The notes beneath the pieces are model-generated. The model was not told the DNA's origin and did not search any database. It was given only the letters and a program-made list of their open reading frames with translations. The position numbers were made by a program, and so were the translations under genes. A stretch of 64,000 nt of DNA from Bdellovibrio bacteriovorus W (GTDB lineage: Bacteria; Bdellovibrionota; Bdellovibrionia; Bdellovibrionales; Bdellovibrionaceae). The stretch is from positions 2,604,001-2,668,000 of the forward strand of contig CP002190.1 of NCBI GenBank assembly GCA_000525675.1. Direction: 5' to 3'. The number at the start of each line of letters is the position of its first letter. The stretch's first letter is position 1. Of this stretch, positions 1-64,000 are shown piece by piece.

Positions 1-1
1 A

Positions 2-1900
2 GGCAGTTTCTATTCTATCTCAAACGGTAAGGGTGCTACCTTAACTATATCCCCTTCAAATAAAACAATTATCTTACAAAAAAGAGAAGGAACTCTGATC
101 TTTAGACAGAACCAACACATAACTTCATACTCTTTAAATTCTATTAAAAATGGTAAACAATATACGGCATCCCTAAGTACTGATTTATCTCGAAATCTAA
201 CAACCACAAACTTCAATATTGATAACATCCCCACGCAGTACAACACTAGGTGCTTCAGCGAATCACAAATAAAGCGCCTTAACGAAGAGGTTCAAAAACT
301 TATACGCTTTTCTAAAAACAATGATAGCTCATATGTTTCTAAAATCATTGATGATAGCTGCGAGAAGTATTTGTTACCTCAAAGAATAGCTTACCTCGAA
401 GATGAAATTGCAAATCACTTTTCCGAAAATTCCAATCTACACAAATGCTTATCCTCTCCAAAGCTAAAAGAATCATTAGGGAAAAGCAGCGAAGTCTTCG
501 AAGATCTTATGAAGGCGGTCAACGGATATGTTAACGACCTATCCCTTACGACAGCAAACAAGTCACCCGATTTTAAAATTCGATGTGAGTCATATAAAGA
601 AGAGCAGAAGCATAATGCAAAATATGAAAATGGAGAGATATTTATAGCGGTCATTAATGGTAAGCTTCCAAGAACCGATTGCCAAGATTTCGACTCAATT
701 CTTACTCACGAATACCTACATAAGGTAGGAGTAAAAGAAAATAACATCAAAGCTATCGAACGTTTCTGCTTAGAAGTCACGAATCCAGAAGTTCTTAAAA
801 ATCCTAAATGTGCTGTTCAGTTTGCTGAAATGACATCTCAGTCCAGGGTCATACAGGAAGTCGACCATAAGGCCGAAAAAGTTATCAAAGCCGAACAAGC
901 CAAACTAACCCCCATCGTACAAAAGGAGCTTGAGAAAGCCCCACTCAAAGAAGTCAAAGTCTCCGACGCAACTTGGTCGTCTTTAGCGAACGACCCTAAT
1001 GCCACGATTCCAACGGCTGAGAGAAATAGTATCGCAGCAACTATGAACTCTAATTTTGAAAGCATGTCAGGCTCTTTAAATAGAGCCTTAGGGGCCACGC
1101 AAACTCCGGCCCTTGCTGCAAATGAAAGCCCTGCAAGTTCTAGCTCAGGATCTTCGAGCGCCTCTTCAGAATCCACAAGCTCAGCCTCTCGCTCTCCAGC
1201 TAGTTCTTATGAGCGCGCAGAAAGAGAAACCTATTCTTCTGATAATTCTAAAAACTCAAGAGGCAGCCGCGGCTCTAAAGAATCCACAGGTCCTTCAAAC
1301 GAATTCCATACCGTCGAAGAATACATCGTGGATTCAAAAAATGCGAAGGACCCAAGAAGTTTCAATATCCCTGGCGCCCGTCAAGGTGCTAGTGCAGACA
1401 GAGGGCAAGATCAATCTGTAGCCGCAACAACCAGACAGGGAATGTCTGCCACTGCAAGCACTGGAGAAAATCCAGCCGAAGGCTCACAGGTTACAAATGC
1501 CGGCCGTGCGCGAAATTCAGAGATTGCAAGATCTGCTTCTGGTGGGGAGTTTGCGGGCGGTGATGTTTCCTCGGGAGGAACTTCAAGCCTTCCAGCCCAA
1601 GGTCCAGCTCCTGCACGCGGCTCTAATAGACGTCAACCCGCAAGCCAAGGCGGTGGTTCTAGTTCGAACACATTTAATGGCGGAAACTCTGTCTCCTCTT
1701 TGAAAGAACAAACACTGATCCGAGGTTCTGATTACGAGTCCATTACTTCTAACTATAGACGCCGCGACTTCTCAAATGAGCTCCATCAACAGGGCGTTAG
1801 TATATACGTTGAAAAACAAGGGATGTCTTTAGGGCGAAGCGATGCCAAAATTAAGTTTATTGATAATGGTGAATACCTGCGCCGTGCTGAGGGGAATTAA
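2..1900 (+). CDS. Large protein with HEYLH zincin-like motif and Ser/Gly-rich tail (5' partial)
   Basis: The frame is open from base 2, so the gene starts upstream of the window; the TTG at 371 is only an internal codon. About 632 residues are visible. Near base 700 the protein reads ILTHEYLHKVG, an HExxH motif of the kind that binds zinc in metallopeptidases, followed by a Cys and several acidic residues. From about base 1110 to 1690 it turns into a low-complexity stretch rich in Ser, Gly, Ala and Asn, then ends in a short ordered-looking segment. The overall family is not recognised. A surface or exported peptidase-like protein is possible, but the single motif does not prove activity. The next gene starts two bases after the stop, so the two are probably co-transcribed. 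Confidence 0.75.
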   Translation, partial: GSFYSISNGKGATLTISPSNKTIILQKREGTLIFRQNQHITSYSLNSIKNGKQYTASLSTDLSRNLTTTNFNIDNIPTQYNTRCFSESQIKRLNEEVQKLIRFSKNNDSSYVSKIIDDSCEKYLLPQRIAYLEDEIANHFSENSNLHKCLSSPKLKESLGKSSEVFEDLMKAVNGYVNDLSLTTANKSPDFKIRCESYKEEQKHNAKYENGEIFIAVINGKLPRTDCQDFDSILTHEYLHKVGVKENNIKAIERFCLEVTNPEVLKNPKCAVQFAEMTSQSRVIQEVDHKAEKVIKAEQAKLTPIVQKELEKAPLKEVKVSDATWSSLANDPNATIPTAERNSIAATMNSNFESMSGSLNRALGATQTPALAANESPASSSSGSSSASSESTSSASRSPASSYERAERETYSSDNSKNSRGSRGSKESTGPSNEFHTVEEYIVDSKNAKDPRSFNIPGARQGASADRGQDQSVAATTRQGMSATASTGENPAEGSQVTNAGRARNSEIARSASGGEFAGGDVSSGGTSSLPAQGPAPARGSNRRQPASQGGGSSSNTFNGGNSVSSLKEQTLIRGSDYESITSNYRRRDFSNELHQQGVSIYVEKQGMSLGRSDAKIKFIDNGEYLRRAEGN

Positions 1901-1901
1901 A

Positions 1902-2318
1902 ATGAAGTCCGTGATTTTACTACTCGTTCTTTCTTCGACATTTGCTTTTGCCGTTAATAAAGATGCAAAAGTTCCCAAACTAAAATCCGGCGAAGTCGCG
2001 GTGTTTGTGAACGAAAAGTATCAGATTCAAACTTTCAAAAATTATGACTCTCTAGAGATCAACTCTACTTGTTTTAAACAAAACAAGCCTCAATGTCAGG
2101 CTTTTACAAAAGCTCAGGTGAAACCTGTTCCGCCAAAACCCAAGGATGATCTGATCTACAATCCAGCCGCTATTAATTGCGCCAATATGGGCGGCAAGGC
2201 TGTCGTTGGCATCACGGATACAAAGTCAGAAGTTGATCTCTGTCTTTTTAAAGATGGAAGCACGGTGAAGTCTTGGGGAGCTTTTTATAAGCATTTCCCA
2301 AAACAAGTGATCAAGTAA
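1902..2318 (+). CDS. Secreted DUF333-like protein
   Basis: The 138-residue protein starts at the ATG at 1902, two bases after the previous stop and with GAGGGG just upstream; a longer in-frame start at 1842 lies inside the upstream gene and would bury the signal peptide. Residues 1-17 (MKSVILLLVLSSTFAFA) look like a signal peptide. The C-terminal half reads NPAAINCANMGGK, then DLCLFKDGSTVKSW. That matches the pattern of DUF333 proteins (NPA..C...GG....C.F.DG..C..W), small extracytoplasmic proteins of unknown role sometimes called putative hemolysins. Mature Cys residues could form disulfides. Function is unknown. Confidence 0.75.
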   Translation: MKSVILLLVLSSTFAFAVNKDAKVPKLKSGEVAVFVNEKYQIQTFKNYDSLEINSTCFKQNKPQCQAFTKAQVKPVPPKPKDDLIYNPAAINCANMGGKAVVGITDTKSEVDLCLFKDGSTVKSWGAFYKHFPKQVIK

Positions 2319-2319
2319 G

Positions 2320-4329
2320 ATGAATCTAAAAAAGTTTTTTAAGCTCTTGGTGCTCACAAGTATTCTCTTTTGGGTGCCTGCCTATATCGATATCTATTTT
2401 CACATTCAAAAAGTTTATAAAGAAAAATCTGAAATTCGCAGTCGCGACCTTCAGTGGAATAGTGATTTTGTGGAGCTTCTGCTTGAGGACTCCAACGTCT
2501 TTCAAGCCTGCCAAGTTTTAAATAAGAACTTTGAAAGCGGATTGATGGCGGGTTATTCAGTTCATTCTGAATCTATGAGTTGTTCTGCGCCCAAGGACTT
2601 GGACTTTTCTGTCTTTAAGATTTTAGAATTTGGCAAAATTCATAGTGTTCGTGTCGGTGAAGATATCTATGACTACCGCACAGTGCAAATTGCAGATTCT
2701 GATTTCTTCATGGTGCAAAAAAGACCGGAAGGTCCCACGATCACTGCTTTTATCAAAGAAGACCCTTGGGGAATGCTGAAGGCCATTTTTGTGGATACGG
2801 CTCTAGCTCTATGGATTGCCTTTGTGTTTTGGTTGATCTACTTCCTGCGAAATATTGAAAACATTCGCTCTTTGTATCGCCAGCAACACCACACACCGTT
2901 TTGGTTTAAGTTTATCGATCGTGTTGCGACTTGGATTGATTCTTCAAACGAAATTAGCATTTCTTCTATTCAAGTTTCGGCCCATGAGCAAATTGATCGC
3001 CTTCGCAAAGAGCGCGCCTATTATGCCAACACTCTTGAATACACCATCCTTGATGAAATTCATTCTAGCCAGAAACCAATTGAGCTTCCTTATAAGTTTA
3101 CTGGAACGGTGGCACGGGTCGATATCAATGGCTATGGACAATATGTCTATGAAGGTAATAGACCCTATCTGCTAGAAATGAAAAAAGCTTTTGAGTGGAC
3201 TGCTGCGGAGTGTGCGTTTAGATACTCGGGTCTTTTCGAGGGCCGCGCCGGTGATATGGTTGTCTACGTCTTTAGAGGCGAAAATGCCGAAACTCGTGCG
3301 GCTGCGTTTGTACGTGATTTTTCTATGGAGTTTTCTAGAACACCTTTTGACTTCTTAAATCATAAAAACATCACGCTCTTTGTTAAAGCGAGCATCGCGA
3401 CGTCGCCTTTGATTATGGAAGTCTCTCCTTCCAAACATGATTTCGATGGAGATGCTCTTTATTTAACAGATCGAATGTTTGGGGACCTTGAAGAAAGTGA
3501 TAAAGAAAAAAACGTACTAGTGATTCGCCCTGAAGACTTTCAGGCCATGGCAACAGTTTTAAACGAACCTTATAAAGCAAAAAAGGTCACTCGCAAGGAA
3601 GCAAGTTTAGAAGTTGCTTACGTTGATTCGTTTTCTCCTTGTCTTGAGAAGTTAGACAAATCTGAATTCTTTCTTGGCAACCTATCGCTATTGAGCTTCT
3701 TTGATTTCTTTATTTCAAATAGTGATAACTCTTTAAAAAACAATGTCGCCGAATCTTTATTGAAACACCTTCGCACCAAACGAGTGCCCTCGGAAGTTTC
3801 AACGAAGTGGCACCTCACTTTAATAAAACTTCTTGAGCAAGCTCTTGATCCTAAACTCACAGCCACGTTTATCAGCTTAGGACGAGCACTAGTCCCTAAA
3901 GAAAACTGGCATTCAGAAATGTCAGCGACGCTGATTCGATTTGTCGATAAGATGGACGCAAGGTCTGCTGCGAACTCGGTCGAGCTTTTAGCTTATTGGC
4001 GCGACCTAGAAGGAGCGCAAAAGATATTTACTACTTCATCAACAAGTGAAAAGGACTCTTATCGCCTTGAGGGCAACTACCTTCTATCAATGGGTCTAAA
4101 TCAATTGAGTGAAAAGATTCTTACCCAAATCGTCGAGATGATTGAATCCAAAGATAGTCGAAAAAAAGAAAGCGGCATCTATGCGGGTGCTATGCTGATT
4201 CTGCTATCAAAGAAAGATCACGCAACAACACTTTCAACTTTTAATGGATATTATAAACTGCTCAACGCTTTAAAAAAGGCAGAGGTTAAATCCGAAAGAC
4301 TGGATCGGCTTCGCGCAGGAGTCATTTAA
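2320..4329 (+). CDS. Membrane protein with degenerate class III nucleotidyl-cyclase-like domain
   Basis: The 669-residue protein starts one base after the preceding stop, so translation is probably coupled. A transmembrane segment lies near residues 8-25 and another near 155-175 (FVDTALALWIAFVFWLIYFL), enclosing a periplasmic sensor-like region. From about residue 262 the text VARVDINGYG, FEGRAGDMVVYVF and DFDGDALYLTDRMF recalls the class III cyclase fold: two metal Asp positions and a conserved Arg. The usual transition-state Asn position is Tyr here, so catalysis is doubtful. The last 230 residues are helical and repeat-like. It may be a membrane sensor with a pseudo-cyclase. The assignment rests on motif reading only. 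Confidence 0.6.
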   Translation: MNLKKFFKLLVLTSILFWVPAYIDIYFHIQKVYKEKSEIRSRDLQWNSDFVELLLEDSNVFQACQVLNKNFESGLMAGYSVHSESMSCSAPKDLDFSVFKILEFGKIHSVRVGEDIYDYRTVQIADSDFFMVQKRPEGPTITAFIKEDPWGMLKAIFVDTALALWIAFVFWLIYFLRNIENIRSLYRQQHHTPFWFKFIDRVATWIDSSNEISISSIQVSAHEQIDRLRKERAYYANTLEYTILDEIHSSQKPIELPYKFTGTVARVDINGYGQYVYEGNRPYLLEMKKAFEWTAAECAFRYSGLFEGRAGDMVVYVFRGENAETRAAAFVRDFSMEFSRTPFDFLNHKNITLFVKASIATSPLIMEVSPSKHDFDGDALYLTDRMFGDLEESDKEKNVLVIRPEDFQAMATVLNEPYKAKKVTRKEASLEVAYVDSFSPCLEKLDKSEFFLGNLSLLSFFDFFISNSDNSLKNNVAESLLKHLRTKRVPSEVSTKWHLTLIKLLEQALDPKLTATFISLGRALVPKENWHSEMSATLIRFVDKMDARSAANSVELLAYWRDLEGAQKIFTTSSTSEKDSYRLEGNYLLSMGLNQLSEKILTQIVEMIESKDSRKKESGIYAGAMLILLSKKDHATTLSTFNGYYKLLNALKKAEVKSERLDRLRAGVI

Positions 4330-4332
4330 ACC

Positions 4333-4359
4333 CTCAAAAAACATTTTAACTTTTTTGAG
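4333..4359 (+). terminator. Rho-independent-like terminator
   Basis: CTCAAAAAA and TTTTTTGAG form an inverted repeat just after the stop of the cyclase-like gene, and the T-rich right arm can serve as the U tract. It lies between two convergent genes and may act on both. Confidence 0.55.
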
Positions 4360-4379
4360 TATTACGAGATCAATCTTAA

Positions 4380-5630
4380 CTATTCGATCGAGTTCTGTTT
4401 TGCTTTTTTTAAAAGATCCCACTCAGCTTGATAGGCACCGGGATCTGGCTTTAAAATTTTCTCTGGAGCAGGACTGATGTACTCCGCAGGAACTCCATCC
4501 CATCCAATGAACTTACGCACTAAACCCTCTTGAGCGACTTGGAAATTCGGAACGAGGTAGGCCTTGCCTCCCCCATCAGGAATATCCAAAGAAAGATTTG
4601 GCATCGCAAGACCCGATAGGTGTCCCCAAAGCTCTTTTTGAATTTCTAAAGAGTCTTCCACAGATGTTCGTAAATGATCTGTGCCCTCTGAAGGATCACA
4701 TTGGAACATGTAATAAGGCTTCACACGTAAGTACAATAATCTGCGACTAAGTGCTTGAACAATCGCCGGATGATTATTGATACCATTTAAAAGAACCATT
4801 TGATTCATCACCGGTACACCGTTATCCACAAGCTTTTCAAGGCCTGCCACGGCTTCGGCTGTTAGTTCATCTGGATGATTAAAGTGCGACATCAAGTAAA
4901 CGGGCTTATTTCTTTTGAAGATAGAAACTAACTCATCTGTAATGCGCATCGGGCACACCACCGGCATGCGCGATCCAATACGAATGATTTCAACGTGATC
5001 GATCTGACGAAGATCGCTTAGAACTTTTTCTAAGAGCGTGTCACTCAAAGTGAGCGGATCACCGCCTGATAGAATCACCTCGCGAATTCCAGGATGATTG
5101 CGAATATACTCAAGAGCATTTTCGTATTCAGGCCCGCGAATAAATGCTTGTTCCTGTCCTGTGAAATGCTTACGCGTGCAAAACCGGCAGTACACACTGC
5201 ATGTGTCGGTTACTAAGAATAAAACTCTGTCTGAATAGCGATGGATCACGCGAGAAGTCGGATTGTTTTTTCTCTCTCCGAGTGGATCAAAAAGTGCCTG
5301 CACGCCCGCGGTCATTTCTGAGATATGCGGAACCATGATCTTACGAATTGCGTGAGACTTAGTCCCAAGCTTTGCGTAGTAAGGCGTTGTGCGAATATTA
5401 AAAATTTCTTTCCCGTCATTAAAGGCACGAAGTTCTTCGGGCTCTAGCTTAAACACAGACTCAAAATCAGCTAGTGTTTTAAGCCCACGACGCATCTGCC
5501 ACTGCCAGCTATTCCAGTCGTCAGATGTCACTTCTTGAGGATTTGAGTTTGAAAGAAAAGTAAACTTCATCGTGAAATCAGTTATGAAGGAAAGATGTCC
5601 TCTAGGCAAGACACAAGCATCGAATGACAA
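4380..5630 (-). CDS. kamA: Lysine 2,3-aminomutase (KamA-type radical SAM enzyme)
   Basis: Radical-SAM, PLP-dependent enzyme that interconverts lysine and beta-lysine. CSVYCRFC is the CxxxCxxC cluster motif. Further on, QCDPSEG and LDIPDGGGK keep the Asp residues that bind the substrate amino group and the Lys that holds PLP in KamA. This favours a true lysine aminomutase, although EF-P-modifying EpmB relatives are shorter and similar. The far start is TTG at 5630 with AAGGA six bases upstream (416 residues). An ATG at 5570 would give 396 residues that align better with the family start, but I see no ribosome-binding site there. It stands alone, with no ablB acetyltransferase or epmA beside it. 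Confidence 0.88.
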   Translation of the reverse strand: MSFDACVLPRGHLSFITDFTMKFTFLSNSNPQEVTSDDWNSWQWQMRRGLKTLADFESVFKLEPEELRAFNDGKEIFNIRTTPYYAKLGTKSHAIRKIMVPHISEMTAGVQALFDPLGERKNNPTSRVIHRYSDRVLFLVTDTCSVYCRFCTRKHFTGQEQAFIRGPEYENALEYIRNHPGIREVILSGGDPLTLSDTLLEKVLSDLRQIDHVEIIRIGSRMPVVCPMRITDELVSIFKRNKPVYLMSHFNHPDELTAEAVAGLEKLVDNGVPVMNQMVLLNGINNHPAIVQALSRRLLYLRVKPYYMFQCDPSEGTDHLRTSVEDSLEIQKELWGHLSGLAMPNLSLDIPDGGGKAYLVPNFQVAQEGLVRKFIGWDGVPAEYISPAPEKILKPDPGAYQAEWDLLKKAKQNSIE

Positions 5631-5684
5631 TCTTGGTCCTTTTTTGCGAGTTTTCTGATTTCAGCCTTTATCGCCGCTAACATA

Positions 5685-5712
5685 TTGAAATGGCGTGCGA
5701 TTTTCTTATTCT
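5685..5712 (+). promoter_or_regulatory. Possible sigma-70-type promoter
   Basis: TTGAAA and TATTCT are separated by 16 bases in the 260-base gap between kamA and the next exported protein, pointing toward the latter. No other clear signal is seen in this gap. Confidence 0.3.
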
Positions 5713-5891
5713 CAAAGTGGGGCACTAAAATATAGACACTGGCTCTGTTTTAAAAGCTCATTCTCAGAATGAGAATCCCCTCTGAATTCAACGCTTTAGT
5801 ACCAAACCCGCAGCGCCCCTCACTTGGCCCGTCCCTCGCTTTGAAGAAGGGTAGGAAAAAGGATCAAGAAGATCTAAATAGAGGAGGACTT

Positions 5892-7358
5892 ATGAAAAAT
5901 TTCACTCACCCAAACAAATGGGTCATGACTGGAGCACTTTTAGTCGCTCTAGGATTCAATGTGCCGTTCAAATCTCAACCAACACCGGAACAAAGTGCTG
6001 ACTTCGCATCAACACTTCAAGAAGGCGTTGTTCACGGAAAGATCTACACTCCAAAAGGTGTGGTCCCTGTGAAGTACATTGATAATGGTGAAGATCAAGT
6101 CCTTGCTATTATCCCTAAGAAAATGACCGAAGGCCAAATCTGCGATAATTGCGGATATGAATCGATCTCTTTAAATGTAAAAAATAAAAACGACATCGAT
6201 GCTTTGAATGTCGCGCTTCTTCAAGCAATTCAAAAAGACCAGGCAACGGCTCTTCCACAAAGAAGCGAAGTTGCAGGTTCAAGAATCGATTCTAATATCC
6301 AAAACGAAATCAAAGATCCGTTTGAAACAATTTTAAAAGCCTGTGCACGCTATAAAGAAAGAGCACAGAAGTTGGATTGCTTATCTGATCGCTACATTAA
6401 GCTGTTAAGCCGTAAGGACTCTAATATCAGCGCTGAAGATGCGATGAGCTTCTATCAAAGACACTTGGAAAGCGGTATTCGTGGAGAGCTAACAGATGCG
6501 CGCAGGCTAATCAATAAGATGCGCAGAGCCTCTATGGACATGTCCCAGTGGCAATCTTGGCAGGACTCTGATGATATGTTAAAAGATCCTTCAGAAATGC
6601 GCGAAGAGACTTTAAAAATTATCCGTACACTTATTTCTGGTTTACCAAGTCAATATGAAAATGTACGCAAGCGTCTAGTGAATGCCGAAGTTATGTTCGC
6701 AACAGAAGACGCGAAGGAGCTGGAACAAACTTTCAAGCAAGCACGCGATAGCAAAAACCCATCAGAGAGCGTATATCTCTTTAAAGAGGGCGAGCTACGT
6801 CGTCAAGATTTACAAGGGCTTCTGCAAGATATGGCATACCATACGAGTGCAGGGCTGTCTAAAGCTAGCAGCTCAGATTTTATCAACAGAGATCTTCAAG
6901 CTCAGTATGAAAAATTCTTCTCTGACTTTGCAGTACGAGTTCAGAACGGAATGTGGACAAATCCATACGACTTCATGGGTGGTTCCGTGTCTCCACTCCC
7001 AACTGTTCCGAATCTTGACCAGCGCCAAAGAAATCCAGGCCGAGGTACGACAACAGGTGGTATGCAAACAGGCCCCGTGCTTTCTAATCGTACAAGCCTA
7101 GATCAACCTGGTGTCATGACTGGCCCTGTACTTTCCAATCGCACGGGTATAAACCAACCTGGAGTTATCACGGGACCTAACATTGTTCCACAAACAAGCT
7201 TTAGTGGAAGCTCGACAGCCCCAATGATTCAAGGACAAGGTGTTGATATGCAACTCAATTCTGATACTTACACTAATAATGGAGTCAGCTTCGGAACAGT
7301 AGGGCCGGCATCGGCAGAATCCCTTCGCGAAAGGGCAACTATCCGCGGACGTCAGTAG
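5892..7358 (+). CDS. Exported protein of unknown function with C-terminal TGP repeats
   Basis: The 488-residue protein starts at the ATG at 5892, which has a near-perfect GAGGAGG site seven bases upstream; the in-frame ATG at 5769 lacks one. The N-terminus has a hydrophobic segment near residues 12-27 (VMTGALLVALGFNVPF), probably a signal peptide or anchor. A CDNCGYES segment in the N-terminal third could be a Cys pair. The middle is helical and charged. The C-terminal 120 residues are Pro/Gly/Asn/Thr-rich with a repeated unit PGVxTGPxLSNRTxxxQ. No family is recognised. It appears to be a single-gene unit closed by a hairpin. Confidence 0.7.
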   Translation: MKNFTHPNKWVMTGALLVALGFNVPFKSQPTPEQSADFASTLQEGVVHGKIYTPKGVVPVKYIDNGEDQVLAIIPKKMTEGQICDNCGYESISLNVKNKNDIDALNVALLQAIQKDQATALPQRSEVAGSRIDSNIQNEIKDPFETILKACARYKERAQKLDCLSDRYIKLLSRKDSNISAEDAMSFYQRHLESGIRGELTDARRLINKMRRASMDMSQWQSWQDSDDMLKDPSEMREETLKIIRTLISGLPSQYENVRKRLVNAEVMFATEDAKELEQTFKQARDSKNPSESVYLFKEGELRRQDLQGLLQDMAYHTSAGLSKASSSDFINRDLQAQYEKFFSDFAVRVQNGMWTNPYDFMGGSVSPLPTVPNLDQRQRNPGRGTTTGGMQTGPVLSNRTSLDQPGVMTGPVLSNRTGINQPGVITGPNIVPQTSFSGSSTAPMIQGQGVDMQLNSDTYTNNGVSFGTVGPASAESLRERATIRGRQ

Positions 7359-7386
7359 GATCTCAAAGAAAATTTCAGAACTCCCG

Positions 7387-7408
7387 AGGGCCCAAGATGG
7401 GCCCTTTC
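7387..7408 (+). terminator. Terminator hairpin after exported protein
   Basis: AGGGCCC AAGAT GGGCCCT is a perfect seven-base stem followed by a short T-rich stretch, 28 bases after the stop codon. Confidence 0.6.
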
Positions 7409-7525
7409 CTATTTCCTAAATCCATTAAAATAGTGAGGGCCGATAAAAAAGAGTGCACGGAGAGTTGTTTTACTTAAATTAAAAAATATGCGCCTAGTGA
7501 TATCGAAGCGAAAGACACTAACTTC

Positions 7526-7655
7526 TTGGAATTCGTCAAAAAGGTTCGAATGCGCGGCGGAAGAACTCACCCGCAACGGAGGCGTACTCAAAGTACGCCG
7601 GAGAGAGGATGAGCTCTGACAACAAAGCAGGCGAGCCTTTTTCACGAATTTCCAA
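7526..7655. repeat. 130-bp imperfect palindromic element, copy 1
   Basis: Outer arms at 7526-7548 and 7632-7655 pair with two mismatches and one bulge. The centre is the perfect stem GGCGTACT-CAA-AGTACGCC at 7581-7599. Between core and arms the strands pair only partly. The same core, and CTGCnTTGTT-type flanks on the opposite strand, recur at 55577-55680 with different outer arms. No protein is supported across it. It fills most of the 400-base gap between two convergent genes. Confidence 0.75.
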
Positions 7656-7688
7656 AAAAAAATCCCGGGGGACTTTCATCCCCCGGGC
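7654..7688 (-). terminator. Terminator of the porin gene
   Basis: On the minus strand CCCGGGGGA and TCCCCCGGG form a nine-base stem followed by a run of nine T. It lies 70 bases after the porin stop. Confidence 0.85.
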
Positions 7689-7759
7689 CCTGCTCACCAC
7701 CAAACAAAATGTTTCAAGAAGTCATCACGCTGTCGTACAAGTTGTTCTCAAGTTGTAAA

Positions 7760-9145
7760 TCAAAAGCTGATGGCGGCTTTAGATGCAAATCCAAAAGTAA
7801 AATCATTCGCTGCCCCGTTGACTTTCCAAGCATCACCAGGGAAGAGAAGACCGAGCTGATTCACCCACTGTACACGTGCACTTGGTTTATAAATCAATTC
7901 GATATCCCATTCTAGGCCCAAGTCTTTCGACGTTGCAACATTTTCTTTCATCAATTGAGCATAGATAATTGTATTTCTTAAATCCAATTTTTCATTCCAT
8001 GCGTATGTCACTGCCGGAGCAAAGTACATCGCATTGCTGATAGCTTCATCGTCAGCCGACTCACCCAAAGGAATCCCAGAATTTTTCTGAACATTGGTTC
8101 CTAAAAGATCCGCAGAACCTAAGCGATGATTGAATAAAAGCATTGCTACATCGTAGTTGCGATTGAATGAGTAGCCACCGAAGTCTGTTGCGCTATCATC
8201 ATTGCCTGTCGCCATACCGGCTTTAAGGCTCCACTCCCACTTTGACTCTTTACGAGGAAGAAGGAACTCCGTCGCAATCCCGTAACCACTCAGCTCAACA
8301 TCGCTAGTTCCTTTGCGAACTCCCGTCGCTCCAGATTCAAAACCTGCTTCAAGGCGGAACTCAAAAGAATCAAAACCACGCGCAAGCACAAAGTTGGTTC
8401 TTTGGATTTTCATATCGCCATCTGCAGTAGCACCCGCTCCACCGTAAGCTTCGATTTGTTGTGGTGTGTACCCTAAGGCTTGGCTCACACCGTTTGTCGT
8501 TTCTTGGAAAATAGCGATCAAAGATTTATTTTCTTCGTTTTCGTACTGAAGTTGGAAACCCAAAGAAGAGATCGTTCCGCCTTGACCAAAACCTTTAGAT
8601 TGTTGGCGCGATAGCATTGGCATAAAGAACCAATCACCCACCACAATTTTATAAGCGGCAAGATCACGAGTGTCGTACCAGTGGTCAAACATTCCCGTTC
8701 CCGCGCTGTACTTCATTCCTGTACCGAACTCAAAAGGTGCGCGTCCCAAACGAAGGGCCCCGTACTCTTGGTTCACACTAAGGTAAAGCTGGCTGACGTT
8801 TACACCGACAACACCTTGATTGCCTGTGCGGACATCTTGATCAGCCGTCCCAGCTGGGTTCATCCCCCAAATATCACCAAGTTGTGAATTTGGATAAGCG
8901 GAGTTGCTCAGGATATCAAATCTTGAAATCACATTCACACCATCAGCTGCGATGATTTTTGGACTCAAGTAAAGATAATTCAAACCGTAGGCTTTTCTTT
9001 CAGAAGGACTTCCTAAAGAAGGTTTATCAACCTCTGTCCATTCGAAGCGGTATCCACCCGACCAATCCAAGCTCATCGCTTGAGCTGAGGCCGTCATCAA
9101 AGTTAAAGAAAGGCAAAGAACTTTTGCTACTGACTTTTTAATCAT
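7760..9145 (-). CDS. Outer-membrane porin-like beta-barrel
   Basis: The 461-residue protein has a signal peptide (residues 1-23, ending TASAQA). Its body alternates short amphipathic strands with Gly/Asn/Asp-rich turns and it ends in Phe (AAISF), the C-terminal signature used by the Bam machinery. Motifs such as YGLNYLYLSPKI and QLYLSVNQEYGALRLGRAPFEFG resemble porin or alginate-export-type barrels; the exact family is not certain. AAGGA lies seven bases before the ATG and overlaps the stop of the upstream GroES-fusion gene, nine bases away. The two are therefore probably one operon. Confidence 0.75.
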   Translation of the reverse strand: MIKKSVAKVLCLSLTLMTASAQAMSLDWSGGYRFEWTEVDKPSLGSPSERKAYGLNYLYLSPKIIAADGVNVISRFDILSNSAYPNSQLGDIWGMNPAGTADQDVRTGNQGVVGVNVSQLYLSVNQEYGALRLGRAPFEFGTGMKYSAGTGMFDHWYDTRDLAAYKIVVGDWFFMPMLSRQQSKGFGQGGTISSLGFQLQYENEENKSLIAIFQETTNGVSQALGYTPQQIEAYGGAGATADGDMKIQRTNFVLARGFDSFEFRLEAGFESGATGVRKGTSDVELSGYGIATEFLLPRKESKWEWSLKAGMATGNDDSATDFGGYSFNRNYDVAMLLFNHRLGSADLLGTNVQKNSGIPLGESADDEAISNAMYFAPAVTYAWNEKLDLRNTIIYAQLMKENVATSKDLGLEWDIELIYKPSARVQWVNQLGLLFPGDAWKVNGAANDFTFGFASKAAISF

Positions 9146-9154
9146 ATCTGATCC

Positions 9155-9919
9155 TTATGCGCCTTTAACGCCTAAAACATCGCTCTCTCTGAGGATCACG
9201 AGGTCTTTGTTTTCAACAGTCACTTTTGTTCCAGCGTATTCAGAAAAAAGAACAATGTCGCCAACTTTCACATCCATCGGACGGATATTGCCTTTTTTAT
9301 TTTGGCGTCCACGTCCCACCGCAACAACTTCTGCTTCTAGGTTTCCAGAAACATCTGAAACTGTGTCAGGGATGTAAAGGCCGCCGGCTGTGATCTTTTC
9401 TGTTTTTAGAGGAGATACCAAAATACGATCATCTAGAGGAGTTAAAACCTTGCTGTAGTCAGCTGTCACAGAAGCTTTTGCTTGTTTTTCAACAGGCTTT
9501 GCCACTGGCTTAACAACCTGAGGAGCGGCCTTCGTTGCTTTAGCCGGAGCTTTATCAGTCGGCTTTTTAACAGCCACTTTCTTTGCCGGCGCCTTCGTTA
9601 CTTTTTTAGCAACTTTTTTTGCAGGCTTCACAGTCGCTTTTTTAGGAGCCACCTTAGCCGTCTTTTTGACAACCTTAGCAACCTTCTTAGGTGCCTTCTT
9701 CGCCACCTTCTTTGTCACTTTAGAAACTGCTTTTTTTGTAACCTTTGGAGTTGCTTTTTTAACAGATTTTTTTGCGACCTTTTTTGCGGCTGGTTTAGCT
9801 GTCTTTTTAGGAGCTACCTTTTTTGCAGTAGAAGATTTTTTTGCTGCGACCTTTTTTGAAGTCACCTTCTTTGCTTTTGTCGAAGGTGTTTTTTTAACAG
9901 AGGCTTTTTTCTTAGCCAC
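9155..9919 (-). CDS. GroES co-chaperonin domain with histone-H1-like Lys/Ala-rich N-terminal extension
   Basis: The 254-residue protein has two parts. Residues 1 to about 145 are almost only Lys, Ala, Val, Pro and Thr, in repeats of the type KKVAKK, PAKK and APKK. These resemble the tails of histone H1 and of bacterial AlgP or Hc1-like proteins. Residues 159-254 form a complete GroES (Cpn10) domain: LTPLDDRILV, a mobile loop with ITAGGLYIPDT, VVAVGRGR, VKVGDIVLFSEYAGTKV and ILRESDVLGV. The start is GTG at 9919 with GGAAAGGA six bases upstream; an earlier GTG at 9937 lacks this. No groEL lies nearby and no CIRCE element is seen upstream. Whether it partners GroEL, DNA or both is open. Confidence 0.88.
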   Translation of the reverse strand: MAKKKASVKKTPSTKAKKVTSKKVAAKKSSTAKKVAPKKTAKPAAKKVAKKSVKKATPKVTKKAVSKVTKKVAKKAPKKVAKVVKKTAKVAPKKATVKPAKKVAKKVTKAPAKKVAVKKPTDKAPAKATKAAPQVVKPVAKPVEKQAKASVTADYSKVLTPLDDRILVSPLKTEKITAGGLYIPDTVSDVSGNLEAEVVAVGRGRQNKKGNIRPMDVKVGDIVLFSEYAGTKVTVENKDLVILRESDVLGVKGA

Positions 9920-9945
9920 AACGATTCCTTTCCACACAATTTAGA

Positions 9946-9973
9946 TCTCAAAAAATAAACTATTTTTTAGAGA
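9946..9973. promoter_or_regulatory. AT-rich inverted repeat in divergent promoter region
   Basis: TCTCAAAAAATA and TATTTTTTAGAGA pair with one bulged base around a three-base loop, between the GroES-fusion and PBP genes. It could be an operator or a leader hairpin. Its role is not known. Confidence 0.35.
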
Positions 9974-10014
9974 CCTCAATTGCTTCAGCGTTTTTTTCAT
10001 AATACGCTCATTGT

Positions 10015-11295
10015 ATGTTGCGACCCCGATTTAAAACTATTTTAAAATCTTTGACAATACTTCTGACGCTAATGATCATCACCGGATTTGCCGTGTCAGT
10101 TGGAGCATTCATAACCTTGGAAAAAGAACTTGTGAGCAAGTTGGATTCCAAAAAGTTTCTTGTTCCTACAGAGTTCTATTCAGCACCGCCTATATTCTAT
10201 TCTCAGAGTGCTACGACCCTCGACAATATTCAAAGTTACTTAAAGGTCCTGAGCTATCGCCAAAGAGAGTCGGATCAACGCCTGCTTCCTGGCGATTACC
10301 TCATTGCAGGCAAAGAAGAGTGTACTTCTCGCTTTTCTTTACAGCTGGATGAGAATATCACCCACTGTTTAGCTTGGGTCACCAATGAGTACTCCCCCGA
10401 AAATGCGGACCGGAATATCCAACTTGCCCTTTTTGCTGGTGATCACTTTCTTGCGCAAACCTTAAAAGGAAAACCCTTTCAAGACTCGAACTCCTTAACC
10501 GGAGAAGCAAAGCTGATTGCGCAATACATTGATTCAGAGCCACTTTTGCAAAAAACTGTCAACCTTGGACAGGTCCCCTCTCAATGCCTCAACGCCATTC
10601 TCTCTATCGAGGATGCCCAGTTCCTAGAGCACGGCGGTGTCAGCATAAAAGGTATTGGTCGCGCCCTTTTAAAAAACTTAACTTCGGGTCGCAAAGCCCA
10701 AGGTGGAAGCACCATCACCCAACAGCTAGTTAAGAACTACTTCCTGACTAGCGAAAGAACACTCAAAAGAAAATTCAATGAGTTCATCATGTCTATTCTT
10801 TTGGAAGCACGTTTTTCAAAAGATGAAATCCTTGAGACTTACCTCAATATTATCTACATGGGACAAAGTGGCTCATTTCAAGTTCGTGGGTACGGCGCCG
10901 CTGCTCAATATTATTTTGCTAAAAACATTGAAGATCTAAATCTGAGCGAGTGCTCTTTACTGGCGGCTATCGTTAACAGCCCTGGTTTATTTAATCCCTT
11001 TAAACGCCCCGAAAATGCCACTAAAAGACGTACTCTGGTTTTACAAAAAATGAATGAGCTTGGATATATTTCTGAAATAGAAATGTCCGATGCTAAAAAT
11101 CAATCCCTTCCGCAAGCCCCCCGCTCGATTGCTACAGAAACGGCTCCTTATTACTTGGATGCCGTTCGTAAACAGCTGATTGCCAATAAGATTTCTCCGG
11201 ATGGCCTAAAGATATACACGGGACTTGATATTGATGCACAAACTCAAGCCCAAGCAGCCGTGCGCGATCACTTAAGCCGTCTTGGAAAAAAATAA
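10015..11295 (+). CDS. mrcB: PBP1b-type bifunctional peptidoglycan synthase, N-terminal (glycosyltransferase) part, frameshifted
   Basis: The first 426 residues carry a membrane anchor (about residues 9-30), a UB2H-like region typical of PBP1b (FLVPTEFYSAPPIFY) and a GT51 transglycosylase domain. SIEDAQFLEHGG holds the catalytic Glu and GGSTITQQLVKN the second conserved motif. The frame stops at 11293-11295 directly after an A7 run (11286-11292). The transpeptidase domain continues in the +1 frame from 11282. Removing one A would give one protein of about 772 residues, the normal PBP1b length. The cause is either a real mutation or a homopolymer error. All GT51 motifs are intact, so this half could still fold. 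Confidence 0.85.
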   Translation: MLRPRFKTILKSLTILLTLMIITGFAVSVGAFITLEKELVSKLDSKKFLVPTEFYSAPPIFYSQSATTLDNIQSYLKVLSYRQRESDQRLLPGDYLIAGKEECTSRFSLQLDENITHCLAWVTNEYSPENADRNIQLALFAGDHFLAQTLKGKPFQDSNSLTGEAKLIAQYIDSEPLLQKTVNLGQVPSQCLNAILSIEDAQFLEHGGVSIKGIGRALLKNLTSGRKAQGGSTITQQLVKNYFLTSERTLKRKFNEFIMSILLEARFSKDEILETYLNIIYMGQSGSFQVRGYGAAAQYYFAKNIEDLNLSECSLLAAIVNSPGLFNPFKRPENATKRRTLVLQKMNELGYISEIEMSDAKNQSLPQAPRSIATETAPYYLDAVRKQLIANKISPDGLKIYTGLDIDAQTQAQAAVRDHLSRLGKK

Positions 11296-12334
11296 TAAAC
11301 ACATCGAAGGCCTGAAGAAAAAAGGACTTTCGCTTGAAGGTGTTTTACTTTCTGCCAATAACGACACAGGAATTGTCTCTGCTGTCGTGGGCGGTCGCGA
11401 CTTCCGTATGACTCAGTTTAATAGAGCTATAGATGGACATCGCCAGATCGGCTCTATTATGAAGCCCTTTGTTTTTTTAACCGCGCTCATTAACTCTGAT
11501 GAAGATGGTCAACCGTTTACCCCGATCACACTTCTGAACGATGAGAAGTTCACACATAAATACCAAGGACAGTCATGGAGTCCCGTTAATTATGGCGGAA
11601 AGTACTTCGGAACAGTTCCGATGTTTTATGCACTGAAGAACTCTTTGAATGCGGCAACGGCATCACTAGGTATTCAAGTCGGCCTAGGAAACATTGTCGA
11701 GGTCACTCAATCTATGGGGGTTTCTTCACCTCTCAAAAGCTTGCCAGCCATGACTTTGGGGGCTTTTGAAATGTACCCCGTTGAAGTTCTCAAGAGCTAT
11801 ATGGCGATGGCGAACTATGGTAAACGCCAAGAGATCAGCTTCATTCGTCGTGCGACAACGCAAGATAATGAAGAGGTCTTTACCCATGATGCCAAGGCCA
11901 CTCAGGTGATTGACCCAACAGCCACAGCAAGCCTTGTTTCTATGATGAGACAAACGATTCTCTCAGGCAGCGCCCGCTATGCAACACTGAATGGATTTAC
12001 GACACCGGCAGCAGGTAAAACAGGAACGACGAGTGATAATAAAGATGCTTGGTTTGCGGGTTTTACTCCGGCATTAACAACGGTCGTGTGGGTAGGATAT
12101 GACAACAACACTCCTCACAAACTCACAGGCGCTAGTGGTGCTGTGCCCGCTTGGACTCAATACATGAAGGCCATGGCAGCCCGTTATCCTTCGGTTGATT
12201 TTCCTTTAACAGAAAACTCAAAAGTGATCCGCTTAAATACAGAGACTCTCAAAGCGCTCAACGCCCTGAGAGACAATGATCCCCCTGAGGTAGAACTTGT
12301 TTTTGATAAACGACGTTTGCCTGCTGGATTTTAA
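11282..12334 (+). CDS. mrcB: PBP1b-type synthase, C-terminal (transpeptidase) part, frameshifted
   Basis: Continuation of the preceding gene in another frame. It contains the three penicillin-binding motifs in order: GSIMKP (SxxK, active-site Ser), NSLNAA (SxN) and GKTGTTSDNKDAWF (KTG). The apparent TTG start at 11282 lacks a ribosome-binding site and lies inside the upstream frame, so independent translation is unlikely unless by re-initiation at the 14-base overlap. Alone it would have no membrane anchor. The gene ends one base before the stop of the convergent MBL gene, with no room for a terminator. Confidence 0.83.
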   Translation: MEKNNKHIEGLKKKGLSLEGVLLSANNDTGIVSAVVGGRDFRMTQFNRAIDGHRQIGSIMKPFVFLTALINSDEDGQPFTPITLLNDEKFTHKYQGQSWSPVNYGGKYFGTVPMFYALKNSLNAATASLGIQVGLGNIVEVTQSMGVSSPLKSLPAMTLGAFEMYPVEVLKSYMAMANYGKRQEISFIRRATTQDNEEVFTHDAKATQVIDPTATASLVSMMRQTILSGSARYATLNGFTTPAAGKTGTTSDNKDAWFAGFTPALTTVVWVGYDNNTPHKLTGASGAVPAWTQYMKAMAARYPSVDFPLTENSKVIRLNTETLKALNALRDNDPPEVELVFDKRRLPAGF

Positions 12335-13312
12335 TTAGAGTTCGACTTCTAAACCTTCGTGAGCAAAATCCCACTTCACCGGAGTGAGGTTTTGCTTATT
12401 AAAGTCTGCAAAAGACTGGCGCGCTTCATAGTGAGCGCGTGTTTGTTTTTTTAGTTCTTCTACATTCTGAATAGTAGCGCCTGGATCATGATGTGCGAAA
12501 AGAACATGTTTAATGCCCTCTCTGAAGGCAATATCTAATCCAATTTGTGCAGCACTGTGACCCCAATTGGCTTTTTCAGCTAACTCAGGAAGAGTGTATT
12601 GAGCATCAAAGTACATAAGATCTACGTTTTGATAAAGAGGCAGATCTTCACCTAAGCTTTCACGAGTCACTCGTGTCCCTTCGGTATCCACACAGTGCGA
12701 ATATACTTTTCCCGCGCATTCTACTTTCACTCCCCAGCACGGATCTGGATGATCTAACTGATAAGGGGTGATTGTCATATCATTAATTTGATAGGGTTTG
12801 CGCGGCTCTAACACGTGAAAATGAATCTTCGCCTGAAGCTTCTCGAAGGAAACTGGGAAATACGGCCGTTTAAAAACACCACGAATAAGGGGTTCTAAAT
12901 CCTCCTGAACGGCGTAGTAGTGAATCTCGCACCCTGGAACAAAATGTGGCGTAAAAAACGGCAGCCCAATGATGTGGTCCCAGTGAAAGTGAGTCATAAA
13001 GATATGAAAAGGACGACTCATTAAGCGCGCTTTTTTAACAATTGAATCACTGAGATTGCGAATTCCACTGCCCCCATCAATTATTAATTCAGAGTGAGGA
13101 CTGCGAACTTCAACACACGTTGTTGCCGTACCATAACCACCAACATGGGGAAGTGGCATTGAATGAAGGTACTGTGGAACCTCAGAAATCTTACTGATTC
13201 CCTGAGCCTGCGCATCGACAAGCGTACTGGTTAGATGATCTTTCCACTGTGAGGGAGTTGGTCCTGATGGTAAAGAACCCCGCACTCCCCAAAACTTCAC
13301 GGATAATGCCAT
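12335..13312 (-). CDS. Metallo-beta-lactamase-fold hydrolase, GVRGS family
   Basis: The protein begins SVKFWGVRGSLPSGP, the typical N-terminus of a cytoplasmic MBL-fold family related to class II phosphodiesterases. HFHWDHIIG is the HxHxDH metal motif and IIDGGSGI, the later Asp and FAHHDP supply further ligands. I place the start at the ATG at 13312 (325 residues) because the family begins there; a TTG at 13348 would add 12 unconserved residues. Substrate is unknown. The ferredoxin gene lies immediately upstream on the same strand, so the two may be co-expressed. Confidence 0.82.
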   Translation of the reverse strand: MALSVKFWGVRGSLPSGPTPSQWKDHLTSTLVDAQAQGISKISEVPQYLHSMPLPHVGGYGTATTCVEVRSPHSELIIDGGSGIRNLSDSIVKKARLMSRPFHIFMTHFHWDHIIGLPFFTPHFVPGCEIHYYAVQEDLEPLIRGVFKRPYFPVSFEKLQAKIHFHVLEPRKPYQINDMTITPYQLDHPDPCWGVKVECAGKVYSHCVDTEGTRVTRESLGEDLPLYQNVDLMYFDAQYTLPELAEKANWGHSAAQIGLDIAFREGIKHVLFAHHDPGATIQNVEELKKQTRAHYEARQSFADFNKQNLTPVKWDFAHEGLEVEL

Positions 13313-13370
13313 AAGCCTTAGGTTCGCGTGTTTACAAATGTGAGGCAATTCTATTCAAAAGACTCATACC

Positions 13371-13631
13371 TTAGTCAGAGGAAGAAACCCTCACAAGGTC
13401 TGACTTAGGTAAGGCTTGGCACAGACGAATTCGTCGCTCTGAATCGGGAACTTCCGTCGTCTCGCCTTCGAGCAAAACCCCTGTGCAAGTGCCACAAGTT
13501 CCCTCCATACAAGAGTAGGGCCATGGAATTTTTGCAATAAGACTCAGATCCAAAAGGGTTCTTCCCGCTTCGGCATTTTCAAGAATATGAATCTCGTCCC
13601 CTATAGAATACTCTATACGCATATGAGTCAT
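13371..13631 (-). CDS. 2Fe-2S ferredoxin
   Basis: A small plant-type ferredoxin fold of about 86 residues. CMEGTCGTC gives the C-x4-C-x2-C part of the cluster motif, and RLCQA about 28 residues later gives the fourth ligand. It resembles ferredoxins used as domains in oxygenase reductases or as free electron carriers. The start is uncertain: ATGs lie at 13631 and 13622 and neither has a clear ribosome-binding site. The MBL-fold hydrolase follows about 60 bases downstream. Confidence 0.82.
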   Translation of the reverse strand: MTHMRIEYSIGDEIHILENAEAGRTLLDLSLIAKIPWPYSCMEGTCGTCTGVLLEGETTEVPDSERRIRLCQALPKSDLVRVSSSD

Positions 13632-13776
13632 TCTGAAGGTATATTTCTGAACACACAATGATAAAATAAAGTTCTAACTCTACTGAGTGCATAAAGAATT
13701 TGGACAATACCTGTATTTAAGTGACAGCCTCCTCTTTACTTTGTTAAGTACTCCAATACTTTTTAAGGAGTCTATA

Positions 13777-15753
13777 ATGACAAAAGGATGGAGAAGCCTC
13801 TTAAGTGCGGTTGTGTTATCATTTGCGATCTTCACAACCTCTACACCAATTGCATCTGCAAAAGGTTTAGATGGATTAGCGCCTGCAAATCTTTTGGAAA
13901 AGATTAAAAAGGAAATTGCAAAACAAGAAATTGGGAGCTCTGTTTCTTTAGTCAACGCCGAAATCCTCAGTGGGCTGACAACTTCACTTCGCTACAAAAT
14001 TGAGTCTGAGCCCTCTTATATCGGCGGATACTACAACCGCATTGATAAATACTCTTTAAAAATCGACCTGCGCCCAGGCGACTTCATTGATGCTCTGGAC
14101 ACTCCAGTAGGAATCAACCTACAAAAAGGATCTGAGATCACTTTTGTTCGTCAGTTCAAAAGCCAAAAAGACTCTTTACTTTCTCTTCCTTACACTCCAG
14201 CGAATCTGCCATTCACTGCCGAGAAGGCTTTAGATAAACTCAACCCAGGGGACTTCGTTGCTTTTGAAGGACATCTTTCTTTAGTTGTTTCTATGGGCCA
14301 TAGCTTTTTCCAAGGCGTTTTAGATGCAGGCGCTTCGACGCATGCTCTGGTTTCTGGAAACTTCATGGTTCATATCTTCCGTATGGTTGATAACCAGGTG
14401 CGCGTAAAACTTATCGGTGTTCGCGGCAAAGGTATCGGAGCTGGTGCTGGTATTGAACTTGGTGAAGACCTTAGCTTCATCGGCCTCAACATCATTGATC
14501 GACGTATTGAAAAACTTCTGAACATCACTCCTCTTCGCTTAAATGCAGGCATCAACAATAAAGACGTCTTTATGCTAGACTATGTCTTTAACTTAAATGA
14601 CGCCCTGGCAAGAGAAGCTTACAATCAGCTTCTTCTATATAAAGTCCAACTCAAAGACGTTAAGATAGCCAACCCTTTTGCAACTCGCAAAGACTTGATG
14701 GATGAGTTGATGACAGATCTTAACTTAGTTGAAGAGCTGTCTCTTGAGGATGCTCAAATCCCAGCGCCTCTGCGCCGCGTACATCGCGTGTTTAAAGGTT
14801 CTACTGAAGTAGATACAAAAGAAAGCTCCATGCGCTTTGGTCTTAGCCTTTGGAAGTTCCAAGCAGGTCGCGCCTATGCAGAAAATAAAGTTCTGAACTA
14901 CGACAGCAGTGATCGCCAAGAGCACTTTCTATTGAACACGTTCTCTTCGTACAAAAAGACAAAAGTACTCTTTGGTCTTTTTGGTGAAGAGTCTTTAACG
15001 ACTTCCAATCTTTTATTTACCGCTGATCCAAACTGGAGTGCGGGTCGCTTTGTGACTTTAACGTCGAGCAATCAGATGAAGATGAAAGACGTTTCAGATC
15101 GCGATCTTCGCCGCATTCAAAAGACTGTCCTTGAAACTATTGGACACAAAGCCTATGCGGGCATCGACTGGACTCCCTGGACCTCGATCCCTGGAAAAAA
15201 GGTCAATGCTTACTTCAAGCAAGAAGTTTTCTTCAACCCTGAGGCTCTTATCGTTCTTCCTCACCTGAAAGCGGTCTCTTTAGCTGCTCGATTTGAACGG
15301 TATATAGAAAGAAAGGGCCGCCCTCAGGCGTCTGCACTCTTTGATCCCGGTCATACTGCGGGTTACTTTTTAGGTGGATGGATTCATGAGTTCAAAGGCG
15401 ACTTCAGAAAAATTGGTGAAAGCCTTGAAACCGTGATTCGCCAAGATAAGAGCATCGACGATCGTTACGAAGCCTTCGAAACTCTGCACAAAATCCCAGT
15501 ATGGCGCGAAAGAGGCATTGGCTTCCTGATGGACTTCTTCACGGAAGAACAACGCTCTAAAGTTCTTCGCTACGAACTTGTACTATCGGCTCAGGGTGTA
15601 ACCGGAGTGAACCACGTTTTCGGTAACTTCAAAGAAGAAAGACTTTACAAGTCATTGATGTATATCCAAAACATTATTCATAATCGATCTTTTGACCTGC
15701 GCATGTATGCAGACGAAAATGGAGAGCTCAGAACTCTTCAGCAAGCAAACTAA
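13777..15753 (+). CDS. Large exported protein of unknown function
   Basis: The 658-residue protein starts at ATG 13777 with TAAGGAG seven bases upstream; the in-frame ATG at 13687 is too far upstream and unlikely. Residues 1-29 form a signal peptide ending IASAKG. The body is mixed alpha/beta without membrane segments. A segment LNPGDFVAFEGHLSLVVSMGH near residue 145 loosely recalls NlpC/P60-like folds, but I cannot identify a catalytic triad. It is a monocistronic gene with its own strong terminator, which suggests a defined periplasmic or secreted product. Confidence 0.75.
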   Translation: MTKGWRSLLSAVVLSFAIFTTSTPIASAKGLDGLAPANLLEKIKKEIAKQEIGSSVSLVNAEILSGLTTSLRYKIESEPSYIGGYYNRIDKYSLKIDLRPGDFIDALDTPVGINLQKGSEITFVRQFKSQKDSLLSLPYTPANLPFTAEKALDKLNPGDFVAFEGHLSLVVSMGHSFFQGVLDAGASTHALVSGNFMVHIFRMVDNQVRVKLIGVRGKGIGAGAGIELGEDLSFIGLNIIDRRIEKLLNITPLRLNAGINNKDVFMLDYVFNLNDALAREAYNQLLLYKVQLKDVKIANPFATRKDLMDELMTDLNLVEELSLEDAQIPAPLRRVHRVFKGSTEVDTKESSMRFGLSLWKFQAGRAYAENKVLNYDSSDRQEHFLLNTFSSYKKTKVLFGLFGEESLTTSNLLFTADPNWSAGRFVTLTSSNQMKMKDVSDRDLRRIQKTVLETIGHKAYAGIDWTPWTSIPGKKVNAYFKQEVFFNPEALIVLPHLKAVSLAARFERYIERKGRPQASALFDPGHTAGYFLGGWIHEFKGDFRKIGESLETVIRQDKSIDDRYEAFETLHKIPVWRERGIGFLMDFFTEEQRSKVLRYELVLSAQGVTGVNHVFGNFKEERLYKSLMYIQNIIHNRSFDLRMYADENGELRTLQQAN

Positions 15754-15771
15754 GGCATTAGAAGCTTTCTC

Positions 15772-15800
15772 AAAGCCCCTGACTTCAGGGGCTTTTTTTT
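15772..15800 (+). terminator. Rho-independent terminator
   Basis: AAAGCCCCT-GACTTC-AGGGGCTTT followed by T8, 18 bases after the stop of the exported protein. Confidence 0.92.
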
Positions 15801-15883
15801 GCGGCAAAACACTCCTTTACCAACTCCCCGAAGCGACGAACCTCTATCTAGAGTGTGAAATAGTTGCATTCTGTCCCCAGAAC

Positions 15884-15909
15884 GTGTCACCAAAGGGCCT
15901 TTCTGACAC
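15884..15909 (+). promoter_or_regulatory. Dyad upstream of the radical-SAM operon (possible enhancer site)
   Basis: GTGTCA and TGACAC flank an inner AAAGG-G-CCTTT pairing. The dyad is centred about 100 bases before the predicted start point of the sigma-54-like promoter at 15974, the usual distance for binding sites of NtrC-type activators. Such an activator is encoded at the end of this operon. There is no T tract, so a terminator is unlikely. Confidence 0.45.
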
Positions 15910-15972
15910 CTGCCTTGAGCGCCTAAACTATTGAATTTACGGAATTTTGCAAAACCACACCTGCGTCCCAAT

Positions 15973-17283
15973 ATGGAACATATATTGCAATCTGGTGATG
16001 TCATGGAAAGTCGTCGTTTTAAAGACATTGTAGCATTTAAGAGAGAGCAAAGCGCCCCGATGGCTTTCCATGCTCGCAATCTAGAGGTTGCCGAGATCTC
16101 CGAAGAGCTTTGGAATCTCTTAAAAAGCCGAGAGTCAAATCAAGAGGCCTATGCCGATCTTTTGGATTGGGAGTCTTCTGAAGCAGCTAATTCGGCTCTT
16201 TCTAGCGGTTTCGGCGAGGTGCGCAGTCTCACAATTAACGTCACACAGATCTGCAATTTAAAGTGTACTTATTGCGCTGCTGGGGGCGATGGAACCTATG
16301 GTTTTGCGCAGACGAAAATTGATGTCGAAAAAACACTTCCGCAACTAAAGTTCTTCATGGAGAGACTTCCTGAGAATAGCCGCTTCCATATCACTTTTTT
16401 GGGAGGCGAACCCTTGCTCTATCCTGAAGGCATTCGCGCCATTGGGGCTTATGTCTCTGAAGTCGGCAAAGATCGAAATCTTCGCGCTGAGTTCTCTATT
16501 GTGACCAATGGAACACTTCTCTCAGAGAAAAACCTTGAACTACTTTCGGAGATCAAAGCCAATATCACGATCAGCGTTGATGGCCCGTCTGCGATCAACG
16601 ATCGCCTGCGCCCAAGTAAAAATGGTCAATCTTCCACTGAGATGATCATCACTGGTCTTTCGTGCTTGCAAAAATATCGCAAAGACCTTGGATTCGTTCG
16701 AGTTCATGGTGTCTTTGGAAAAGACAATACCGAGATTTTAAAAGCCTATGATTTTTATGAGTCTTTAGGCGTTGATCAGTATGAATTTTCATTCTCTGTA
16801 GAAAGTTCTGATGAGGTGACAAACAAAAAATTCATCTCCGAAATGAATGCCATTGCAGCTCTTGCTTACGTCCGGGGCGGCGAAGCTGGAATTCGTAAGA
16901 TTAGTTTCTTTGATCAGCAGTTTTCTATATTAGATCGCCAAGTGCAGATTAAAAACCATTGCCCTGCTGGAAAGAACTTCTTGATGGTGGATGCAAAAAA
17001 CAACCTCTACACTTGCCCATGGGATGTTGGGAATCAATCTGCAAAAGTAGGCCAAGGGACTGAATTAGATGTCGTAAAACTCGAAGAGTATCGAGAAAAC
17101 TTGGTCGATAAAAACAACTGCCAAGAGTGCTGGGCAAGATTTATGTGCGGTGGTGGATGCATGTTCATTCATCAACAAGCAACTGGTAGCAAACACAAGA
17201 AAGATGCAAATTTCTGTGCGCGCACTAGAGAATTAATTAGTACTGCAATTTTTTATTATAAACTTAGCAGAGAATTTTGCTAA
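15973..17283 (+). CDS. Radical SAM/SPASM peptide-maturase-like protein
   Basis: About 437 residues. The N-terminal 75 residues (RRFKDIVAFKREQ to LLDWES) resemble the peptide-recognition region found in RiPP maturases. ICNLKCTYCAAGG near residue 94 is the CxxxCxxC radical SAM motif, followed by FLGGEPL and a TIM-barrel core. The C-terminus holds a SPASM domain: HCPAG, YTCPW, then CQECWARFMCGGGC (C-x2-C-x5-C-x3-C) and a last FCAR, enough for two auxiliary Fe-S clusters. SPASM enzymes mostly modify small ribosomal peptides, and a 36-residue ORF begins 13 bases after the stop. The start is unsure: ATG 15973, 16003 or 16060. No peptide exporter lies nearby. Confidence 0.85.
   Translation: MEHILQSGDVMESRRFKDIVAFKREQSAPMAFHARNLEVAEISEELWNLLKSRESNQEAYADLLDWESSEAANSALSSGFGEVRSLTINVTQICNLKCTYCAAGGDGTYGFAQTKIDVEKTLPQLKFFMERLPENSRFHITFLGGEPLLYPEGIRAIGAYVSEVGKDRNLRAEFSIVTNGTLLSEKNLELLSEIKANITISVDGPSAINDRLRPSKNGQSSTEMIITGLSCLQKYRKDLGFVRVHGVFGKDNTEILKAYDFYESLGVDQYEFSFSVESSDEVTNKKFISEMNAIAALAYVRGGEAGIRKISFFDQQFSILDRQVQIKNHCPAGKNFLMVDAKNNLYTCPWDVGNQSAKVGQGTELDVVKLEEYRENLVDKNNCQECWARFMCGGGCMFIHQQATGSKHKKDANFCARTRELISTAIFYYKLSREFC
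15974..15988 (+). promoter_or_regulatory. Candidate sigma-54 (-24/-12) promoter
   Basis: TGGAACATATATTGC matches the consensus TGGCAC-N5-TTGC at all but one position and has the required GG-N10-GC spacing. Predicted transcription would begin near base 16000, only a few bases before the ATG at 16003. The operon would then be nearly leaderless or start at the ATG at 16060. If translation starts at 15973 the motif would be inside the gene, so it needs testing. Confidence 0.45.
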
Positions 17284-17296
17284 AAGGAGTGCCAAG

Positions 17297-17407
17297 ATGT
17301 CACATATTAAAAAGGTAAAACCTGCTCTCACAAAGCCTTCAGCACCCAATCTCTTCGGAGGAAATGGTGGTAATGGAACTGGTGAAGGTTGTATTCCAAT
17401 AAGATAG
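17297..17407 (+). CDS. Small Gly/Asn-rich peptide, candidate RiPP precursor
   Basis: A 36-codon ORF preceded by AAAAGGAG at optimal spacing, 13 bases after the radical-SAM stop and seven bases before the kinase ATG. It begins MSHIKKVKPALTKPSAPNLF, a basic Lys/Pro leader-like part, and continues GGNGGNGTGEGCIPIR, a Gly/Asn-rich core with the only Cys at position 32. This layout (strong ribosome site, tiny peptide, adjacent SPASM maturase) is typical of ribosomally made, post-translationally modified peptides. I do not recognise the family, and the type of modification cannot be told from sequence; a thioether at Cys32 is one option. Confidence 0.72.
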   Translation: MSHIKKVKPALTKPSAPNLFGGNGGNGTGEGCIPIR

Positions 17408-17414
17408 GTAGTTC

Positions 17415-19286
17415 ATGTCAGAAAACGAAAGCAAAGCCACCTCCCCTTCCACAAATAGGAAGTTAAGATTTCTATTGCTGCGAGTTCTTTTCGCGGCGGG
17501 CTTTGCTTTTCTGATGACCCAGATCAATCTGGAGTATGTCGAATCTTACCTCTACGATCTTCGTTTACGCTCAAAACCCTTCGATCGCACTGCCGACAAT
17601 ATTGAGCTCATCTATATCACTCCGAAAACTGTTCAAGATTATAAGGGCTGGCCTTCAGCCGATGATCAAGAGTTGCTCCTCAAACGACTTCTTGAGGCGG
17701 GTGCTTCGACTGTTATTTATGATTTTAACTTAAATGAAGTGCCTGGCTCTATTGATGAAAAAAACCTTTGGGAAGGAACCATTGTCGATGCGGCCTCAGT
17801 GTTTGTCGCCGGCAGAGTTACTCCCCTTAAGGGAGAAGAGGATTCTTTATTCCTGCCAGATCCACTAGAGAAAATCTCTTTGTATCCAGCTCCCAAGACG
17901 ACAGATCTTGTGAACTTCGCAAAAGACGGCGTCACTCGTCGTATGATTTTAACGTATCAAGGTCGCCCTCTGCTGCCCCTTCGAGTGGCCGGATTATATA
18001 ATCCAGAAATCTTAGACATTCAAAAAGTGCGCGGTCGATTTGATTTTTACGGTACAGACCAAGCCTATATTGATTTTCATAAAGCCCGTACTTTCCCCTC
18101 TGTTGAATTCACAGAGGCTTTTCAGGCAGAAAATCTTAAACGCTTTAAAGATAAAATCGTGATTCTAGGTTCCGATCTTGGAATGGATGAATCTGAATAC
18201 ATTATGAGCCCCTTTAACCGCGAGGTCATGGCGCTCACTCGTATTGAGTTACTTGCTAATACTATTGATACATTGATTCGCAACTCAGGCCCGATTCGCC
18301 TACCGACATCAGTAGCTTGGGCACTAATTCTTCTGGCTTCTCTATTAACGACTCATATCGTTTTAACTTTAAAACCAACAAAAGGGCTCTTGATTCTTTT
18401 AATCACCCTTGTGGGTTTTGCGTTTATCTGCACAATGATCTTCTGGGGTGCGGGTCTTTGGGTTCCGATGGCGGGCCCTATTCTTACGATTCTACTTTGT
18501 TATTACTTCTTTATTCCTTACCGCTTAATCATCGAGCATCGACGTAGCTGGGAGTACTTTCAAAAGAATCGCCTCTTAAGCCAAGTCGAAGAACTTAAGT
18601 CGAACTTTATCTCTATGATGTCCCATGATCTTAAGACCCCGATTGCGCGCATTCAGGGAATGACTGATATGATATTGGCTGACAAGGTTCAATTGAGCTC
18701 TCAGCAGCGCGAGGCCGTGGATACGATTAAGAGCTCTTCAGATGACCTCCTAAAATTTATCAGCGCGATTTTAAGTTATGGAAAGATCGAAAGCGAAGGC
18801 GTTCAGCTTCGCTTGCAAAGTCGTGATATCAATACACTGCTGGAAGAAGTCATCCGCAAGCATGAGTTCTTAGCAAAGCTAAAACGCATTCAGGTCATTT
18901 CTGAACTGGAACCTCTTTTTCCGGTTTCTGTCGACGCGGATTTAATGAAACAAGTCCTTTCAAACTTGGTGGAAAACGCGATTAAGTACAGCCCTGAAGA
19001 CACCAAGATCATGGTGTCTAGCGAGGAAACCCCGACCCACGTGGTGATTCAAGTGGCCGATCAGGGACCGGGTATTCCTACAGATGAACTGCAAAATATT
19101 TTCATGAAATTCTTCCGCTCTAAGAATACTAAAAGCTCTCCTATCAAAGGATCGGGTTTGGGCCTTTATTTGGCTAAATATTTCACGGAATTACATGGTG
19201 GAAGGATCTTTGTAGAATCTTCCCATGGTAAAGGCTGCACTTTTACGGTAGAACTACCCATCGAACAAGGAGGCACACATGCTTAG
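17415..19286 (+). CDS. CHASE2-type sensor histidine kinase
   Basis: The 623-residue protein has an N-terminal transmembrane helix (about residues 17-35) and a periplasmic region of about 250 residues with CHASE2 features (YDLRLRSKP, ADNIELIYITPKTVQDYKGWP, FKDKIVILGSDLGMDES). Three transmembrane helices follow (about 296-370), then a cytoplasmic kinase. MSHDLKTPIARI is the phospho-acceptor His box, NLVENAIKYS the N box, VADQGPGIP G1 and GSGLGLYLAK G2. It starts seven bases after the small peptide ORF and overlaps the following response regulator by eight bases. It is probably the sensor of this operon. The ligand is unknown; the modified peptide is an attractive but untested candidate. Confidence 0.92.
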   Translation: MSENESKATSPSTNRKLRFLLLRVLFAAGFAFLMTQINLEYVESYLYDLRLRSKPFDRTADNIELIYITPKTVQDYKGWPSADDQELLLKRLLEAGASTVIYDFNLNEVPGSIDEKNLWEGTIVDAASVFVAGRVTPLKGEEDSLFLPDPLEKISLYPAPKTTDLVNFAKDGVTRRMILTYQGRPLLPLRVAGLYNPEILDIQKVRGRFDFYGTDQAYIDFHKARTFPSVEFTEAFQAENLKRFKDKIVILGSDLGMDESEYIMSPFNREVMALTRIELLANTIDTLIRNSGPIRLPTSVAWALILLASLLTTHIVLTLKPTKGLLILLITLVGFAFICTMIFWGAGLWVPMAGPILTILLCYYFFIPYRLIIEHRRSWEYFQKNRLLSQVEELKSNFISMMSHDLKTPIARIQGMTDMILADKVQLSSQQREAVDTIKSSSDDLLKFISAILSYGKIESEGVQLRLQSRDINTLLEEVIRKHEFLAKLKRIQVISELEPLFPVSVDADLMKQVLSNLVENAIKYSPEDTKIMVSSEETPTHVVIQVADQGPGIPTDELQNIFMKFFRSKNTKSSPIKGSGLGLYLAKYFTELHGGRIFVESSHGKGCTFTVELPIEQGGTHA

Positions 19287-20790
19287 AGTTTTGGTTGTTG
19301 ATGACGATCAGGGCTTAAGACTGTCGGTCAAATCGACTCTTTCTACTGCAAATCATTTTGAAGTGGACGAAGCTTTTGATGGGGTAAATGCACTTGAGAA
19401 AATCAAGGCCTCAGAACAAAAGTATGACTTAGTCATTCTTGATGTCGATATGCCACGCATGAACGGCCTTGAAGCCCTTCGCCAGATTAAAGAATTTGAT
19501 CCTGGAATTATCGTTATCATCATGACAGCCCATGCAACTTTAAACGATGCGATTCAAGCCGTTAAAGATGGTGCTTATAATTACCTACAAAAGCCAGTCG
19601 CTGGTGATGACCTTCTAACTCTGATTGATAAGGCCGTTACTGCACATAATTTGATCTCTAATGCCGCTGCTTCTGCGCCAGTGATGGTAGAAGCAGGTCG
19701 TAAAATCATTGGCCACACTTCTCAAATGCAAAAGGTGTTTAATATCATTCACCGTCTTGCAAAAGTAGACACGCCTGTGCTGATTCGTGGTTCTTCTGGA
19801 ACAGGTAAAGAGCTTGTTGCTAAAGCCATCCACTACAACTCTGCTCGCAAAGATGAAAAATTTGTTGCGATCAACTGTTCGGCGATTCCAGAAAACCTTT
19901 TTGAATCTGAGCTTTTCGGTCACGAAAAGGGTTCCTTCACAGGAGCTGATCAAAGAAAAATTGGAAAGTTTCAGTTTGCTGAAGGTGGAACTTTGTTTTT
20001 AGATGAAGTCGGCGACATGCCACAACTCATGCAAGTAAAGATCTTGCGTGTTTTGCAAGAAAAAGTCTTCACTCCAGTAGGCTCTAACCGCGAGTTCCCA
20101 ACCAACGTGCGCATTATCGCAGCGACAAACCGTCCTCTAGAAGAAATGATCAAAGTGGGTTCATTCCGTGAAGATCTTTTCTATCGCTTGAACGTCGTAC
20201 CTATATTCTTGCCAGCTTTAGCCGAAAGAAAGGACGACATGGAGCACATGGTGAATATCTTTATTAAGAAATTCAACGTTGCCCACGGTAAACGCATTAA
20301 CGGAATTTCCGCAGACGCGATGGCTGTTTTGAAAAAACATGAATGGCCTGGGAATATTCGTGAACTTGAGAACGTTATTGAACATGCTTTTGTTCTTGAG
20401 ACTTCAAACATCGTAACAATCGCTTCTCTTCCAGAGTCTTTGCTTCTAGCAACTGGTACGAATTTGATCGATATGCCATTAATGACAGAGTCGGCTCAAA
20501 CTCTTTCTGAAAATGTGAGTGCCGCAGTTTCTGCTCACGCACACCTTCCAGAGACAGGTATGTCAGCAGATCTTGAAGATGGTGATGATTTAGAAGCAGG
20601 TGATTTCTCTGGCGAGACTTTAGATTTTAATGCCGAGAAAGAAGCTTTTGAAAAAGAGTTTATCATCAAGGCTCTTAAGACTTTCAGAGGTCGCATCAAT
20701 CAGACTGCACTTCACGCCAATATTCCGAAGAAAACACTTCTTCGCAAGATTGAGAAGTACGGGATTGTGGCAAAAGATTACATCAACTAA
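19279..20790 (+). CDS. NtrC-family sigma-54-dependent response regulator
   Basis: 503 residues in the classic three-domain order. The receiver has the Asp acceptor in VILDVDMPRMNG (about residue 55). The AAA+ domain has Walker A RGSSGTGKE, the sigma-54 contact loop GSFTGAD (GAFTGA variant), Walker B GGTLFLDEVGD and the arginine-rich sensor region. A Fis-type helix-turn-helix lies at the end (INQTALHANIPKKTLLRKI), after an acidic linker of about 70 residues. As the cognate regulator of the upstream CHASE2 kinase it should activate sigma-54 promoters, possibly including the candidate site ahead of this operon. Confidence 0.94.
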   Translation: MLRVLVVDDDQGLRLSVKSTLSTANHFEVDEAFDGVNALEKIKASEQKYDLVILDVDMPRMNGLEALRQIKEFDPGIIVIIMTAHATLNDAIQAVKDGAYNYLQKPVAGDDLLTLIDKAVTAHNLISNAAASAPVMVEAGRKIIGHTSQMQKVFNIIHRLAKVDTPVLIRGSSGTGKELVAKAIHYNSARKDEKFVAINCSAIPENLFESELFGHEKGSFTGADQRKIGKFQFAEGGTLFLDEVGDMPQLMQVKILRVLQEKVFTPVGSNREFPTNVRIIAATNRPLEEMIKVGSFREDLFYRLNVVPIFLPALAERKDDMEHMVNIFIKKFNVAHGKRINGISADAMAVLKKHEWPGNIRELENVIEHAFVLETSNIVTIASLPESLLLATGTNLIDMPLMTESAQTLSENVSAAVSAHAHLPETGMSADLEDGDDLEAGDFSGETLDFNAEKEAFEKEFIIKALKTFRGRINQTALHANIPKKTLLRKIEKYGIVAKDYIN

Positions 20791-20834
20791 TCTTTGTTCC
20801 TCGAAAAAAACCAAAAATAAAATGCAAGTACTTA

Positions 20835-20864
20835 GCATCGCAGAAAAATTAATTTTTGCGATGC
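20835..20864 (+). terminator. Hairpin after the NtrC-type regulator
   Basis: GCATCGC and GCGATGC enclose a self-complementary A5TTAAT5 centre, 45 bases after the stop. The following sequence is only mildly T-rich, so termination strength is uncertain. Confidence 0.5.
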
Positions 20865-20952
20865 CTCTAGTTTATTTCAAAGGGGAGTCGGTCAATATGT
20901 AGTGGTGCGTATTTTTTAGGCATTATTTGTGAGTGAAATTCTTCACGCTGTA

Positions 20953-20981
20953 TTGACTGACAATGATCCTATCTGTAGGTT
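20953..20981 (+). promoter_or_regulatory. Sigma-70-type promoter
   Basis: TTGACT and TAGGTT are separated by exactly 17 bases. The predicted start point is near 20988, so the ATG at 20963 is inside the promoter and the gene start moves to 21017. Confidence 0.6.
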
Positions 20982-21016
20982 CTGTCGCTCACCCTTGGAG
21001 TCCCGATTTGATTACG

Positions 21017-21649
21017 ATGAACCCTTTGCCACCGCAGGCTTATACAAAAGATACGTTGCTTAAAGCCTATCAGTGGTTAATGGGACAAGATGCCTCGATC
21101 AAAGACATCGCAACAGGTCCCGATATTCTCGTCAGCCTTTACCTTAAGGCCTTGCGCGATGGGGACAGCGCTCTTGAGCGTCCAAGCATTCAAAATTTTA
21201 AAAACGAACTTAAAAGCCTTGCTGGGATCATGGGGGAACTTGACCGTTCTCAGACGACCCCAACAGCGACTTCAACACCACAGAAACCTAGCACCTCAAC
21301 ACAAAGTACGACAGCCCACGTGAATATTCCAGTTCAGCAGACTCTACAACCGACCCATATCTATCAACCGGCCGTGCAAACTCCACCTATGGTGCATACG
21401 AGCTCCACTGCCACTTCTGCGATGACAGCTCCCCCGATGGCTTCAATGGGCTCTCAAACCCATGTCTCTTACACAGAGAAAACCATGACGGCCACAGCTC
21501 AGAATTTGGATATTTCAGCGGTTTTAGACCCTAAATCCATGGAAATGCTCTCTGAGATTCGCGCTGAATTCAATTTAAGCTCTGAAATCGAAGCCCTGCG
21601 CATGCTGATCAAGGTTGGCTACAGCCGATCTCGAGATCTTTTAAAGTAG
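21017..21649 (+). CDS. Protein of unknown function with Thr/Pro/Gln-rich linker
   Basis: 210 residues from ATG 21017; an earlier in-frame ATG at 20963 lies within the likely promoter. Residues 1-75 form a helical domain (YTKDTLLKAYQWLMGQDASI, then ERPSIQNFKNELKSLAGI). A low-complexity Thr/Ser/Pro/Gln/Met linker follows, and a short C-terminal helical module (EIRAEFNLSSEIEALRMLIKVGYSRSRDLL) faintly recalls ribbon-helix-helix proteins. It has no signal peptide and is likely cytoplasmic. Function unknown. Confidence 0.65.
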   Translation: MNPLPPQAYTKDTLLKAYQWLMGQDASIKDIATGPDILVSLYLKALRDGDSALERPSIQNFKNELKSLAGIMGELDRSQTTPTATSTPQKPSTSTQSTTAHVNIPVQQTLQPTHIYQPAVQTPPMVHTSSTATSAMTAPPMASMGSQTHVSYTEKTMTATAQNLDISAVLDPKSMEMLSEIRAEFNLSSEIEALRMLIKVGYSRSRDLLK

Positions 21650-21744
21650 GCTGGCTCATAGCCCTATCTCTCGGAAATTATTTAATTTTAAAGGAAAAGT
21701 GTTCTATACTGCCGTCTTTAGACAACGATGGCAGAGGCACTTTC

Positions 21745-22278
21745 ATGAAGAAAAAATATATCTGGCTTTTAATTATCTCCACGTTATTTATCGCAATCGA
21801 TCAAGTAACTAAAATCTACGTTCACACGCACTTTCACTTGGGCGAGTCCGTGCCAGTGATTCAGAACTTTTTCAATTTAACTTATGTAAGAAACTTTGGC
21901 GCAGCCTTTGGCTTCTTAGCAGAGAGTCACCCCTCGTTCCGAGAGATCTTCTTCCTAGCAATGCCTCCGATTGCCCTGGTTATTATTCTTGGCATCCTAA
22001 GAGGTGTTAAAGACAACGACACATGGCAGATCATTGCTCTTTCTAGTATTTTTGGTGGAGCTATTGGTAATTATATTGATCGCCTGCGCTTCCGTTACGT
22101 CATCGACTTCTTGGACTTCCATCTTTACAACAAGTGGAGTTGGCCAGCGTTTAACGTCGCAGACATGGCTATCGTTGGCGGCGTAGGACTTTTATTAGTC
22201 ATGATGTTCTTTGAGAACAAAAAGAAAGAATCAGCCGCTGCAGATTCAACAACAGACCCAGCCACAGAGACTCATTAA
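21745..22278 (+). CDS. lspA: Lipoprotein signal peptidase (signal peptidase II)
   Basis: The 177-residue inner-membrane aspartyl protease cleaves the signal peptide of diacylated prolipoproteins. Four hydrophobic helices are visible. The conserved motifs are AIDQVTK near the N-terminus, VRNFGAAFGFL, GGAIGNYIDRLRFRYVIDFLD with the first catalytic Asp, and FNVADMAIVGG with the second. AGAGG lies eight bases before the ATG. A TATACT -10-like hexamer lies about 45 bases upstream. The Lgt-like gene at 30585 acts on the same pathway in principle but is not linked. Confidence 0.95.
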   Translation: MKKKYIWLLIISTLFIAIDQVTKIYVHTHFHLGESVPVIQNFFNLTYVRNFGAAFGFLAESHPSFREIFFLAMPPIALVIILGILRGVKDNDTWQIIALSSIFGGAIGNYIDRLRFRYVIDFLDFHLYNKWSWPAFNVADMAIVGGVGLLLVMMFFENKKKESAAADSTTDPATETH

Positions 22279-22285
22279 AACAAAA

Positions 22286-22320
22286 AATCCCCCGCGATCA
22301 TTATCTCGGGGGATTTTTTT
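22286..22320 (+). terminator. Rho-independent terminator of lspA
   Basis: ATCCCCCG and CGGGGGAT form an eight-base stem with a 12-base loop followed by T7, directly after lspA. The 132 bases from here to the next stop codon hold a short unassigned minus-strand frame. Confidence 0.92.
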
Positions 22321-22452
22321 ATCTTCTCATCTTGTTTAGAATATTTTTTCTAACGTCGCCTCTTAGAGGTTTCCATTTCATTCCAGATACTTCTCTCGCC
22401 AAGAGAGTTCTTTCTAAGGCTCTATCTAAGTTTCTATAAAGAAATAATTGAA

Positions 22453-22974
22453 TTACTTTGGAATATTTTTTCGAAGTTTTCTCTGCAAGCTTTGGCGATG
22501 GAGTCCGAGTTTCTTGGCAGCCTGAGTGATGTTTCCGTCTGAGCTTTGCAAAACGTAATCAATATACTCACGCTCCATGCGCGCCAATGAGACGTGCTGA
22601 TCTAAGCTCTCTTCTTGCACAGGCTCATCACTGAATGCCGTGATGATCATCTCTGGATTTACGGGTTTACTAATAAAACTGTGAGCGCCTAATTGCATTG
22701 CCTTCACTGCAGAAGCCACACTGCCAAAACCACTCATCATAACAATCTTTAATTCTGGAAACTTTTTTCTTAAGTCAGCAATCAAATTCATGCTTGTCTC
22801 TGAGCCCACGCGCAAATCAACCAAGGCCCAATCAAACAGGGGAAGACTCTCAATCGAAGGAAGTTGCGCATAGGCTGTCACATGAACACCGCGCTCTTCA
22901 AGTTCCTCAGTAAGAACTTCGCGCAAGCCACTATCATCTTCGATCAGTAATAATTTTTTACCTTGAACCGTCAT
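22453..22974 (-). CDS. RegA/PrrA/ActR-like response regulator
   Basis: 173 residues: a receiver domain (LLIEDDSG acidic pocket, acceptor Asp in WALVDLRVG, SGFGSVASAVKAM, Lys in ISKPV) joined directly to a short Fis-type helix-turn-helix (GNITQAAKKLGLHRQSLQRKLRK). There is no AAA+ domain. This compact form and the LHRxSLQRKL text match the RegA/PrrA/ActR family, which controls respiration and redox genes. It overlaps the kinase gene by 17 bases. Assignment to the RegA branch is by motif resemblance. Confidence 0.85.
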   Translation of the reverse strand: MTVQGKKLLLIEDDSGLREVLTEELEERGVHVTAYAQLPSIESLPLFDWALVDLRVGSETSMNLIADLRKKFPELKIVMMSGFGSVASAVKAMQLGAHSFISKPVNPEMIITAFSDEPVQEESLDQHVSLARMEREYIDYVLQSSDGNITQAAKKLGLHRQSLQRKLRKNIPK

Positions 22975-24259
22975 TTTGTTCCTCCGGCAAAGTTATTTGC
23001 GCTGTAGCACCACGCGATTGATTATTAAAAATTCTAAAGGCTCCGCCAGAAGCTTGTGCCATCATTCCCGCTGAGTAGAGGCCAAGCCCGTTCCCATGAA
23101 CCTTTGATGTTACAAAGGGCTCGCCCAGACGAGACAACATCTCTTCACTAAGCCCTGCCCCTTGATCCACAACCTCAATCACCACTTCATTTTCTTTTTT
23201 ATAAAGTCGCACACTAATTTTGGAACTTTCATCCCCAGCTTCTAAAGCATTATCCAAGAGATCAAAAAACGTCTGAGAAAATGCAAGAAGTTGAATGCGA
23301 CAAACAAGCGGGCTTTCAATCAATAGGCGCTCTACAGAGATTTGATTCTCTTTTTCCCAGACGTCTAAGAGCTCTGAAAGAACTTTTTGAATTTCTACGG
23401 ATTGAAGCTCTGTAGTGGCAGACCGAGAAAATACAGAGGCCATGTGGCGAAAAACTTTAACACACTCTGCTAGTGAAACTTCAGCTTTTACAAACTCTTC
23501 CTTTGCCTCGGCCACATTGAAGTCGAGTTTTCGGATTCCTCTTTCCATTCGCAGGTTTAAGGAATTCATCGGCGTTGCGAGTTGGTGAGAAAAACCTGCC
23601 GTCAAAGCTCCTAGGGCCTTCAGGCGATCGGCTTGGTGCTGTTGATTCTGCAGAGCCCGAATGCGCAATTCGTTTTTATGAAGAAGATGAGAAAAGTAGT
23701 AACTCACAAACCACGAACCGGCGATAAGAACCCACTGGGACATAAATGGAAGAATCATTTCATCCACGTGTTTTCCCATACGCACTGAAACCTCCATATA
23801 GGTTTCAAATTGCAGAAGTCCCAAGAGAAGCATCAATACAATTCCAAAAAGATAGGTATAGCGCTTCTGTAAAAGCATCCCACCTAAGAAGGCATGAACA
23901 CAGAGAATACTGGTGAATGGATTTAAGGCTGAACCACTGACGAATAAAATCCCCGCTGCCGCCAAGAGATCCACGGTCAGATGAACCAGAATGCTCTTCT
24001 GTTCAGACTTCACCTTCCAGATCGATTGCGACAAAATATTAAAGAAACTCAGAAGCAGTAAGACAGCGACAAAATAAGGAACTCGCTGGGGCTCTAGATA
24101 GTCCCACCTCAAAAGTGGCACCATCCCCAAAAGCAGGCAGACTATTGCTATCCAACGGAAGTGAATCAATCCAATCATGGTCTCTACATATCGAAGCTCC
24201 GGAATTGCCGCAACAAGTCTTTCGTGAGCGCAACTATAAGATGCATTTTCTCGCCTCAC
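22958..24259 (-). CDS. RegB/PrrB-like sensor histidine kinase
   Basis: 433 residues with about six transmembrane helices in the first 190. VSGSALNPFTSIL sits where RegB carries its quinone-sensing GGxxNPF motif. The kinase core has the His box GFSHQLATPMNSL, the N box FFDLLDNALEAG, G1 VVDQGAGLS and G2 GNGLGLYSAG. With the overlapping RegA-like regulator it forms a probable redox two-component system. The GTG start at 24259 has no strong ribosome site, and an ATG at about 24178 is an alternative that would remove 27 residues before the first helix. It is divergent from the zinc-uptake operon. Confidence 0.87.
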   Translation of the reverse strand: MRRENASYSCAHERLVAAIPELRYVETMIGLIHFRWIAIVCLLLGMVPLLRWDYLEPQRVPYFVAVLLLLSFFNILSQSIWKVKSEQKSILVHLTVDLLAAAGILFVSGSALNPFTSILCVHAFLGGMLLQKRYTYLFGIVLMLLLGLLQFETYMEVSVRMGKHVDEMILPFMSQWVLIAGSWFVSYYFSHLLHKNELRIRALQNQQHQADRLKALGALTAGFSHQLATPMNSLNLRMERGIRKLDFNVAEAKEEFVKAEVSLAECVKVFRHMASVFSRSATTELQSVEIQKVLSELLDVWEKENQISVERLLIESPLVCRIQLLAFSQTFFDLLDNALEAGDESSKISVRLYKKENEVVIEVVDQGAGLSEEMLSRLGEPFVTSKVHGNGLGLYSAGMMAQASGGAFRIFNNQSRGATAQITLPEEQNDGSR

Positions 24260-24268
24260 TTTCTAGTT

Positions 24269-24281
24269 GCAAGTTACTTGC
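24269..24281 (+). promoter_or_regulatory. Dyad in the regB-zinc operon divergent region
   Basis: GCAAG-TTA-CTTGC is a perfect 5-3-5 inverted repeat within the 72-base gap. It could bind a metal or redox regulator. Confidence 0.35.
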
Positions 24282-24297
24282 GTTTAGAAAAAGACTC

Positions 24298-24315
24298 TGT
24301 TATCACCAAGTAACA
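24298..24315 (+). promoter_or_regulatory. Possible Zur-type operator
   Basis: TGTTA-N8-TAACA lies just before the ribosome site (CGAGGAGA) of the barrel gene that opens the zinc operon. The arms resemble those of some proteobacterial Zur boxes. No zur gene is in this window. Confidence 0.35.
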
Positions 24316-24331
24316 ACACGAGGAGAATCCG

Positions 24332-25414
24332 ATGAAACACCTACTGCTTACAGCCGTACTGCTGACTTCGCCCGCTTTGGCTTTCGCGCAAGGGATCTTA
24401 CAAAACATTCAAACCGCAGCCACCATCGACATGGTATTACCTTTTGATTTGGAACACTCCGGAGAGAATAGATTGGGAATTCGTTCCGCAGAACTACTTT
24501 TCTATGGGCCTTTGGATCCCACCTTTGATGCCACTTTAAATCTGACGGCACACAATGATCACGGTGAATTTACAACGGAACTTCATGAAGGTTTTATTTC
24601 TTCGAGCAAGCTCATCCCTCAATCACGCGTGAAGGCAGGTCTTTTTCTTTTAGGTGTGGGGCGCCTGAATCAAAAGCACTCCCATGATTGGATTTTTGTA
24701 TCTGCCCCCGAGGTGCACCATCAGTTTTTTGGTGACGAGGGTGTCGCCGATACAGGTATTGAGTTTTCGACCCTCTTACCAACAGAAAGTTTTTGGGAGC
24801 TGACTCTTGGAATCACCAATGGTTACCAACTAGGACAACATCACCACGACGACGGCTCTGCTCATTCTCACGATCCGGTGGAGGCTCCGCACGTTCCTAC
24901 GCATTACGCAAAACTTTCAAACTTTTTAGAGTTTGAAAATGGATCTGGTTTGCAATGGGGTATGAGTTATTTAGGAAATACGGATGCTCACGCAACAGAA
25001 ACGCAACTGGTGGGAATGGATTTCGTTTATAAAATATCTGAAAGCAAGTATCCAAAATTTTTAGTCGAATCTGAAATCTGGTACCGCAAGCTCAATGGCG
25101 AAGAGGTTCCAACAACAGAAGATTTTGGGCTTTATATCTATCCACAATTTGCCCTCACTGAGCGGGTTTTTCTAGGTACTCGCTTTGATTTATTTTCACA
25201 ACCTAAACGCTATGATGATCTTGGAGACTACGAGCGATTTACTCAGTATGCGGCTGTTCCAACGCTTACCTATAAACACTCTGAATTCACTCTCTTTCGT
25301 TTAGCCTACACTTATGCTTCCAACGAATTCTCTCAATCGGGAACTGAGATTGATCAGAAAATTGAATTGCAGCTCATTTCAATTCTTGGGGCTCATCCGG
25401 CACATATATTTTAA
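24332..25414 (+). CDS. His-rich outer-membrane beta-barrel of the zinc-uptake operon
   Basis: 360 residues, signal peptide 1-19 (LALAFAQ cleavage region), alternating beta-barrel strands and a terminal Phe (AHPAHIF). A loop near residues 167-190 reads LGQHHHDDGSAHSHDPVEAP, and further His residues occur at GRLNQKHSHDW, EVHHQFF and DAHATE. These could collect Zn(II) at the cell surface. ZnuA starts 24 bases downstream, with ZnuC and ZnuB after it. I infer an outer-membrane metal channel or capture protein; it is not a TonB-dependent receptor because it is far too short and shows no plug domain. Confidence 0.75.
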   Translation: MKHLLLTAVLLTSPALAFAQGILQNIQTAATIDMVLPFDLEHSGENRLGIRSAELLFYGPLDPTFDATLNLTAHNDHGEFTTELHEGFISSSKLIPQSRVKAGLFLLGVGRLNQKHSHDWIFVSAPEVHHQFFGDEGVADTGIEFSTLLPTESFWELTLGITNGYQLGQHHHDDGSAHSHDPVEAPHVPTHYAKLSNFLEFENGSGLQWGMSYLGNTDAHATETQLVGMDFVYKISESKYPKFLVESEIWYRKLNGEEVPTTEDFGLYIYPQFALTERVFLGTRFDLFSQPKRYDDLGDYERFTQYAAVPTLTYKHSEFTLFRLAYTYASNEFSQSGTEIDQKIELQLISILGAHPAHIF

Positions 25415-25437
25415 TTCTTCTCAAGGAGATTGAATCT

Positions 25438-26319
25438 ATGAAAAACATATTCTTTCTGGCAGTTCTTTTTTTTAGCTCCCCGTCTTTGGCAAAGATCCAA
25501 GTGGTGACGACTCTTCCAGATATTGCAGAGATTGTCTCTAAGGTTGGCGGAGAGGCGGTCTCTGTCGAAAGCCTCCTCAATGGTAATGAAGACCCGCACT
25601 ATGCAGAGTCTCGCCCCTCTTATATTTTAAAACTTCGCAAAGCAGATCTCGTCTGCTTTGTCGGGATGGATCTTGAATCTGCTTGGCTGTTAAAATCCCT
25701 AGAAAGATCTGGAAACAAAAAAGTTCAAGAAAACATCGCCCGCTGTGATTTAGGAAAAAAGATCGAAGCCTTGGATATCCCAACAGGGGTGATTAATCGC
25801 TCCTTAGGAGATGTGCACGCTCACGGAAATCCGCACTACCTCTTATCGCCAAAGAGAATCCAGGTTGTTGCCAGCGCTATTGCTCAGGAGCTTTCCCAGA
25901 TTGAGCGCTCTCAAAAAGAAAAGTTTGAAGAGAACGCTCGCGCCTTTAACCTAAGCATACAGTCTCTTTATGAAAAGTTGCAAAAAGAGATCAAGCCCGC
26001 TCTGGTGATGGAGTATCACAAAGAGTTTACATATTTCTTTAGTGATTATGGCTTAAAGAGTTGGGGATCGCTGGAAGAAAAACCAGGAATGCCACCTTCT
26101 TCTAAACGGATTGCTGATGTCGCCACGAAAGCAAAAGCCGAGGGAGTGAAGGTTCTATTAGCAACGCCCTCTTCTCCTCATAAAGTTTTAGAAAGATTCA
26201 CCGAACTTTCAGGAATTCCAGTTGCCATCATCCCGTCCTATGTTCAAACATCAAAGACTACACAAGCTGGTTCTATCGAGGATCTGCAAAAACTCTTAAA
26301 GGACGCGGTCAGCAAATGA
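25438..26319 (+). CDS. znuA: Zinc ABC transporter, periplasmic binding protein (ZnuA/cluster A-I)
   Basis: The 293-residue protein has a signal peptide (1-18, ending SSPSLAK) and the metal-binding His residues of the family: EDPHYAESRP, GNPHYLLSPKR and MEYHKEFTYF, plus a C-terminal acidic site (IPSYVQTS region less typical). It starts TTLPDIAEIVSKVGG, the standard opening of cluster 9 solute-binding proteins. It has no long His-rich loop; that role may be taken by the upstream barrel. The stop overlaps the ATPase start by four bases. Zn versus Mn specificity cannot be proven from sequence, but the His set favours zinc. Confidence 0.9.
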   Translation: MKNIFFLAVLFFSSPSLAKIQVVTTLPDIAEIVSKVGGEAVSVESLLNGNEDPHYAESRPSYILKLRKADLVCFVGMDLESAWLLKSLERSGNKKVQENIARCDLGKKIEALDIPTGVINRSLGDVHAHGNPHYLLSPKRIQVVASAIAQELSQIERSQKEKFEENARAFNLSIQSLYEKLQKEIKPALVMEYHKEFTYFFSDYGLKSWGSLEEKPGMPPSSKRIADVATKAKAEGVKVLLATPSSPHKVLERFTELSGIPVAIIPSYVQTSKTTQAGSIEDLQKLLKDAVSK

Positions 26320-26885
26320 TGCTTCTTAAAGCCCTTGATCTCCAACCTTTAGATATTGAAAAGAATGCGATCACTCGACCGCTTTCTTTTCAAGTTCATT
26401 CAGGAATCGTTACCCTTATCAAGGGTGAAAATGGCTCTGGCAAGAGCACGCTCTTAAAAGTGCTCTTGGGTTTGCATAAAAACTTTCGGGGAAGTTTTCA
26501 AATAGACCTCACTTCATCTGACATTCGTTATCTTCCTCAGTTGGGGAATCTACAGTTTCATATTCCAATGACCTTGTCTGATTTTTTTAAAAAACCGCAC
26601 ACTTCACAAAGTCCTTTATTACAAGGTTTGAATTTGCAAAAGTTTTGGAACACAGCTAGCGGCGGCGAGAGACAAAAGGTTTTACTAGCGGCTGCCTTAG
26701 AAGACACCCCTCGTCTCTTGATTCTTGATGAGCCCTTTAATCATATTGATGAAAAGTCTTGCACTGTCATCGAAGAAGGACTTTTGCAATACAACAAGTC
26801 TCATCCAGAAAGTGCCATTGTGATCGTCTCTCATCGCGCCCTTTCTTTGCCATGGCCCAATATTCAAACTGTGGAGTTGCCATGA
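26316..26885 (+). CDS. znuC: Zinc ABC transporter ATPase (ZnuC-like)
   Basis: A compact ABC ATPase of 189 residues, shorter than most ZnuC (about 250). Walker A is GENGSGKST, the signature SGGERQKVLLAAAL, Walker B RLLILDEPFNHID and the H loop VSHRALS. It lacks the C-terminal extension of ZnuC. It overlaps znuA and znuB by four bases each (ATGA at the 3' end), so translation is coupled. It supplies energy for metal uptake with the ZnuB permease. Confidence 0.88.
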   Translation: MMLLKALDLQPLDIEKNAITRPLSFQVHSGIVTLIKGENGSGKSTLLKVLLGLHKNFRGSFQIDLTSSDIRYLPQLGNLQFHIPMTLSDFFKKPHTSQSPLLQGLNLQKFWNTASGGERQKVLLAAALEDTPRLLILDEPFNHIDEKSCTVIEEGLLQYNKSHPESAIVIVSHRALSLPWPNIQTVELP

Positions 26886-27691
26886 ACTTTCTAGAACTCT
26901 TAGATATATATAAATTTGCAATTGCAGCTTCTGCTATTATGGCAGCTGCCCTTGCGATGATTGGGGCCCACTGGACAGCTCGTGGAAAAGCGACGCAGAT
27001 ATTTGTTCTTGGCCAAGGCTCTTCTTTAGGTATCGTCCTAGGACTTGCACTGAATGTTTTGATGGATGTTGACCTTCACGGTCTCAATCTTGCCATGGGA
27101 TTTGTACTTGGCGGAGCGACCCTTTTTCTTTCTGAGCGTTTCCTCTCTAAGCGAGCCGATCGAAGTTTTGCTTACTTAACAATGTTCATCTGCTTTATGT
27201 CGCTCACTTATATTATCACCTCTTTAACGCCTGCTTTGGAATCCCACATGGCGGCTTCTTATTTTGGTGATATCGCAGTGATGAGCAACACCGCCGCCTT
27301 CTTAAATCTTGCGCTGGGTGCTTTCGCATTTGTTTTATTAATAAAGTATTGGAAGTCTTTGACCCGTACCTCCTTTGAAATTGCAAATCAGAGCCTTATT
27401 CATCGCTCGTGGCAAGGATGGTTCTTTGACTTAAGTACGATTGCCCTAACAACGGTGGCTGTTCAAAACCTTGGCTATCTTTTCACCACGGGTTCACTCT
27501 TTGTCGCTACGACGTTTGCCAGCTCTCAGGCTAAGGGAGTTAGACAGTATAGAAATCGCCTGTGCATCATTGCGGCGGTCGGAAGTATTCTGGGTTTTTT
27601 AAGTTCGCTGATATCAACAGAGATACCCACAGCACCGGCTATGATTATTGCTCAAGTGCTCGTCGGCCTTATTGTCTACGTAAAGAAATAG
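26882..27691 (+). CDS. znuB: Zinc ABC transporter permease (ZnuB-like)
   Basis: 269 residues from the ATG at 26882, which overlaps the ATPase stop; an in-frame upstream start at 26759 would lie deep inside znuC. Seven or eight hydrophobic helices are visible, with FVLGQGSSLGIVLGLAL in the position of the ABC-3 permease coupling region and LFTTGSLFVATTFAS near the end. It forms the membrane channel of the zinc importer. The 3' end overlaps the convergent HATPase fragment by 16 bases. Confidence 0.87.
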   Translation: MNFLELLDIYKFAIAASAIMAAALAMIGAHWTARGKATQIFVLGQGSSLGIVLGLALNVLMDVDLHGLNLAMGFVLGGATLFLSERFLSKRADRSFAYLTMFICFMSLTYIITSLTPALESHMAASYFGDIAVMSNTAAFLNLALGAFAFVLLIKYWKSLTRTSFEIANQSLIHRSWQGWFFDLSTIALTTVAVQNLGYLFTTGSLFVATTFASSQAKGVRQYRNRLCIIAAVGSILGFLSSLISTEIPTAPAMIIAQVLVGLIVYVKK

Positions 27692-28767
27692 TGGAATGAG
27701 GGCTGAGCCTCGCGCTTTTGCCCGTCCACATTGAACAGACAAATAACTTCTGTACGAACTCCTTGCTTCACATTGAAAATGGTTAAATCTGCATTCTCAA
27801 TGATCTGATGAAGTCCGCGCCCAGCGCCACCTTTGCCCGAGTTCAAAGAACCCGCCTGGCCATTATAACAACTTAGAAGATAGTCGACGATGATGTTTTT
27901 TGTAAGTGATCCGAATGGATCTCTTACAGAGACCGCTAACAACACACCATCACTAGCGTAACTTAAAACGGATTGCTGATGGGTATCGAGCTTGATCTCT
28001 TCTTTTCGCGACAGATGATTGAACAGTGATTTTCCAGAACTATCCACCGGCGCATCGTAGATCGCATTCATTAACATTTCTTCTGCCACGGTATTCACCC
28101 TATCCAAAACGGTTGAGCGGACTCCCATGGATTTGAAATAAGAAAAGATGTCTTCCTTCATTTGATCTCTTTGCTTTGAGCTCTGAACTTGAGTGGATTT
28201 AATCTCCACTCCCCAAGTCAGATACTTCTCGATGCCAAAGAGGTCTTTATTTAGAAGCTTGCTAAGAGCCGTTAAAACGTAGCGAATGGTTGAGTTTTTA
28301 TCTTCAGCATCGCGGGAGATAATAAAATCCACATAGCGATTCTTTTCCAGCACTGCTAAGTTTCCAGAAACATCTTTTTTAGTCAAAAGGACCGCAAAAG
28401 GTGCAAGCTTCTGCTCTGTGATTTCTTTTAAAACCTCAACACATTCTTCTTCAACAAGAATAATGTCGTAAGCGCTTTGTGAAAAATAATTACGGCCCGT
28501 TTCAATATCACCCGCAATATCTAATTGAACCCCAGTCCCACCGAGTGCCATACGGATCGGAAGCTGTTGTTTTTTGTCGGGCTCAATCAAAAGAACTCTA
28601 CCACCGCCGCCTTTAGCAATCGCGCTTTGAGCTTCAAAAAGCTCTCTATTAAGAATTTCAAAAAGACGCGCTTTTTCATTCGTGCGAACTAAACGCTCGG
28701 TTAGAATTGTGCAGTAAATCTGATATAAAAGAGCGGCAAGATGATCTGTACCCCAAAATCCGGACAC
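27676..28767 (-). pseudogene. C-terminal part of an IS-interrupted cNMP-binding/receiver/HATPase regulator
   Basis: The first seven codons of this 363-residue frame come from the IS end; native sequence begins at the GATC duplication (28746). It holds the last helix of a cNMP-binding domain (ALLYQIYCTILTERLVRTNE), a receiver-like domain whose acceptor Asp region reads IILVEEECVE and so looks inactive, and a HATPase_c_2-type ATP-binding domain (AEEMLMNAIYD, later GKGGAGRGLHQI). Such ATPase domains occur in anti-sigma-type switch kinases. The rest of the gene is at 30109-30481. Joining both sides over one GATC copy restores a single frame of 479 codons. A GTG inside the IS end could still start this fragment. 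Confidence 0.85.
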
Positions 28768-28823
28768 AAAAATAAAAGACCCTGTCCAGTTTTTGGGGTA
28801 TTTTCGTATTTGAGAGGCAGATC

Positions 28824-29228
28824 ATGGGTTCATTTACAGCAAAAGATCGCAAAGATCTTGAGAACAATCAAAATGTTTTAAAGGTAACAACCTCTAACGT
28901 TACCTATACTCCAGAGTTTAAGGTTAAGGCTTTGAAGCTCCGTCAAGATGGGCTAATGCCTTCAGAAATATTTAAAGATGCCGGAATCAACCTTTCTCTC
29001 TTCGGCAAAGACTACCCCAGAAAGTGTATCCAGCGTTGGGCGAAGATGTCTCAAAAAGACGGTGGATTAAAGAAGGAGCGTCGAGGAGTTAATTCTACTG
29101 GGCGCCCCAAGGGGCTTCGGTTTAAATCAGCAGAAGAAGAAATTGCTTATTTGCGCGCGGAGAATGATTTCCTAAAAAAGCTCCACGCCTTGGAGGCAAG
29201 ATACGCAAACAAGAAAAGTTCGCGTTAA
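28824..29228 (+). CDS. IS3-family transposase OrfA
   Basis: 134 residues with a helix-turn-helix (TPEFKVKALKLRQDGLMPSEIF) and a C-terminal leucine-zipper-like helix (EEEIAYLRAENDFLKKLHALE), as in IS3-family OrfA proteins that bind the IS ends. The slippery heptamer A AAA AAG at 29174-29180 lies in this frame. A -1 shift there fuses it to OrfB as the active OrfAB transposase. Confidence 0.92.
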   Translation: MGSFTAKDRKDLENNQNVLKVTTSNVTYTPEFKVKALKLRQDGLMPSEIFKDAGINLSLFGKDYPRKCIQRWAKMSQKDGGLKKERRGVNSTGRPKGLRFKSAEEEIAYLRAENDFLKKLHALEARYANKKSSR

Positions 29229-30070
29229 TTCACGAGGCAATAATTCACCAGCCTGATCTGCGTCTCGATCGGCTATGTAAGCAAGCTAAAGTAAGCACGA
29301 GTGGATTTTACGAATGGTCTGCGAAGAAGAAAAGTTCTCAAGAAGCCATTTTCGATGAAGAGTGGGTCTGTATCCTTTTTGAAAGTAAAAAAGGTAGGAT
29401 CGGTGCTCGCAGCATAAAGATGCTTTTACAGAAATATTTTTGGATCAATATGAACTTAAAGAAAGTCCGTCGTCTTATGAAAAAGCATGGACTTCGAACT
29501 GTCATCCGCAGAAAGAATAGATCTAGGCAAGTTTGGGTAGAAGGAGATGAACATAGAGCAAGCCCGAATATTCTTAATAGGAATTTTAATGTCCAAAAGA
29601 AGGATACTGTGTATTCGACAGACATTACTTATCTTGATTATGGACTTGGAAAACGAGCTTATCTATCGGCAGTAAAGGATTTGGCAACGAAGGAGATCGT
29701 GCATTACACCGTTTCAGCAAGTGCAACTTTAAATATCGCACTTAGGGGCCTCGAAGATCTTTTTAGTCAAAAGCCCAAACATATCATTATGCACTCAGAT
29801 CAAGGCAGCCACTATACTTCAAAGATCTATCGAGATTTATTAAGCAAGTGGGAAATAACTCAATCAATGTCACGTAAGGGAAATTGTTTGGACAATGCTC
29901 CGATAGAAAGTTTTTTCGGACATTTAAAAGATGAGGCAGAGCTTCGAGATTGCAATACATATGAAGAGTTGGTAGCAGAGATAGATCGTTATATTAAATA
30001 CTATAATAACGAACGACCCCAATGGGACTTAAAAGGAAAAACCCCGGCAGAGTGCCGAGGTTTTACTTAA
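29177..30070 (+). CDS. IS3-family transposase OrfB (DDE integrase, by -1 frameshift)
   Basis: This frame has no ATG, GTG or TTG between the slippery site and 29420, so the full domain can be made only by frameshifting from OrfA. It contains an HTH_21-like region (LDRLCKQAKVSTSGFYEW), then the rve/DDE catalytic core: STDITYLD (first Asp), MHSDQGSHYTS (second Asp) and NAPIESFFGHLKDE (Glu). The end YYNNERPQWDLKGKTPAE is typical of IS3-family OrfB. All catalytic residues are present. Confidence 0.92.
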   Translation, partial: KAPRLGGKIRKQEKFALIHEAIIHQPDLRLDRLCKQAKVSTSGFYEWSAKKKSSQEAIFDEEWVCILFESKKGRIGARSIKMLLQKYFWINMNLKKVRRLMKKHGLRTVIRRKNRSRQVWVEGDEHRASPNILNRNFNVQKKDTVYSTDITYLDYGLGKRAYLSAVKDLATKEIVHYTVSASATLNIALRGLEDLFSQKPKHIIMHSDQGSHYTSKIYRDLLSKWEITQSMSRKGNCLDNAPIESFFGHLKDEAELRDCNTYEELVAEIDRYIKYYNNERPQWDLKGKTPAECRGFT

Positions 30071-30079
30071 GAGGCCCTT

Positions 30080-30481
30080 TTATTTATCTGTCCACTTTTT
30101 GGGGTACAGATCAAGACGGTCTTTGTCTTTTGGATGAACATGCGCAAAGTCTTCTGAGTTCAAGACAAAGAGTTCGGAGTCCTCATGGGCTATAAGAGTT
30201 GTGGAAGTCGGATTTTGAGTGATCACACTCATTTCTCCAAAAACTTCACCTACCGACGCTAAAGAAGCAATAGTTTCACCCAAAAGAGAAATATCAACTT
30301 TTCCTGATCTTAAGAAATAAAGTTGTGAGTTTTTCTGTCCTTCTTTTAAAATAACACTGCCTGCAGGGAATTTTTTTAAAGAGAACATGGTTGAAGCTTG
30401 CAGCAATAGGTCTGAGCTGAAAGACTTAAAGAAAGAATAATTTTTAATTTCTTTGGCAATATCAGCTGGATGCAAGTTCAT
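30080..30481 (-). pseudogene. N-terminal part of the IS-interrupted regulator: cNMP-binding domain
   Basis: 133 codons, of which the last nine after GATC (30109) are IS sequence ending in a stop. The native 124 codons form a cyclic-nucleotide-binding (CRP/PKA-type) domain: FSLKKFPAGSVILKEGQ, LYFLRSGKVDISLLG, GEVFGEMSVITQNPTSTTLIAHED. The GE pair of the phosphate-binding cassette is present, but the usual R-x-A Arg-Ala is replaced by PTSTT, so ligand binding is unsure. It was the front of the protein that continues at 28746. It starts at ATG 30481, divergent from the Lgt-like gene. Confidence 0.85.
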
Positions 30482-30584
30482 AGTTAAAATATTATGAAGT
30501 GAGTTAGGCCAAATTGACCAGAACCGAGTGAGTTTCCGTTTATGAAATGTCCCAAATTAAGTCTATCGTCGGTATGGAGTCAGA

Positions 30585-31313
30585 ATGTTTCCTGAGATTC
30601 ACCTCTCGGAGTCCATTTATATACCTACCTATTATTTGGTGATCAGCCTCACCACATGCGTGTGTCTTTTGTGGATTTATCGCCGTTCCCTTGAGAAGAA
30701 CTTCCCTCTGAACAACACCCTCGATCTTAGTCTTATCATCATGGTAGCGGGATTCTTAGGGGGACGCTTTTTCCATATTGTTTACGAAGCGCCCGCACAC
30801 TACCTTAAAAATCTCACTGAAATTGTAAATGTCGGCGATGGAGGCTTTGTTTTCTTCGGCGGTTTCTTTACAGCTCTCGTCAGTGCCTTGATCTATCTCA
30901 GAAAAAAGAAACTGCCTTTGACGAATTATTTGGATCTCTTTGCACCGGTGCTTGCTCTCGGATATGGCTTGGGTCGCTCGGCGTGTTTTTTGGCGGGCTG
31001 TTGTTATGGAAAAGCCTGCGACCTACCGTGGGCTCTCAATCATCGCCACCCCACTCAGCTCTATGCCGTCGGCGCAGAGCTTCTTATTGTGGGAGTCTTG
31101 TTAATTCTTGAGAAAAGCTCTTCGAAGAAAATAAAAAGCGGAGATATTTTTTATAGCTGGATTGCCATGCATGGGCTTGCACGACTTTTTATGGAGCACT
31201 TCCGCGACGACTATCGTGGCCCCGAAGCTGGGCTTTCAATCTCAAGCTGGCTGAGCCTTGGCTTGATTGCGGCGGGAATTTTCTTATTGAGCAAACCAGC
31301 ACGGCGGCGGTAA
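30585..31313 (+). CDS. Lgt-like membrane protein (prolipoprotein diacylglyceryl transferase family)
   Basis: 242 residues with about seven transmembrane helices. The first half contains IYIPTYYLV, GGRFFHIVYE and GGFVFFGGFF, and the second RHPTQLYAVGAELL and RLFMEHFRDDYRGP. All are Lgt-family landmarks. The Lgt signature (normally GRIGNFLNGE) is replaced by GRSACFLAGCCYG. The core Arg is kept but Asn and Glu are lost and two Cys gained. It may be a paralogue with another acceptor or donor, and another canonical lgt could exist elsewhere. TGGAG lies six bases before the ATG. It overlaps the convergent protease gene by 30 bases. Confidence 0.78.
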   Translation: MFPEIHLSESIYIPTYYLVISLTTCVCLLWIYRRSLEKNFPLNNTLDLSLIIMVAGFLGGRFFHIVYEAPAHYLKNLTEIVNVGDGGFVFFGGFFTALVSALIYLRKKKLPLTNYLDLFAPVLALGYGLGRSACFLAGCCYGKACDLPWALNHRHPTQLYAVGAELLIVGVLLILEKSSSKKIKSGDIFYSWIAMHGLARLFMEHFRDDYRGPEAGLSISSWLSLGLIAAGIFLLSKPARRR

Positions 31314-32129
31314 GCAGTTTTTATCGTGGCAAAGAGCCCCTTGAACAAAGGTATCTAGGCGGCACTGATCTGAAGGATAACTATTAATAATAGAAACGTT
31401 CGTTGCTGGAGCTTGAGTATGCAGGCTGACCGGAGTGTATTCTCTAAAAGAGTATCTTTGCAGGAGATGCGCCATTTCCAAACCTGCCTGCATGGTCTTT
31501 TGGCAAATCAGATCCTCGCCACACTTTGCTCTCACGTCTTGAGAAATCGACATCGCAAACTGCGGATAGGATTTAAAGAACTTCGGAAGACAGACCTTAG
31601 AAGCAAAGAAGTCAGATTGCCCTTCACTCGAAGCCCACTCCGCCCCGGTGATTTTTTGGCGAGGCTCTCCACCGATAAGATGTCCCAACTCATGACAGAG
31701 AATTGCGACCAAGGCCCCTTGAGTTGTGCCCGGCGCTCTGACTAGGCCACCCCATAAAGCAATCTGTGCGTATTTTTCATCGAGTTTTGCATAGGCGGCA
31801 AAAAAAGGACTTTGCCACTCGTTGGGTATATAAAGTGCCTTGCCATGTTGAGCATAGACATCGGCCATCGCAAAGCCCATGAATCGATGAATTATTTGAA
31901 TGTAGTCTTGCTCGGTCACATCCGAAACAGGCATCGCTGTTTCTGGTGGTAGATGAAAGTAATCGGAGCGCTCCGAAGCGTGGGCTTCCAGTTTGGCCTG
32001 AACATGGGCAGGCTCTCTTGCCACCGTTGGATTGTTATCCAATGGAGAAAAGACTTGAGTCATTGCGAATAAAATCGCAAACAACACGCCAGCCATCATA
32101 TAAGGATTTAAAGAACTCTCCGCCTTCAT
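31284..32129 (-). CDS. HELGH-motif metalloprotease-like envelope protein
   Basis: The 281-residue protein has an N-terminal hydrophobic segment (residues 11-25) that is a signal peptide or anchor. ILCHELGHLIGGEP contains the HExxH zinc motif, followed about 20 residues later by SSEGQSDFFASKVC where the third ligand (Glu or Asp) could lie. This resembles M48-like or other gluzincin-type peptidases, but the full family is not identified. Eight Cys in the second half, several clustered at the C-terminus (CRLDTFVQGALCHDKNC), suggest disulfides in the periplasm. Confidence 0.72.
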   Translation of the reverse strand: MKAESSLNPYMMAGVLFAILFAMTQVFSPLDNNPTVAREPAHVQAKLEAHASERSDYFHLPPETAMPVSDVTEQDYIQIIHRFMGFAMADVYAQHGKALYIPNEWQSPFFAAYAKLDEKYAQIALWGGLVRAPGTTQGALVAILCHELGHLIGGEPRQKITGAEWASSEGQSDFFASKVCLPKFFKSYPQFAMSISQDVRAKCGEDLICQKTMQAGLEMAHLLQRYSFREYTPVSLHTQAPATNVSIINSYPSDQCRLDTFVQGALCHDKNCLPPPCWFAQ

Positions 32130-32394
32130 AGAGACAGGTTTAACATGGCTTTATTTGCTATTTGAAGAGAGATAATCCCCTTTAAAAATTTTCCTAAACC
32201 CTTGCCAAGATTTGTCTCACTTTGAGAATCTTCAAAATTCAGGCCGAGCCCCCTGCCCTAAATTGGCACACTCTTTATCTTTTAGACAGTGGCCCCTTCG
32301 CCAAATGCACGTAAGCCTCTGTTCTAAATATCTCTTCTTTGGCACGGCTTATGTAAGGAAGAACTGTGAATATGTTTATGAAATGAGGTCTTCT
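32130..32394. other. 265-base intergenic region with weak -24 elements
   Basis: Between two divergent genes. TGGCACGGCTTATGT at 32340-32354 matches the sigma-54 -24 box exactly but has GT instead of GC at -12; another TGGCAC lies at 32274 with an even weaker -12. An in-frame extension of the following gene to 32212 is open, but I do not think it is coding. No other structure was found. Confidence 0.3.
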
Positions 32395-33099
32395 ATGAAA
32401 AGGCTAATTCAATCAGTTCTATTAACAGTGACTGCACTGTTGATGGTGAATTGCGGAAGCGAAAGCAATAGCAATAACAATAGTTACTATCCTACTTGCC
32501 CTTCGGGACAATATTGGAACGGCTATGTTTGCCAAAACGGCAATAGTAACGGCGTCTATCCAACCAATGGAACAGTTCGCTATTACGATTACAACCGTTA
32601 TAATGGTGTTTCGAACGGTGACATGAGAATAGTCAACACTGGCGCATACAAAGAATTCTTAAAGCAGGCCATGGCTGTCTGCGACCAATACACGTGGAGC
32701 GCCGGACTCGCCAAGTGTGATAGTTGGGCTTCTGGCTCTTTTCAACTTGATGTAACCATTGATACTTCTTCAAATCCACCGCGCCCAAGTATGATGTTTA
32801 CTGCAAGGCCTATGGTTAACGGCTATATTAACTACACTTTGAGTGCTGGAATTAATCAAGGCGGAGTTGGCTTTAACCCACTATACTTGATGCAGAACAA
32901 TACTTTCAGTCTCATCAATAATAGTAAAGGTTTTGAAATTCGCGGTTACGGATCTTACTATAACGGTGGTGGCTTGAAGCTTATCCAAATCCAAGTTCTG
33001 AACGGAACTCTGGCAGATGGATACTTCACATATGACCTGTACTTCCCATACAACGGAGTTGCTACAAAGATCGCAACAGGCCGCTTGAAAAGACGCTAA
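32395..33099 (+). CDS. Secreted lipoprotein-like protein, Asn/Tyr/Gly-rich
   Basis: 234 residues from ATG 32395, chosen for the GAGGT five bases upstream. MKRLIQSVLLTVTALLMVNC is a lipoprotein signal with an unusual Asn before the Cys. After it comes a poly-Ser/Asn stretch, then CPSGQYWNGYVCQNG, a short Cys motif found in many Bdellovibrio-like surface lipoproteins by my recollection. The remainder is a beta-rich domain (residues 75-234) with no family I recognise. It is probably anchored in the outer membrane. Confidence 0.75.
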   Translation: MKRLIQSVLLTVTALLMVNCGSESNSNNNSYYPTCPSGQYWNGYVCQNGNSNGVYPTNGTVRYYDYNRYNGVSNGDMRIVNTGAYKEFLKQAMAVCDQYTWSAGLAKCDSWASGSFQLDVTIDTSSNPPRPSMMFTARPMVNGYINYTLSAGINQGGVGFNPLYLMQNNTFSLINNSKGFEIRGYGSYYNGGGLKLIQIQVLNGTLADGYFTYDLYFPYNGVATKIATGRLKRR

Positions 33100-33110
33100 T
33101 CACCTTGAAA

Positions 33111-33145
33111 CCCACGAGTGAATTTGTTTAAACTTCACTCATGGG
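33111..33145 (+). promoter_or_regulatory. Hairpin that covers the yacG start codon
   Basis: CCCACGAGTGAA and TTCACTCATGGG pair over 12 bases with one mismatch. The right arm includes the yacG ATG at 33141, and no ribosome site precedes it. It may also end the lipoprotein transcript, although no T run follows. Confidence 0.5.
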
Positions 33146-33365
33146 TGACGAACAAAAACAAGAACCGAAAAAAATCAAATGCCCACAGTGTGGGCGTTTG
33201 TCTATTTACTCCACTGAAAATCCTTACCGACCCTTTTGCTCCGAGCGATGTAAAACCATTGACCTTGGAGATTGGGCTTCTGAAAAATACAGCATTCCCG
33301 CGACACCAACTTCAAGTGATTCTTTAACATATGGTGACTACGATGATGAAGATGACGGGCGGTGA
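33141..33365 (+). CDS. yacG: DNA gyrase inhibitor YacG, zinc-binding
   Basis: 74 residues with the YacG pattern: KCPQCGR, then YRPFCSERCKTIDLGDWASEKYSIP and an acidic tail (YGDYDDEDDG). Four Cys bind one zinc ion. In Escherichia coli YacG binds GyrB and blocks gyrase DNA binding. Length and spacing fit the family closely. The start codon lies inside a strong hairpin. Confidence 0.92.
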   Translation: MGDEQKQEPKKIKCPQCGRLSIYSTENPYRPFCSERCKTIDLGDWASEKYSIPATPTSSDSLTYGDYDDEDDGR

Positions 33366-33434
33366 AACTCGCTCTGCGAAAGGATTTTCACATTTTCATA
33401 TTGACGCAGAGTCGTTTTTGCATTTTCATGAGGC

Positions 33435-33449
33435 TGTCATCGGATGACA
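33435..33449 (+). promoter_or_regulatory. Perfect dyad upstream of hup
   Basis: TGTCATC-G-GATGACA is a 7-1-7 palindrome about 75 bases before the HU start. CATTTTCAT is repeated at 33391 and 33421, 30 bases apart. These could be regulator sites for HU. Confidence 0.4.
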
Positions 33450-33483
33450 TTTGATTTATCATCAAGATTTTAATTACAACGTA

Positions 33484-33501
33484 AGATACAAAAACGTATC
33501 T
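33484..33501 (+). promoter_or_regulatory. Small hairpin in the HU leader
   Basis: AGATAC-N6-GTATCT lies just before the ribosome site GAGGAG of HU. Confidence 0.3.
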
Positions 33502-33521
33502 GTTTTAATGAGGAGTTCAAA

Positions 33522-33794
33522 ATGAACAAAGCACAACTCATCGAAAAAATTGCTTCTGAAACAAAAGTATCTAAAGCACAAGTTGAGTCTATCCTTGACT
33601 GCACAGTTGAGAATATCAAAAAAGCAGTTAAAAAAGGTGACGATGTGAAACTTGTTGGTTTCGGTACATTCACTAAAGCGAAGCGTAAAGCTCGCACTGG
33701 TCGCAACCCACAAACTGGTAAAGCGATCAAAATCCCAGCTGCATGGACTCCAAAGTTCCGCGCTGGTGCTGATTTCAAATCAATGGTTAAGTAA
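33522..33794 (+). CDS. hup: DNA-binding protein HU
   Basis: 90 residues, the usual HU length. MNKAQLIEKIASETKVSKAQVESIL is the dimerisation half. VKKGDDVKLVGFGTFTKAKRKARTGRNPQTGKAIKIPAAWTPKF follows, with the DNA-binding beta-arm RNPQTG and its Pro at the tip. It bends and compacts DNA as a dimer. GAGGAG sits seven bases before the ATG. It stands alone with its own terminator. Confidence 0.97.
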   Translation: MNKAQLIEKIASETKVSKAQVESILDCTVENIKKAVKKGDDVKLVGFGTFTKAKRKARTGRNPQTGKAIKIPAAWTPKFRAGADFKSMVK

Positions 33795-33821
33795 TTTTAC
33801 TTAAACCCATGGTTTATAAAG

Positions 33822-33847
33822 GCGCTCCGAAACGGGCGCCTTTTTTA
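33822..33847 (+). terminator. Rho-independent terminator of hup
   Basis: GGCGC and GCGCC with inner CCG/CGG pairing around an AAA loop, followed by T6. Confidence 0.9.
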
Positions 33848-33912
33848 TTTCTAATAACAATTCCTTAAAGTCCCTTCTTCCTTTTTCCATTTCCTAGTAG
33901 TAGCGTTGAGAA

Positions 33913-34902
33913 ATGGCTCAGTTTACTCAGAAAATTAAAAGAATCGGTGTTTTAACAAGTGGTGGCGATGCGCCAGGAATGAATGCGGCAATCCGTGCTG
34001 TTGTTCGTGTGAGTATTGCACAAAATCTTGAAGTCTTCGGCATTCATGGTGGCTACCAAGGGATGATCGAAAACAACATCACTCAACTCCAACTTCGTGA
34101 CATGGCAAACATCATTCAGCGTGGCGGAACGATGTTAAAAACAGCACGCTCGACGGAGTTTACAAAACCCGAAGGCAGAGCCTTAGCTGCGAAAAATCTG
34201 AAAGACCACCAGATCGATGCTTTGGTTTGTATCGGTGGAGATGGTAGCTTCCGTGGTATTCACTCTCTTTGGCTTGAGCATCGCATCCCTGCCGTGGGTG
34301 TTCCCGGAACAATTGATAACGACATTTTCGGAAGCGATAAAACAATCGGTTTTGATACCGCAGTGAATACTGCCCTTGAGGCCATTGATAGAATTCGCGA
34401 CACAGCTGCTTCTCACGATCGCCTCTTCATCGTCGAAGTTATGGGTAAAAACTCTAGCTTTATCGCCGCCCATGTCGGCCTTGCCGGGGGAGCTGAAGAG
34501 ATCTTCACCCCTGATGGCAATACAACTGTGGATCGTGCGATTGACCATATCAAAGAAGGTATTGGCCGTGGAAAAACCAGCAGTATTCTAATTACCGCTG
34601 AAGGACAAAAACCAGGCCGCGCTTACGATCTTGCAGATGCTATTCGTAAAAAATCTGGCATGGACGCGAAGGTTTGCGTTCTTGGGCACCAACAGCGTGG
34701 AGGCTCTCCATCTGCTGCCGATCGCATTCTTGCAAGCCGCATGGGGGCTGCAGGTGTCGATTCCCTTCTGAAGGGTTATTGCGACATCATGATCGGCACT
34801 GAGGGCGAAAAGCTTGTTCAAGTTCCACTGGATCTTGTGACTAAAGAAACTAAAAAATCACAGATAGATTTGATTTCCTTAGCGCATATCTTAGCAACAT
34901 AA
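33913..34902 (+). CDS. pfkA: 6-phosphofructokinase
   Basis: The 329-residue glycolytic enzyme phosphorylates fructose 6-phosphate to the 1,6-bisphosphate. IGVLTSGGDAPGMNAAIRAVV is the nucleotide-binding start, CIGGDGSFRG the second ATP-site motif with Gly and Asp as in ATP-dependent PFK, and PGTIDNDIFGSD holds the catalytic Asp. VEVMGKNSSFIAAHVGLA and VLGHQQRGGSPSAADR complete the sugar-phosphate site. Length matches bacterial PfkA (about 320). The GGDGS text favours ATP over pyrophosphate as donor. It is monocistronic. Confidence 0.95.
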   Translation: MAQFTQKIKRIGVLTSGGDAPGMNAAIRAVVRVSIAQNLEVFGIHGGYQGMIENNITQLQLRDMANIIQRGGTMLKTARSTEFTKPEGRALAAKNLKDHQIDALVCIGGDGSFRGIHSLWLEHRIPAVGVPGTIDNDIFGSDKTIGFDTAVNTALEAIDRIRDTAASHDRLFIVEVMGKNSSFIAAHVGLAGGAEEIFTPDGNTTVDRAIDHIKEGIGRGKTSSILITAEGQKPGRAYDLADAIRKKSGMDAKVCVLGHQQRGGSPSAADRILASRMGAAGVDSLLKGYCDIMIGTEGEKLVQVPLDLVTKETKKSQIDLISLAHILAT

Positions 34903-34941
34903 ACTTCCTGATTTTTACTTGACCTCATCTATGTATAACTC

Positions 34942-34962
34942 AATCCTAGTATTATTAGGATT
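34942..34962 (+). promoter_or_regulatory. Palindromic operator candidate ahead of the liv operon
   Basis: AATCCTA and TAGGATT form a perfect 7-7-7 dyad 24 bases before the livK ATG. TTGACC at 34919 could be the -35 box of the promoter it overlaps. No T tract follows, so it is more likely an operator than a terminator. Confidence 0.45.
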
Positions 34963-34986
34963 TGAGCAAATATAGGTGGGGATCGA

Positions 34987-36108
34987 ATGAGATTTTTTCT
35001 AAAATTACTTCCGGCGCTTTTTCTTTTAACTCTTGGATGTACACAAAATACCAATGAAATTGTCATCGGTGAATTTGACTCCATCACGGGAAGTGACGCC
35101 ACTTTTGGTTTAAGCACAAATAAAGGGGTTCGCCTTGCACTTGATGAAATCAATGCTGCTGGCGGAATCAAGGGTAAGAAGATCAAACTTATCACCTTGG
35201 ATGATCAAGGTAAAAACGAAGAGGCTGCCGCCGCTGCCACTCGCTTGATCACACAAAATAAAGTTGTGGCTATCATTGGCGGAGTTGCCAGTGGCCGCTC
35301 AAAAGCTGCAGCTCCTATTGCTCAGACTCATAAAGTTCCTTTTATCTCTCCGGCATCTACAAATCCTGACGTCACGGCTATTGGTGATTATATTTTCCGC
35401 GTGTGCTTTATCGATCCCTTTCAAGGTTTCGTGATGGCAAAGTTTGCAACGGAAAATTTGAAAGTCAAAAAGGCTGCTATTTTACGTGACGTGAAAAATG
35501 ACTACAGCGTTGGCCTTGCCAATGCCTTTGAAAAAGAATTCAAAGCACGCGGCGGAGAAATCGTTTCCGATCTTAGCTACCAAGCAGGAGATATTGATTT
35601 TAAAGCTCAACTGACACAGATCCGCTCTAAAAACCCAGAAGCGCTTTATATCCCTGGATACTACACAGAAGTCGGACTGATTGCACAACAAGCTCGTCAG
35701 TTGGGAATTAAAGTTCCACTAATGGGTGGAGACGGATGGGATAGTGATAAGCTTTCTGAAATCGGAAAAGATGCCGTGAATGGCAGTTACTACTCGAACC
35801 ACTATACTGTTGAATCAACAGAACCTGTGGTGACTGAGTTTATTAAGAAATTCAAAGCGCAATACAATGAATCTCCAAATGCCTTCTCAGCTCTTGGCTA
35901 TGATGCTGCTAAAATTCTATTTGCTGCCATGGAAAGAGCACCAGAGCTTACAAGCAAAGAGATTCGCAACGAAGTTGCAAAGACTCGTGATTTCCCTGGG
36001 GTAACGGGTAAAATCACTTTAAATGACAAACGCGATGCTGAAAAAAGTGCCGTGATCATTCAAGTCGAAGGCAATAACAGAAAATATATTTCGACTGTTT
36101 CCCCTTAA
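34987..36108 (+). CDS. livK: Branched-chain amino-acid ABC transporter, substrate-binding lipoprotein
   Basis: 373 residues, periplasmic binding protein type 1 (LivJ/LivK). The signal FLLTLGCTQN has a good lipobox, so it is anchored although most LivK are soluble. IVIGEFDSITGSDATFGLSTNKGVRLALDEINAAGGIKGKKI is the standard start, followed by AIIGGVASGRSKAAAPIA and VPFISPASTNPDVT. It delivers Leu, Ile or Val, or another amino acid, to LivHM. It is the first gene of a five-gene operon. Confidence 0.92.
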   Translation: MRFFLKLLPALFLLTLGCTQNTNEIVIGEFDSITGSDATFGLSTNKGVRLALDEINAAGGIKGKKIKLITLDDQGKNEEAAAAATRLITQNKVVAIIGGVASGRSKAAAPIAQTHKVPFISPASTNPDVTAIGDYIFRVCFIDPFQGFVMAKFATENLKVKKAAILRDVKNDYSVGLANAFEKEFKARGGEIVSDLSYQAGDIDFKAQLTQIRSKNPEALYIPGYYTEVGLIAQQARQLGIKVPLMGGDGWDSDKLSEIGKDAVNGSYYSNHYTVESTEPVVTEFIKKFKAQYNESPNAFSALGYDAAKILFAAMERAPELTSKEIRNEVAKTRDFPGVTGKITLNDKRDAEKSAVIIQVEGNNRKYISTVSP

Positions 36109-36117
36109 GGAGCCTTC

Positions 36118-37020
36118 ATGCAGGATTTCTTACAGCATCTCGTCAATGGCCTTAGTTTAGGTTCAATCTATGCACTGATCGCCCTTGGCTATACGATGGT
36201 GTACGGAATCCTGAAGATGATTAACTTCGCACACTCCGATGTTTATATGATCGGAGCCTTCGCCGCCTACTATGCGGCTCGCCTTTTTGGCATTGAAGCT
36301 CAACCCGGAATTGCAAGTCTTCTGATTCTTCTTTTAGTCGCGATGATGACATGCGCTTTTTTAGGTCTTGTCATCGAACGCTTTGCTTACCGCCCTTTAC
36401 GCAACTCTCCGAAACTCAATGTTCTCATCACAGCCATTGGTGTCAGTCTTTTCTTAGAACACTCAGGGCAAGCGGTTTTTGGAGCTGATCCAAAAGTCTT
36501 TCCAGAAGTAATGAAAGACTCTGTTTTAGTTTCGGTTGCTGGAATTGATATTAAAACATTTGATATCACAGTTCTTGTGGTGAGTGTCTTGGCAATGCTG
36601 GGTCTACAATTTTTAATTCATAAAACCAAAACCGGAAAAGCGATGCGCGCGGTAAGTAGCAACGCCAATGTCGCAAGTCTTCTTGGTATCAGTCCTAATA
36701 AAATTATCGCCTTCACTTTTATTGTGGGTTCAGCTCTGGCTGGAGTTGGTAGTGTCCTTGTCGGCATGAAATATCCAAAGATTGATCCCCTTATGGGTAT
36801 GATGATTGGCCTTAAAGCCTTCGTCGCTGCTGTCCTTGGAGGGATCGGCAATGTGGGTGGCGCCGTTGTGGGTGCCCTGATCATGGGGCTCTCTGAAGAA
36901 ATCGTCGTGGCCTATTTGTCTAGCACTTATCGCGATGCCTTGGCCTTCGGAATTTTGATTCTGATTTTAATTATTAAGCCCACAGGTCTTTTCGGTAAGA
37001 ACACAACGGAGAAGGTGTAA
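36118..37020 (+). CDS. livH: Branched-chain amino-acid ABC permease LivH
   Basis: The 300-residue integral membrane protein has about eight helices and opens with LVNGLSLGSIYALIALGYTMVYGILKMINFAHSD, the strongly conserved LivH start. RAVSSNANVASLLGISPNKII is the cytoplasmic EAA-like loop contacting the ATPases. Its last base is shared with livM (TAATG), so translation is coupled. Confidence 0.94.
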   Translation: MQDFLQHLVNGLSLGSIYALIALGYTMVYGILKMINFAHSDVYMIGAFAAYYAARLFGIEAQPGIASLLILLLVAMMTCAFLGLVIERFAYRPLRNSPKLNVLITAIGVSLFLEHSGQAVFGADPKVFPEVMKDSVLVSVAGIDIKTFDITVLVVSVLAMLGLQFLIHKTKTGKAMRAVSSNANVASLLGISPNKIIAFTFIVGSALAGVGSVLVGMKYPKIDPLMGMMIGLKAFVAAVLGGIGNVGGAVVGALIMGLSEEIVVAYLSSTYRDALAFGILILILIIKPTGLFGKNTTEKV

Positions 37021-37988
37021 TGAAAGCTTTCAAACTTCCCTTCCTCGTACTGCTGGGACTGGTTCTTTTAGGGGTGGTGTTTAACTTCGCAGTGAATCCC
37101 TATATCCAACTCATCGTTTTATTTGCTGTCATGAACACTATTCTTTCAATGAGCTTAAACTTAGTGAATGGATATACGGGCCAGTTCTCTTTAGGCCATG
37201 CTGGTTTCATGGCTATCGGAGCTTACTTTGCGGCCTATGCAAATACTCATTGGATGATCTTTCCACAAAGCTTGCGCATTTTAGATTTTTTTATCTACGC
37301 CTGCCTTTCTGGTGTACTAGCCGGTTTTGCGGGTTTGCTTGTTGGTATTCCCTCTTTACGTCTTCGTGGTGATTACCTTGCGATAGTCACCCTTGGCTTT
37401 GGCGAAATCGTTCGAGCGATCTTGCTGAACGTAGATACCCTTGGCGGACCACGAGGTTACGCCGGGATTCCAGGGTTTAATTCATTTATTGAATCCTTTG
37501 CCTTTGCCTCTTTCTGGGCCGTGATTTGTTTTTTCACTATCTGGCGTCTTTTACATTCGAAATATGGCAGAGCTTTTCAAAGTGTTAAAGAAGATGAAAT
37601 TGCCGCAGAGTCCGTTGGCATTAACACAACAATGGCAAAGGTCCGCTCATTTGTGATCTCTAGTTTTTTTGCAGGCGTCGCCGGAGCCCTCTTTGCTCAC
37701 TTTACAAATTATATAAGCCCCTCTTCGTTCACCTTCTTGCAGAGTGTGAACGCCGTGATTATGGTGGTATTAGGTGGAATGGGCTCCATGTCAGGCTCGA
37801 TTATCGCCGCCATTATCGTGACCGCGATCCCCGAACTTCTTCGTCCTTTACAAGAGGTCACCGGTGTCGAGTTAAGAATGGTTATCTATTCTTTAATGCT
37901 TGTTCTGATTATGATTCTTCGTCCACAAGGTATTTTTGGAAATCGCGAAATCACTGACTTCTGGAGAAAATATGTCCGTCGTTCTTGA
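37020..37988 (+). CDS. livM: Branched-chain amino-acid ABC permease LivM
   Basis: 322 residues. SMSLNLVNGYTGQFSLGHAGFMAIGAYFAAY is the LivM signature and GRAFQSVKEDEIAAESVGINTTMAKV the ATPase-contact loop. It pairs with LivH to form the membrane pore. The livG start at 37972 lies within its last codons. Confidence 0.94.
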   Translation: MKAFKLPFLVLLGLVLLGVVFNFAVNPYIQLIVLFAVMNTILSMSLNLVNGYTGQFSLGHAGFMAIGAYFAAYANTHWMIFPQSLRILDFFIYACLSGVLAGFAGLLVGIPSLRLRGDYLAIVTLGFGEIVRAILLNVDTLGGPRGYAGIPGFNSFIESFAFASFWAVICFFTIWRLLHSKYGRAFQSVKEDEIAAESVGINTTMAKVRSFVISSFFAGVAGALFAHFTNYISPSSFTFLQSVNAVIMVVLGGMGSMSGSIIAAIIVTAIPELLRPLQEVTGVELRMVIYSLMLVLIMILRPQGIFGNREITDFWRKYVRRS

Positions 37989-38757
37989 GACTAAAAATGT
38001 CACGATGCGATTCGGCGGGCTCAAGGCAGTTTCAAACCTTGATATCGTACTTCATGAAAATGAACTTGCCGGATTGATTGGTCCTAACGGCGCAGGAAAG
38101 ACCACAGTCTTTAATCTGCTAACAGGAATCTATCAACCCACAGAGGGAGATATCTTACTTTCTGGTACAAGTCTTCAGCGCAAGAAGCCCTATCAAATCA
38201 ATCAATCTGGAGTCAGCCGAACCTTTCAGAACATTCGTCTTTTTAAAGAGATGAGCGTTTTGGACAACGTTCTGATTGCAGGGGCTCCTCGTTTAGAATA
38301 TTCATTCTTTGCCCCCCTGCTTCGTACAAAAAAATTTGAAAGTGCCGAAAAAAATCTTAACGACAAAGCCATGCAGCTTTTAGAGATTTTTAAACTTCAA
38401 GATAAGGCCCATAAAAGATCTGACTCTTTATCTTACGGTGAACAGCGTCGTCTTGAAATCGTTCGCTGCCTAGCAACCAATCCCAAAATTCTTTTACTCG
38501 ATGAGCCTGCCGCAGGAATGAATCATTCCGAAACGCACTCTTTGATGGAAACGATTTCAAAGATTCGCAAAGAATTTAATCTCAGTATTCTTTTAATTGA
38601 GCACGACATGAAACTTGTCATGGGTATTTGTGAAAAAATATTCGTCCTCGATCATGGAACCAAGATCGCGGAAGGAAAACCTGAAGAGATTCAGAAGTGT
38701 CCTAAAGTTATCGCCGCCTATCTAGGAACAACGCCTGATCAAGAGGGGCTGTCATGA
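37972..38757 (+). CDS. livG: Branched-chain amino-acid ABC ATPase LivG
   Basis: 261 residues from ATG 37972, which has GGAG six bases upstream; the earlier in-frame start at 37936 has none. Walker A is GPNGAGKTT, the signature LSYGEQRRLEIVRCLA, Walker B ILLLDEPAAGMNHSE and the H loop IEHDMKLVM. VSRTFQNIRLFKEMSVLDNVLIA is the LivG-type Q loop. It overlaps livF by four bases. Confidence 0.94.
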   Translation: MSVVLETKNVTMRFGGLKAVSNLDIVLHENELAGLIGPNGAGKTTVFNLLTGIYQPTEGDILLSGTSLQRKKPYQINQSGVSRTFQNIRLFKEMSVLDNVLIAGAPRLEYSFFAPLLRTKKFESAEKNLNDKAMQLLEIFKLQDKAHKRSDSLSYGEQRRLEIVRCLATNPKILLLDEPAAGMNHSETHSLMETISKIRKEFNLSILLIEHDMKLVMGICEKIFVLDHGTKIAEGKPEEIQKCPKVIAAYLGTTPDQEGLS

Positions 38758-39461
38758 ATATCTTAAAAGTTGAGAACCTCAATGTGTTTTATGGAGCTAT
38801 TCACGCCATCAAAGGAATTTCCTTTGAAGTTAATAAAGGAGAGACCGTCTCTTTGATTGGCACCAATGGAGCTGGCAAGACCACGACGCTGAAAGCCATC
38901 TCGGGGCTTCTCCCCTCCCAAGGTGAGATTTCATTTATGGGGAAAAACCTCTCAGGCCTCACTCCATTTGCAAGAGCGCGTTTAGGCATTGCCCACTCTC
39001 CCGAAGGGCGTGGAGTTTTTGCCGAAATGTCTGTCCTTGAAAACTTAGAGCTGGGTGCTTATACAAAGAAAAATAAATCTGAAATCGCAGCCGACCTTGA
39101 AATGTGTTTTTCTCTTTTTCCTCGTTTGAAAGAGCGTAGTAAACAAGCTGCAGGCACTCTTTCTGGGGGTGAACAGCAAATGCTTGCGATCAGCCGCGCT
39201 TTGATGATTCGTCCTGAGCTCCTCATCCTCGATGAGCCTTCGTTGGGACTTGCACCTATTATTGTTCAACAGATTTTTTCAATCATTGCGGACCTGAATA
39301 AAAAAGGAATGACTATTTTACTCGTGGAACAAAACGCGAACATGGCTTTGAAATATTCAGACCGTGCCTATGTTTTAGAAACGGGAAATATTCTTCTTTC
39401 AAATGATTCAAAAAATCTTCTCAACGATGAGCAAATTAAAAGATCCTATTTAGGATTTTAG
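38754..39461 (+). CDS. livF: Branched-chain amino-acid ABC ATPase LivF
   Basis: 235 residues. Walker A is GTNGAGKTT, the signature LSGGEQQMLAISRALM and Walker B LLILDEPSLGLAP. GIAHSPEGRGVFAEMSVLENLELGAY is diagnostic for LivF. Last gene of the liv operon; it overlaps the convergent kinase gene by four bases, leaving no terminator space. Confidence 0.94.
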   Translation: MNILKVENLNVFYGAIHAIKGISFEVNKGETVSLIGTNGAGKTTTLKAISGLLPSQGEISFMGKNLSGLTPFARARLGIAHSPEGRGVFAEMSVLENLELGAYTKKNKSEIAADLEMCFSLFPRLKERSKQAAGTLSGGEQQMLAISRALMIRPELLILDEPSLGLAPIIVQQIFSIIADLNKKGMTILLVEQNANMALKYSDRAYVLETGNILLSNDSKNLLNDEQIKRSYLGF

Positions 39462-40807
39462 TCTTCTTCAAGATTGGGAAAATCAAAACGCACAAGAGTT
39501 CCACTCTGTACTTTGACTTCCCAATCCCAAGAATAAAGATCACAAATCGAACGCACCCAAGCTAAGCCTAAACCTACACCGCGTACTTTACGATTCTCTC
39601 CTTTGTTAAAAGGAGAGCCAATCTTAGCCAGAACCTCTGGGGGAATACCAACGCCCCGATCTTCAATCTTTAAATATCGAGGACCGTAAGAAATAGAAAC
39701 CATACCGTCGGAATACTTTAATGAGTTTCCGATAATGTTTTCTAAAGCTTGCTCTAGGTGTAGGGGATTCGCGACAACTGAAAAACTATTTCCTTCGGCA
39801 AAAACCTCTATCCGCTCGCCGTAAACTTTAACCAAACCACCGATAACTTTATCAATTGTGGCTTTGAGATCATTCACATAGAGATCTCCAGTTTTCTTTT
39901 GAGAAATCAAATCCCCCCAATCAAGGAAGCTTGAAATCGTGTGTGAAATTTTACTAATACTACCTTCAACCGCTTCTGTTTTATCCGGAGAAACTTTATA
40001 GTCCCTAGAGATCATCTCAAGGTCCCGAGTAAGAATAGTGAGAGGAGTCTTTAGCTCGTGCGCCATTTGAAAAGACCATGAACGCATAAAACGATGGGTC
40101 GTATTTAGCTTTTCTACGAGTTGATGGATCGCTAACAACAAGCCCTGAAGTTCTTCAGTTTTGCCTTGGCGATGAATCTTGGCAAAGTCAATCCCTTGGA
40201 GCTCTGGAATTTCGACGTTGCTTTCAAGAGAATTTGAAACTTCAGACAAGTAACTTGAAAGTCTTTTGATCGGGCGAAAGAGAGAGGCCGAAAGTGCCCA
40301 AGTCAAAATCAAGATAACTAATAAAATGGCACTGATCACCCAAAGCATCCGCGGACTGATGTATGCTAAGGATTCAATACTCGTACTTTGAATCGCTCCA
40401 ACTTGTAATATGCGATTTGGATATTTCGGCAGCTTCAAATTTAAAACACGGATGAAATGCTTACCCGAAGTGATCGTAATCCACTTGGGATCGACCGGCA
40501 GTGTAACTTCTAATAAAGAAATATTTTGAGTTTCAAAAAGAACTTCACCTTCGCTTGTGCGCACAACAAAAAACTTCCCAAGGCGATCCGGACCTAACTC
40601 ATCAGAGATGAGAATTTCAGTTTCTTCATCATCGAAGTTTTTTATTTCTGAAAGTTTGGAATCAATAATAGCTGTTGCTGCTAAGCGGATTTGCTCATCG
40701 AGATTATTCATTCGTTCGGATCTAAAATAAGCCAATAAAATGGCTGATACCGAAAGGACTGATGCGACGATGGCTAAGAATGAAATGAAGAAATACTTAG
40801 ACCTCAA
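39458..40807 (-). CDS. Sensor histidine kinase (OmpR-type partner)
   Basis: 449 residues with transmembrane helices at about 5-27 and 157-178 enclosing a periplasmic sensor of about 130 residues. A HAMP-like linker follows, then the His box MAHELKTPLTIL, N box LENIIGNSLKYS, G1 IEDRGVGIP and G2 GVGLGLAWVRSI. It overlaps its response regulator gene by 11 bases. The signal is unknown. Confidence 0.92.
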   Translation of the reverse strand: MRSKYFFISFLAIVASVLSVSAILLAYFRSERMNNLDEQIRLAATAIIDSKLSEIKNFDDEETEILISDELGPDRLGKFFVVRTSEGEVLFETQNISLLEVTLPVDPKWITITSGKHFIRVLNLKLPKYPNRILQVGAIQSTSIESLAYISPRMLWVISAILLVILILTWALSASLFRPIKRLSSYLSEVSNSLESNVEIPELQGIDFAKIHRQGKTEELQGLLLAIHQLVEKLNTTHRFMRSWSFQMAHELKTPLTILTRDLEMISRDYKVSPDKTEAVEGSISKISHTISSFLDWGDLISQKKTGDLYVNDLKATIDKVIGGLVKVYGERIEVFAEGNSFSVVANPLHLEQALENIIGNSLKYSDGMVSISYGPRYLKIEDRGVGIPPEVLAKIGSPFNKGENRKVRGVGLGLAWVRSICDLYSWDWEVKVQSGTLVRFDFPNLEED

Positions 40808-41477
40808 ACCAATACCCTACATTTCTAATGTTTTTTATTTTTATACTCGCACCAGAGGCTTCAAGCTTACGACGAAGATTGTTCATCGTCGCCTCCACCA
40901 CTTTAGACTCTACCTCGGCACTAGATTTCCACACTTCACGCATGAGCGAATCTTTAGGGAAGATCTTTCCAGGATTTGAGGCAAAAAGAAAAAGTAGTTG
41001 AAACTCTTTATGCGAGAGCAATAAGCTTTCTTTGTCCTCAACCAGAACAGTGCGATCTATCATCTGCAACGTTAGGTTCCCTGCTTTTAGAACATCCGAG
41101 GGAACGTAAACCTGATCACGCCTCATTAGGACATTAAGACGCGCGACTAACTCCACAGCAGAAAATGGCTTTGCTAAATAGTCATCGGCACCACAGTTTA
41201 GAGCTTTGGCTTTTTCTAAAGCTGTATCCACCGCAGAGACCACAAGGATACGGACTCCATCAAATGTCGCCTTAATTTTTTGAATCAAATCAATGGAGTC
41301 TCTGCCACCCAAAATACGATCCAAAACGATCACCTTAGGATAGAAACTTTTGGTCTTTAAAAAACTATCAAGCCCCTCAAACGAAGAAAGCGTTTTCACT
41401 GTGAACCCGTTTTCTTCCACTAGGAGGGATACTTTCTTTAAAATTTCTGGCTCATCGTCCACAATTAAAACATTCAT
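40797..41477 (-). CDS. OmpR/PhoB-family response regulator
   Basis: 226 residues: receiver (LIVDDEPEIL, acceptor Asp in VIVLDRILGG, Lys in LAKPF) and winged-helix DNA-binding domain (LLSHKEFQLLFLFASNPGKIF to VEATMNNLRRKL to NVGYWFEV). It is the first gene of the pair with the downstream kinase, and divergent from the small secreted protein at 41617. Confidence 0.93.
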   Translation of the reverse strand: MNVLIVDDEPEILKKVSLLVEENGFTVKTLSSFEGLDSFLKTKSFYPKVIVLDRILGGRDSIDLIQKIKATFDGVRILVVSAVDTALEKAKALNCGADDYLAKPFSAVELVARLNVLMRRDQVYVPSDVLKAGNLTLQMIDRTVLVEDKESLLLSHKEFQLLFLFASNPGKIFPKDSLMREVWKSSAEVESKVVEATMNNLRRKLEASGASIKIKNIRNVGYWFEV

Positions 41478-41563
41478 CCAGATAAAGATGTCATCTAAGG
41501 CACGGAAATTCCACTCATTTTCTAAAACTTCGCCAAAAATAAAAGATTTTTTACCCTCAGCAA

Positions 41564-41591
41564 TTGCCGAATTTTTCTAAAAAAATATCCT
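41564..41591 (+). promoter_or_regulatory. Sigma-70-type promoter of the small secreted protein
   Basis: TTGCCG and TATCCT are 16 bases apart, ending 25 bases before the ATG at 41617. Confidence 0.5.
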
Positions 41592-41616
41592 ATGGATGTG
41601 AACAAAAGGAGAGAAC

Positions 41617-41793
41617 ATGCGTTCTTTATTAGTATTAATGTTAGCCCTAGTAATCGTTTCCCCATCGGCATTTGCACAAAAAGGCCAAGGTAAGAAACTT
41701 GCTAAAATGTGCAGAGAAGAGAATCCAAATGCTTCTAAAGCAGAGCTTAAGAAGTGTGTAAAGGCGAAAGCTAAAGCTGCAAAAGCTGGCTAA
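41617..41793 (+). CDS. Small secreted Lys/Ala-rich protein, PsiF-like
   Basis: 58 residues, preceded by AAAGGAGAG and a plausible promoter, and followed by a terminator, so it is a complete small gene. Residues 1-20 (MRSLLVLMLALVIVSPSAFA) form a clear signal peptide. The mature 38 residues read QKGQGKKLAKMCREENPN, then SKAELKKCVKAKAKAAKAG, with two Cys spaced like the PsiF repeat (a phosphate-starvation periplasmic protein). The similarity is short and the link to phosphate is a guess. It sits between two divergent or flanking two-component systems. Confidence 0.75.
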   Translation: MRSLLVLMLALVIVSPSAFAQKGQGKKLAKMCREENPNASKAELKKCVKAKAKAAKAG

Positions 41794-41833
41794 GCATCCC
41801 TCCCGTTCTAACTCGACATTAGAATCAAGGGCG

Positions 41834-41863
41834 AAAGGCTTCTCTTGTAGAGAAGCCTTTTTT
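41834..41863 (+). terminator. Rho-independent terminator
   Basis: GGCTTCTC-TTGTA-GAGAAGCC followed by T6, 40 bases after the small secreted protein. Its T run touches the stop of the convergent kinase gene. Confidence 0.9.
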
Positions 41864-43274
41864 ATGACATTTTCTGAAGGGTGATTTCAAAAGTCGTCCC
41901 ATGCCCGTCACTCACAGGACTTTTGACGAGCACACTGCCGTCATGGGCTTCAACAACAGCCTTCACAAAGGCGAGCCCCAACCCCATTCCATACTCGGAA
42001 CGACTCTTATCAATGCGATAGAGTTTTTGCCAAATCATCTGCTGCTCGTCGGCAGAAATCCCCGGACCGCTGTCAGTGACACGTAAGACAACCTTAACCG
42101 GATGATTGATCGTCTCAATTGTGACTTTTCCTCCTTGCGGAGTGTACTTGTGGGCATTATCCAAAAGATTTGCAATCACGCGACTGATCAAACGCGCATC
42201 CACAAGAGCCCAATCATTGGAATCAAGTTTTTTAATAACCTCAATTTCTTTTTCTTCAAAAGCGATTTCATAGAGGTTCATAATCTCTTCCACAAGCTGA
42301 GATATGTACTTCTTCTCGAGCTTCAAACGACGACTGCGGTTTTCCGCCTCTGTGATATCTGTTAATACCTGAAGGAAGCTTAAAATTCGGTCCGAATTTT
42401 CATAGCAGCTTTGTAGGGCCTCTTTATAAGTCTCAATATCACTATCTTGAGAAAGAGCCAATTCTGCTCGCCCTCTAAGGCGAGTCACCGGTGTGCGAAT
42501 ATCATGTGCTAAGTGATCAAAAGCATCCCTCAATGAATTCACTAGATTTTCAATCTTATCTAGCATTCGGTTGCAGAGAACTTTCAATTCTTCCAACTCA
42601 TCATTGCTGCTACCGACAGGCACTCTCGTCGACAGAGATCCACTTTCAATCTTACGCATAGACACGATCAACTCTCGTACTGGAGTCAGGGTTCTTGACG
42701 ATAAGAAAAGTCCCCCTAAAAATCCGATAATCGCAACTGGTAGCAAGAGCCACCAGAAAAGATTCTGAAAGTTATTAAGCTGTCCCTGGAGATTCTCTGT
42801 GGATTTAGCAACAATAACGTATTCGCCTGAGCTTAACGTCTTAACAACGACAAAAACCTTGTAGGGGCCGATGATCTCATCCACCGACAAATGATTGGTT
42901 GTCTGTAAATTGTCGATCAATGAATCACGCAATAGCTCGATATCGATTTTAAAATTCGGAAAAGGCTCGTGCAAAATCTCTGGAGACTGATCTAAGTTCC
43001 ACAGAATCACCAAAAGGTTGGCGTCTCGATCGTAATTAGGAACAAAAGAAAAAAACTCTAAGAAGTCTTTCTTACCCAACATTTCGATGCGGTTTTTATA
43101 CTCTTCGGCCTTTGCCGAAAGCATCGTTTTTTCTTGCTCGTGCAAAGATTGACTGATTTGGAAATAGAGAAAGCTAAAGATGATTGTAGAGCTGAGAATC
43201 AGCACCAAGGAATACGCGAGGGTAAGCTTGGTACTGACTCTTAGGATGGAAGGCTTAAGAGGCCTTAAGGACAT
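41862..43274 (-). CDS. HAMP-containing sensor histidine kinase
   Basis: 470 residues with transmembrane helices at about 16-37 and 170-190, a periplasmic domain between them and a HAMP linker (LTPVRELIVSMRKIESGSLSTRVPV). The His box is DHLAHDIRTPVTRLRG, followed by N box VIANLLDNAHKYT, G1 VTDSGPGIS and G2 GMGLGLAFVKAV. The HLAHDIRTP text is typical of the CusS/HeavyMet-like branch. It overlaps its response regulator by 20 bases. The ligand is unknown. Confidence 0.92.
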   Translation of the reverse strand: MSLRPLKPSILRVSTKLTLAYSLVLILSSTIIFSFLYFQISQSLHEQEKTMLSAKAEEYKNRIEMLGKKDFLEFFSFVPNYDRDANLLVILWNLDQSPEILHEPFPNFKIDIELLRDSLIDNLQTTNHLSVDEIIGPYKVFVVVKTLSSGEYVIVAKSTENLQGQLNNFQNLFWWLLLPVAIIGFLGGLFLSSRTLTPVRELIVSMRKIESGSLSTRVPVGSSNDELEELKVLCNRMLDKIENLVNSLRDAFDHLAHDIRTPVTRLRGRAELALSQDSDIETYKEALQSCYENSDRILSFLQVLTDITEAENRSRRLKLEKKYISQLVEEIMNLYEIAFEEKEIEVIKKLDSNDWALVDARLISRVIANLLDNAHKYTPQGGKVTIETINHPVKVVLRVTDSGPGISADEQQMIWQKLYRIDKSRSEYGMGLGLAFVKAVVEAHDGSVLVKSPVSDGHGTTFEITLQKMS

Positions 43275-43929
43275 AACCCACTCCTCTGACCGTGTAGATC
43301 AGTCGAGTCGGAAAGTCTTTTTCTAATTTGTTTCTGAGTCGGCATACTAATACGTCTACCACATTTGTTTGGGGATCAAAATCATAATTCCAAACTTCTT
43401 TCAGTATAGTCTGCTTACCAATGATTTTATTTGGATTGCTCATGAATAGATCTAAAAGAATGAACTCTCTTTCTTGAAGATCTAACTTTCTGCCCGCTCT
43501 TACCACATCGCGGTTCAGGCGATTCAGTTTAAGGTCCTGAAAAACCAAAGAAGTTACTTCCGAAGCCTTTTGAGCACGCTTCAAAAGATTCTTCACACGG
43601 ATTTGCAGTTCTGCCATCGCAAAGGGTTTCGTCAAATAATCATCGCCACCCATGCTCAAACCCTTTAGACGGTCATCAAGCTCGCGCAATGCGCTCAGAA
43701 TTAGAATAGGCGTATTGACTTCTTTCTCACGCAAAGACTTTGCAAACGTGTAACCGTCCATCTCTGGAAGCATAAGGTCTAAAACTATGATGTCGTAATG
43801 ATTTGTCAGCGCTCTTTCGAAAGCGCGGCGACCATTGGATTCTACTTCCACTTCGCCCTCTAGCTCCCCTAGGCCTTGTTTAACAATTGTTGCAATTTCG
43901 TTATCGTCTTCAACAACTAAGCATCTCAT
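43255..43929 (-). CDS. OmpR/PhoB-family response regulator
   Basis: 224 residues: receiver (LVVEDDNEIA, acceptor Asp in IIVLDLMLPEMDGY, Lys in LTKPF) and winged helix (LDLQEREFILLDLFMSNPNKII to VDVLVCRLRNKLEKDF to VRGVGYVLKAS). Partner of the downstream HAMP kinase. Confidence 0.93.
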   Translation of the reverse strand: MRCLVVEDDNEIATIVKQGLGELEGEVEVESNGRRAFERALTNHYDIIVLDLMLPEMDGYTFAKSLREKEVNTPILILSALRELDDRLKGLSMGGDDYLTKPFAMAELQIRVKNLLKRAQKASEVTSLVFQDLKLNRLNRDVVRAGRKLDLQEREFILLDLFMSNPNKIIGKQTILKEVWNYDFDPQTNVVDVLVCRLRNKLEKDFPTRLIYTVRGVGYVLKAS

Positions 43930-44175
43930 CTCGAGTCACCTTTATTAGTAGGAGTTAATGTTTAGGCTAGGATATAACAGACTTGTTCCTAAACAAAAGC
44001 GACAATTGCCAAATACAGTAGTAAACACTCGTTTATTACACACTTTTAATTGCTATCGCCCCTACCTTGCAAAGAAAAAATAATGATGCTGTATCTTGAA
44101 GGTTGCCTTCTAGCAAAAGACCGTTTCATAGGAGGAAAAGCTCTTCTTATCTTTGCATATCAGCAATAAACTAGA
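43930..44175. other. Intergenic region upstream of the OmpR-type regulator
   Basis: About 250 AT-rich bases hold the promoter region of the two-component pair but no clear consensus. A 28-codon frame at 44083 lacks a ribosome site. No further structure was seen. Confidence 0.4.
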
Positions 44176-44211
44176 CAAAAAAAGCGGACTCTTGGTCAGA
44201 GAGTCCGCTTA
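44176..44211 (-). terminator. Terminator of the flagellar operon
   Basis: On the minus strand AAGCGGACTCT and AGAGTCCGCTT form an 11-base stem followed by T7, about 45 bases after the flgE stop. Confidence 0.92.
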
Positions 44212-44253
44212 AAACATGGAATTTAACTAGGGTCGTTTAGGTGGCTAATTCAA

Positions 44254-45537
44254 TTAGCGCTTCAACTGAATCACTTCGCTTAAAAGTTCATCTGTTGTTG
44301 TGATTGTCTTCGCATTGGCTTGGAAACCACGTTGGTTTTGGATCATGTTTACGAACTCAGTTGCTAGATCTACTGTTGATCTCTCAAGAGATTTCGCAAA
44401 AAGTTTGCCTCTGCCCGCAGCACCTGGGCCACCTAAAGAAGCAGCACCTGAATCTCTAGATTCTTTAAGTCTATTGTTACCAACTTTGAATAGAGCTTCT
44501 GGGTTCTCAAATTTTGCCAATGCAATCTGCGCTAGATCCGCCGCCTGGCCATTTGAGTAAACTGCTGTAAGAATACCGTCATCGTTGAATGAAAGGCCTG
44601 TAATAGTTCCAGCAGCCGCACCGTCTTGGTTCCAAGAGATAAGGTCAGAGTTTTTACCGTACTGTTTCGTACCGTCCAAACCTTTACCACCGTCTTTAAT
44701 TGCATCACCGAAGTTAATTTTAACTTGTTGGTTTTGCAAAGCTCCACCTTTGAAGTTGAAATTTGACGTTGTTTGCTCCTGGCTATCAAGTTTACCATCA
44801 ACGGTAAATTTCAGTTTACCACCAACAACTTGAGAAAGAGCTCCCTCAGTTCCACCAGTTACTTCTTTACCATCAACCATACCTCTGTATTCCCACTCAC
44901 GGTCAGCAGTCTTGTTGAAGAAGAAGCTTACTAGATGCTTATTACCTTGAGAGTCGTACATCTCAACACCTGTAGAGTAGTGAGAAGTAGAGTATGGATC
45001 TTTGGCATCAAACTTTTTAGTTGGCTCCATACGAGAATCAAGGTTCAGGTCGAATTTAAGTTCTTTAGTCGCTTTTGCTGGGATCAGCGCGCGTGGGAAC
45101 TTGATATCCGTCATCTTGTTAACGATGTTACCTTTTTCGTCTGTTGCGAAACCTTGAACTTTTTGGTTGTCGTTAGTTACTAGGTAACCTTCGCGGTCAA
45201 AGTGGAATGAACCATCACGAGTATAAGATTCACCATCAGAACCTTTTACTTTGAAGTAACCGTCACCAGAGATCGCAAGGTCAGTCACCTTGTCGGTCGC
45301 ATCCACGTTACCCTGAGTAAGAATTGGGTTTACAGCACCGATCTTTACACCGCGTCCGATTTGGTTACCACCAAGGATACCTTTTAAGTTTTTAGAGATA
45401 ATGTCTTGGAACTCAGCGCGACTTGCTTTAAAGCCCGTAGTGTTCGCATTGGCAATGTTATCACCGATAACACCCAAAGCCTCACCTTGAGCAGTCATAC
45501 CAGATACACCAGTATAAAGAGATGAAAGAATACCCAT
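44254..45537 (-). CDS. flgE: Flagellar hook protein FlgE
   Basis: 427 residues forming the hook that joins rod and filament. The start LSSLYTGVSGMTAQGEALGVIGDNIANANTTGFKASRAEF is the conserved flagellar rod/hook N-terminus, and DLATEFVNMIQNQRGFQANAKTITTTDELLSEVI is the C-terminal coiled partner. The central D1/D2 region varies. ATGGAGGT precedes the start. It is the last gene of the block and is followed by a strong terminator. Confidence 0.96.
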   Translation of the reverse strand: MGILSSLYTGVSGMTAQGEALGVIGDNIANANTTGFKASRAEFQDIISKNLKGILGGNQIGRGVKIGAVNPILTQGNVDATDKVTDLAISGDGYFKVKGSDGESYTRDGSFHFDREGYLVTNDNQKVQGFATDEKGNIVNKMTDIKFPRALIPAKATKELKFDLNLDSRMEPTKKFDAKDPYSTSHYSTGVEMYDSQGNKHLVSFFFNKTADREWEYRGMVDGKEVTGGTEGALSQVVGGKLKFTVDGKLDSQEQTTSNFNFKGGALQNQQVKINFGDAIKDGGKGLDGTKQYGKNSDLISWNQDGAAAGTITGLSFNDDGILTAVYSNGQAADLAQIALAKFENPEALFKVGNNRLKESRDSGAASLGGPGAAGRGKLFAKSLERSTVDLATEFVNMIQNQRGFQANAKTITTTDELLSEVIQLKR

Positions 45538-45671
45538 GTGACCTCCATGTCGTTGACGTCTTCAATCGGAATCCGTCGTTTGGAGGGCCTCCTCTACGAG
45601 GACCAGCCCTTATATTCAATTTTTAATAAGCTACTGAGCCCATCCGCTCTGTTAGCCTGTTTAACCTAAAT

Positions 45672-46100
45672 CTAAATAACTACTGTCGAGTCGATGTTCG
45701 TGAACACATTTTCTTTCAATGCATTCTTGTCCATCACTGTAACTACAGTGTTATTCTTCACACTGACGATCAGAGCAGAATCATTCATTAACACTAATGA
45801 ATCCTTCGAGCCCTTCGCCGCCGCTCTCGAAATCGCATCTTGAAGCTTTGTAATATCCTCAGGGCTATAACTAATCCCTCGGGTATTCATACGCTCAATT
45901 GCGTGATTCGAAAACTTCACTCCCTCAGCGGCCTTGGCAAGACCTGGATTCGCTTTTGCTACAACTGGTGTGCTTCCCACACCTGCGTTTGAAAGCGTCT
46001 CCTTAAAGGAGGGTCCCGATCCCAGATCCGGCGTTATCGCCTTTGCTGGTTGTCTCGGAACAAGCTGTTCCAGAGTTTGTATCTTCTTTAAATCCACCAT
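45672..46100 (-). CDS. TIGR02530-type flagellar operon protein
   Basis: 142 residues. The second half (KFSNHAIERMNTRGISYSPEDITKL, then DSLVLMNDSALIVSVKNNTVVTVMD) matches the small conserved protein found between flgD and flgE in many flagellar operons (TIGR02530). Its exact role is not known; a hook-assembly function is inferred from position. It overlaps flgD by one base (TAATG). The N-terminal 70 residues are disordered. Confidence 0.85.
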   Translation of the reverse strand: MVDLKKIQTLEQLVPRQPAKAITPDLGSGPSFKETLSNAGVGSTPVVAKANPGLAKAAEGVKFSNHAIERMNTRGISYSPEDITKLQDAISRAAAKGSKDSLVLMNDSALIVSVKNNTVVTVMDKNALKENVFTNIDSTVVI

Positions 46101-47104
46101 TAGTTACTTGTCTCCTTAGCGATCTTTTCCATCATCTCTCGAGAAAGTCCCACTGAGCTGAGGATATTAGATTTTGCTACAGGAGCAGGTGATGGAGAAG
46201 AGTTTTGTAACTCCGCACTTGCTTCTTTTACAGTTTGTCCTGTGGCATCATCCTTTTTCAAGTCTAGGTTCGTAACGTCCTTAACATTCTGGTCGTTACT
46301 CATAAGACGAGGGTCTGTAATCTTACGAACGTCTGAGAATCGAATCGACTGATTTCCAACGTGTAGAACAGGTCCCGCCGGAGAATAACTCACACCCGTG
46401 ATCATACCATCGAAGTCTGTTTTGATACTTAACTTCTTACCATCTGCAGTCTTTGCTTCTGCGATGAATTGGTATTCTCCCGGAGGAGATTTCATTCCTC
46501 TGTCGTCTTCACCATTCCAAGAAATTTTATTTTCGCCTTGTTTTAAATTTTTCAAGTTATAAGTTCTTGCGATATTCCCCTCTGGGTCGCGAACTTTAAT
46601 CGTTACTTCACTCGCGTCCATAGGAAGCGCAAATTTAAAATCATGATCTCTATCGTTCACACCGCGAACAACTTGAGAAGAGTCACCTGCTACTGCTTTA
46701 CCAATCAAGTTTAGTGCTTGAAAGTTCTCAGTTGGCTTCTGTGCATTCTTCAACTCTTCGAGTGTCTTGTTCATGTTTTGCATTTGCTCAAGTGATGAGA
46801 AATTCGCAAGCTGCGCTGCCATCTCATGACTCTTCATTGGATTTGTCGGATCTTGATTTTTCATTTGTGTTAACACAAGTTTGAAAAACGCATCCTTGTC
46901 CAACTCAGCATTCCCAGTTGTGCGCGGCTTCTTTGCAGGATCAATCCAGTTAGCATCGACAAGCTTATTTAGAACCTCACCAATGTTCTCACCGCCAAGT
47001 TTATCCTTTTCGGTTGCACTGATGTTTGAGGCTCCCATGTTTTCGGCTTTCGTTTGAGTGGCACCGAACGCATTGACTCCAAGCTTTGTTGACATCACCG
47101 TCAT
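46100..47104 (-). CDS. flgD: Flagellar hook assembly (cap) protein FlgD
   Basis: 334 residues, longer than enterobacterial FlgD (about 230). The conserved N-terminal region is LDKDAFFKLVLTQMKNQDPTNPMKSHEMAAQLANFSSLEQMQNMN. A FlgD Ig/tudor-like C-terminal part follows (RDPEGNIARTYNLKNLKQGENKISWNGEDDRG). The last 90 residues are a Ser/Pro/Asp-rich extension. AAGGA lies six bases upstream. It caps the growing hook. Confidence 0.94.
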   Translation of the reverse strand: MTVMSTKLGVNAFGATQTKAENMGASNISATEKDKLGGENIGEVLNKLVDANWIDPAKKPRTTGNAELDKDAFFKLVLTQMKNQDPTNPMKSHEMAAQLANFSSLEQMQNMNKTLEELKNAQKPTENFQALNLIGKAVAGDSSQVVRGVNDRDHDFKFALPMDASEVTIKVRDPEGNIARTYNLKNLKQGENKISWNGEDDRGMKSPPGEYQFIAEAKTADGKKLSIKTDFDGMITGVSYSPAGPVLHVGNQSIRFSDVRKITDPRLMSNDQNVKDVTNLDLKKDDATGQTVKEASAELQNSSPSPAPVAKSNILSSVGLSREMMEKIAKETSN

Positions 47105-47132
47105 GTTAATTCCTTCCAGTCGCTCGCACGAC

Positions 47133-48878
47133 TTACGCTACTAAGTTTAGCCCCTTCCCCTTGCCTTCAACTTTTCTCGCTGGCTGCGAAGAGTTGATAG
47201 GCTGAAGAGGATCTCTTTCCTGACGACCGTATCCGCGAACACCTGTCATTTCAGTGAAAGATTCTTTGCGACCTTGCGAACCAAAGCTCTCGTTAAAACG
47301 ATTCCAAAATTGACGTGTTTGATCACGCTGTTGTTGGTCGTTGAACTGAGCTTGATTTTGCATTCCCGCATCTGTTGCCGTTGTCGCATTCACAACGTCT
47401 ATCTTTACATTCTCTACGGACAGCTTCTGAGCAGCAAGACTGGTTTTCAGTTCAGCTAGACTAGACTCGATCAGAGATTTTGCCTCTGAACTTTCTGCCG
47501 CCATGTGCAACTGAAGTTTTCCATCCTGCATTGCCACTTTCAACTGCACAGCCCCTAAGCCCTCCGCGTTCAACTGAACCTTCATTTCCCCGCCACCCTT
47601 GGTTGCTAGGATCTGCGCCTGGTTCATTAACTTCTGCACGGCCTCGGCCTTCTCAGCCTGTGTCAACGGTGTTGCCGTCGCTGCAGACACGGGAGCTGTA
47701 GGGTTTGTAAGCTCAAAGCCCTCATGGAGATGATTTCCCAGCACACTCACGTCCTCACGTTGATGACGTGTTTTGAACTGGATCTTTTTATCTGCATGGG
47801 AATGAGATTCCGCTTGCCCTTCTGAAGAGCCTTCTCCCTCACTTTGGAAGTTGGCAGAGTTTTCATTTGCTAACTGAGCAAATAAGTCATTCTCCTCAGC
47901 CCCCTCGTAGGAGTTCATTTCAAGATCTCTATCCGAAGCTAATTTTGGCTCGAAAGCCTCTGGAGCCTCGATCATGGAAGTAAAGGAATCATCCAACCCC
48001 AAAGAAGGAGTTCTTTCTTGAGAGCTTTCAATGCTCTTAAGAATGCGCCCCATCATTTCTGGAGAGAGTGAAGCCTCTTGCATCTGCCCACGGATGTGCG
48101 GAGGCAAATCATCCAGAGAAAGTGTCTTCTCTGAAAGCACAGAAGGTTTCATTGCCATTGGCGGAGTCATTGCTTCATCCATCATTGGCTTTTCTTCAGA
48201 ACCTTTTTTCCAAAACTTCTGATTGAGTTGATCGACTGCACTTCCTCTTACCGCAAGTCTATCTTGCGCCTGTAAAGCTCTTTCCAAAGCTTGGGACTCG
48301 GAAATTCCCATTCTTTGCGAAAGAGTGTTTACAGGCGCATCAATTACTTTTGGCACTTCAAGCACTTCAGGTGCTTGATTCAAAGAAGGATCTTGCAATC
48401 GAACTAAGAGAGAAGAGTACATAGCTTGCGCCTTCGCACTTTCATCTTCGCTCAAATGCAATTGATCAATCACTGCTTCCGCAGTTATTTCTGGTTCTTG
48501 TAAAAGCTCGACATCGCTGAGTTGGGCCATCGCCTCCACAATTCGTGTGGGGGATATTTTGAATTCACTCTCGAATGAGTCCATGAAATCTTCAATTGCC
48601 TTTTCTCGTCCTGTCGAAGCCCGCTTATTAACTTTGCCAGTTAAAGGCTTTTCGACTTGCGCTCTTTCCTCGGAGCCACTTTCTGCCTTTGCACTTTTTT
48701 GTCCACTGGCTGTGGATTTCTTCGGTTCGGATTTTATATTCACCCGATCCTTCAGTGCTTGGTCGAAAGAAACTTCCGACTCAGAGCTCTTGATATCTTT
48801 GTTCGCCATGTTTTTTTCTGGCGAAGACATCAAGTCCGTCGATCCCCTTAACGGTGGGCCGACTAAACTCTGTAACAA
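47133..48878 (-). CDS. fliK: Flagellar hook-length control protein FliK
   Basis: 581 residues, mostly low-complexity and charged as expected of a secreted molecular ruler. The conserved C-terminal FliK domain reads GGGEMKVQLNAEGLGAVQLKVAMQDGKLQLHMAAES, then SSLAELKTSLAAQKLSVENVKIDV. The start is a TTG at 48878 with AAGGAGGAGG close upstream. FliK measures hook length and switches FlhB export specificity. Position between motE and flgD supports the call. Confidence 0.9.
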   Translation of the reverse strand: MLQSLVGPPLRGSTDLMSSPEKNMANKDIKSSESEVSFDQALKDRVNIKSEPKKSTASGQKSAKAESGSEERAQVEKPLTGKVNKRASTGREKAIEDFMDSFESEFKISPTRIVEAMAQLSDVELLQEPEITAEAVIDQLHLSEDESAKAQAMYSSLLVRLQDPSLNQAPEVLEVPKVIDAPVNTLSQRMGISESQALERALQAQDRLAVRGSAVDQLNQKFWKKGSEEKPMMDEAMTPPMAMKPSVLSEKTLSLDDLPPHIRGQMQEASLSPEMMGRILKSIESSQERTPSLGLDDSFTSMIEAPEAFEPKLASDRDLEMNSYEGAEENDLFAQLANENSANFQSEGEGSSEGQAESHSHADKKIQFKTRHQREDVSVLGNHLHEGFELTNPTAPVSAATATPLTQAEKAEAVQKLMNQAQILATKGGGEMKVQLNAEGLGAVQLKVAMQDGKLQLHMAAESSEAKSLIESSLAELKTSLAAQKLSVENVKIDVVNATTATDAGMQNQAQFNDQQQRDQTRQFWNRFNESFGSQGRKESFTEMTGVRGYGRQERDPLQPINSSQPARKVEGKGKGLNLVA

Positions 48879-48905
48879 ACCTCCTCCTTCCTTGGAAGAC
48901 TTGTA

Positions 48906-49724
48906 CTACCGGCTACTTGCCGGTGATCGTCTTTTGTAACCTGCAAACATCTCTGACAATGTCTGAGCTTTTTCAGGCTTCAATAAATTCATAATATCAG
49001 CAGCACTCTTCTTTTTCATACGACCAAGTATTTCTACGGCCAAATCCTCGTCCATTGTCTCAAAGACTTTAGCCGCTTGCGGGGCTTTCATATTGGAATA
49101 CATCTGGACTAAGGTTTCTACTTTCTCTTCATCAGCCTTTACCCGGTCTTCTAAGATAGAGGAAATACTTGTGCGCATTTGCTCTAATTCTTCAAGACGC
49201 TTTCCAAGTTCGGACTTCTGCGCTTGCAGCTCTGTCTCAAGGCGATTGAGTTCAGCTTCGCGAGCGTCTAATTCTTTTTTTCTCTCGTTCAGCTTTTGTA
49301 AGTGATCAAGTTCGATATTGCTAGCAACGGTAGGCACCTCAGCAGCAGGAACGGCGGCCGCTGCACTTGGCGCTGGTGAGTTTGAAACGGCCTTTGGAGG
49401 CGTTGATTGCGCATTTGCTTGGCCCGTCATCGAAATCTCGATTTTACCTAGAAAAGATTCTACTTCCTCGTAGTTTTGAAAGCCCCAGATCGCAAGAACG
49501 AATCCCACCATTGAAAGAGTGATCATACCCCATGGAGGAGCGGACTTCTTTTTACGACGAGTTTTTGGAGTCATTTTCAAACGACGACGAATCTGTTCTT
49601 CAACTTCTTCAGTCGAAGAATGATCAGACATTTTAACATTGAAGCGCGGCGCTGATTTTTTTTGTGGAGTTTCTTGCGCCACTTTTCTTGCATTGCTAAA
49701 AAATTGATCGTAACCGTTCTTCAT
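48906..49724 (-). CDS. motE: MotE-like flagellar chaperone/MgtE-N domain protein
   Basis: 272 residues with one transmembrane helix (about residues 66-84), a long coiled coil (LDHLQKLNERKKELDAREAELNRLETELQ) and a C-terminal MgtE-N-like domain (MYSNMKAPQAAKVFETMDEDLAVEILGRMKKKSAADIMNLL). This is the layout of MotE (YlxF in Bacillus), which chaperones MotC or stabilises the stator in other species. It overlaps fliJ by four bases. The name is by analogy in domain order and locus. Confidence 0.85.
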   Translation of the reverse strand: MKNGYDQFFSNARKVAQETPQKKSAPRFNVKMSDHSSTEEVEEQIRRRLKMTPKTRRKKKSAPPWGMITLSMVGFVLAIWGFQNYEEVESFLGKIEISMTGQANAQSTPPKAVSNSPAPSAAAAVPAAEVPTVASNIELDHLQKLNERKKELDAREAELNRLETELQAQKSELGKRLEELEQMRTSISSILEDRVKADEEKVETLVQMYSNMKAPQAAKVFETMDEDLAVEILGRMKKKSAADIMNLLKPEKAQTLSEMFAGYKRRSPASSR

Positions 49725-50176
49725 CCTACTGATTCCTTTTTCGCCTGGAAGCGCAAAATACTTTGCTCATCCATTTCTTTCTGATCATTAGCTAAGCGCT
49801 CGGCCTTATACTCTGCGAATTTATTTTCTCGCATCTTCTCCATTATTTTATAGTCTAGAGCCTTTTGTCGCAAAATTTCTCTCTTCGCCTCGACCAATTT
49901 CTCGGCTTCAAAGACCTTTTGCTTCTGTCGGTGTATAAAAACTTCTTGGCCTTTTAAAAAATCATGAATCTGTGCCAGAGCTGGACCTGGAGATCCCCCC
50001 TGTTGCACTAAAGCCCCCGCCTGCTCATGAGCGCGAGTTTTGGTCTCTTCCATGTTTTTTAAGCGTTTTTCTTCTTCGGCAAGCTGTGCCTGTGCCTCTT
50101 GAAAGTCCTTCTGCGCTAGGCTTTCAACGATCTTGCGATGATCTAATACTTTTTGAAGATTGAATTTAAACTTCAC
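49721..50176 (-). CDS. fliJ: Flagellar export protein FliJ
   Basis: 151 residues, entirely helical coiled coil (FKFNLQKVLDHRKIVESLAQKDFQEAQAQLAEEEKRL), as in FliJ, which forms the central stalk of the FliHIJ ATPase complex. Sequence alone is weakly diagnostic; the opening FNLQKVLDHR and position after fliI make the call strong. Confidence 0.9.
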   Translation of the reverse strand: MKFKFNLQKVLDHRKIVESLAQKDFQEAQAQLAEEEKRLKNMEETKTRAHEQAGALVQQGGSPGPALAQIHDFLKGQEVFIHRQKQKVFEAEKLVEAKREILRQKALDYKIMEKMRENKFAEYKAERLANDQKEMDEQSILRFQAKKESVG

Positions 50177-50208
50177 TCAATAAACCCATCATCCTTGATC
50201 ATTGAGAC

Positions 50209-50227
50209 CGAAAGAATCCTTCTTTCG
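50209..50227 (-). promoter_or_regulatory. Hairpin between fliI and fliJ
   Basis: CGAAAGAA-TCC-TTCTTTCG is a perfect 8-3-8 hairpin in the 84-base gap, the largest gap inside the central flagellar run. No T run follows, so it may be an mRNA-processing or stability element. Confidence 0.4.
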
Positions 50228-50260
50228 ATCTTTAAAAATTCAACTATTTCAAATGACCGA

Positions 50261-51595
50261 CTAAGCGTTGGCTAGAATTTGCTGCAAGTGGCGGACAGTC
50301 TGAGCAAAGTTAGTTGGATCTTCAACTCTTTGCTTGAGGAAATCATTCACACCATCAATCACCTTTATCGCCTTATCAATTTTTGGATTCGAGCCCGATT
50401 TATAAGCTCCAATATTAATAAGGTCCTCTGCATCTTTATAGATTGCTAAGGTCTCGCGCAGCTTTTGCGAAAGCTTCGCATGCTCTGGTGAAGTCACAGC
50501 CCGCATCACGCGACTGGCACTTTGCATAACGTCGATCGCTGGAAAGTGACCCTTTTGCGCAAGTGCACGACTCAGAACTATATGTCCATCGACGATGGAA
50601 CGCACAGAGTCCCCTATCGGGTCATTCATATCATCCCCTTCAACGAGGGTTGTATAGAATCCCGTGATACTGCCTTCGCCCTCAAAGGCTCCAGCTCTTT
50701 CCAAAAGTTTTGGCAGGGTTGCAAATACACTCGGAGTATAACCTTTTTGTGAAGGTGGCTCTCCAGTGCTCAATCCGATTTCACGCTGAGCCATTGCAAA
50801 ACGAGTCACGGAGTCCATCATCAATAATACGTTTTTACCTTGAGCACAGAAATACTCTGCTAAGGCCGTTGCCACATAAGCACCGCGCATACGTAAAAGT
50901 GGACTCTGATCACTTGTCACACAAACCACCACGGAGCGCGCCATCCCCTCAGGGCCCAGATCATGCTCGATAAACTCGCGCACCTCACGGCCACGCTCGC
51001 CAATCATCGCAATGACGTTCACATCCGCATTGGTATTGCGAGCCATCATTCCCAAAAGGACTGACTTCCCGACACCCGAACCTGCCATAATTGCGACACG
51101 CTGACCTAGACCTGCGGTTAATGCTCCGTTGATAGCACGAATTCCTACGTCAATAGGTTCGCGAATGGGCTTTCTTAAAAGCGGATTTCTAACTTCACTA
51201 TAAAGAGGAACCTCACGGAAGTTTTCTAATTCACCTTTATCATCTAAAGGACGCCCTAACCCATCAACCACTCGGCCTAAGAGTTCTTCTCCGGCTTTTA
51301 CAGTGGCAATCTGGCGAGCAAGGATAATTTTTGATCCCAAAGCCACTCCACGCATTTCGTGAAGCGCCATCATTAAGACATGCTTATCTTTAAAACCGAC
51401 GACTTCTGCTAAGAAAGCTTTATCCATTCCACTTGGAATGATCTGAACAATAGAGCCTACGCTGGCTCCAGGAAGATAGCCTTTGATCAGCATGCCATTG
51501 ACCTCTGTCACCTTACCGCTATCGCGAGTTAAGTGAACAGAATCCACAACATCAAAATACTTTTCAAAGTCGATTGAAAACGGAGGAGTTTCCAT
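50261..51595 (-). CDS. fliI: Flagellum-specific ATPase FliI
   Basis: 444 residues, F1-ATPase beta-like. Walker A AGSGVGKSVLLGMMARN, Walker B VLLMMDSVTRFAMAQREIGLS and GEPPSQKGYTPSVFA are type III export ATPase motifs. It powers or regulates export of flagellar subunits with FliH and FliJ. Its start shares one base with the end of fliH. Confidence 0.96.
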   Translation of the reverse strand: METPPFSIDFEKYFDVVDSVHLTRDSGKVTEVNGMLIKGYLPGASVGSIVQIIPSGMDKAFLAEVVGFKDKHVLMMALHEMRGVALGSKIILARQIATVKAGEELLGRVVDGLGRPLDDKGELENFREVPLYSEVRNPLLRKPIREPIDVGIRAINGALTAGLGQRVAIMAGSGVGKSVLLGMMARNTNADVNVIAMIGERGREVREFIEHDLGPEGMARSVVVCVTSDQSPLLRMRGAYVATALAEYFCAQGKNVLLMMDSVTRFAMAQREIGLSTGEPPSQKGYTPSVFATLPKLLERAGAFEGEGSITGFYTTLVEGDDMNDPIGDSVRSIVDGHIVLSRALAQKGHFPAIDVMQSASRVMRAVTSPEHAKLSQKLRETLAIYKDAEDLINIGAYKSGSNPKIDKAIKVIDGVNDFLKQRVEDPTNFAQTVRHLQQILANA

Positions 51596-52386
51596 TAGCC
51601 TGCGGCTCTTTCTTTAACCTTCGGCACGTTCTCAGAAACGATAGTCCAAAGCTGCTCGACTCTTTGCTCAAGACGAGCATCAACCTCACCATAGTTCGTT
51701 TCTACGATACACCCACCAGGAGAAAGCTCTGCACTTGGTTCAAACTGAATACGTTTAATAAAATCAAATTCACGGCCTGTTTCTTTTTTAAGTTCTTCTA
51801 AAAACTCAAACTGCTGAGCAGAAACTTGCACAGTGATTTCTTCTTCATCTTGAGAAAGGCTCACAGCATCTCTAAGAACCTGAACCATGGCCTCATTGTT
51901 CTGCTCAAGCTCTGTACGAGCTAAACGCTCGGCCATTCTGAACACCAGTTGAATCAAATGAGACTCATTGAAAGAGACCATCTCTGTTTTGAGACCTTTA
52001 ATCGTATTAAGAAGTTGATCAAGGCCTTCCATCTTTTCAGCAATTTCTGCACTGAATTTTTCGAACGCCGCTTTGCGACCTTCTTCAAGTCCCATGGTAT
52101 AGGCTTCTTGATAAGCACCTTCTTGAATATCTTTTAGTTTTTCAAGAGCTGCTTCTTCAACCTTTTGCTCTTCCGTCGATTGTTCGACTTGATCAATTCC
52201 CGTTTGAATACGAACAGCGTCGTTCATACGGAAATTAGAGCCCTTTTTCTTCTCTGCCAGATAATTCAATGCCTGCTCTGGGGTTCCCAGATCAAAACGC
52301 ATTGGTACGAAATCCAACACCGTCTCTGATGCGGTTTCCGCTGGAAGAATACCTTTTGCGACACGACCAGAATTAGACCATTGCAT
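51595..52386 (-). CDS. fliH: Flagellar assembly protein FliH
   Basis: 263 residues from the ATG at 52386, inside the last codons of fliG; a TTG at 52407 is less likely. The middle helix has a Gly-spaced pattern (EGAYQEAYTMGLEEGRKAAFEKF), the GxxxG-like repeat typical of FliH, and the C-terminal part PSAELSPGGCIVETNYGEVDARLEQRVEQLW is conserved. FliH is the regulator of FliI and links it to FliN. Confidence 0.92.
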   Translation of the reverse strand: MQWSNSGRVAKGILPAETASETVLDFVPMRFDLGTPEQALNYLAEKKKGSNFRMNDAVRIQTGIDQVEQSTEEQKVEEAALEKLKDIQEGAYQEAYTMGLEEGRKAAFEKFSAEIAEKMEGLDQLLNTIKGLKTEMVSFNESHLIQLVFRMAERLARTELEQNNEAMVQVLRDAVSLSQDEEEITVQVSAQQFEFLEELKKETGREFDFIKRIQFEPSAELSPGGCIVETNYGEVDARLEQRVEQLWTIVSENVPKVKERAAG

Positions 52387-53407
52387 CTTCAGAACCGCCT
52401 CTTGCAATTAGGATCTTACCTTCAGCTTCTAAACGTCTTGCCACGTTTACGATTTCCTGTTGAGCACCCTCTACGTCAGAAAGACGTGATGGTCCCATAT
52501 TAGATAAATCTTCACGCAACATATCTGCCGCACGTTGAGAGATGTTTTTAAGAATTTTCGCACGAATTTCTTCACTCGCTGTTTTAAGAGCCAATAGAAG
52601 TTTATCGTTTGGCACTTCTTTAAGAAGTGCTTGAATCCCTCTGTCATCAATCTTAACGATGTCATCAAATACAAACATGAGCTTACGAATTTCCTCAGCT
52701 AGAAGAGGATCTTTCTCTTCTAGGCGAGACATAATTGCCGTCTCTGTATTCTTATCCATAACGTTGAGCATCTCTGCCACTGGTTGAACTCCGCCAAGAG
52801 CGGCTTGCTCGACTGTCGCTGTATTAGATAGCTGATTCTTGAGAACTCGGTCGATTTCAGCAATAAGCTCAGGATCGACATGCTCTAAGTTCGCCATACG
52901 CAAAACCACTTCTGCTTGAAGTGCTTCTGGAAGACGCTTTAGAACCTCTCCTTTTTTCTCTGGCTCTAGGTGAGCTAAGATAACAGCCACCGTTTGAGGA
53001 TGCTCATTCACTAGGAATGTTGCCAAAGACTTCGCATCTACCATCTCTAGAGACTCGAGAGATCGAGAGCCACCAGCATTGATATTTAAACCCCCAAGAA
53101 TACCACGGGCACGCTCTTCACCAAGAGCATCCACAATAGTATCTTTCGCAGAGATTGTTTCTGAGAAGATGTAGTCCTCAGTCTCAGAAATCATTTCATA
53201 GAACTCTTCAAGAACACGTTTCGTCACATGAACAGGAACTACACGAAGTTTGCTCATTTGATTGATCAGCTTACGGATATCAGCATCATCCATACGACGC
53301 AGAAGAACCTTAACGGCATCACGGCCAAGGTAGTTGATAAGAATTGCTGCCTTATCAAAGCCCTTAAGATTTTCGTACTCGATATTATCTGCTCTATAGA
53401 GTTTCAT
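52373..53407 (-). CDS. fliG: Flagellar motor switch protein FliG
   Basis: 344 residues from ATG 53407, preceded by GGAAGGA and sharing one base with the fliF stop. LKGFDKAAILINYLGRDAVKVLLRRMDDADIRKL is the N-terminal FliF-binding domain. HPQTVAVILAHLEPEKKGEVLKRLPEALQAEVVLRMA is the EHPQ armadillo region. The C-terminal torque helix carries alternating charges (VFDDIVKIDDRGIQALLKEV, LREDLSNMGP). It transmits torque and switches direction. Confidence 0.96.
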   Translation of the reverse strand: MKLYRADNIEYENLKGFDKAAILINYLGRDAVKVLLRRMDDADIRKLINQMSKLRVVPVHVTKRVLEEFYEMISETEDYIFSETISAKDTIVDALGEERARGILGGLNINAGGSRSLESLEMVDAKSLATFLVNEHPQTVAVILAHLEPEKKGEVLKRLPEALQAEVVLRMANLEHVDPELIAEIDRVLKNQLSNTATVEQAALGGVQPVAEMLNVMDKNTETAIMSRLEEKDPLLAEEIRKLMFVFDDIVKIDDRGIQALLKEVPNDKLLLALKTASEEIRAKILKNISQRAADMLREDLSNMGPSRLSDVEGAQQEIVNVARRLEAEGKILIARGGSEDAMV

Positions 53408-55056
53408 TAAGTATCCTTCCTGACTAACCACATACCAAATGCGTTCGCGGCTTTTTCTTCGTCACGAGACATTGAAGACATGATGCGATCCTTAAGAAGT
53501 TCACTCTCGGCTTTTTCTGGATCAATAGATTCTTGCAATACTGGAAGTGCTGTTGACATACCTGGAAGGGTGTTATCAACCGACTGTAGTTCTTCAAGTT
53601 CTTCAATCGTTCTTGGTAGCATTTCTTCCACAGAGTCTTGGAAGCTATCAGTAATCCACTGCATGAATGGACGAATCACGATAAAGAAGAATAAAGCTAA
53701 ACTAAACCCAAGAAGAGCCCATTTGAAAAGTGCGTGGATCAACTTCTTTCTTTCAAGAGAAGTGAGGATCTTGTCAGCCTCTGTAAAGTCTTCTGGATGG
53801 AACTGCATGCTTTCGATACGCACACTGTCACCGCGAGAAGTATTAAAGCCGATCGCGTTTTTAACAAGGTCTTCGTATTTTTTTAGTTCTTCAGCACTGC
53901 GTGGCTCAATACGTGTTTCTTTAGAGCCATCAGGATTTGTCACTGTCACAGGACGACCGTCGACAACAACGGCAACACTGACTCTTTCCAAACCACCCGC
54001 AGCTTCGCGAATGTTGCGAACTGTTTTAGGCACTTCGTAGTTTGTCGTCTTAATTTCTTTTTTTACGTCTTGTTTAAAACCAACGGTACCTTGATCTTCA
54101 GACCCCGGAAGGTTTGCACGGGAACCCGGAATACCTGATGGGTTCGTGCGGCTTCCGTCTAAAGATTCTTCTTCAGATTGCTGAGAGCGGATGGCTGTTT
54201 TATCTGGGTCCACCGACTCTTCAATAGAAGAAATAACTCTGTGATTTAAAGTAGCGTCAACCTTAGCAACAACTTTTGCATGGCCCACAACTTTAGATAG
54301 AATATCTTGGATACGATTTTCTAGATCATTTTCGATTTTCGCTTTCAGATCAAGCAGTTCGCTCGATCCACCCATGGCCGTGCTTTCTTGACGAGTCAGG
54401 ACTTTTCCACGCTCATCAAGAACTGTGACTTTATCTGGGTCCATGCCTTCAACTGCGTTGGCGATTAGATAGCGAATACCACGAACTTGCTCAGGAGCTA
54501 ATTCTTTACCTTGATGAAGCTCAACAACAACGGAAGCGGTTGCCTGCCCACCTTCTTCAAGGAAGGTTTTTTTGTTTGGAAGTGCGAGAATAACTTTTGA
54601 TTGTTTTACAGCTGTCAAAGTGTTGATGGCTCTCATCAACTCACCTTGAAGAGCTCTTTGATAATTAATTTTTTGAGCGTAAGAGTTAATTCCGAAATCT
54701 TGTTTATCAAAGATCTCAAGACCCATGTTCCCCATTTTTGGAGATCCAATTTCAGCCATCAAAGACATTTGAGTCGAGTGCAAAAGCTCTTTAGGAATAG
54801 CGACGGTTTTTCCATCATCACGCAATGTGAAGGGGATATTTTTTTCATTCAACTTAGCAACGATTGTAGAAACTTGCTCAGTTGGAATGTTTGTGAAAAG
54901 AGGTGCATAGTCTTTTCCAGAGGCCATAAAGATCATTGCAAAAATCGCAACCATCGCAATGATGGTAACTGCAATAACTGAAATTCTTTTTGTAGGCCCT
55001 AAGTTCTTAAAGAACTCCTGAAACTGTAAGACCAATCCGCCAAATATTTTATTCAA
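53407..55056 (-). CDS. fliF: Flagellar MS-ring protein FliF
   Basis: 549 residues. Transmembrane helices lie near 24-46 and 440-465; between them are the ring-building motifs (YAPLFTNIPTEQVSTIVAKLNEKNIPFTLRDDGKTVAIP, and INYQRALQGELMRAINTLTAVKQSKVILALP). The C-terminus is acidic and binds FliG. Length fits the family. It forms the inner-membrane base of the motor. Confidence 0.96.
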   Translation of the reverse strand: MNKIFGGLVLQFQEFFKNLGPTKRISVIAVTIIAMVAIFAMIFMASGKDYAPLFTNIPTEQVSTIVAKLNEKNIPFTLRDDGKTVAIPKELLHSTQMSLMAEIGSPKMGNMGLEIFDKQDFGINSYAQKINYQRALQGELMRAINTLTAVKQSKVILALPNKKTFLEEGGQATASVVVELHQGKELAPEQVRGIRYLIANAVEGMDPDKVTVLDERGKVLTRQESTAMGGSSELLDLKAKIENDLENRIQDILSKVVGHAKVVAKVDATLNHRVISSIEESVDPDKTAIRSQQSEEESLDGSRTNPSGIPGSRANLPGSEDQGTVGFKQDVKKEIKTTNYEVPKTVRNIREAAGGLERVSVAVVVDGRPVTVTNPDGSKETRIEPRSAEELKKYEDLVKNAIGFNTSRGDSVRIESMQFHPEDFTEADKILTSLERKKLIHALFKWALLGFSLALFFFIVIRPFMQWITDSFQDSVEEMLPRTIEELEELQSVDNTLPGMSTALPVLQESIDPEKAESELLKDRIMSSMSRDEEKAANAFGMWLVRKDT

Positions 55057-55103
55057 GGTAACCCCTCCGACCTGAATCTACGCACTACACTTCAATGAAA
55101 AAA

Positions 55104-55439
55104 CTAAACCTGCATTTTCATGACTTCTTGGTACGCATCAATAATCTTGTTACGTACTTGCACCATCACCTTTAACGCGATGTCAGCTTTCTCTGCTGCG
55201 ATCATCACATCGGCGACGTTATCCGTCTTGCCTGTTGCTAGGTTCTGCATGGAAACGTCTGATTGCTTTTGCATCTCATTCACGTTGCCGACTGCATCTT
55301 TTAGGGTGTCAGCGAAACTCTTGCCAGCTCCTGATGTGGAACCGACAGATGAAGGACCTTCGATGCTCAACGATTTAGAATCGCGAACCATCCCCGTGTC
55401 GATAAATCTATTGGCATTTGATACCGTAAAACCCTCCAT
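55104..55439 (-). CDS. fliE: Flagellar hook-basal body protein FliE
   Basis: 111 residues from ATG 55439, which has AGGAGAGG about eight bases upstream; a start at 55457 is less likely. GAGKSFADTLKDAVGNVNEMQKQSDVSMQNLATGKTDNVADVMIAAEKADIALKVMVQVRNKIIDAYQEVMKMQV is nearly the whole conserved FliE domain. It joins the MS ring to the rod. Confidence 0.94.
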   Translation of the reverse strand: MEGFTVSNANRFIDTGMVRDSKSLSIEGPSSVGSTSGAGKSFADTLKDAVGNVNEMQKQSDVSMQNLATGKTDNVADVMIAAEKADIALKVMVQVRNKIIDAYQEVMKMQV

Positions 55440-55576
55440 GGCTTCACCTCTCCTCATTACAAAATTGTATTAAACAAAATCCAAAAAGTCTTACTAATTT
55501 GCCGCAGTCTAGGAAGATTTTACTCTCTCAAAACCGTCAAAATTCCGTACACATCCCCAAACTCAAAGCCTTACTC

Positions 55577-55680
55577 ATGGGCGCTCTAGTAGGCTTTTTT
55601 ACAAGGCGTGAGGAGGAGAGCGTACTATTAGTACGCCGACGACGAACAACGCAGCTAAAAAAGTCTAATAGAGCGCTCAT
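55577..55680. repeat. 104-bp imperfect palindromic element, copy 2
   Basis: Arms at 55577-55601 and 55656-55680 pair over 25 bases with a few mismatches. The core GCGTACT-ATT-AGTACGC is at 55620-55636. It lies between flgC and fliE, inside the flagellar block. It shares core and inner flanks with copy 1 (7526-7655), but the outer arms differ. A hairpin this large in a co-transcribed gap could cause partial termination or mRNA processing. Confidence 0.75.
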
Positions 55681-55682
55681 CC

Positions 55683-56126
55683 TTAGCGACCGATTTCTAG
55701 GGCGCTGAGGGCCATATCTTTTGACGCTTGTAGAGCTGTCACGTTGGCTTCGTAAGAGCGAGAAGCCTGTATCATATTGGTCATCTCTTCCATCAGATTA
55801 ATGTTCGGATATGCGACATAACCTTCTGGATTTGCATCCGGATGGTCTGGCTCATATTTCAACATAGGAGCTTTTGTATCCGAGATAATATCTGTGACCT
55901 GAACTCTTTGGAAATTACCTTTAGCCTCTGAGCTTGTGATAATTTCGCCAAAGTTCTTAGCATCAGGCATGGCCTCAAACACAACATCCTTACGTCTATA
56001 AGGACCACCTTCAGGTGTCTGAGTTGTATTGATATTGGCAATATTGCTGGCAATGGTATTCATGCGCATTCTTTGCGCTGCCATACCACTACTGCTGACT
56101 CTCATCCCTGTTAAAAAATCAGCCAT
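55683..56126 (-). CDS. flgC: Flagellar basal-body rod protein FlgC
   Basis: 147 residues. LTGMRVSSSGMAAQRMRMNTIASNIANINTTQTPEGGPYRRKDVVFE and the C-terminal MTNMIQASRSYEANVTALQASKDMALSALEI are the FlgC signatures. Proximal rod subunit. Confidence 0.96.
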   Translation of the reverse strand: MADFLTGMRVSSSGMAAQRMRMNTIASNIANINTTQTPEGGPYRRKDVVFEAMPDAKNFGEIITSSEAKGNFQRVQVTDIISDTKAPMLKYEPDHPDANPEGYVAYPNINLMEEMTNMIQASRSYEANVTALQASKDMALSALEIGR

Positions 56127-56160
56127 CTACTCCCCCTTAGCGTCCTTCAGAAGCTGCGTA

Positions 56161-56547
56161 TTAAAGAGCCGCCATTTTTTTATTAATCAATTGAAGAGCC
56201 GCTTTATACATGATCGCGTTCTCAGAAAGCGCCGACATTTCTTTTTCAACGTCCACGGTATTGCCATCATTATTTACTTGGCCTTCTGGATCTTCATAAA
56301 TATCTGGACGAGTTTTACTGATGGAAACTCCACCAATGCCAAAGTGCTTAGAATCACTTGTGCTCAATGAGTTAGCGCCGTCAAGATCGAGGGCTCTTTG
56401 TAGAGCACCTTCAAAATCCATTTTCTTCGCCTGATATCCTGGCGTTTCTGCATTGGCGATATTCGACGACGTCACGTTGTGACGGATCTGACGCATAGAC
56501 AGAGACGTTGCTAAGGCGTTGGTAGTTTTATCAAAAAGACTACTCAT
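56161..56547 (-). CDS. flgB: Flagellar basal-body rod protein FlgB
   Basis: 128 residues. SLRQIRHNVTSSNIANAETPGYQAKKMDFEGAL-type N-terminus and VNNDGNTVDVEKEMSALSENAIMYKAALQLINKKM C-terminus are standard FlgB. It overlaps the AAA+ regulator gene by four bases (ATGA). Innermost rod protein. Confidence 0.95.
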   Translation of the reverse strand: MSSLFDKTTNALATSLSMRQIRHNVTSSNIANAETPGYQAKKMDFEGALQRALDLDGANSLSTSDSKHFGIGGVSISKTRPDIYEDPEGQVNNDGNTVDVEKEMSALSENAIMYKAALQLINKKMAAL

Positions 56548-57389
56548 AAGACACCCTCCTCCCGATATTCATTGAGTTTGTTTCTTAATGTTCTAATACT
56601 AATTCCAAGCATTTGCGCCGCCCGAGTCCTGTTCTGAGCTGTCAGCTCTAAGGTCTGTAGGATTAGACGCTTCTCCACTTCAGAAAGGGACATCCCAGCG
56701 GCAAAATCCCCCGACAAATCTCCAGCTACCGGCTCAAATTGAATATATTCGTGCTCGATGATGGAGTTCTTCGCCAAAAGCACCGCGCGCTCGATCACAT
56801 TCTCAAGTTCACGGATGTTTCCAGGCCAAGTCCACGAGTTCAAACGCTCGAAGGCTTCCGCAGAAAGGCGGATTCCTGACTTGCCATGCATGATTTGAGA
56901 AACCTCAAGAACAAAGCGAACAATATTCTGAAAATCATGAATACGATCTTCCAAGCGCGGGATTTCTAAATGCACCACTGCTAACTTATAAAATAAATCT
57001 TGGCGGAACTGATCCTGCTTCACCATGGCACGCAGATCTTTGCGTGTCGTAGAGATAAATCTTGGACGTTGAGCCGCTTCTTTTTCAAAGAGTCTCATGA
57101 TTTCGGCCTGAAGATTTACATCCGCGCAGTCTAAGTCTTCGATAATCAGAGTTCCACCGTCTACTTTTGCAAAATCAAAAGCCAAAGGGTTCTTACAATC
57201 TAAAACATAGATCTTTGGAGAACGACTTTTCACAAAGATGTACCTTGCAAGGCTAGTCTTACCAACACCTGCATCGCCCACGATCAAAAGACTTGCTTGA
57301 GTTCCAGCTAACTGAAGGCTCAGTTGCTTCACTTCGTGCATTCTTTGGTCTTCAATATGAAGGGCGTCAAAATCAAAGTACGACATCAC
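56544..57389 (-). CDS. AAA+ regulator of NtrC type lacking receiver and GAFTGA loop
   Basis: 281 residues. Walker A is VGDAGVGKTSLAR, Walker B GGTLIIEDLDCAD and the sensor regions RFISTTRKDLRAMV and FRQDLFYKLAVVHLEIPRL, with WPGNIRELENVIERA and a Fis-type helix-turn-helix NRTRAAQMLGISIRTLRNKL. About 35 residues that normally lie between Walker A and B and carry the ESELFGHE and GAFTGA elements are absent. Without GAFTGA it should not remodel sigma-54 holoenzyme by itself. It may be a co-regulator or partner of a full activator for flagellar genes, as FlrC/FleQ-type proteins are. It overlaps flgB and starts five bases after the TPR gene. Confidence 0.9.
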   Translation of the reverse strand: MMSYFDFDALHIEDQRMHEVKQLSLQLAGTQASLLIVGDAGVGKTSLARYIFVKSRSPKIYVLDCKNPLAFDFAKVDGGTLIIEDLDCADVNLQAEIMRLFEKEAAQRPRFISTTRKDLRAMVKQDQFRQDLFYKLAVVHLEIPRLEDRIHDFQNIVRFVLEVSQIMHGKSGIRLSAEAFERLNSWTWPGNIRELENVIERAVLLAKNSIIEHEYIQFEPVAGDLSGDFAAGMSLSEVEKRLILQTLELTAQNRTRAAQMLGISIRTLRNKLNEYREEGVL

Positions 57390-57394
57390 AACTC

Positions 57395-60175
57395 CTATTT
57401 ACTCTGCTCGTTCTCAGACATCGCTGGAATTCTTTTGATATATTTTTTATAACCATCTCTCCACTCAGAGTTTTTTAGCTGCTCTTGAGCTAAATTACTC
57501 CAGAAAGAGTTTTTCTTATCTTTGAACTCGCTCCAAACTTCGGCGGCTTTTTGAACCTCACCCTGGTCGAAATAAATCTGACCTAGCTTGTAGCGAATTG
57601 AAGATAATGGACGTGAGTCTTCATAAGACTCTAAAAGCTTATTATAAGACGCAATCGCTTGTGGTTTTCGGTGAAGCTCTAACTGAAGGTCTCCACTCAT
57701 TTCCAAAGATTTTGCATGGATTGCCGGATCTACTTTTCCAGAATCCGTTTGCATTTTATCAACCATATCTAAAGCTTTGAGTGCCTCATCTGATTTCTTC
57801 TGCTTCACTTGAAGTTCAGCAAGTTTCAAATAAGGAGCCGCCACTCTTTGAGGCTCCCCCTTCCAAGTTCTTAAAAGCTCTCCAAGGTAACGAACAGCAG
57901 AATCAATATCATCGCGACTCTCTAGAAGCTGAACCGCAATCCCCACTCTTTCGATCTGATCTTTCTCAGTCATTTTCTCAGGATTTTTAATATTGTTGAG
58001 ATGCTCGTAGGCAAGTTGCAATTTGCTTTCTTGTGCATAAACCGCAGAAAGACGTAAATTCATTTCATCTTCCGTTGGGATTTGTTCCTTTACTTGAATT
58101 TCTTTCGCCTGCGGAGTGCCGCGAATTGCGTAAGTGCGATTCAAAACATCTTTATAATATTTCTGCGCTTCTTCAGGAACTCCGCCCATTTCAAAAGCGC
58201 GACCCACGTTGTATTTGGTATCAAGACGATTGGAATTCTTTAACCAATTATCACGATACTCACTGTGAGTTTTCAGAGCCTTTAAGAAATTCTTTTCATT
58301 AATTTCATGTTGAAGCTTGTCGTTAATATTTGAAACAATTCTGCCTGTAACCAGTGGCACGTCCACTGTCGTTGGATGCTCTTTGTAGTATTTCGATAAA
58401 AGATCAATCGCTCTTTGATACTCATCACGACGTGTGAATCCATCGGCTACCATCACCGTTGCGAACTGCTCGATATTTGGTAAATCCACTTTTCTTGCCA
58501 AAGACATGATCTCGCCGACAGCACTGTTTACTTCTTTTGGCTTCATGCCTTTCATGCGAGCACTTAATAGACGTAAACGCGCAATCACTGCACTTGGCGA
58601 TTCTCCGTAGCGGAAGTAAGTCTCTAAATAAGCTCCCATCACTCGCGAAGTATCCACTCCTAGAATATCTAAAAGTTCACCCATGCGAGTCATCGCGTAG
58701 GCAGAGTGCTCATGGCTTGGGAAGCGTTTTACGAATTCTTTATAGAGATCTAAACTTTGTAGATAGTCTTTTTTCCAGAACAAAGACTCTGCTTGATTGA
58801 AGAAAGCATTAGGATAAGAGGCCTGACCTTCACCATAATTTTTAATCGAAGATTTATAGTCTGTGATCGCCTTTGCATAGTCTTTGGACTTAAATGCCAC
58901 GTCACCCAATCTATAAGCCGCTTCGACTTTGATGTCCTGATTCTTTGTATTTTTCTCAAGCTCAGCAAGTTCCTTACGAGCTTCTTCGGCACGATTGAGT
59001 TTCAAATACGACAAACCCGTTCCAAGACGTGCCAAATCTTTTGAAAGACCTTTTGGGTCTGCAAAGTTTTTATTCTCTAGATGGTCATTGAAAAGGCGAA
59101 GTGCATTTAGATAGTCGCCTTTTTCCATAGACAAGAATCCCAACTTCAAAGAAGTCTTTTCTGCCAATGGAGACTTAGGATATTTTGTAATTGCATCTTT
59201 ATACGCTTGAACTGCTTGCTCGTAGTGGAAAGGCTTTTGGTCTTTCTCCCACATCCTTAGTTGCACATCACCAACCATGAAATCTAGTACTTCATGGTAT
59301 TCAGAGTTAGGGTACTTATCTTTAAACCACTCTTGAGTCTTTAGGAAAACGGCGTCTCTTTCTTTTTCAAAAAGAGTTAGTAACAAACGCGCCTGCTTAT
59401 TTTCATCTGTGTTCTTCACACTGATGTCATAAATAGTTGGCGTCATCTTCGCCTTTTCCCAGATGGCTACGGGGAACTCTAACATTGGGAATGGAATATA
59501 ATAGTTATCTTGAGCTTTGATGAGAGCATCTTCTTTGATCTCATAGTCCTTCACAGAGAAGCGACTATAGTCAGGATCACCACCATCAAAAATACCGCTG
59601 CGAACAGGATCTAGCTGAGCCAATGTCGGCCCTTGTTCTGCAATCGTCAGCGCATCGGCGGTCGCCGGCTTTCTATCAGTGTTCTTATCTGTTTTATCAT
59701 TCACCTTTGTTTTTGCAACTTTAGGTGCTTTTTTGACAGGTGCTGGTTTAACATCTTTCTTTTCTGGAAGCTTCGTCGCCACTTGTGGATTCAAATAAAA
59801 ATCCACAATCAAACGCGAAGGCTGATCTGTGAGATAATCAAAAGTTTCAATATTTTGATTGCCTAAATGAAAGCGAACGACACTTTTGCCGTCAATTCCC
59901 TGAGGGTCTACTTGTACGGAAGATATATAGTCATGCTTAAAAGCCTTCAAAGCTTCTAAAGACTTTGTATCCAACGATGGAATTGTCATCTCGACTATGG
60001 TCTGGCCGTTCTTTTCAACCTTCTTAAGGTCATAATCCCAGTTCTGCTGCCCCGATAATTCAAAGTGAACAGTGTCCCCTTGAAATCCAATGGTGCTTTT
60101 CACAGCGCTGGCCTGTGCGATAAGAGTTCCAAACAATAGGCATCCTGCCACAACTAACTTCTGCAAAGTGTTCAC
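57395..60175 (-). CDS. Large periplasmic TPR protein with AMIN-like N-terminus
   Basis: 926 residues with a signal peptide (about 1-24, ending AQASA). Residues 25-130 (GFQGDTVHFELSGQQNWDYDL to PSRLIVDFYL) resemble an AMIN domain, which localises periplasmic proteins at peptidoglycan. A Lys/Pro/Ala linker follows, then about fifteen TPR-like helix pairs (LKLGFLSMEKGDYLNALRLFNDHLENK, YRLGDVAFKSKDYAKAITDYKSSIKNY). The GTG at 60175 abuts AAGGA, while a TTG at 60166 has better spacing and may be the true start. It heads the flagellar block behind a sigma-54-like promoter. Its role is not known; a scaffold in motor or envelope assembly is inference. Confidence 0.8.
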   Translation of the reverse strand: MNTLQKLVVAGCLLFGTLIAQASAVKSTIGFQGDTVHFELSGQQNWDYDLKKVEKNGQTIVEMTIPSLDTKSLEALKAFKHDYISSVQVDPQGIDGKSVVRFHLGNQNIETFDYLTDQPSRLIVDFYLNPQVATKLPEKKDVKPAPVKKAPKVAKTKVNDKTDKNTDRKPATADALTIAEQGPTLAQLDPVRSGIFDGGDPDYSRFSVKDYEIKEDALIKAQDNYYIPFPMLEFPVAIWEKAKMTPTIYDISVKNTDENKQARLLLTLFEKERDAVFLKTQEWFKDKYPNSEYHEVLDFMVGDVQLRMWEKDQKPFHYEQAVQAYKDAITKYPKSPLAEKTSLKLGFLSMEKGDYLNALRLFNDHLENKNFADPKGLSKDLARLGTGLSYLKLNRAEEARKELAELEKNTKNQDIKVEAAYRLGDVAFKSKDYAKAITDYKSSIKNYGEGQASYPNAFFNQAESLFWKKDYLQSLDLYKEFVKRFPSHEHSAYAMTRMGELLDILGVDTSRVMGAYLETYFRYGESPSAVIARLRLLSARMKGMKPKEVNSAVGEIMSLARKVDLPNIEQFATVMVADGFTRRDEYQRAIDLLSKYYKEHPTTVDVPLVTGRIVSNINDKLQHEINEKNFLKALKTHSEYRDNWLKNSNRLDTKYNVGRAFEMGGVPEEAQKYYKDVLNRTYAIRGTPQAKEIQVKEQIPTEDEMNLRLSAVYAQESKLQLAYEHLNNIKNPEKMTEKDQIERVGIAVQLLESRDDIDSAVRYLGELLRTWKGEPQRVAAPYLKLAELQVKQKKSDEALKALDMVDKMQTDSGKVDPAIHAKSLEMSGDLQLELHRKPQAIASYNKLLESYEDSRPLSSIRYKLGQIYFDQGEVQKAAEVWSEFKDKKNSFWSNLAQEQLKNSEWRDGYKKYIKRIPAMSENEQSK

Positions 60176-60210
60176 TCCTTGAACTTACTTTTTCTCCACT
60201 GATTGCCATT

Positions 60211-60225
60211 GCACAGAGAGTGCCA
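60211..60225 (-). promoter_or_regulatory. Candidate sigma-54 promoter of the flagellar block
   Basis: Minus strand TGGCACTCTCTGTGC fits TGGCAC-N5-TTGC with one change and the GG-N10-GC spacing. Predicted start is about 24 bases before the TPR gene. The GCAC...GTGC text is also a small palindrome, so another protein could bind here. Confidence 0.55.
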
Positions 60226-60319
60226 GTGTTTTTTGAGGTTCATGGCAAATTGGTTCAAGATGGGCAAAAAGTTTCATAGCTTTTCTGGCGGAGGCGACAA
60301 TCCCCTGACAGAGACGTTA

Positions 60320-60341
60320 GTCTAGTTGATAGGTCTAGTTG
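60320..60341 (+). repeat. Short direct repeat upstream of the Mla operon
   Basis: GTCTAGTTG occurs twice, 13 bases apart, about 50 bases before the lipoprotein gene. It could be a regulator site. Confidence 0.3.
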
Positions 60342-60389
60342 CTTTTTTTCGACTGAACTTTATCCACCCATCACCCGATACGGAGACGT

Positions 60390-60875
60390 ATGAGAATTTT
60401 CAACTTTGCATGGATCATCTTACTTATGGCCTCTGGCTGCGTTTCTGTTTCCCTTTCAGGAGACAAGACCGTGCCGGCTTCGGGCGTTGCCTTTGAAGCT
60501 CCCCCCTCTCCTTTTAAAAAAGCGAAGAACACAACTGATGCCTCGTGGCTCAGCGAACGTACGGGCAACTCCATTGCCTATGTGAGCGCTTGTGATGGCA
60601 AAGCCGAGGTGCCACTGACACAGCTAGAGTCCTTCGCCTTAGCCTCTTTAGACACAGCCGAAGTCGTATCCTCATCAGAAACTCTGTTTCAAGGTCGAGC
60701 CGCACGCACAACCACAGCTAATGGATCTCTTGACGGTATTCCAATGCGCATGAGTCTTTTAGTCTTTAAAAAGAATAATTGTGATTACACTTTGATATAT
60801 GGCGGCGTCGCTAAACAGTTTGATAGCGAATTACAATACTTCGAAAACTTCAAAAGAAACTTCAAAGTGCCATGA
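60390..60875 (+). CDS. Lipoprotein heading the mla operon
   Basis: 161 residues. MRIFNFAWIILLMASGCVS is a lipoprotein signal (lipobox MASGC). The mature part (SERTGNSIAYVSACDGKAEVPLTQLESFAL, then FQGRAARTTTANGSLDGIPMRMSLLVFKKNNCDYTLIYGG) has two Cys and a compact alpha/beta look with no family I recognise. Its stop overlaps mlaE by four bases, so it is likely to act with the Mla transporter, perhaps in the outer membrane. Confidence 0.78.
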   Translation: MRIFNFAWIILLMASGCVSVSLSGDKTVPASGVAFEAPPSPFKKAKNTTDASWLSERTGNSIAYVSACDGKAEVPLTQLESFALASLDTAEVVSSSETLFQGRAARTTTANGSLDGIPMRMSLLVFKKNNCDYTLIYGGVAKQFDSELQYFENFKRNFKVP

Positions 60876-61660
60876 ATACAATAGCAATGCCGCTCACAAA
60901 ATTTCTCTTAGAAATTTTACACTTTATGGGTGGAGTCGGAATGCTCTTTCGCGATGTCGTTAAAGAGACGTTTCGCGGTAAATTCTATTGGAAGCTTTGT
61001 ATCGAGCAAGTCTATCAAATTGGTATTCGCTCCATGCCCCTTATCATCATCACTGCCATGAGCATTGGGATGGTCATGTCTTTACAGTTTGGCCTAGGCC
61101 TTGAGAAATTCGGTGGCAAACTTTATGTCCCTAAACTTTTAGCAGTCACTATCTTGCGCGAAATCGGCCCCGTGTTTACTAGCTTGATGCTTGCTGCGCG
61201 AGTCGGAGCCGGTATCGCCAGTGAAATTGGCAGTATGGTCGTCACTCAACAGGTCGATGCCATCCGTGCTCTGGGAACCTCCCCGATTAAGGTCATCGTT
61301 ATTCCTCGCGTGATTGCAGCGCTTTTTACTCTGCCAATGTTAGTTGCCTTCGCCAATATCGTTGGCAATCTAGGGGGCCTGATCATTGGTGCTGTGGAAC
61401 TTAATCTTGATCCAAATTTTTACTTTCTAAAGATCATGACAACTTCCACTGTCGAAGACTATTTGTCTGGCTTCGGAAAAACTTTCTTCTTCGCTCTGTT
61501 TATCGCAGTACCTTCTTGCTATTTCGGTCTGACTGTCAAAAATGGAACCAAAGAAGTGGGCATTGCTACAACCAAGGCCGTGGTGGTCTCTTCCATTCTT
61601 ATTGTGGTGGGAGACTTCTTTTTATCAAAACTTTTCTGGATCTTCGAGAAACTTATATGA
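60872..61660 (+). CDS. mlaE: MlaE-family lipid ABC permease
   Basis: 262 residues with about six helices. LYQ..IGIRSMPLIIITAMSIGMVMSLQFG, then GPVFTSLMLAARVGAGIASEIGSMVVTQQVDAIRALGTSPIKVIVIPRVIA, is the DUF140/MlaE signature. Inner-membrane permease for phospholipid movement between inner and outer membrane. It overlaps mlaF by four bases. Confidence 0.94.
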   Translation: MNTIAMPLTKFLLEILHFMGGVGMLFRDVVKETFRGKFYWKLCIEQVYQIGIRSMPLIIITAMSIGMVMSLQFGLGLEKFGGKLYVPKLLAVTILREIGPVFTSLMLAARVGAGIASEIGSMVVTQQVDAIRALGTSPIKVIVIPRVIAALFTLPMLVAFANIVGNLGGLIIGAVELNLDPNFYFLKIMTTSTVEDYLSGFGKTFFFALFIAVPSCYFGLTVKNGTKEVGIATTKAVVVSSILIVVGDFFLSKLFWIFEKLI

Positions 61661-62400
61661 ATAAACCTGAAGGCGTTATCGAAGTACAAAATTTCTACAA
61701 GTCCTTTGGTCGCAAGAAGGTTCACCAAGGTGTTTCCTTTTATGTGCGCAAGGGTGAATGCCTAGGTCTGATTGGCGGATCAGGAACAGGAAAGAGTGTG
61801 CTTCTTCGTAGCCTCGTAGGTCTTGAAAAACCCGATTCAGGAATTGTTAAGATCAATGGCACAGACATCGTACCTATGAATGAGCGAGAACTCGTCTCTA
61901 TTCGTAAAAAAGTAGCCTATGTCTTTCAGGGCGGAGCCCTTTTTGACTCTATGACTGTTTTTGAAAATCTCGCTTATCCTCTTCGCGAACACTTTAAAAT
62001 GTCAGAAGAAGAAATCGCAGATAAAATTTTTAATCAACTCAAAGAGTTCGGTCTTGAAGGGTCTGATAAACTCTTCCCTGGAAGTCTTTCCGGAGGAATG
62101 CAAAAGCGTGTCGGCCTCGCTCGAGCCATGATGATGAACCCCGAAGTTGTTCTCTATGACGAACCAACCGCGGGACTGGATCCCTACAATACAAAACGTA
62201 TTCAAGAATCGATTCTAAGCCTTAAAGAAAAAGGGGTTACGTCTATTCTTGTGACCCATGATATGCCCACAGTCTATGCTGTTTGCGACAAGGTAGCTCT
62301 GCTTCAACATGGTAAAATCGGAGAGCAGCACACCATTGATAAACTCCTAGAACGTCCTGAAGGGGCAATGAATTTATTTATCAACGGAGAAAGTATCTAA
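61657..62400 (+). CDS. mlaF: MlaF-family lipid ABC ATPase
   Basis: 247 residues from ATG 61657, which overlaps the mlaE stop. Walker A GGSGTGKSV, signature LSGGMQKRVGLARAMM, Walker B VVLYDEPTAGLDP and H loop VTHDMPTVY. EVQNFYKSFGRKKVHQGVSFYVRKGE is the MlaF-type start. The earlier in-frame start at 61516 lies within mlaE. Confidence 0.94.
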   Translation: MNKPEGVIEVQNFYKSFGRKKVHQGVSFYVRKGECLGLIGGSGTGKSVLLRSLVGLEKPDSGIVKINGTDIVPMNERELVSIRKKVAYVFQGGALFDSMTVFENLAYPLREHFKMSEEEIADKIFNQLKEFGLEGSDKLFPGSLSGGMQKRVGLARAMMMNPEVVLYDEPTAGLDPYNTKRIQESILSLKEKGVTSILVTHDMPTVYAVCDKVALLQHGKIGEQHTIDKLLERPEGAMNLFINGESI

Positions 62401-62401
62401 T

Positions 62402-63229
62402 ATGGAATCCCCATTGAGCACTCAAATTAAAGTCGGACTGTTCTTGAGCATCGGTATCATTGTGGTCCTTGGCTCTATTTTCTTTCTTGGTGCCGATAAA
62501 GCTCTTTTCACAACCTACGTTCGCCTGCATGCACACTTTGATCAAGTTCAGGGTCTGTCTGTGGGAAGCGTGGTTTCTTTATCCGGCGTTACTGTGGGCA
62601 ACGTAGAAGCTATTAAATTTATCCCCGAGAAAAATGCTCTCGACGTCAAAATGCGCATCAACGAAGAATTTATTGATCGCATTCGTCAAGGCTCCGAAGT
62701 AGAGGTGCGCACTCAAGGTGCCCTCGGAGACAAATACGTCTTCATCATCCCTGGGAACTATCAAGATCCGGTGGTTAAAGAGGGAGAGATTCTTGCTGTC
62801 GCTAAGCCCACAGATATTATCGGTGTGATCTCTGAGCGCGGCAATGAAGCCAATCGTATCTTTGATGTGATCAATGAACTCTATGCGATTACTCACGCGA
62901 TGACCGTGGATAATCGCATTGGTAAAATCATGGCCAACCTCGAGAATGTTTCTGAGCATCTCCGCTCTGGCTCTAAGAATGCCGATATTCTTGTTGGACA
63001 AATTAAAACCCAACAGACCACTGAGAAAATTGCGCAGTCTTTAGAAAAAGTAGAATCCATTTTAGCCAAGATCGATCGCGGCCAAGGTTCTCTTGGAGCA
63101 TTGATTAACGATCCTGCGATTCACAACCAACTTAAAGCAGTCTTAGGTGGCAGTAGCACGTCTAACTCTCAGAGCATTCGTCAACTCCTGCGCACTTCTA
63201 TTCAAAAAGAGCGTCACGAAGAACCTTAA
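62402..63229 (+). CDS. mlaD: MlaD-family lipid-binding (MCE) protein
   Basis: 275 residues. A transmembrane anchor (about 11-30) is followed by the MCE domain (LRLHAHFDQVQGLSVGSVVSLSGVTVGNVEAIKF, then GSEVEVRTQGALGDKYVFIIPG) and a C-terminal helical region (KVESILAKIDRGQGSLGALINDPAIHNQLKAVL) of the type that gates lipid passage. The order here is lipoprotein-E-F-D, and mlaB and mlaC are not next to it. Confidence 0.93.
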   Translation: MESPLSTQIKVGLFLSIGIIVVLGSIFFLGADKALFTTYVRLHAHFDQVQGLSVGSVVSLSGVTVGNVEAIKFIPEKNALDVKMRINEEFIDRIRQGSEVEVRTQGALGDKYVFIIPGNYQDPVVKEGEILAVAKPTDIIGVISERGNEANRIFDVINELYAITHAMTVDNRIGKIMANLENVSEHLRSGSKNADILVGQIKTQQTTEKIAQSLEKVESILAKIDRGQGSLGALINDPAIHNQLKAVLGGSSTSNSQSIRQLLRTSIQKERHEEP

Positions 63230-63277
63230 AGATCCACCTCCGTCAGCTCTTTCAAAAGCGGACCAACCCCAGCGCCC

Positions 63278-63311
63278 CCGCAAGAAGCCCCGAAAAGGGT
63301 CCTTTTTGCGG
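63278..63311 (+). terminator. Hairpin after mlaD
   Basis: CCGCAA and TTGCGG enclose further AAG/CTT and CCC/GGG pairing with a GAAAA loop, about 50 bases after the mlaD stop. T5 is inside the right arm. Probable terminator of the mla operon. Confidence 0.5.
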
Positions 63312-63390
63312 CAGTGTCTCATTCTTAGACAGCCCATCTATAAAATAAGCAGGTCTCTCACTTCCCGATTATTGCAACGATGTCAGTGCT

Positions 63391-64000
63391 ATGAAGAAGT
63401 TATTCTCTGCTTTTTTATTTTTAACAGCCTGCCATGGAGTTCAACCCTCTCAAGTTGCACAGGAACTCGATCTGCCTGAACAAACCTCTGTTGTGGGTGG
63501 AAAAGTCGTTCCCGCCCAGCACCGTCTGCAACAGCAAGCCCTGTCGTTCAAAGCCTTTCACTCGAAGTTTCAAGTGGATACCGGAGAAGCAATAGAAACA
63601 CGCTGGAAAACCACAACCTGTACTGCCAGCGCTCTCACTCCGCGCATCTTGATTACGGCTGCTCACTGCTACCGCGAAGACGCTGATTTTCATCGTGTCG
63701 AGTTCCCCATCGATGGCAAGATCGCGCCCTATAAGGCACTCAAAGTTATTCCTCATCCAGACTATCCTAAGGATTCCACTGCCGACTTAGCGATTGTGCT
63801 TTTAGAGTTTGCTCTGCCCGAATCAGTGCACCTCGTGACATTGCCATCAACGTCGCCTCTAAGCATGAAATCGATTCTTGCCGCAGGTTACGGGCGCAAT
63901 GACGGACGTCGCAATCAGCCGGGAGGATCAGGCACTCTACGCGCCGTTATTCTAGATATTGAAAAGTATGAACCAACCGAATCTACATTTACTGTCGAGC
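63391..64000 (+). CDS. Trypsin-like serine protease, lipoprotein (3' partial)
   Basis: 203 codons are visible before the window ends. MKKLFSAFLFLTACHG is a short lipoprotein signal. SVVGGKVV resembles the N-terminal activation site of S1 peptidases, ASALTPRILITAAHCY contains the catalytic His, and STADLAIVLLE the catalytic Asp. A GYGRNDGRR loop follows. The catalytic Ser would lie beyond the edge. It is an extracellular or outer-membrane-linked protease, a class common in predatory bacteria. Confidence 0.88.
   Translation, partial: MKKLFSAFLFLTACHGVQPSQVAQELDLPEQTSVVGGKVVPAQHRLQQQALSFKAFHSKFQVDTGEAIETRWKTTTCTASALTPRILITAAHCYREDADFHRVEFPIDGKIAPYKALKVIPHPDYPKDSTADLAIVLLEFALPESVHLVTLPSTSPLSMKSILAAGYGRNDGRRNQPGGSGTLRAVILDIEKYEPTESTFTVE

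Follow-up and report, generated by a model that had tools for sequence, protein, structure and literature searches.

The locus examined here raises the question of whether a frame of only 36 codons, located between a radical SAM/SPASM gene and a sensor kinase gene in Bdellovibrio bacteriovorus W, encodes the substrate of the neighbouring enzyme, and what such a peptide might be for. It was analysed within a window of 64,000 nucleotides, the whole stretch of DNA under study, taken from a genome of 3.0 Mb in a single contig. The combined evidence makes it probable that the frame encodes the precursor of an undescribed Bdellovibrionales RiPP family, with a CteB/PapB-like maturase and a sigma54-transcribed operon, and that the peptide is a probable signal or output of a sensor circuit.

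The probable precursor gene and its conservation

The small ORF starts with ATG and encodes 36 amino acids (MSHIKKVKPALTKPSAPNLFGGNGGNGTGEGCIPIR). A strong ribosome site (AAAAGGAG, 17282-17289) is located 7 nt 5' of the start codon, the SPASM stop (17283) precedes the peptide ATG by 13 nt, and 7 nt separate the peptide stop (17407) from the kinase ATG (17415). The frame, the ribosome site and both gaps had been put forward in the original prediction and were confirmed at their exact coordinates; the ORF is a real gene at the position listed in Table 1. The presumed counterpart in B. bacteriovorus HD100 is MTQQTHIKKIKPLKPKPSSTTKLAGPGGGTGEGCIPVR. The earlier remark that the peptide was not recognised as a known RiPP class was borne out in the NCBIfam and Pfam libraries, where no family was matched.

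Table 1. Elements of the maturase-peptide-kinase-regulator locus (positions in the window)
Feature	Position	Strand	Description
Candidate upstream activator box TAGTTGCATTCTGTCCC	15861..15877	+	Genus form TAGTTTCCTTTTGCCCC; kept 5' of the SPASM gene among the aligned members of the genus
Predicted sigma54-type -24/-12 promoter element TGGAACATATATTGCA	15974..15989	+	TGG-N8-TTGC[AT] match 5' of the maturase start
Radical SAM/SPASM peptide maturase, 426 aa	16003..17283	+	Radical_SAM Pfam match; N-terminal RRE-like domain, predicted at about residues 1-60
Probable RiPP precursor peptide, 36 aa	17297..17407	+	Leader SHIKKVKP, variable Gly/Asn linker, C-terminal EGCIPIR with the sole Cys
CHASE2-HisKA-HATPase sensor histidine kinase	17415..19286	+	Pfam CHASE2 (2e-20), HisKA, HATPase_c
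NtrC-type sigma54-activating response regulator	19279..20790	+	REC, Sigma54_activat, HTH_8; GSFTGA loop

Orthologues of the maturase were sought in 119 relatives; most genomes that gave a clear match over the full length contributed loci. A matching small ORF followed the SPASM orthologue in all 74 loci that were readable past the enzyme stop (three further loci end at a contig edge and are outside this number), with its start ranging from 83 bases before to 217 bases after the maturase stop. Four loci from a later independent scan (L173, L174, L176 and L185), which played no part in defining the peptide pattern, also carried the peptide, so that it was present in 78 of 78 readable maturase loci. 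A search for short ORFs beside orthologous SPASM genes had been proposed as a check of the substrate idea, and orthologous loci devoid of a conserved small ORF as the observation that would count against it; every readable locus has one. All 78 loci encode, together with a modifying enzyme, a small ORF with a conserved leader and core, as is characteristic of RiPP precursors.

The leader was of the H-I-K-K-V-K-P type (H-I-K-K-x-K-P) in the 74 loci, being degenerate in four, and 73 of the 74 peptides contained a single cysteine. The Lys/Pro-rich front and lone cysteine singled out in the original prediction are kept across orthologous loci. The residue before the cysteine was most commonly glycine (44/74), the cysteine was followed most often by Ile, Val or Leu and then Pro, and most tails stopped four to six residues past the cysteine. 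Cys-x-Pro was typical of the C-terminus; three of the 74 departed from it in the core (C-P-E in L059 and L060, C-E-I in L068). The four later loci all read MKH[IV]KK...CPE[RIL] and form, together with L059 and L060, a second subtype with a C-P-E core. The Gly/Asn-rich stretch, to which the original prediction had given weight, turned out to be limited to some species. We rejected the Gly/Asn tail as a general modification site, because the linker and its glycine content vary or vanish among orthologues while only the leader and the cysteine are conserved.

Short ORFs are frequent (139 were listed in 16 kb), and a chance frame that is not a gene might thus be suspected. The strict motif was, however, matched in 68 of the 74 real regions, compared to 4 of 740 block-shuffled controls and 0 of 74 reverse strands; such conservation already refutes a chance origin, the probability of which is practically nil. 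The 19 peptide pairs gave pooled values of 0.50 for pS and 0.13 for pN, and the resulting dN/dS-like ratio (pN/pS = 0.26) points to purifying selection on the peptide. The peptide profile found exactly one copy per genome wherever the match was clear, and no convincing match, hence no orphan peptide, in genomes lacking the maturase. One locus (L028:1238-1480, minus strand) contained two different tandem precursor copies behind one maturase. The Bdellovibrionales operon was also present in an entry titled 'MAG: Streptomyces griseus' (L150), a title that is probably a mislabel. Outside Bdellovibrionales, relatives of the maturase were only 26-31% identical, mostly over residues 73-386, a coverage as in sulfatase-maturase-like enzymes, and relatives were also present in Paenibacillus; no similar peptide was seen beside these distant relatives in the six loci inspected.

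The maturase and modelled docking of the leader

Conservation places the start of the SPASM gene at the ATG at 16003 and not at the first TTG (15931). The top NCBIfam model for its product was PapB (NF047865), with 180 bits against a cutoff of 340; the nif11-peptide, SCIFF and QhpD-type models ranked after it, and none scored above its cutoff (146.7 bits against 425 for the SCIFF maturase model). A profile built from 39 orthologues ranked CteB (5wgg) highest of the solved structures (1e-48), and the AlphaFold model of the maturase (mean pLDDT of 89.8) superposed best on the same structure (399 residues, 2.9 Å, Z 36.7, 22% identity). The CxxxCxxC cysteines of the SAM cluster (C84, C88 and C91) were invariant in the 39 orthologues, as were seven SPASM cysteines (C320, C338, C373, C376, C382, C386 and C405), from which two auxiliary clusters are predicted. 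Judged by profile and model, the enzyme is nearest to CteB and PapB, both RiPP enzymes that form thioether links from cysteine. For this reason, a cysteine thioether is the chemistry that we favour; the position of the residue accepting it is not fixed in the peptide sequences.

The superposition on CteB ran from residue 6, through the N-terminal strands and helices, and thus included the small N-terminal domain. In one orthologous locus (L042), the enzyme and the peptide are in one frame with a stop between them, and a natural fusion for modelling was obtained by translating this stop as an amino acid. Residues 481-490 of the fusion (HIKLVKPRPS) were modelled with a mean pLDDT of 90 and a strand at 482-484, compared to 56-67 for the linker before the leader and 36-51 for the core after it. 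The fourth strand of the N-terminal domain spanned residues 31-35 in the fusion, compared to the positions equivalent to 32-34 in the model of the lone enzyme. The contact partner of the leader was read from these strand lengths alone, and the fusion alignment contained nine fused rows; we infer that the leader may add a strand to the RRE-like domain. A leader-binding RRE at the N-terminus is a feature of the models only, namely the full-length superposition and the fusion. Taken together, the adjacency in 78 of 78 loci, the leader with its single cysteine, the purifying selection, the CteB-like enzyme and the fusion model strongly support the original proposal that the peptide is the substrate of the maturase.

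The operon and its predicted control

The gene order maturase-peptide-CHASE2 kinase-NtrC-type regulator is kept across Bdellovibrionales. The kinase was the next large gene wherever the contig extended to its position, and the regulator followed it in every locus of sufficient length except L066, in which the regulator was divergent upstream. In the window, the regulator gene overlaps the kinase stop by 8 bases, and the regulator is 60-87% identical across loci. The original prediction named the kinase only as the neighbour of the peptide gene, whereas all four genes belong to one conserved operon preceded by a sigma54-type promoter. Among genomes of the order whose DNA upstream of the kinase was readable, 18 contained the kinase-regulator pair but lacked the maturase, and in none of these was a peptide recognised before the kinase; in these other families, the pair has no need of the peptide. 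Contig ends truncated two further maturase-less loci (L127 and L138). With these two counted as negatives, at least seven changes of the maturase/peptide trait were needed on the kinase tree, indicating that enzyme and peptide are gained or lost jointly and always before the same kinase. When the neighbourhoods were checked with the window's own genes as queries, no conserved exporter or leader protease was recognised.

In 43 of 58 loci, the 150 bp preceding the SPASM gene contained a match to TGG-N8-TTGC[AT], compared to 0.013 expected per region, and a site of this type also preceded several maturase-less kinase loci. Sigma54 is encoded in the same genome as the window, and the combination of an AAA+ sigma54-interaction domain in the regulator with a predicted -24/-12 promoter is that of a sigma54-dependent two-component system. 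The position of the element predicts a transcript start about 3 bases before the maturase ATG. The maturase mRNA is possibly near-leaderless in this genus (15974-16003), while the peptide has its strong ribosome site. The candidate activator box lies about 100 bases further upstream of the sigma54 element. In five of the six genomes searched (G000, G006, G020, G018 and G009), its sole exact match was at this operon, and in the sixth (G016) the site carried one mismatch. No single perfect palindrome was common to all the regulatory dyads upstream. The box may be the binding site of the regulator, and its exact match at this operon alone in five genomes suggests a private self-regulating circuit. 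From its sequence, the operon is apparently a self-regulating unit, presumably controlled by its own regulator.

Further features were observed in the window. In several relatives (L031, L082 and L088 among them), though not in others, the maturase is immediately preceded by a homologue of a 688-aa ORF that lacks a Pfam match (13687-15753, plus strand). At 22453-24259 (minus strand), a sensor kinase is accompanied by a short response regulator with only a Fis-type HTH, a pair that we take to resemble the RegB/RegA (PrrB/PrrA) redox pairs. A penicillin-binding protein (Transgly followed by Transpeptidase) at 10015-12334 is split into two frames of 426 and 350 aa and forms a single open frame of 759-907 aa in five relatives; the split reflects either a broken gene or a sequencing error.

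Proposed function and alternative explanations

In the mechanism that we propose, the four genes (maturase, precursor, CHASE2 kinase and NtrC-type regulator) would form one sigma54-transcribed operon, and the phosphorylated regulator would switch on the sigma54 promoter, leading to production of the maturase and the precursor. The HIKKxKP leader would dock as a beta strand on the RRE-like domain of the adjacent maturase, which would then modify the C-terminal core around the sole cysteine (C-[I/V/L]-P), most likely through a thioether to a nearby residue. The leader would subsequently be removed by some protease, and the product would either feed back on the CHASE2 kinase or be the output of the circuit. 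The peptide would most likely serve this sensor circuit as a signal or an output, following the principle of agrBDCA or of nisin autoinduction.

The agrBDCA and nisin (NisRK) systems combine a processing enzyme, a small peptide, a sensor kinase and a response regulator in one self-regulated locus, and genes of the same kinds were found here in an operon of conserved order. They differ from the present locus in that a radical SAM enzyme takes the place of AgrB or the lanthionine synthase, a CHASE2 kinase and a sigma54 regulator are used, no exporter was noted and peptide sensing is only hypothetical. The streptococcal radical SAM RiPPs (streptide, NxxcA) likewise have a tiny precursor beside a SPASM enzyme under the control of a regulator; they possess a transporter, and their precursors are unrelated to the Bdellovibrionales peptide. 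NxxcA contains a single thioether from one cysteine, and streptide is under Rgg-type regulation (PMC8326336). The SCIFF ranthipeptides (CteA-CteB, ScfB) share the nearest solved maturase, with its N-terminal RRE-like domain and two auxiliary cluster sites, and a precursor conserved throughout a lineage; they have been reported in clostridial quorum sensing (cited in PMC8326336 and PMC8102284). In contrast, SCIFF contains six cysteines in about 45 residues and the Bdellovibrionales precursor one, sequence similarity between the precursors is not shown, the maturase scores under the SCIFF model cutoff, and the genes are linked to a CHASE2 kinase and a sigma54 regulator. PapA-PapB (freyrasin, a ranthipeptide) provides the best NCBIfam model of the maturase, although at a score well below its cutoff, and the repeated Cys-x3-Asp of PapA is impossible in a peptide with one cysteine. 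By these comparisons, the system lies outside SCIFF and PapB, and it may work like a single-crosslink RiPP in the gene order of agrBDCA.

A substantial chance must be given to the possibility that the modified peptide serves the circuit as effector instead of signal: the kinase would sense an envelope or prey-related cue, the regulator would turn on the RiPP and the peptide would act at another site (the envelope, the prey or the cell interior). This alternative concerns the signalling step only and leaves the assignment as a RiPP precursor unaffected. It agrees with the location of the sigma54 promoter and upstream box before maturase and peptide, with the order-wide conservation at one copy per genome and with the kinase-regulator pairs that exist alone, as the input need not be the peptide. 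However, no exporter or immunity gene was noticed among the genes of the operon, the strong conservation of the core is unlike diversifying toxins, and L066 keeps the kinase with the peptide although the regulator has moved away. We infer that kinase and peptide may act on each other: the missing exporter counts against a secreted signal, and the strict kinase linkage counts for some interplay between the two.

It is improbable that the peptide is a scaffold for an excised small redox or cofactor molecule, as in PQQ or mycofactocin. A short, order-wide, single-copy peptide adjoining a SPASM enzyme, with Cys-x-Pro conserved near its C-terminus, would suit such a function, but the linked genes are those of a kinase and a regulator instead of a peptidase, dehydrogenase or glycosyltransferase, none of which was seen. 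Even less credit is due to the idea that the maturase acts on another target and that the frame encodes an unmodified small regulatory protein or serves the kinase gene as a translational leader. The location directly 5' of the kinase with a strong ribosome site would fit this explanation, yet the low pN/pS indicates that the amino acids are conserved, not the position alone, the peptide is missing where the maturase is missing and the kinase still present, and the enzyme model places the leader.

We regard it as very likely that the peptide is a conserved modified peptide working with its own signalling circuit. The open-access literature, which leaves most subscription journals uncovered, yielded no report joining Bdellovibrio with SPASM or this operon, and the B. 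bacteriovorus transposon and proteome papers do not mention the locus in their searchable text. CHASE2 is an extracytoplasmic domain. The ligands of CHASE2 sensor domains have been stated to be unknown (PMC10581220, PMC5192318). That the radical-SAM-modified peptide is the natural ligand of the CHASE2 kinase, the first for this orphan domain, in an Agr-like, sigma54-driven autoinducing RiPP circuit across Bdellovibrionales, is a tentative and rather doubtful extension of the preferred reading. The finding adds a probable lineage-wide radical SAM peptide family that is uncovered by the NCBIfam and Pfam libraries checked. In addition, the model predator Bdellovibrio bacteriovorus and the order to which it belongs now offer a CHASE2 sensor with a genetic link to a single small peptide that is probably crosslinked; a peptide of 36 residues, one enzyme and one promoter are enough to put the question of the CHASE2 ligand to the test.
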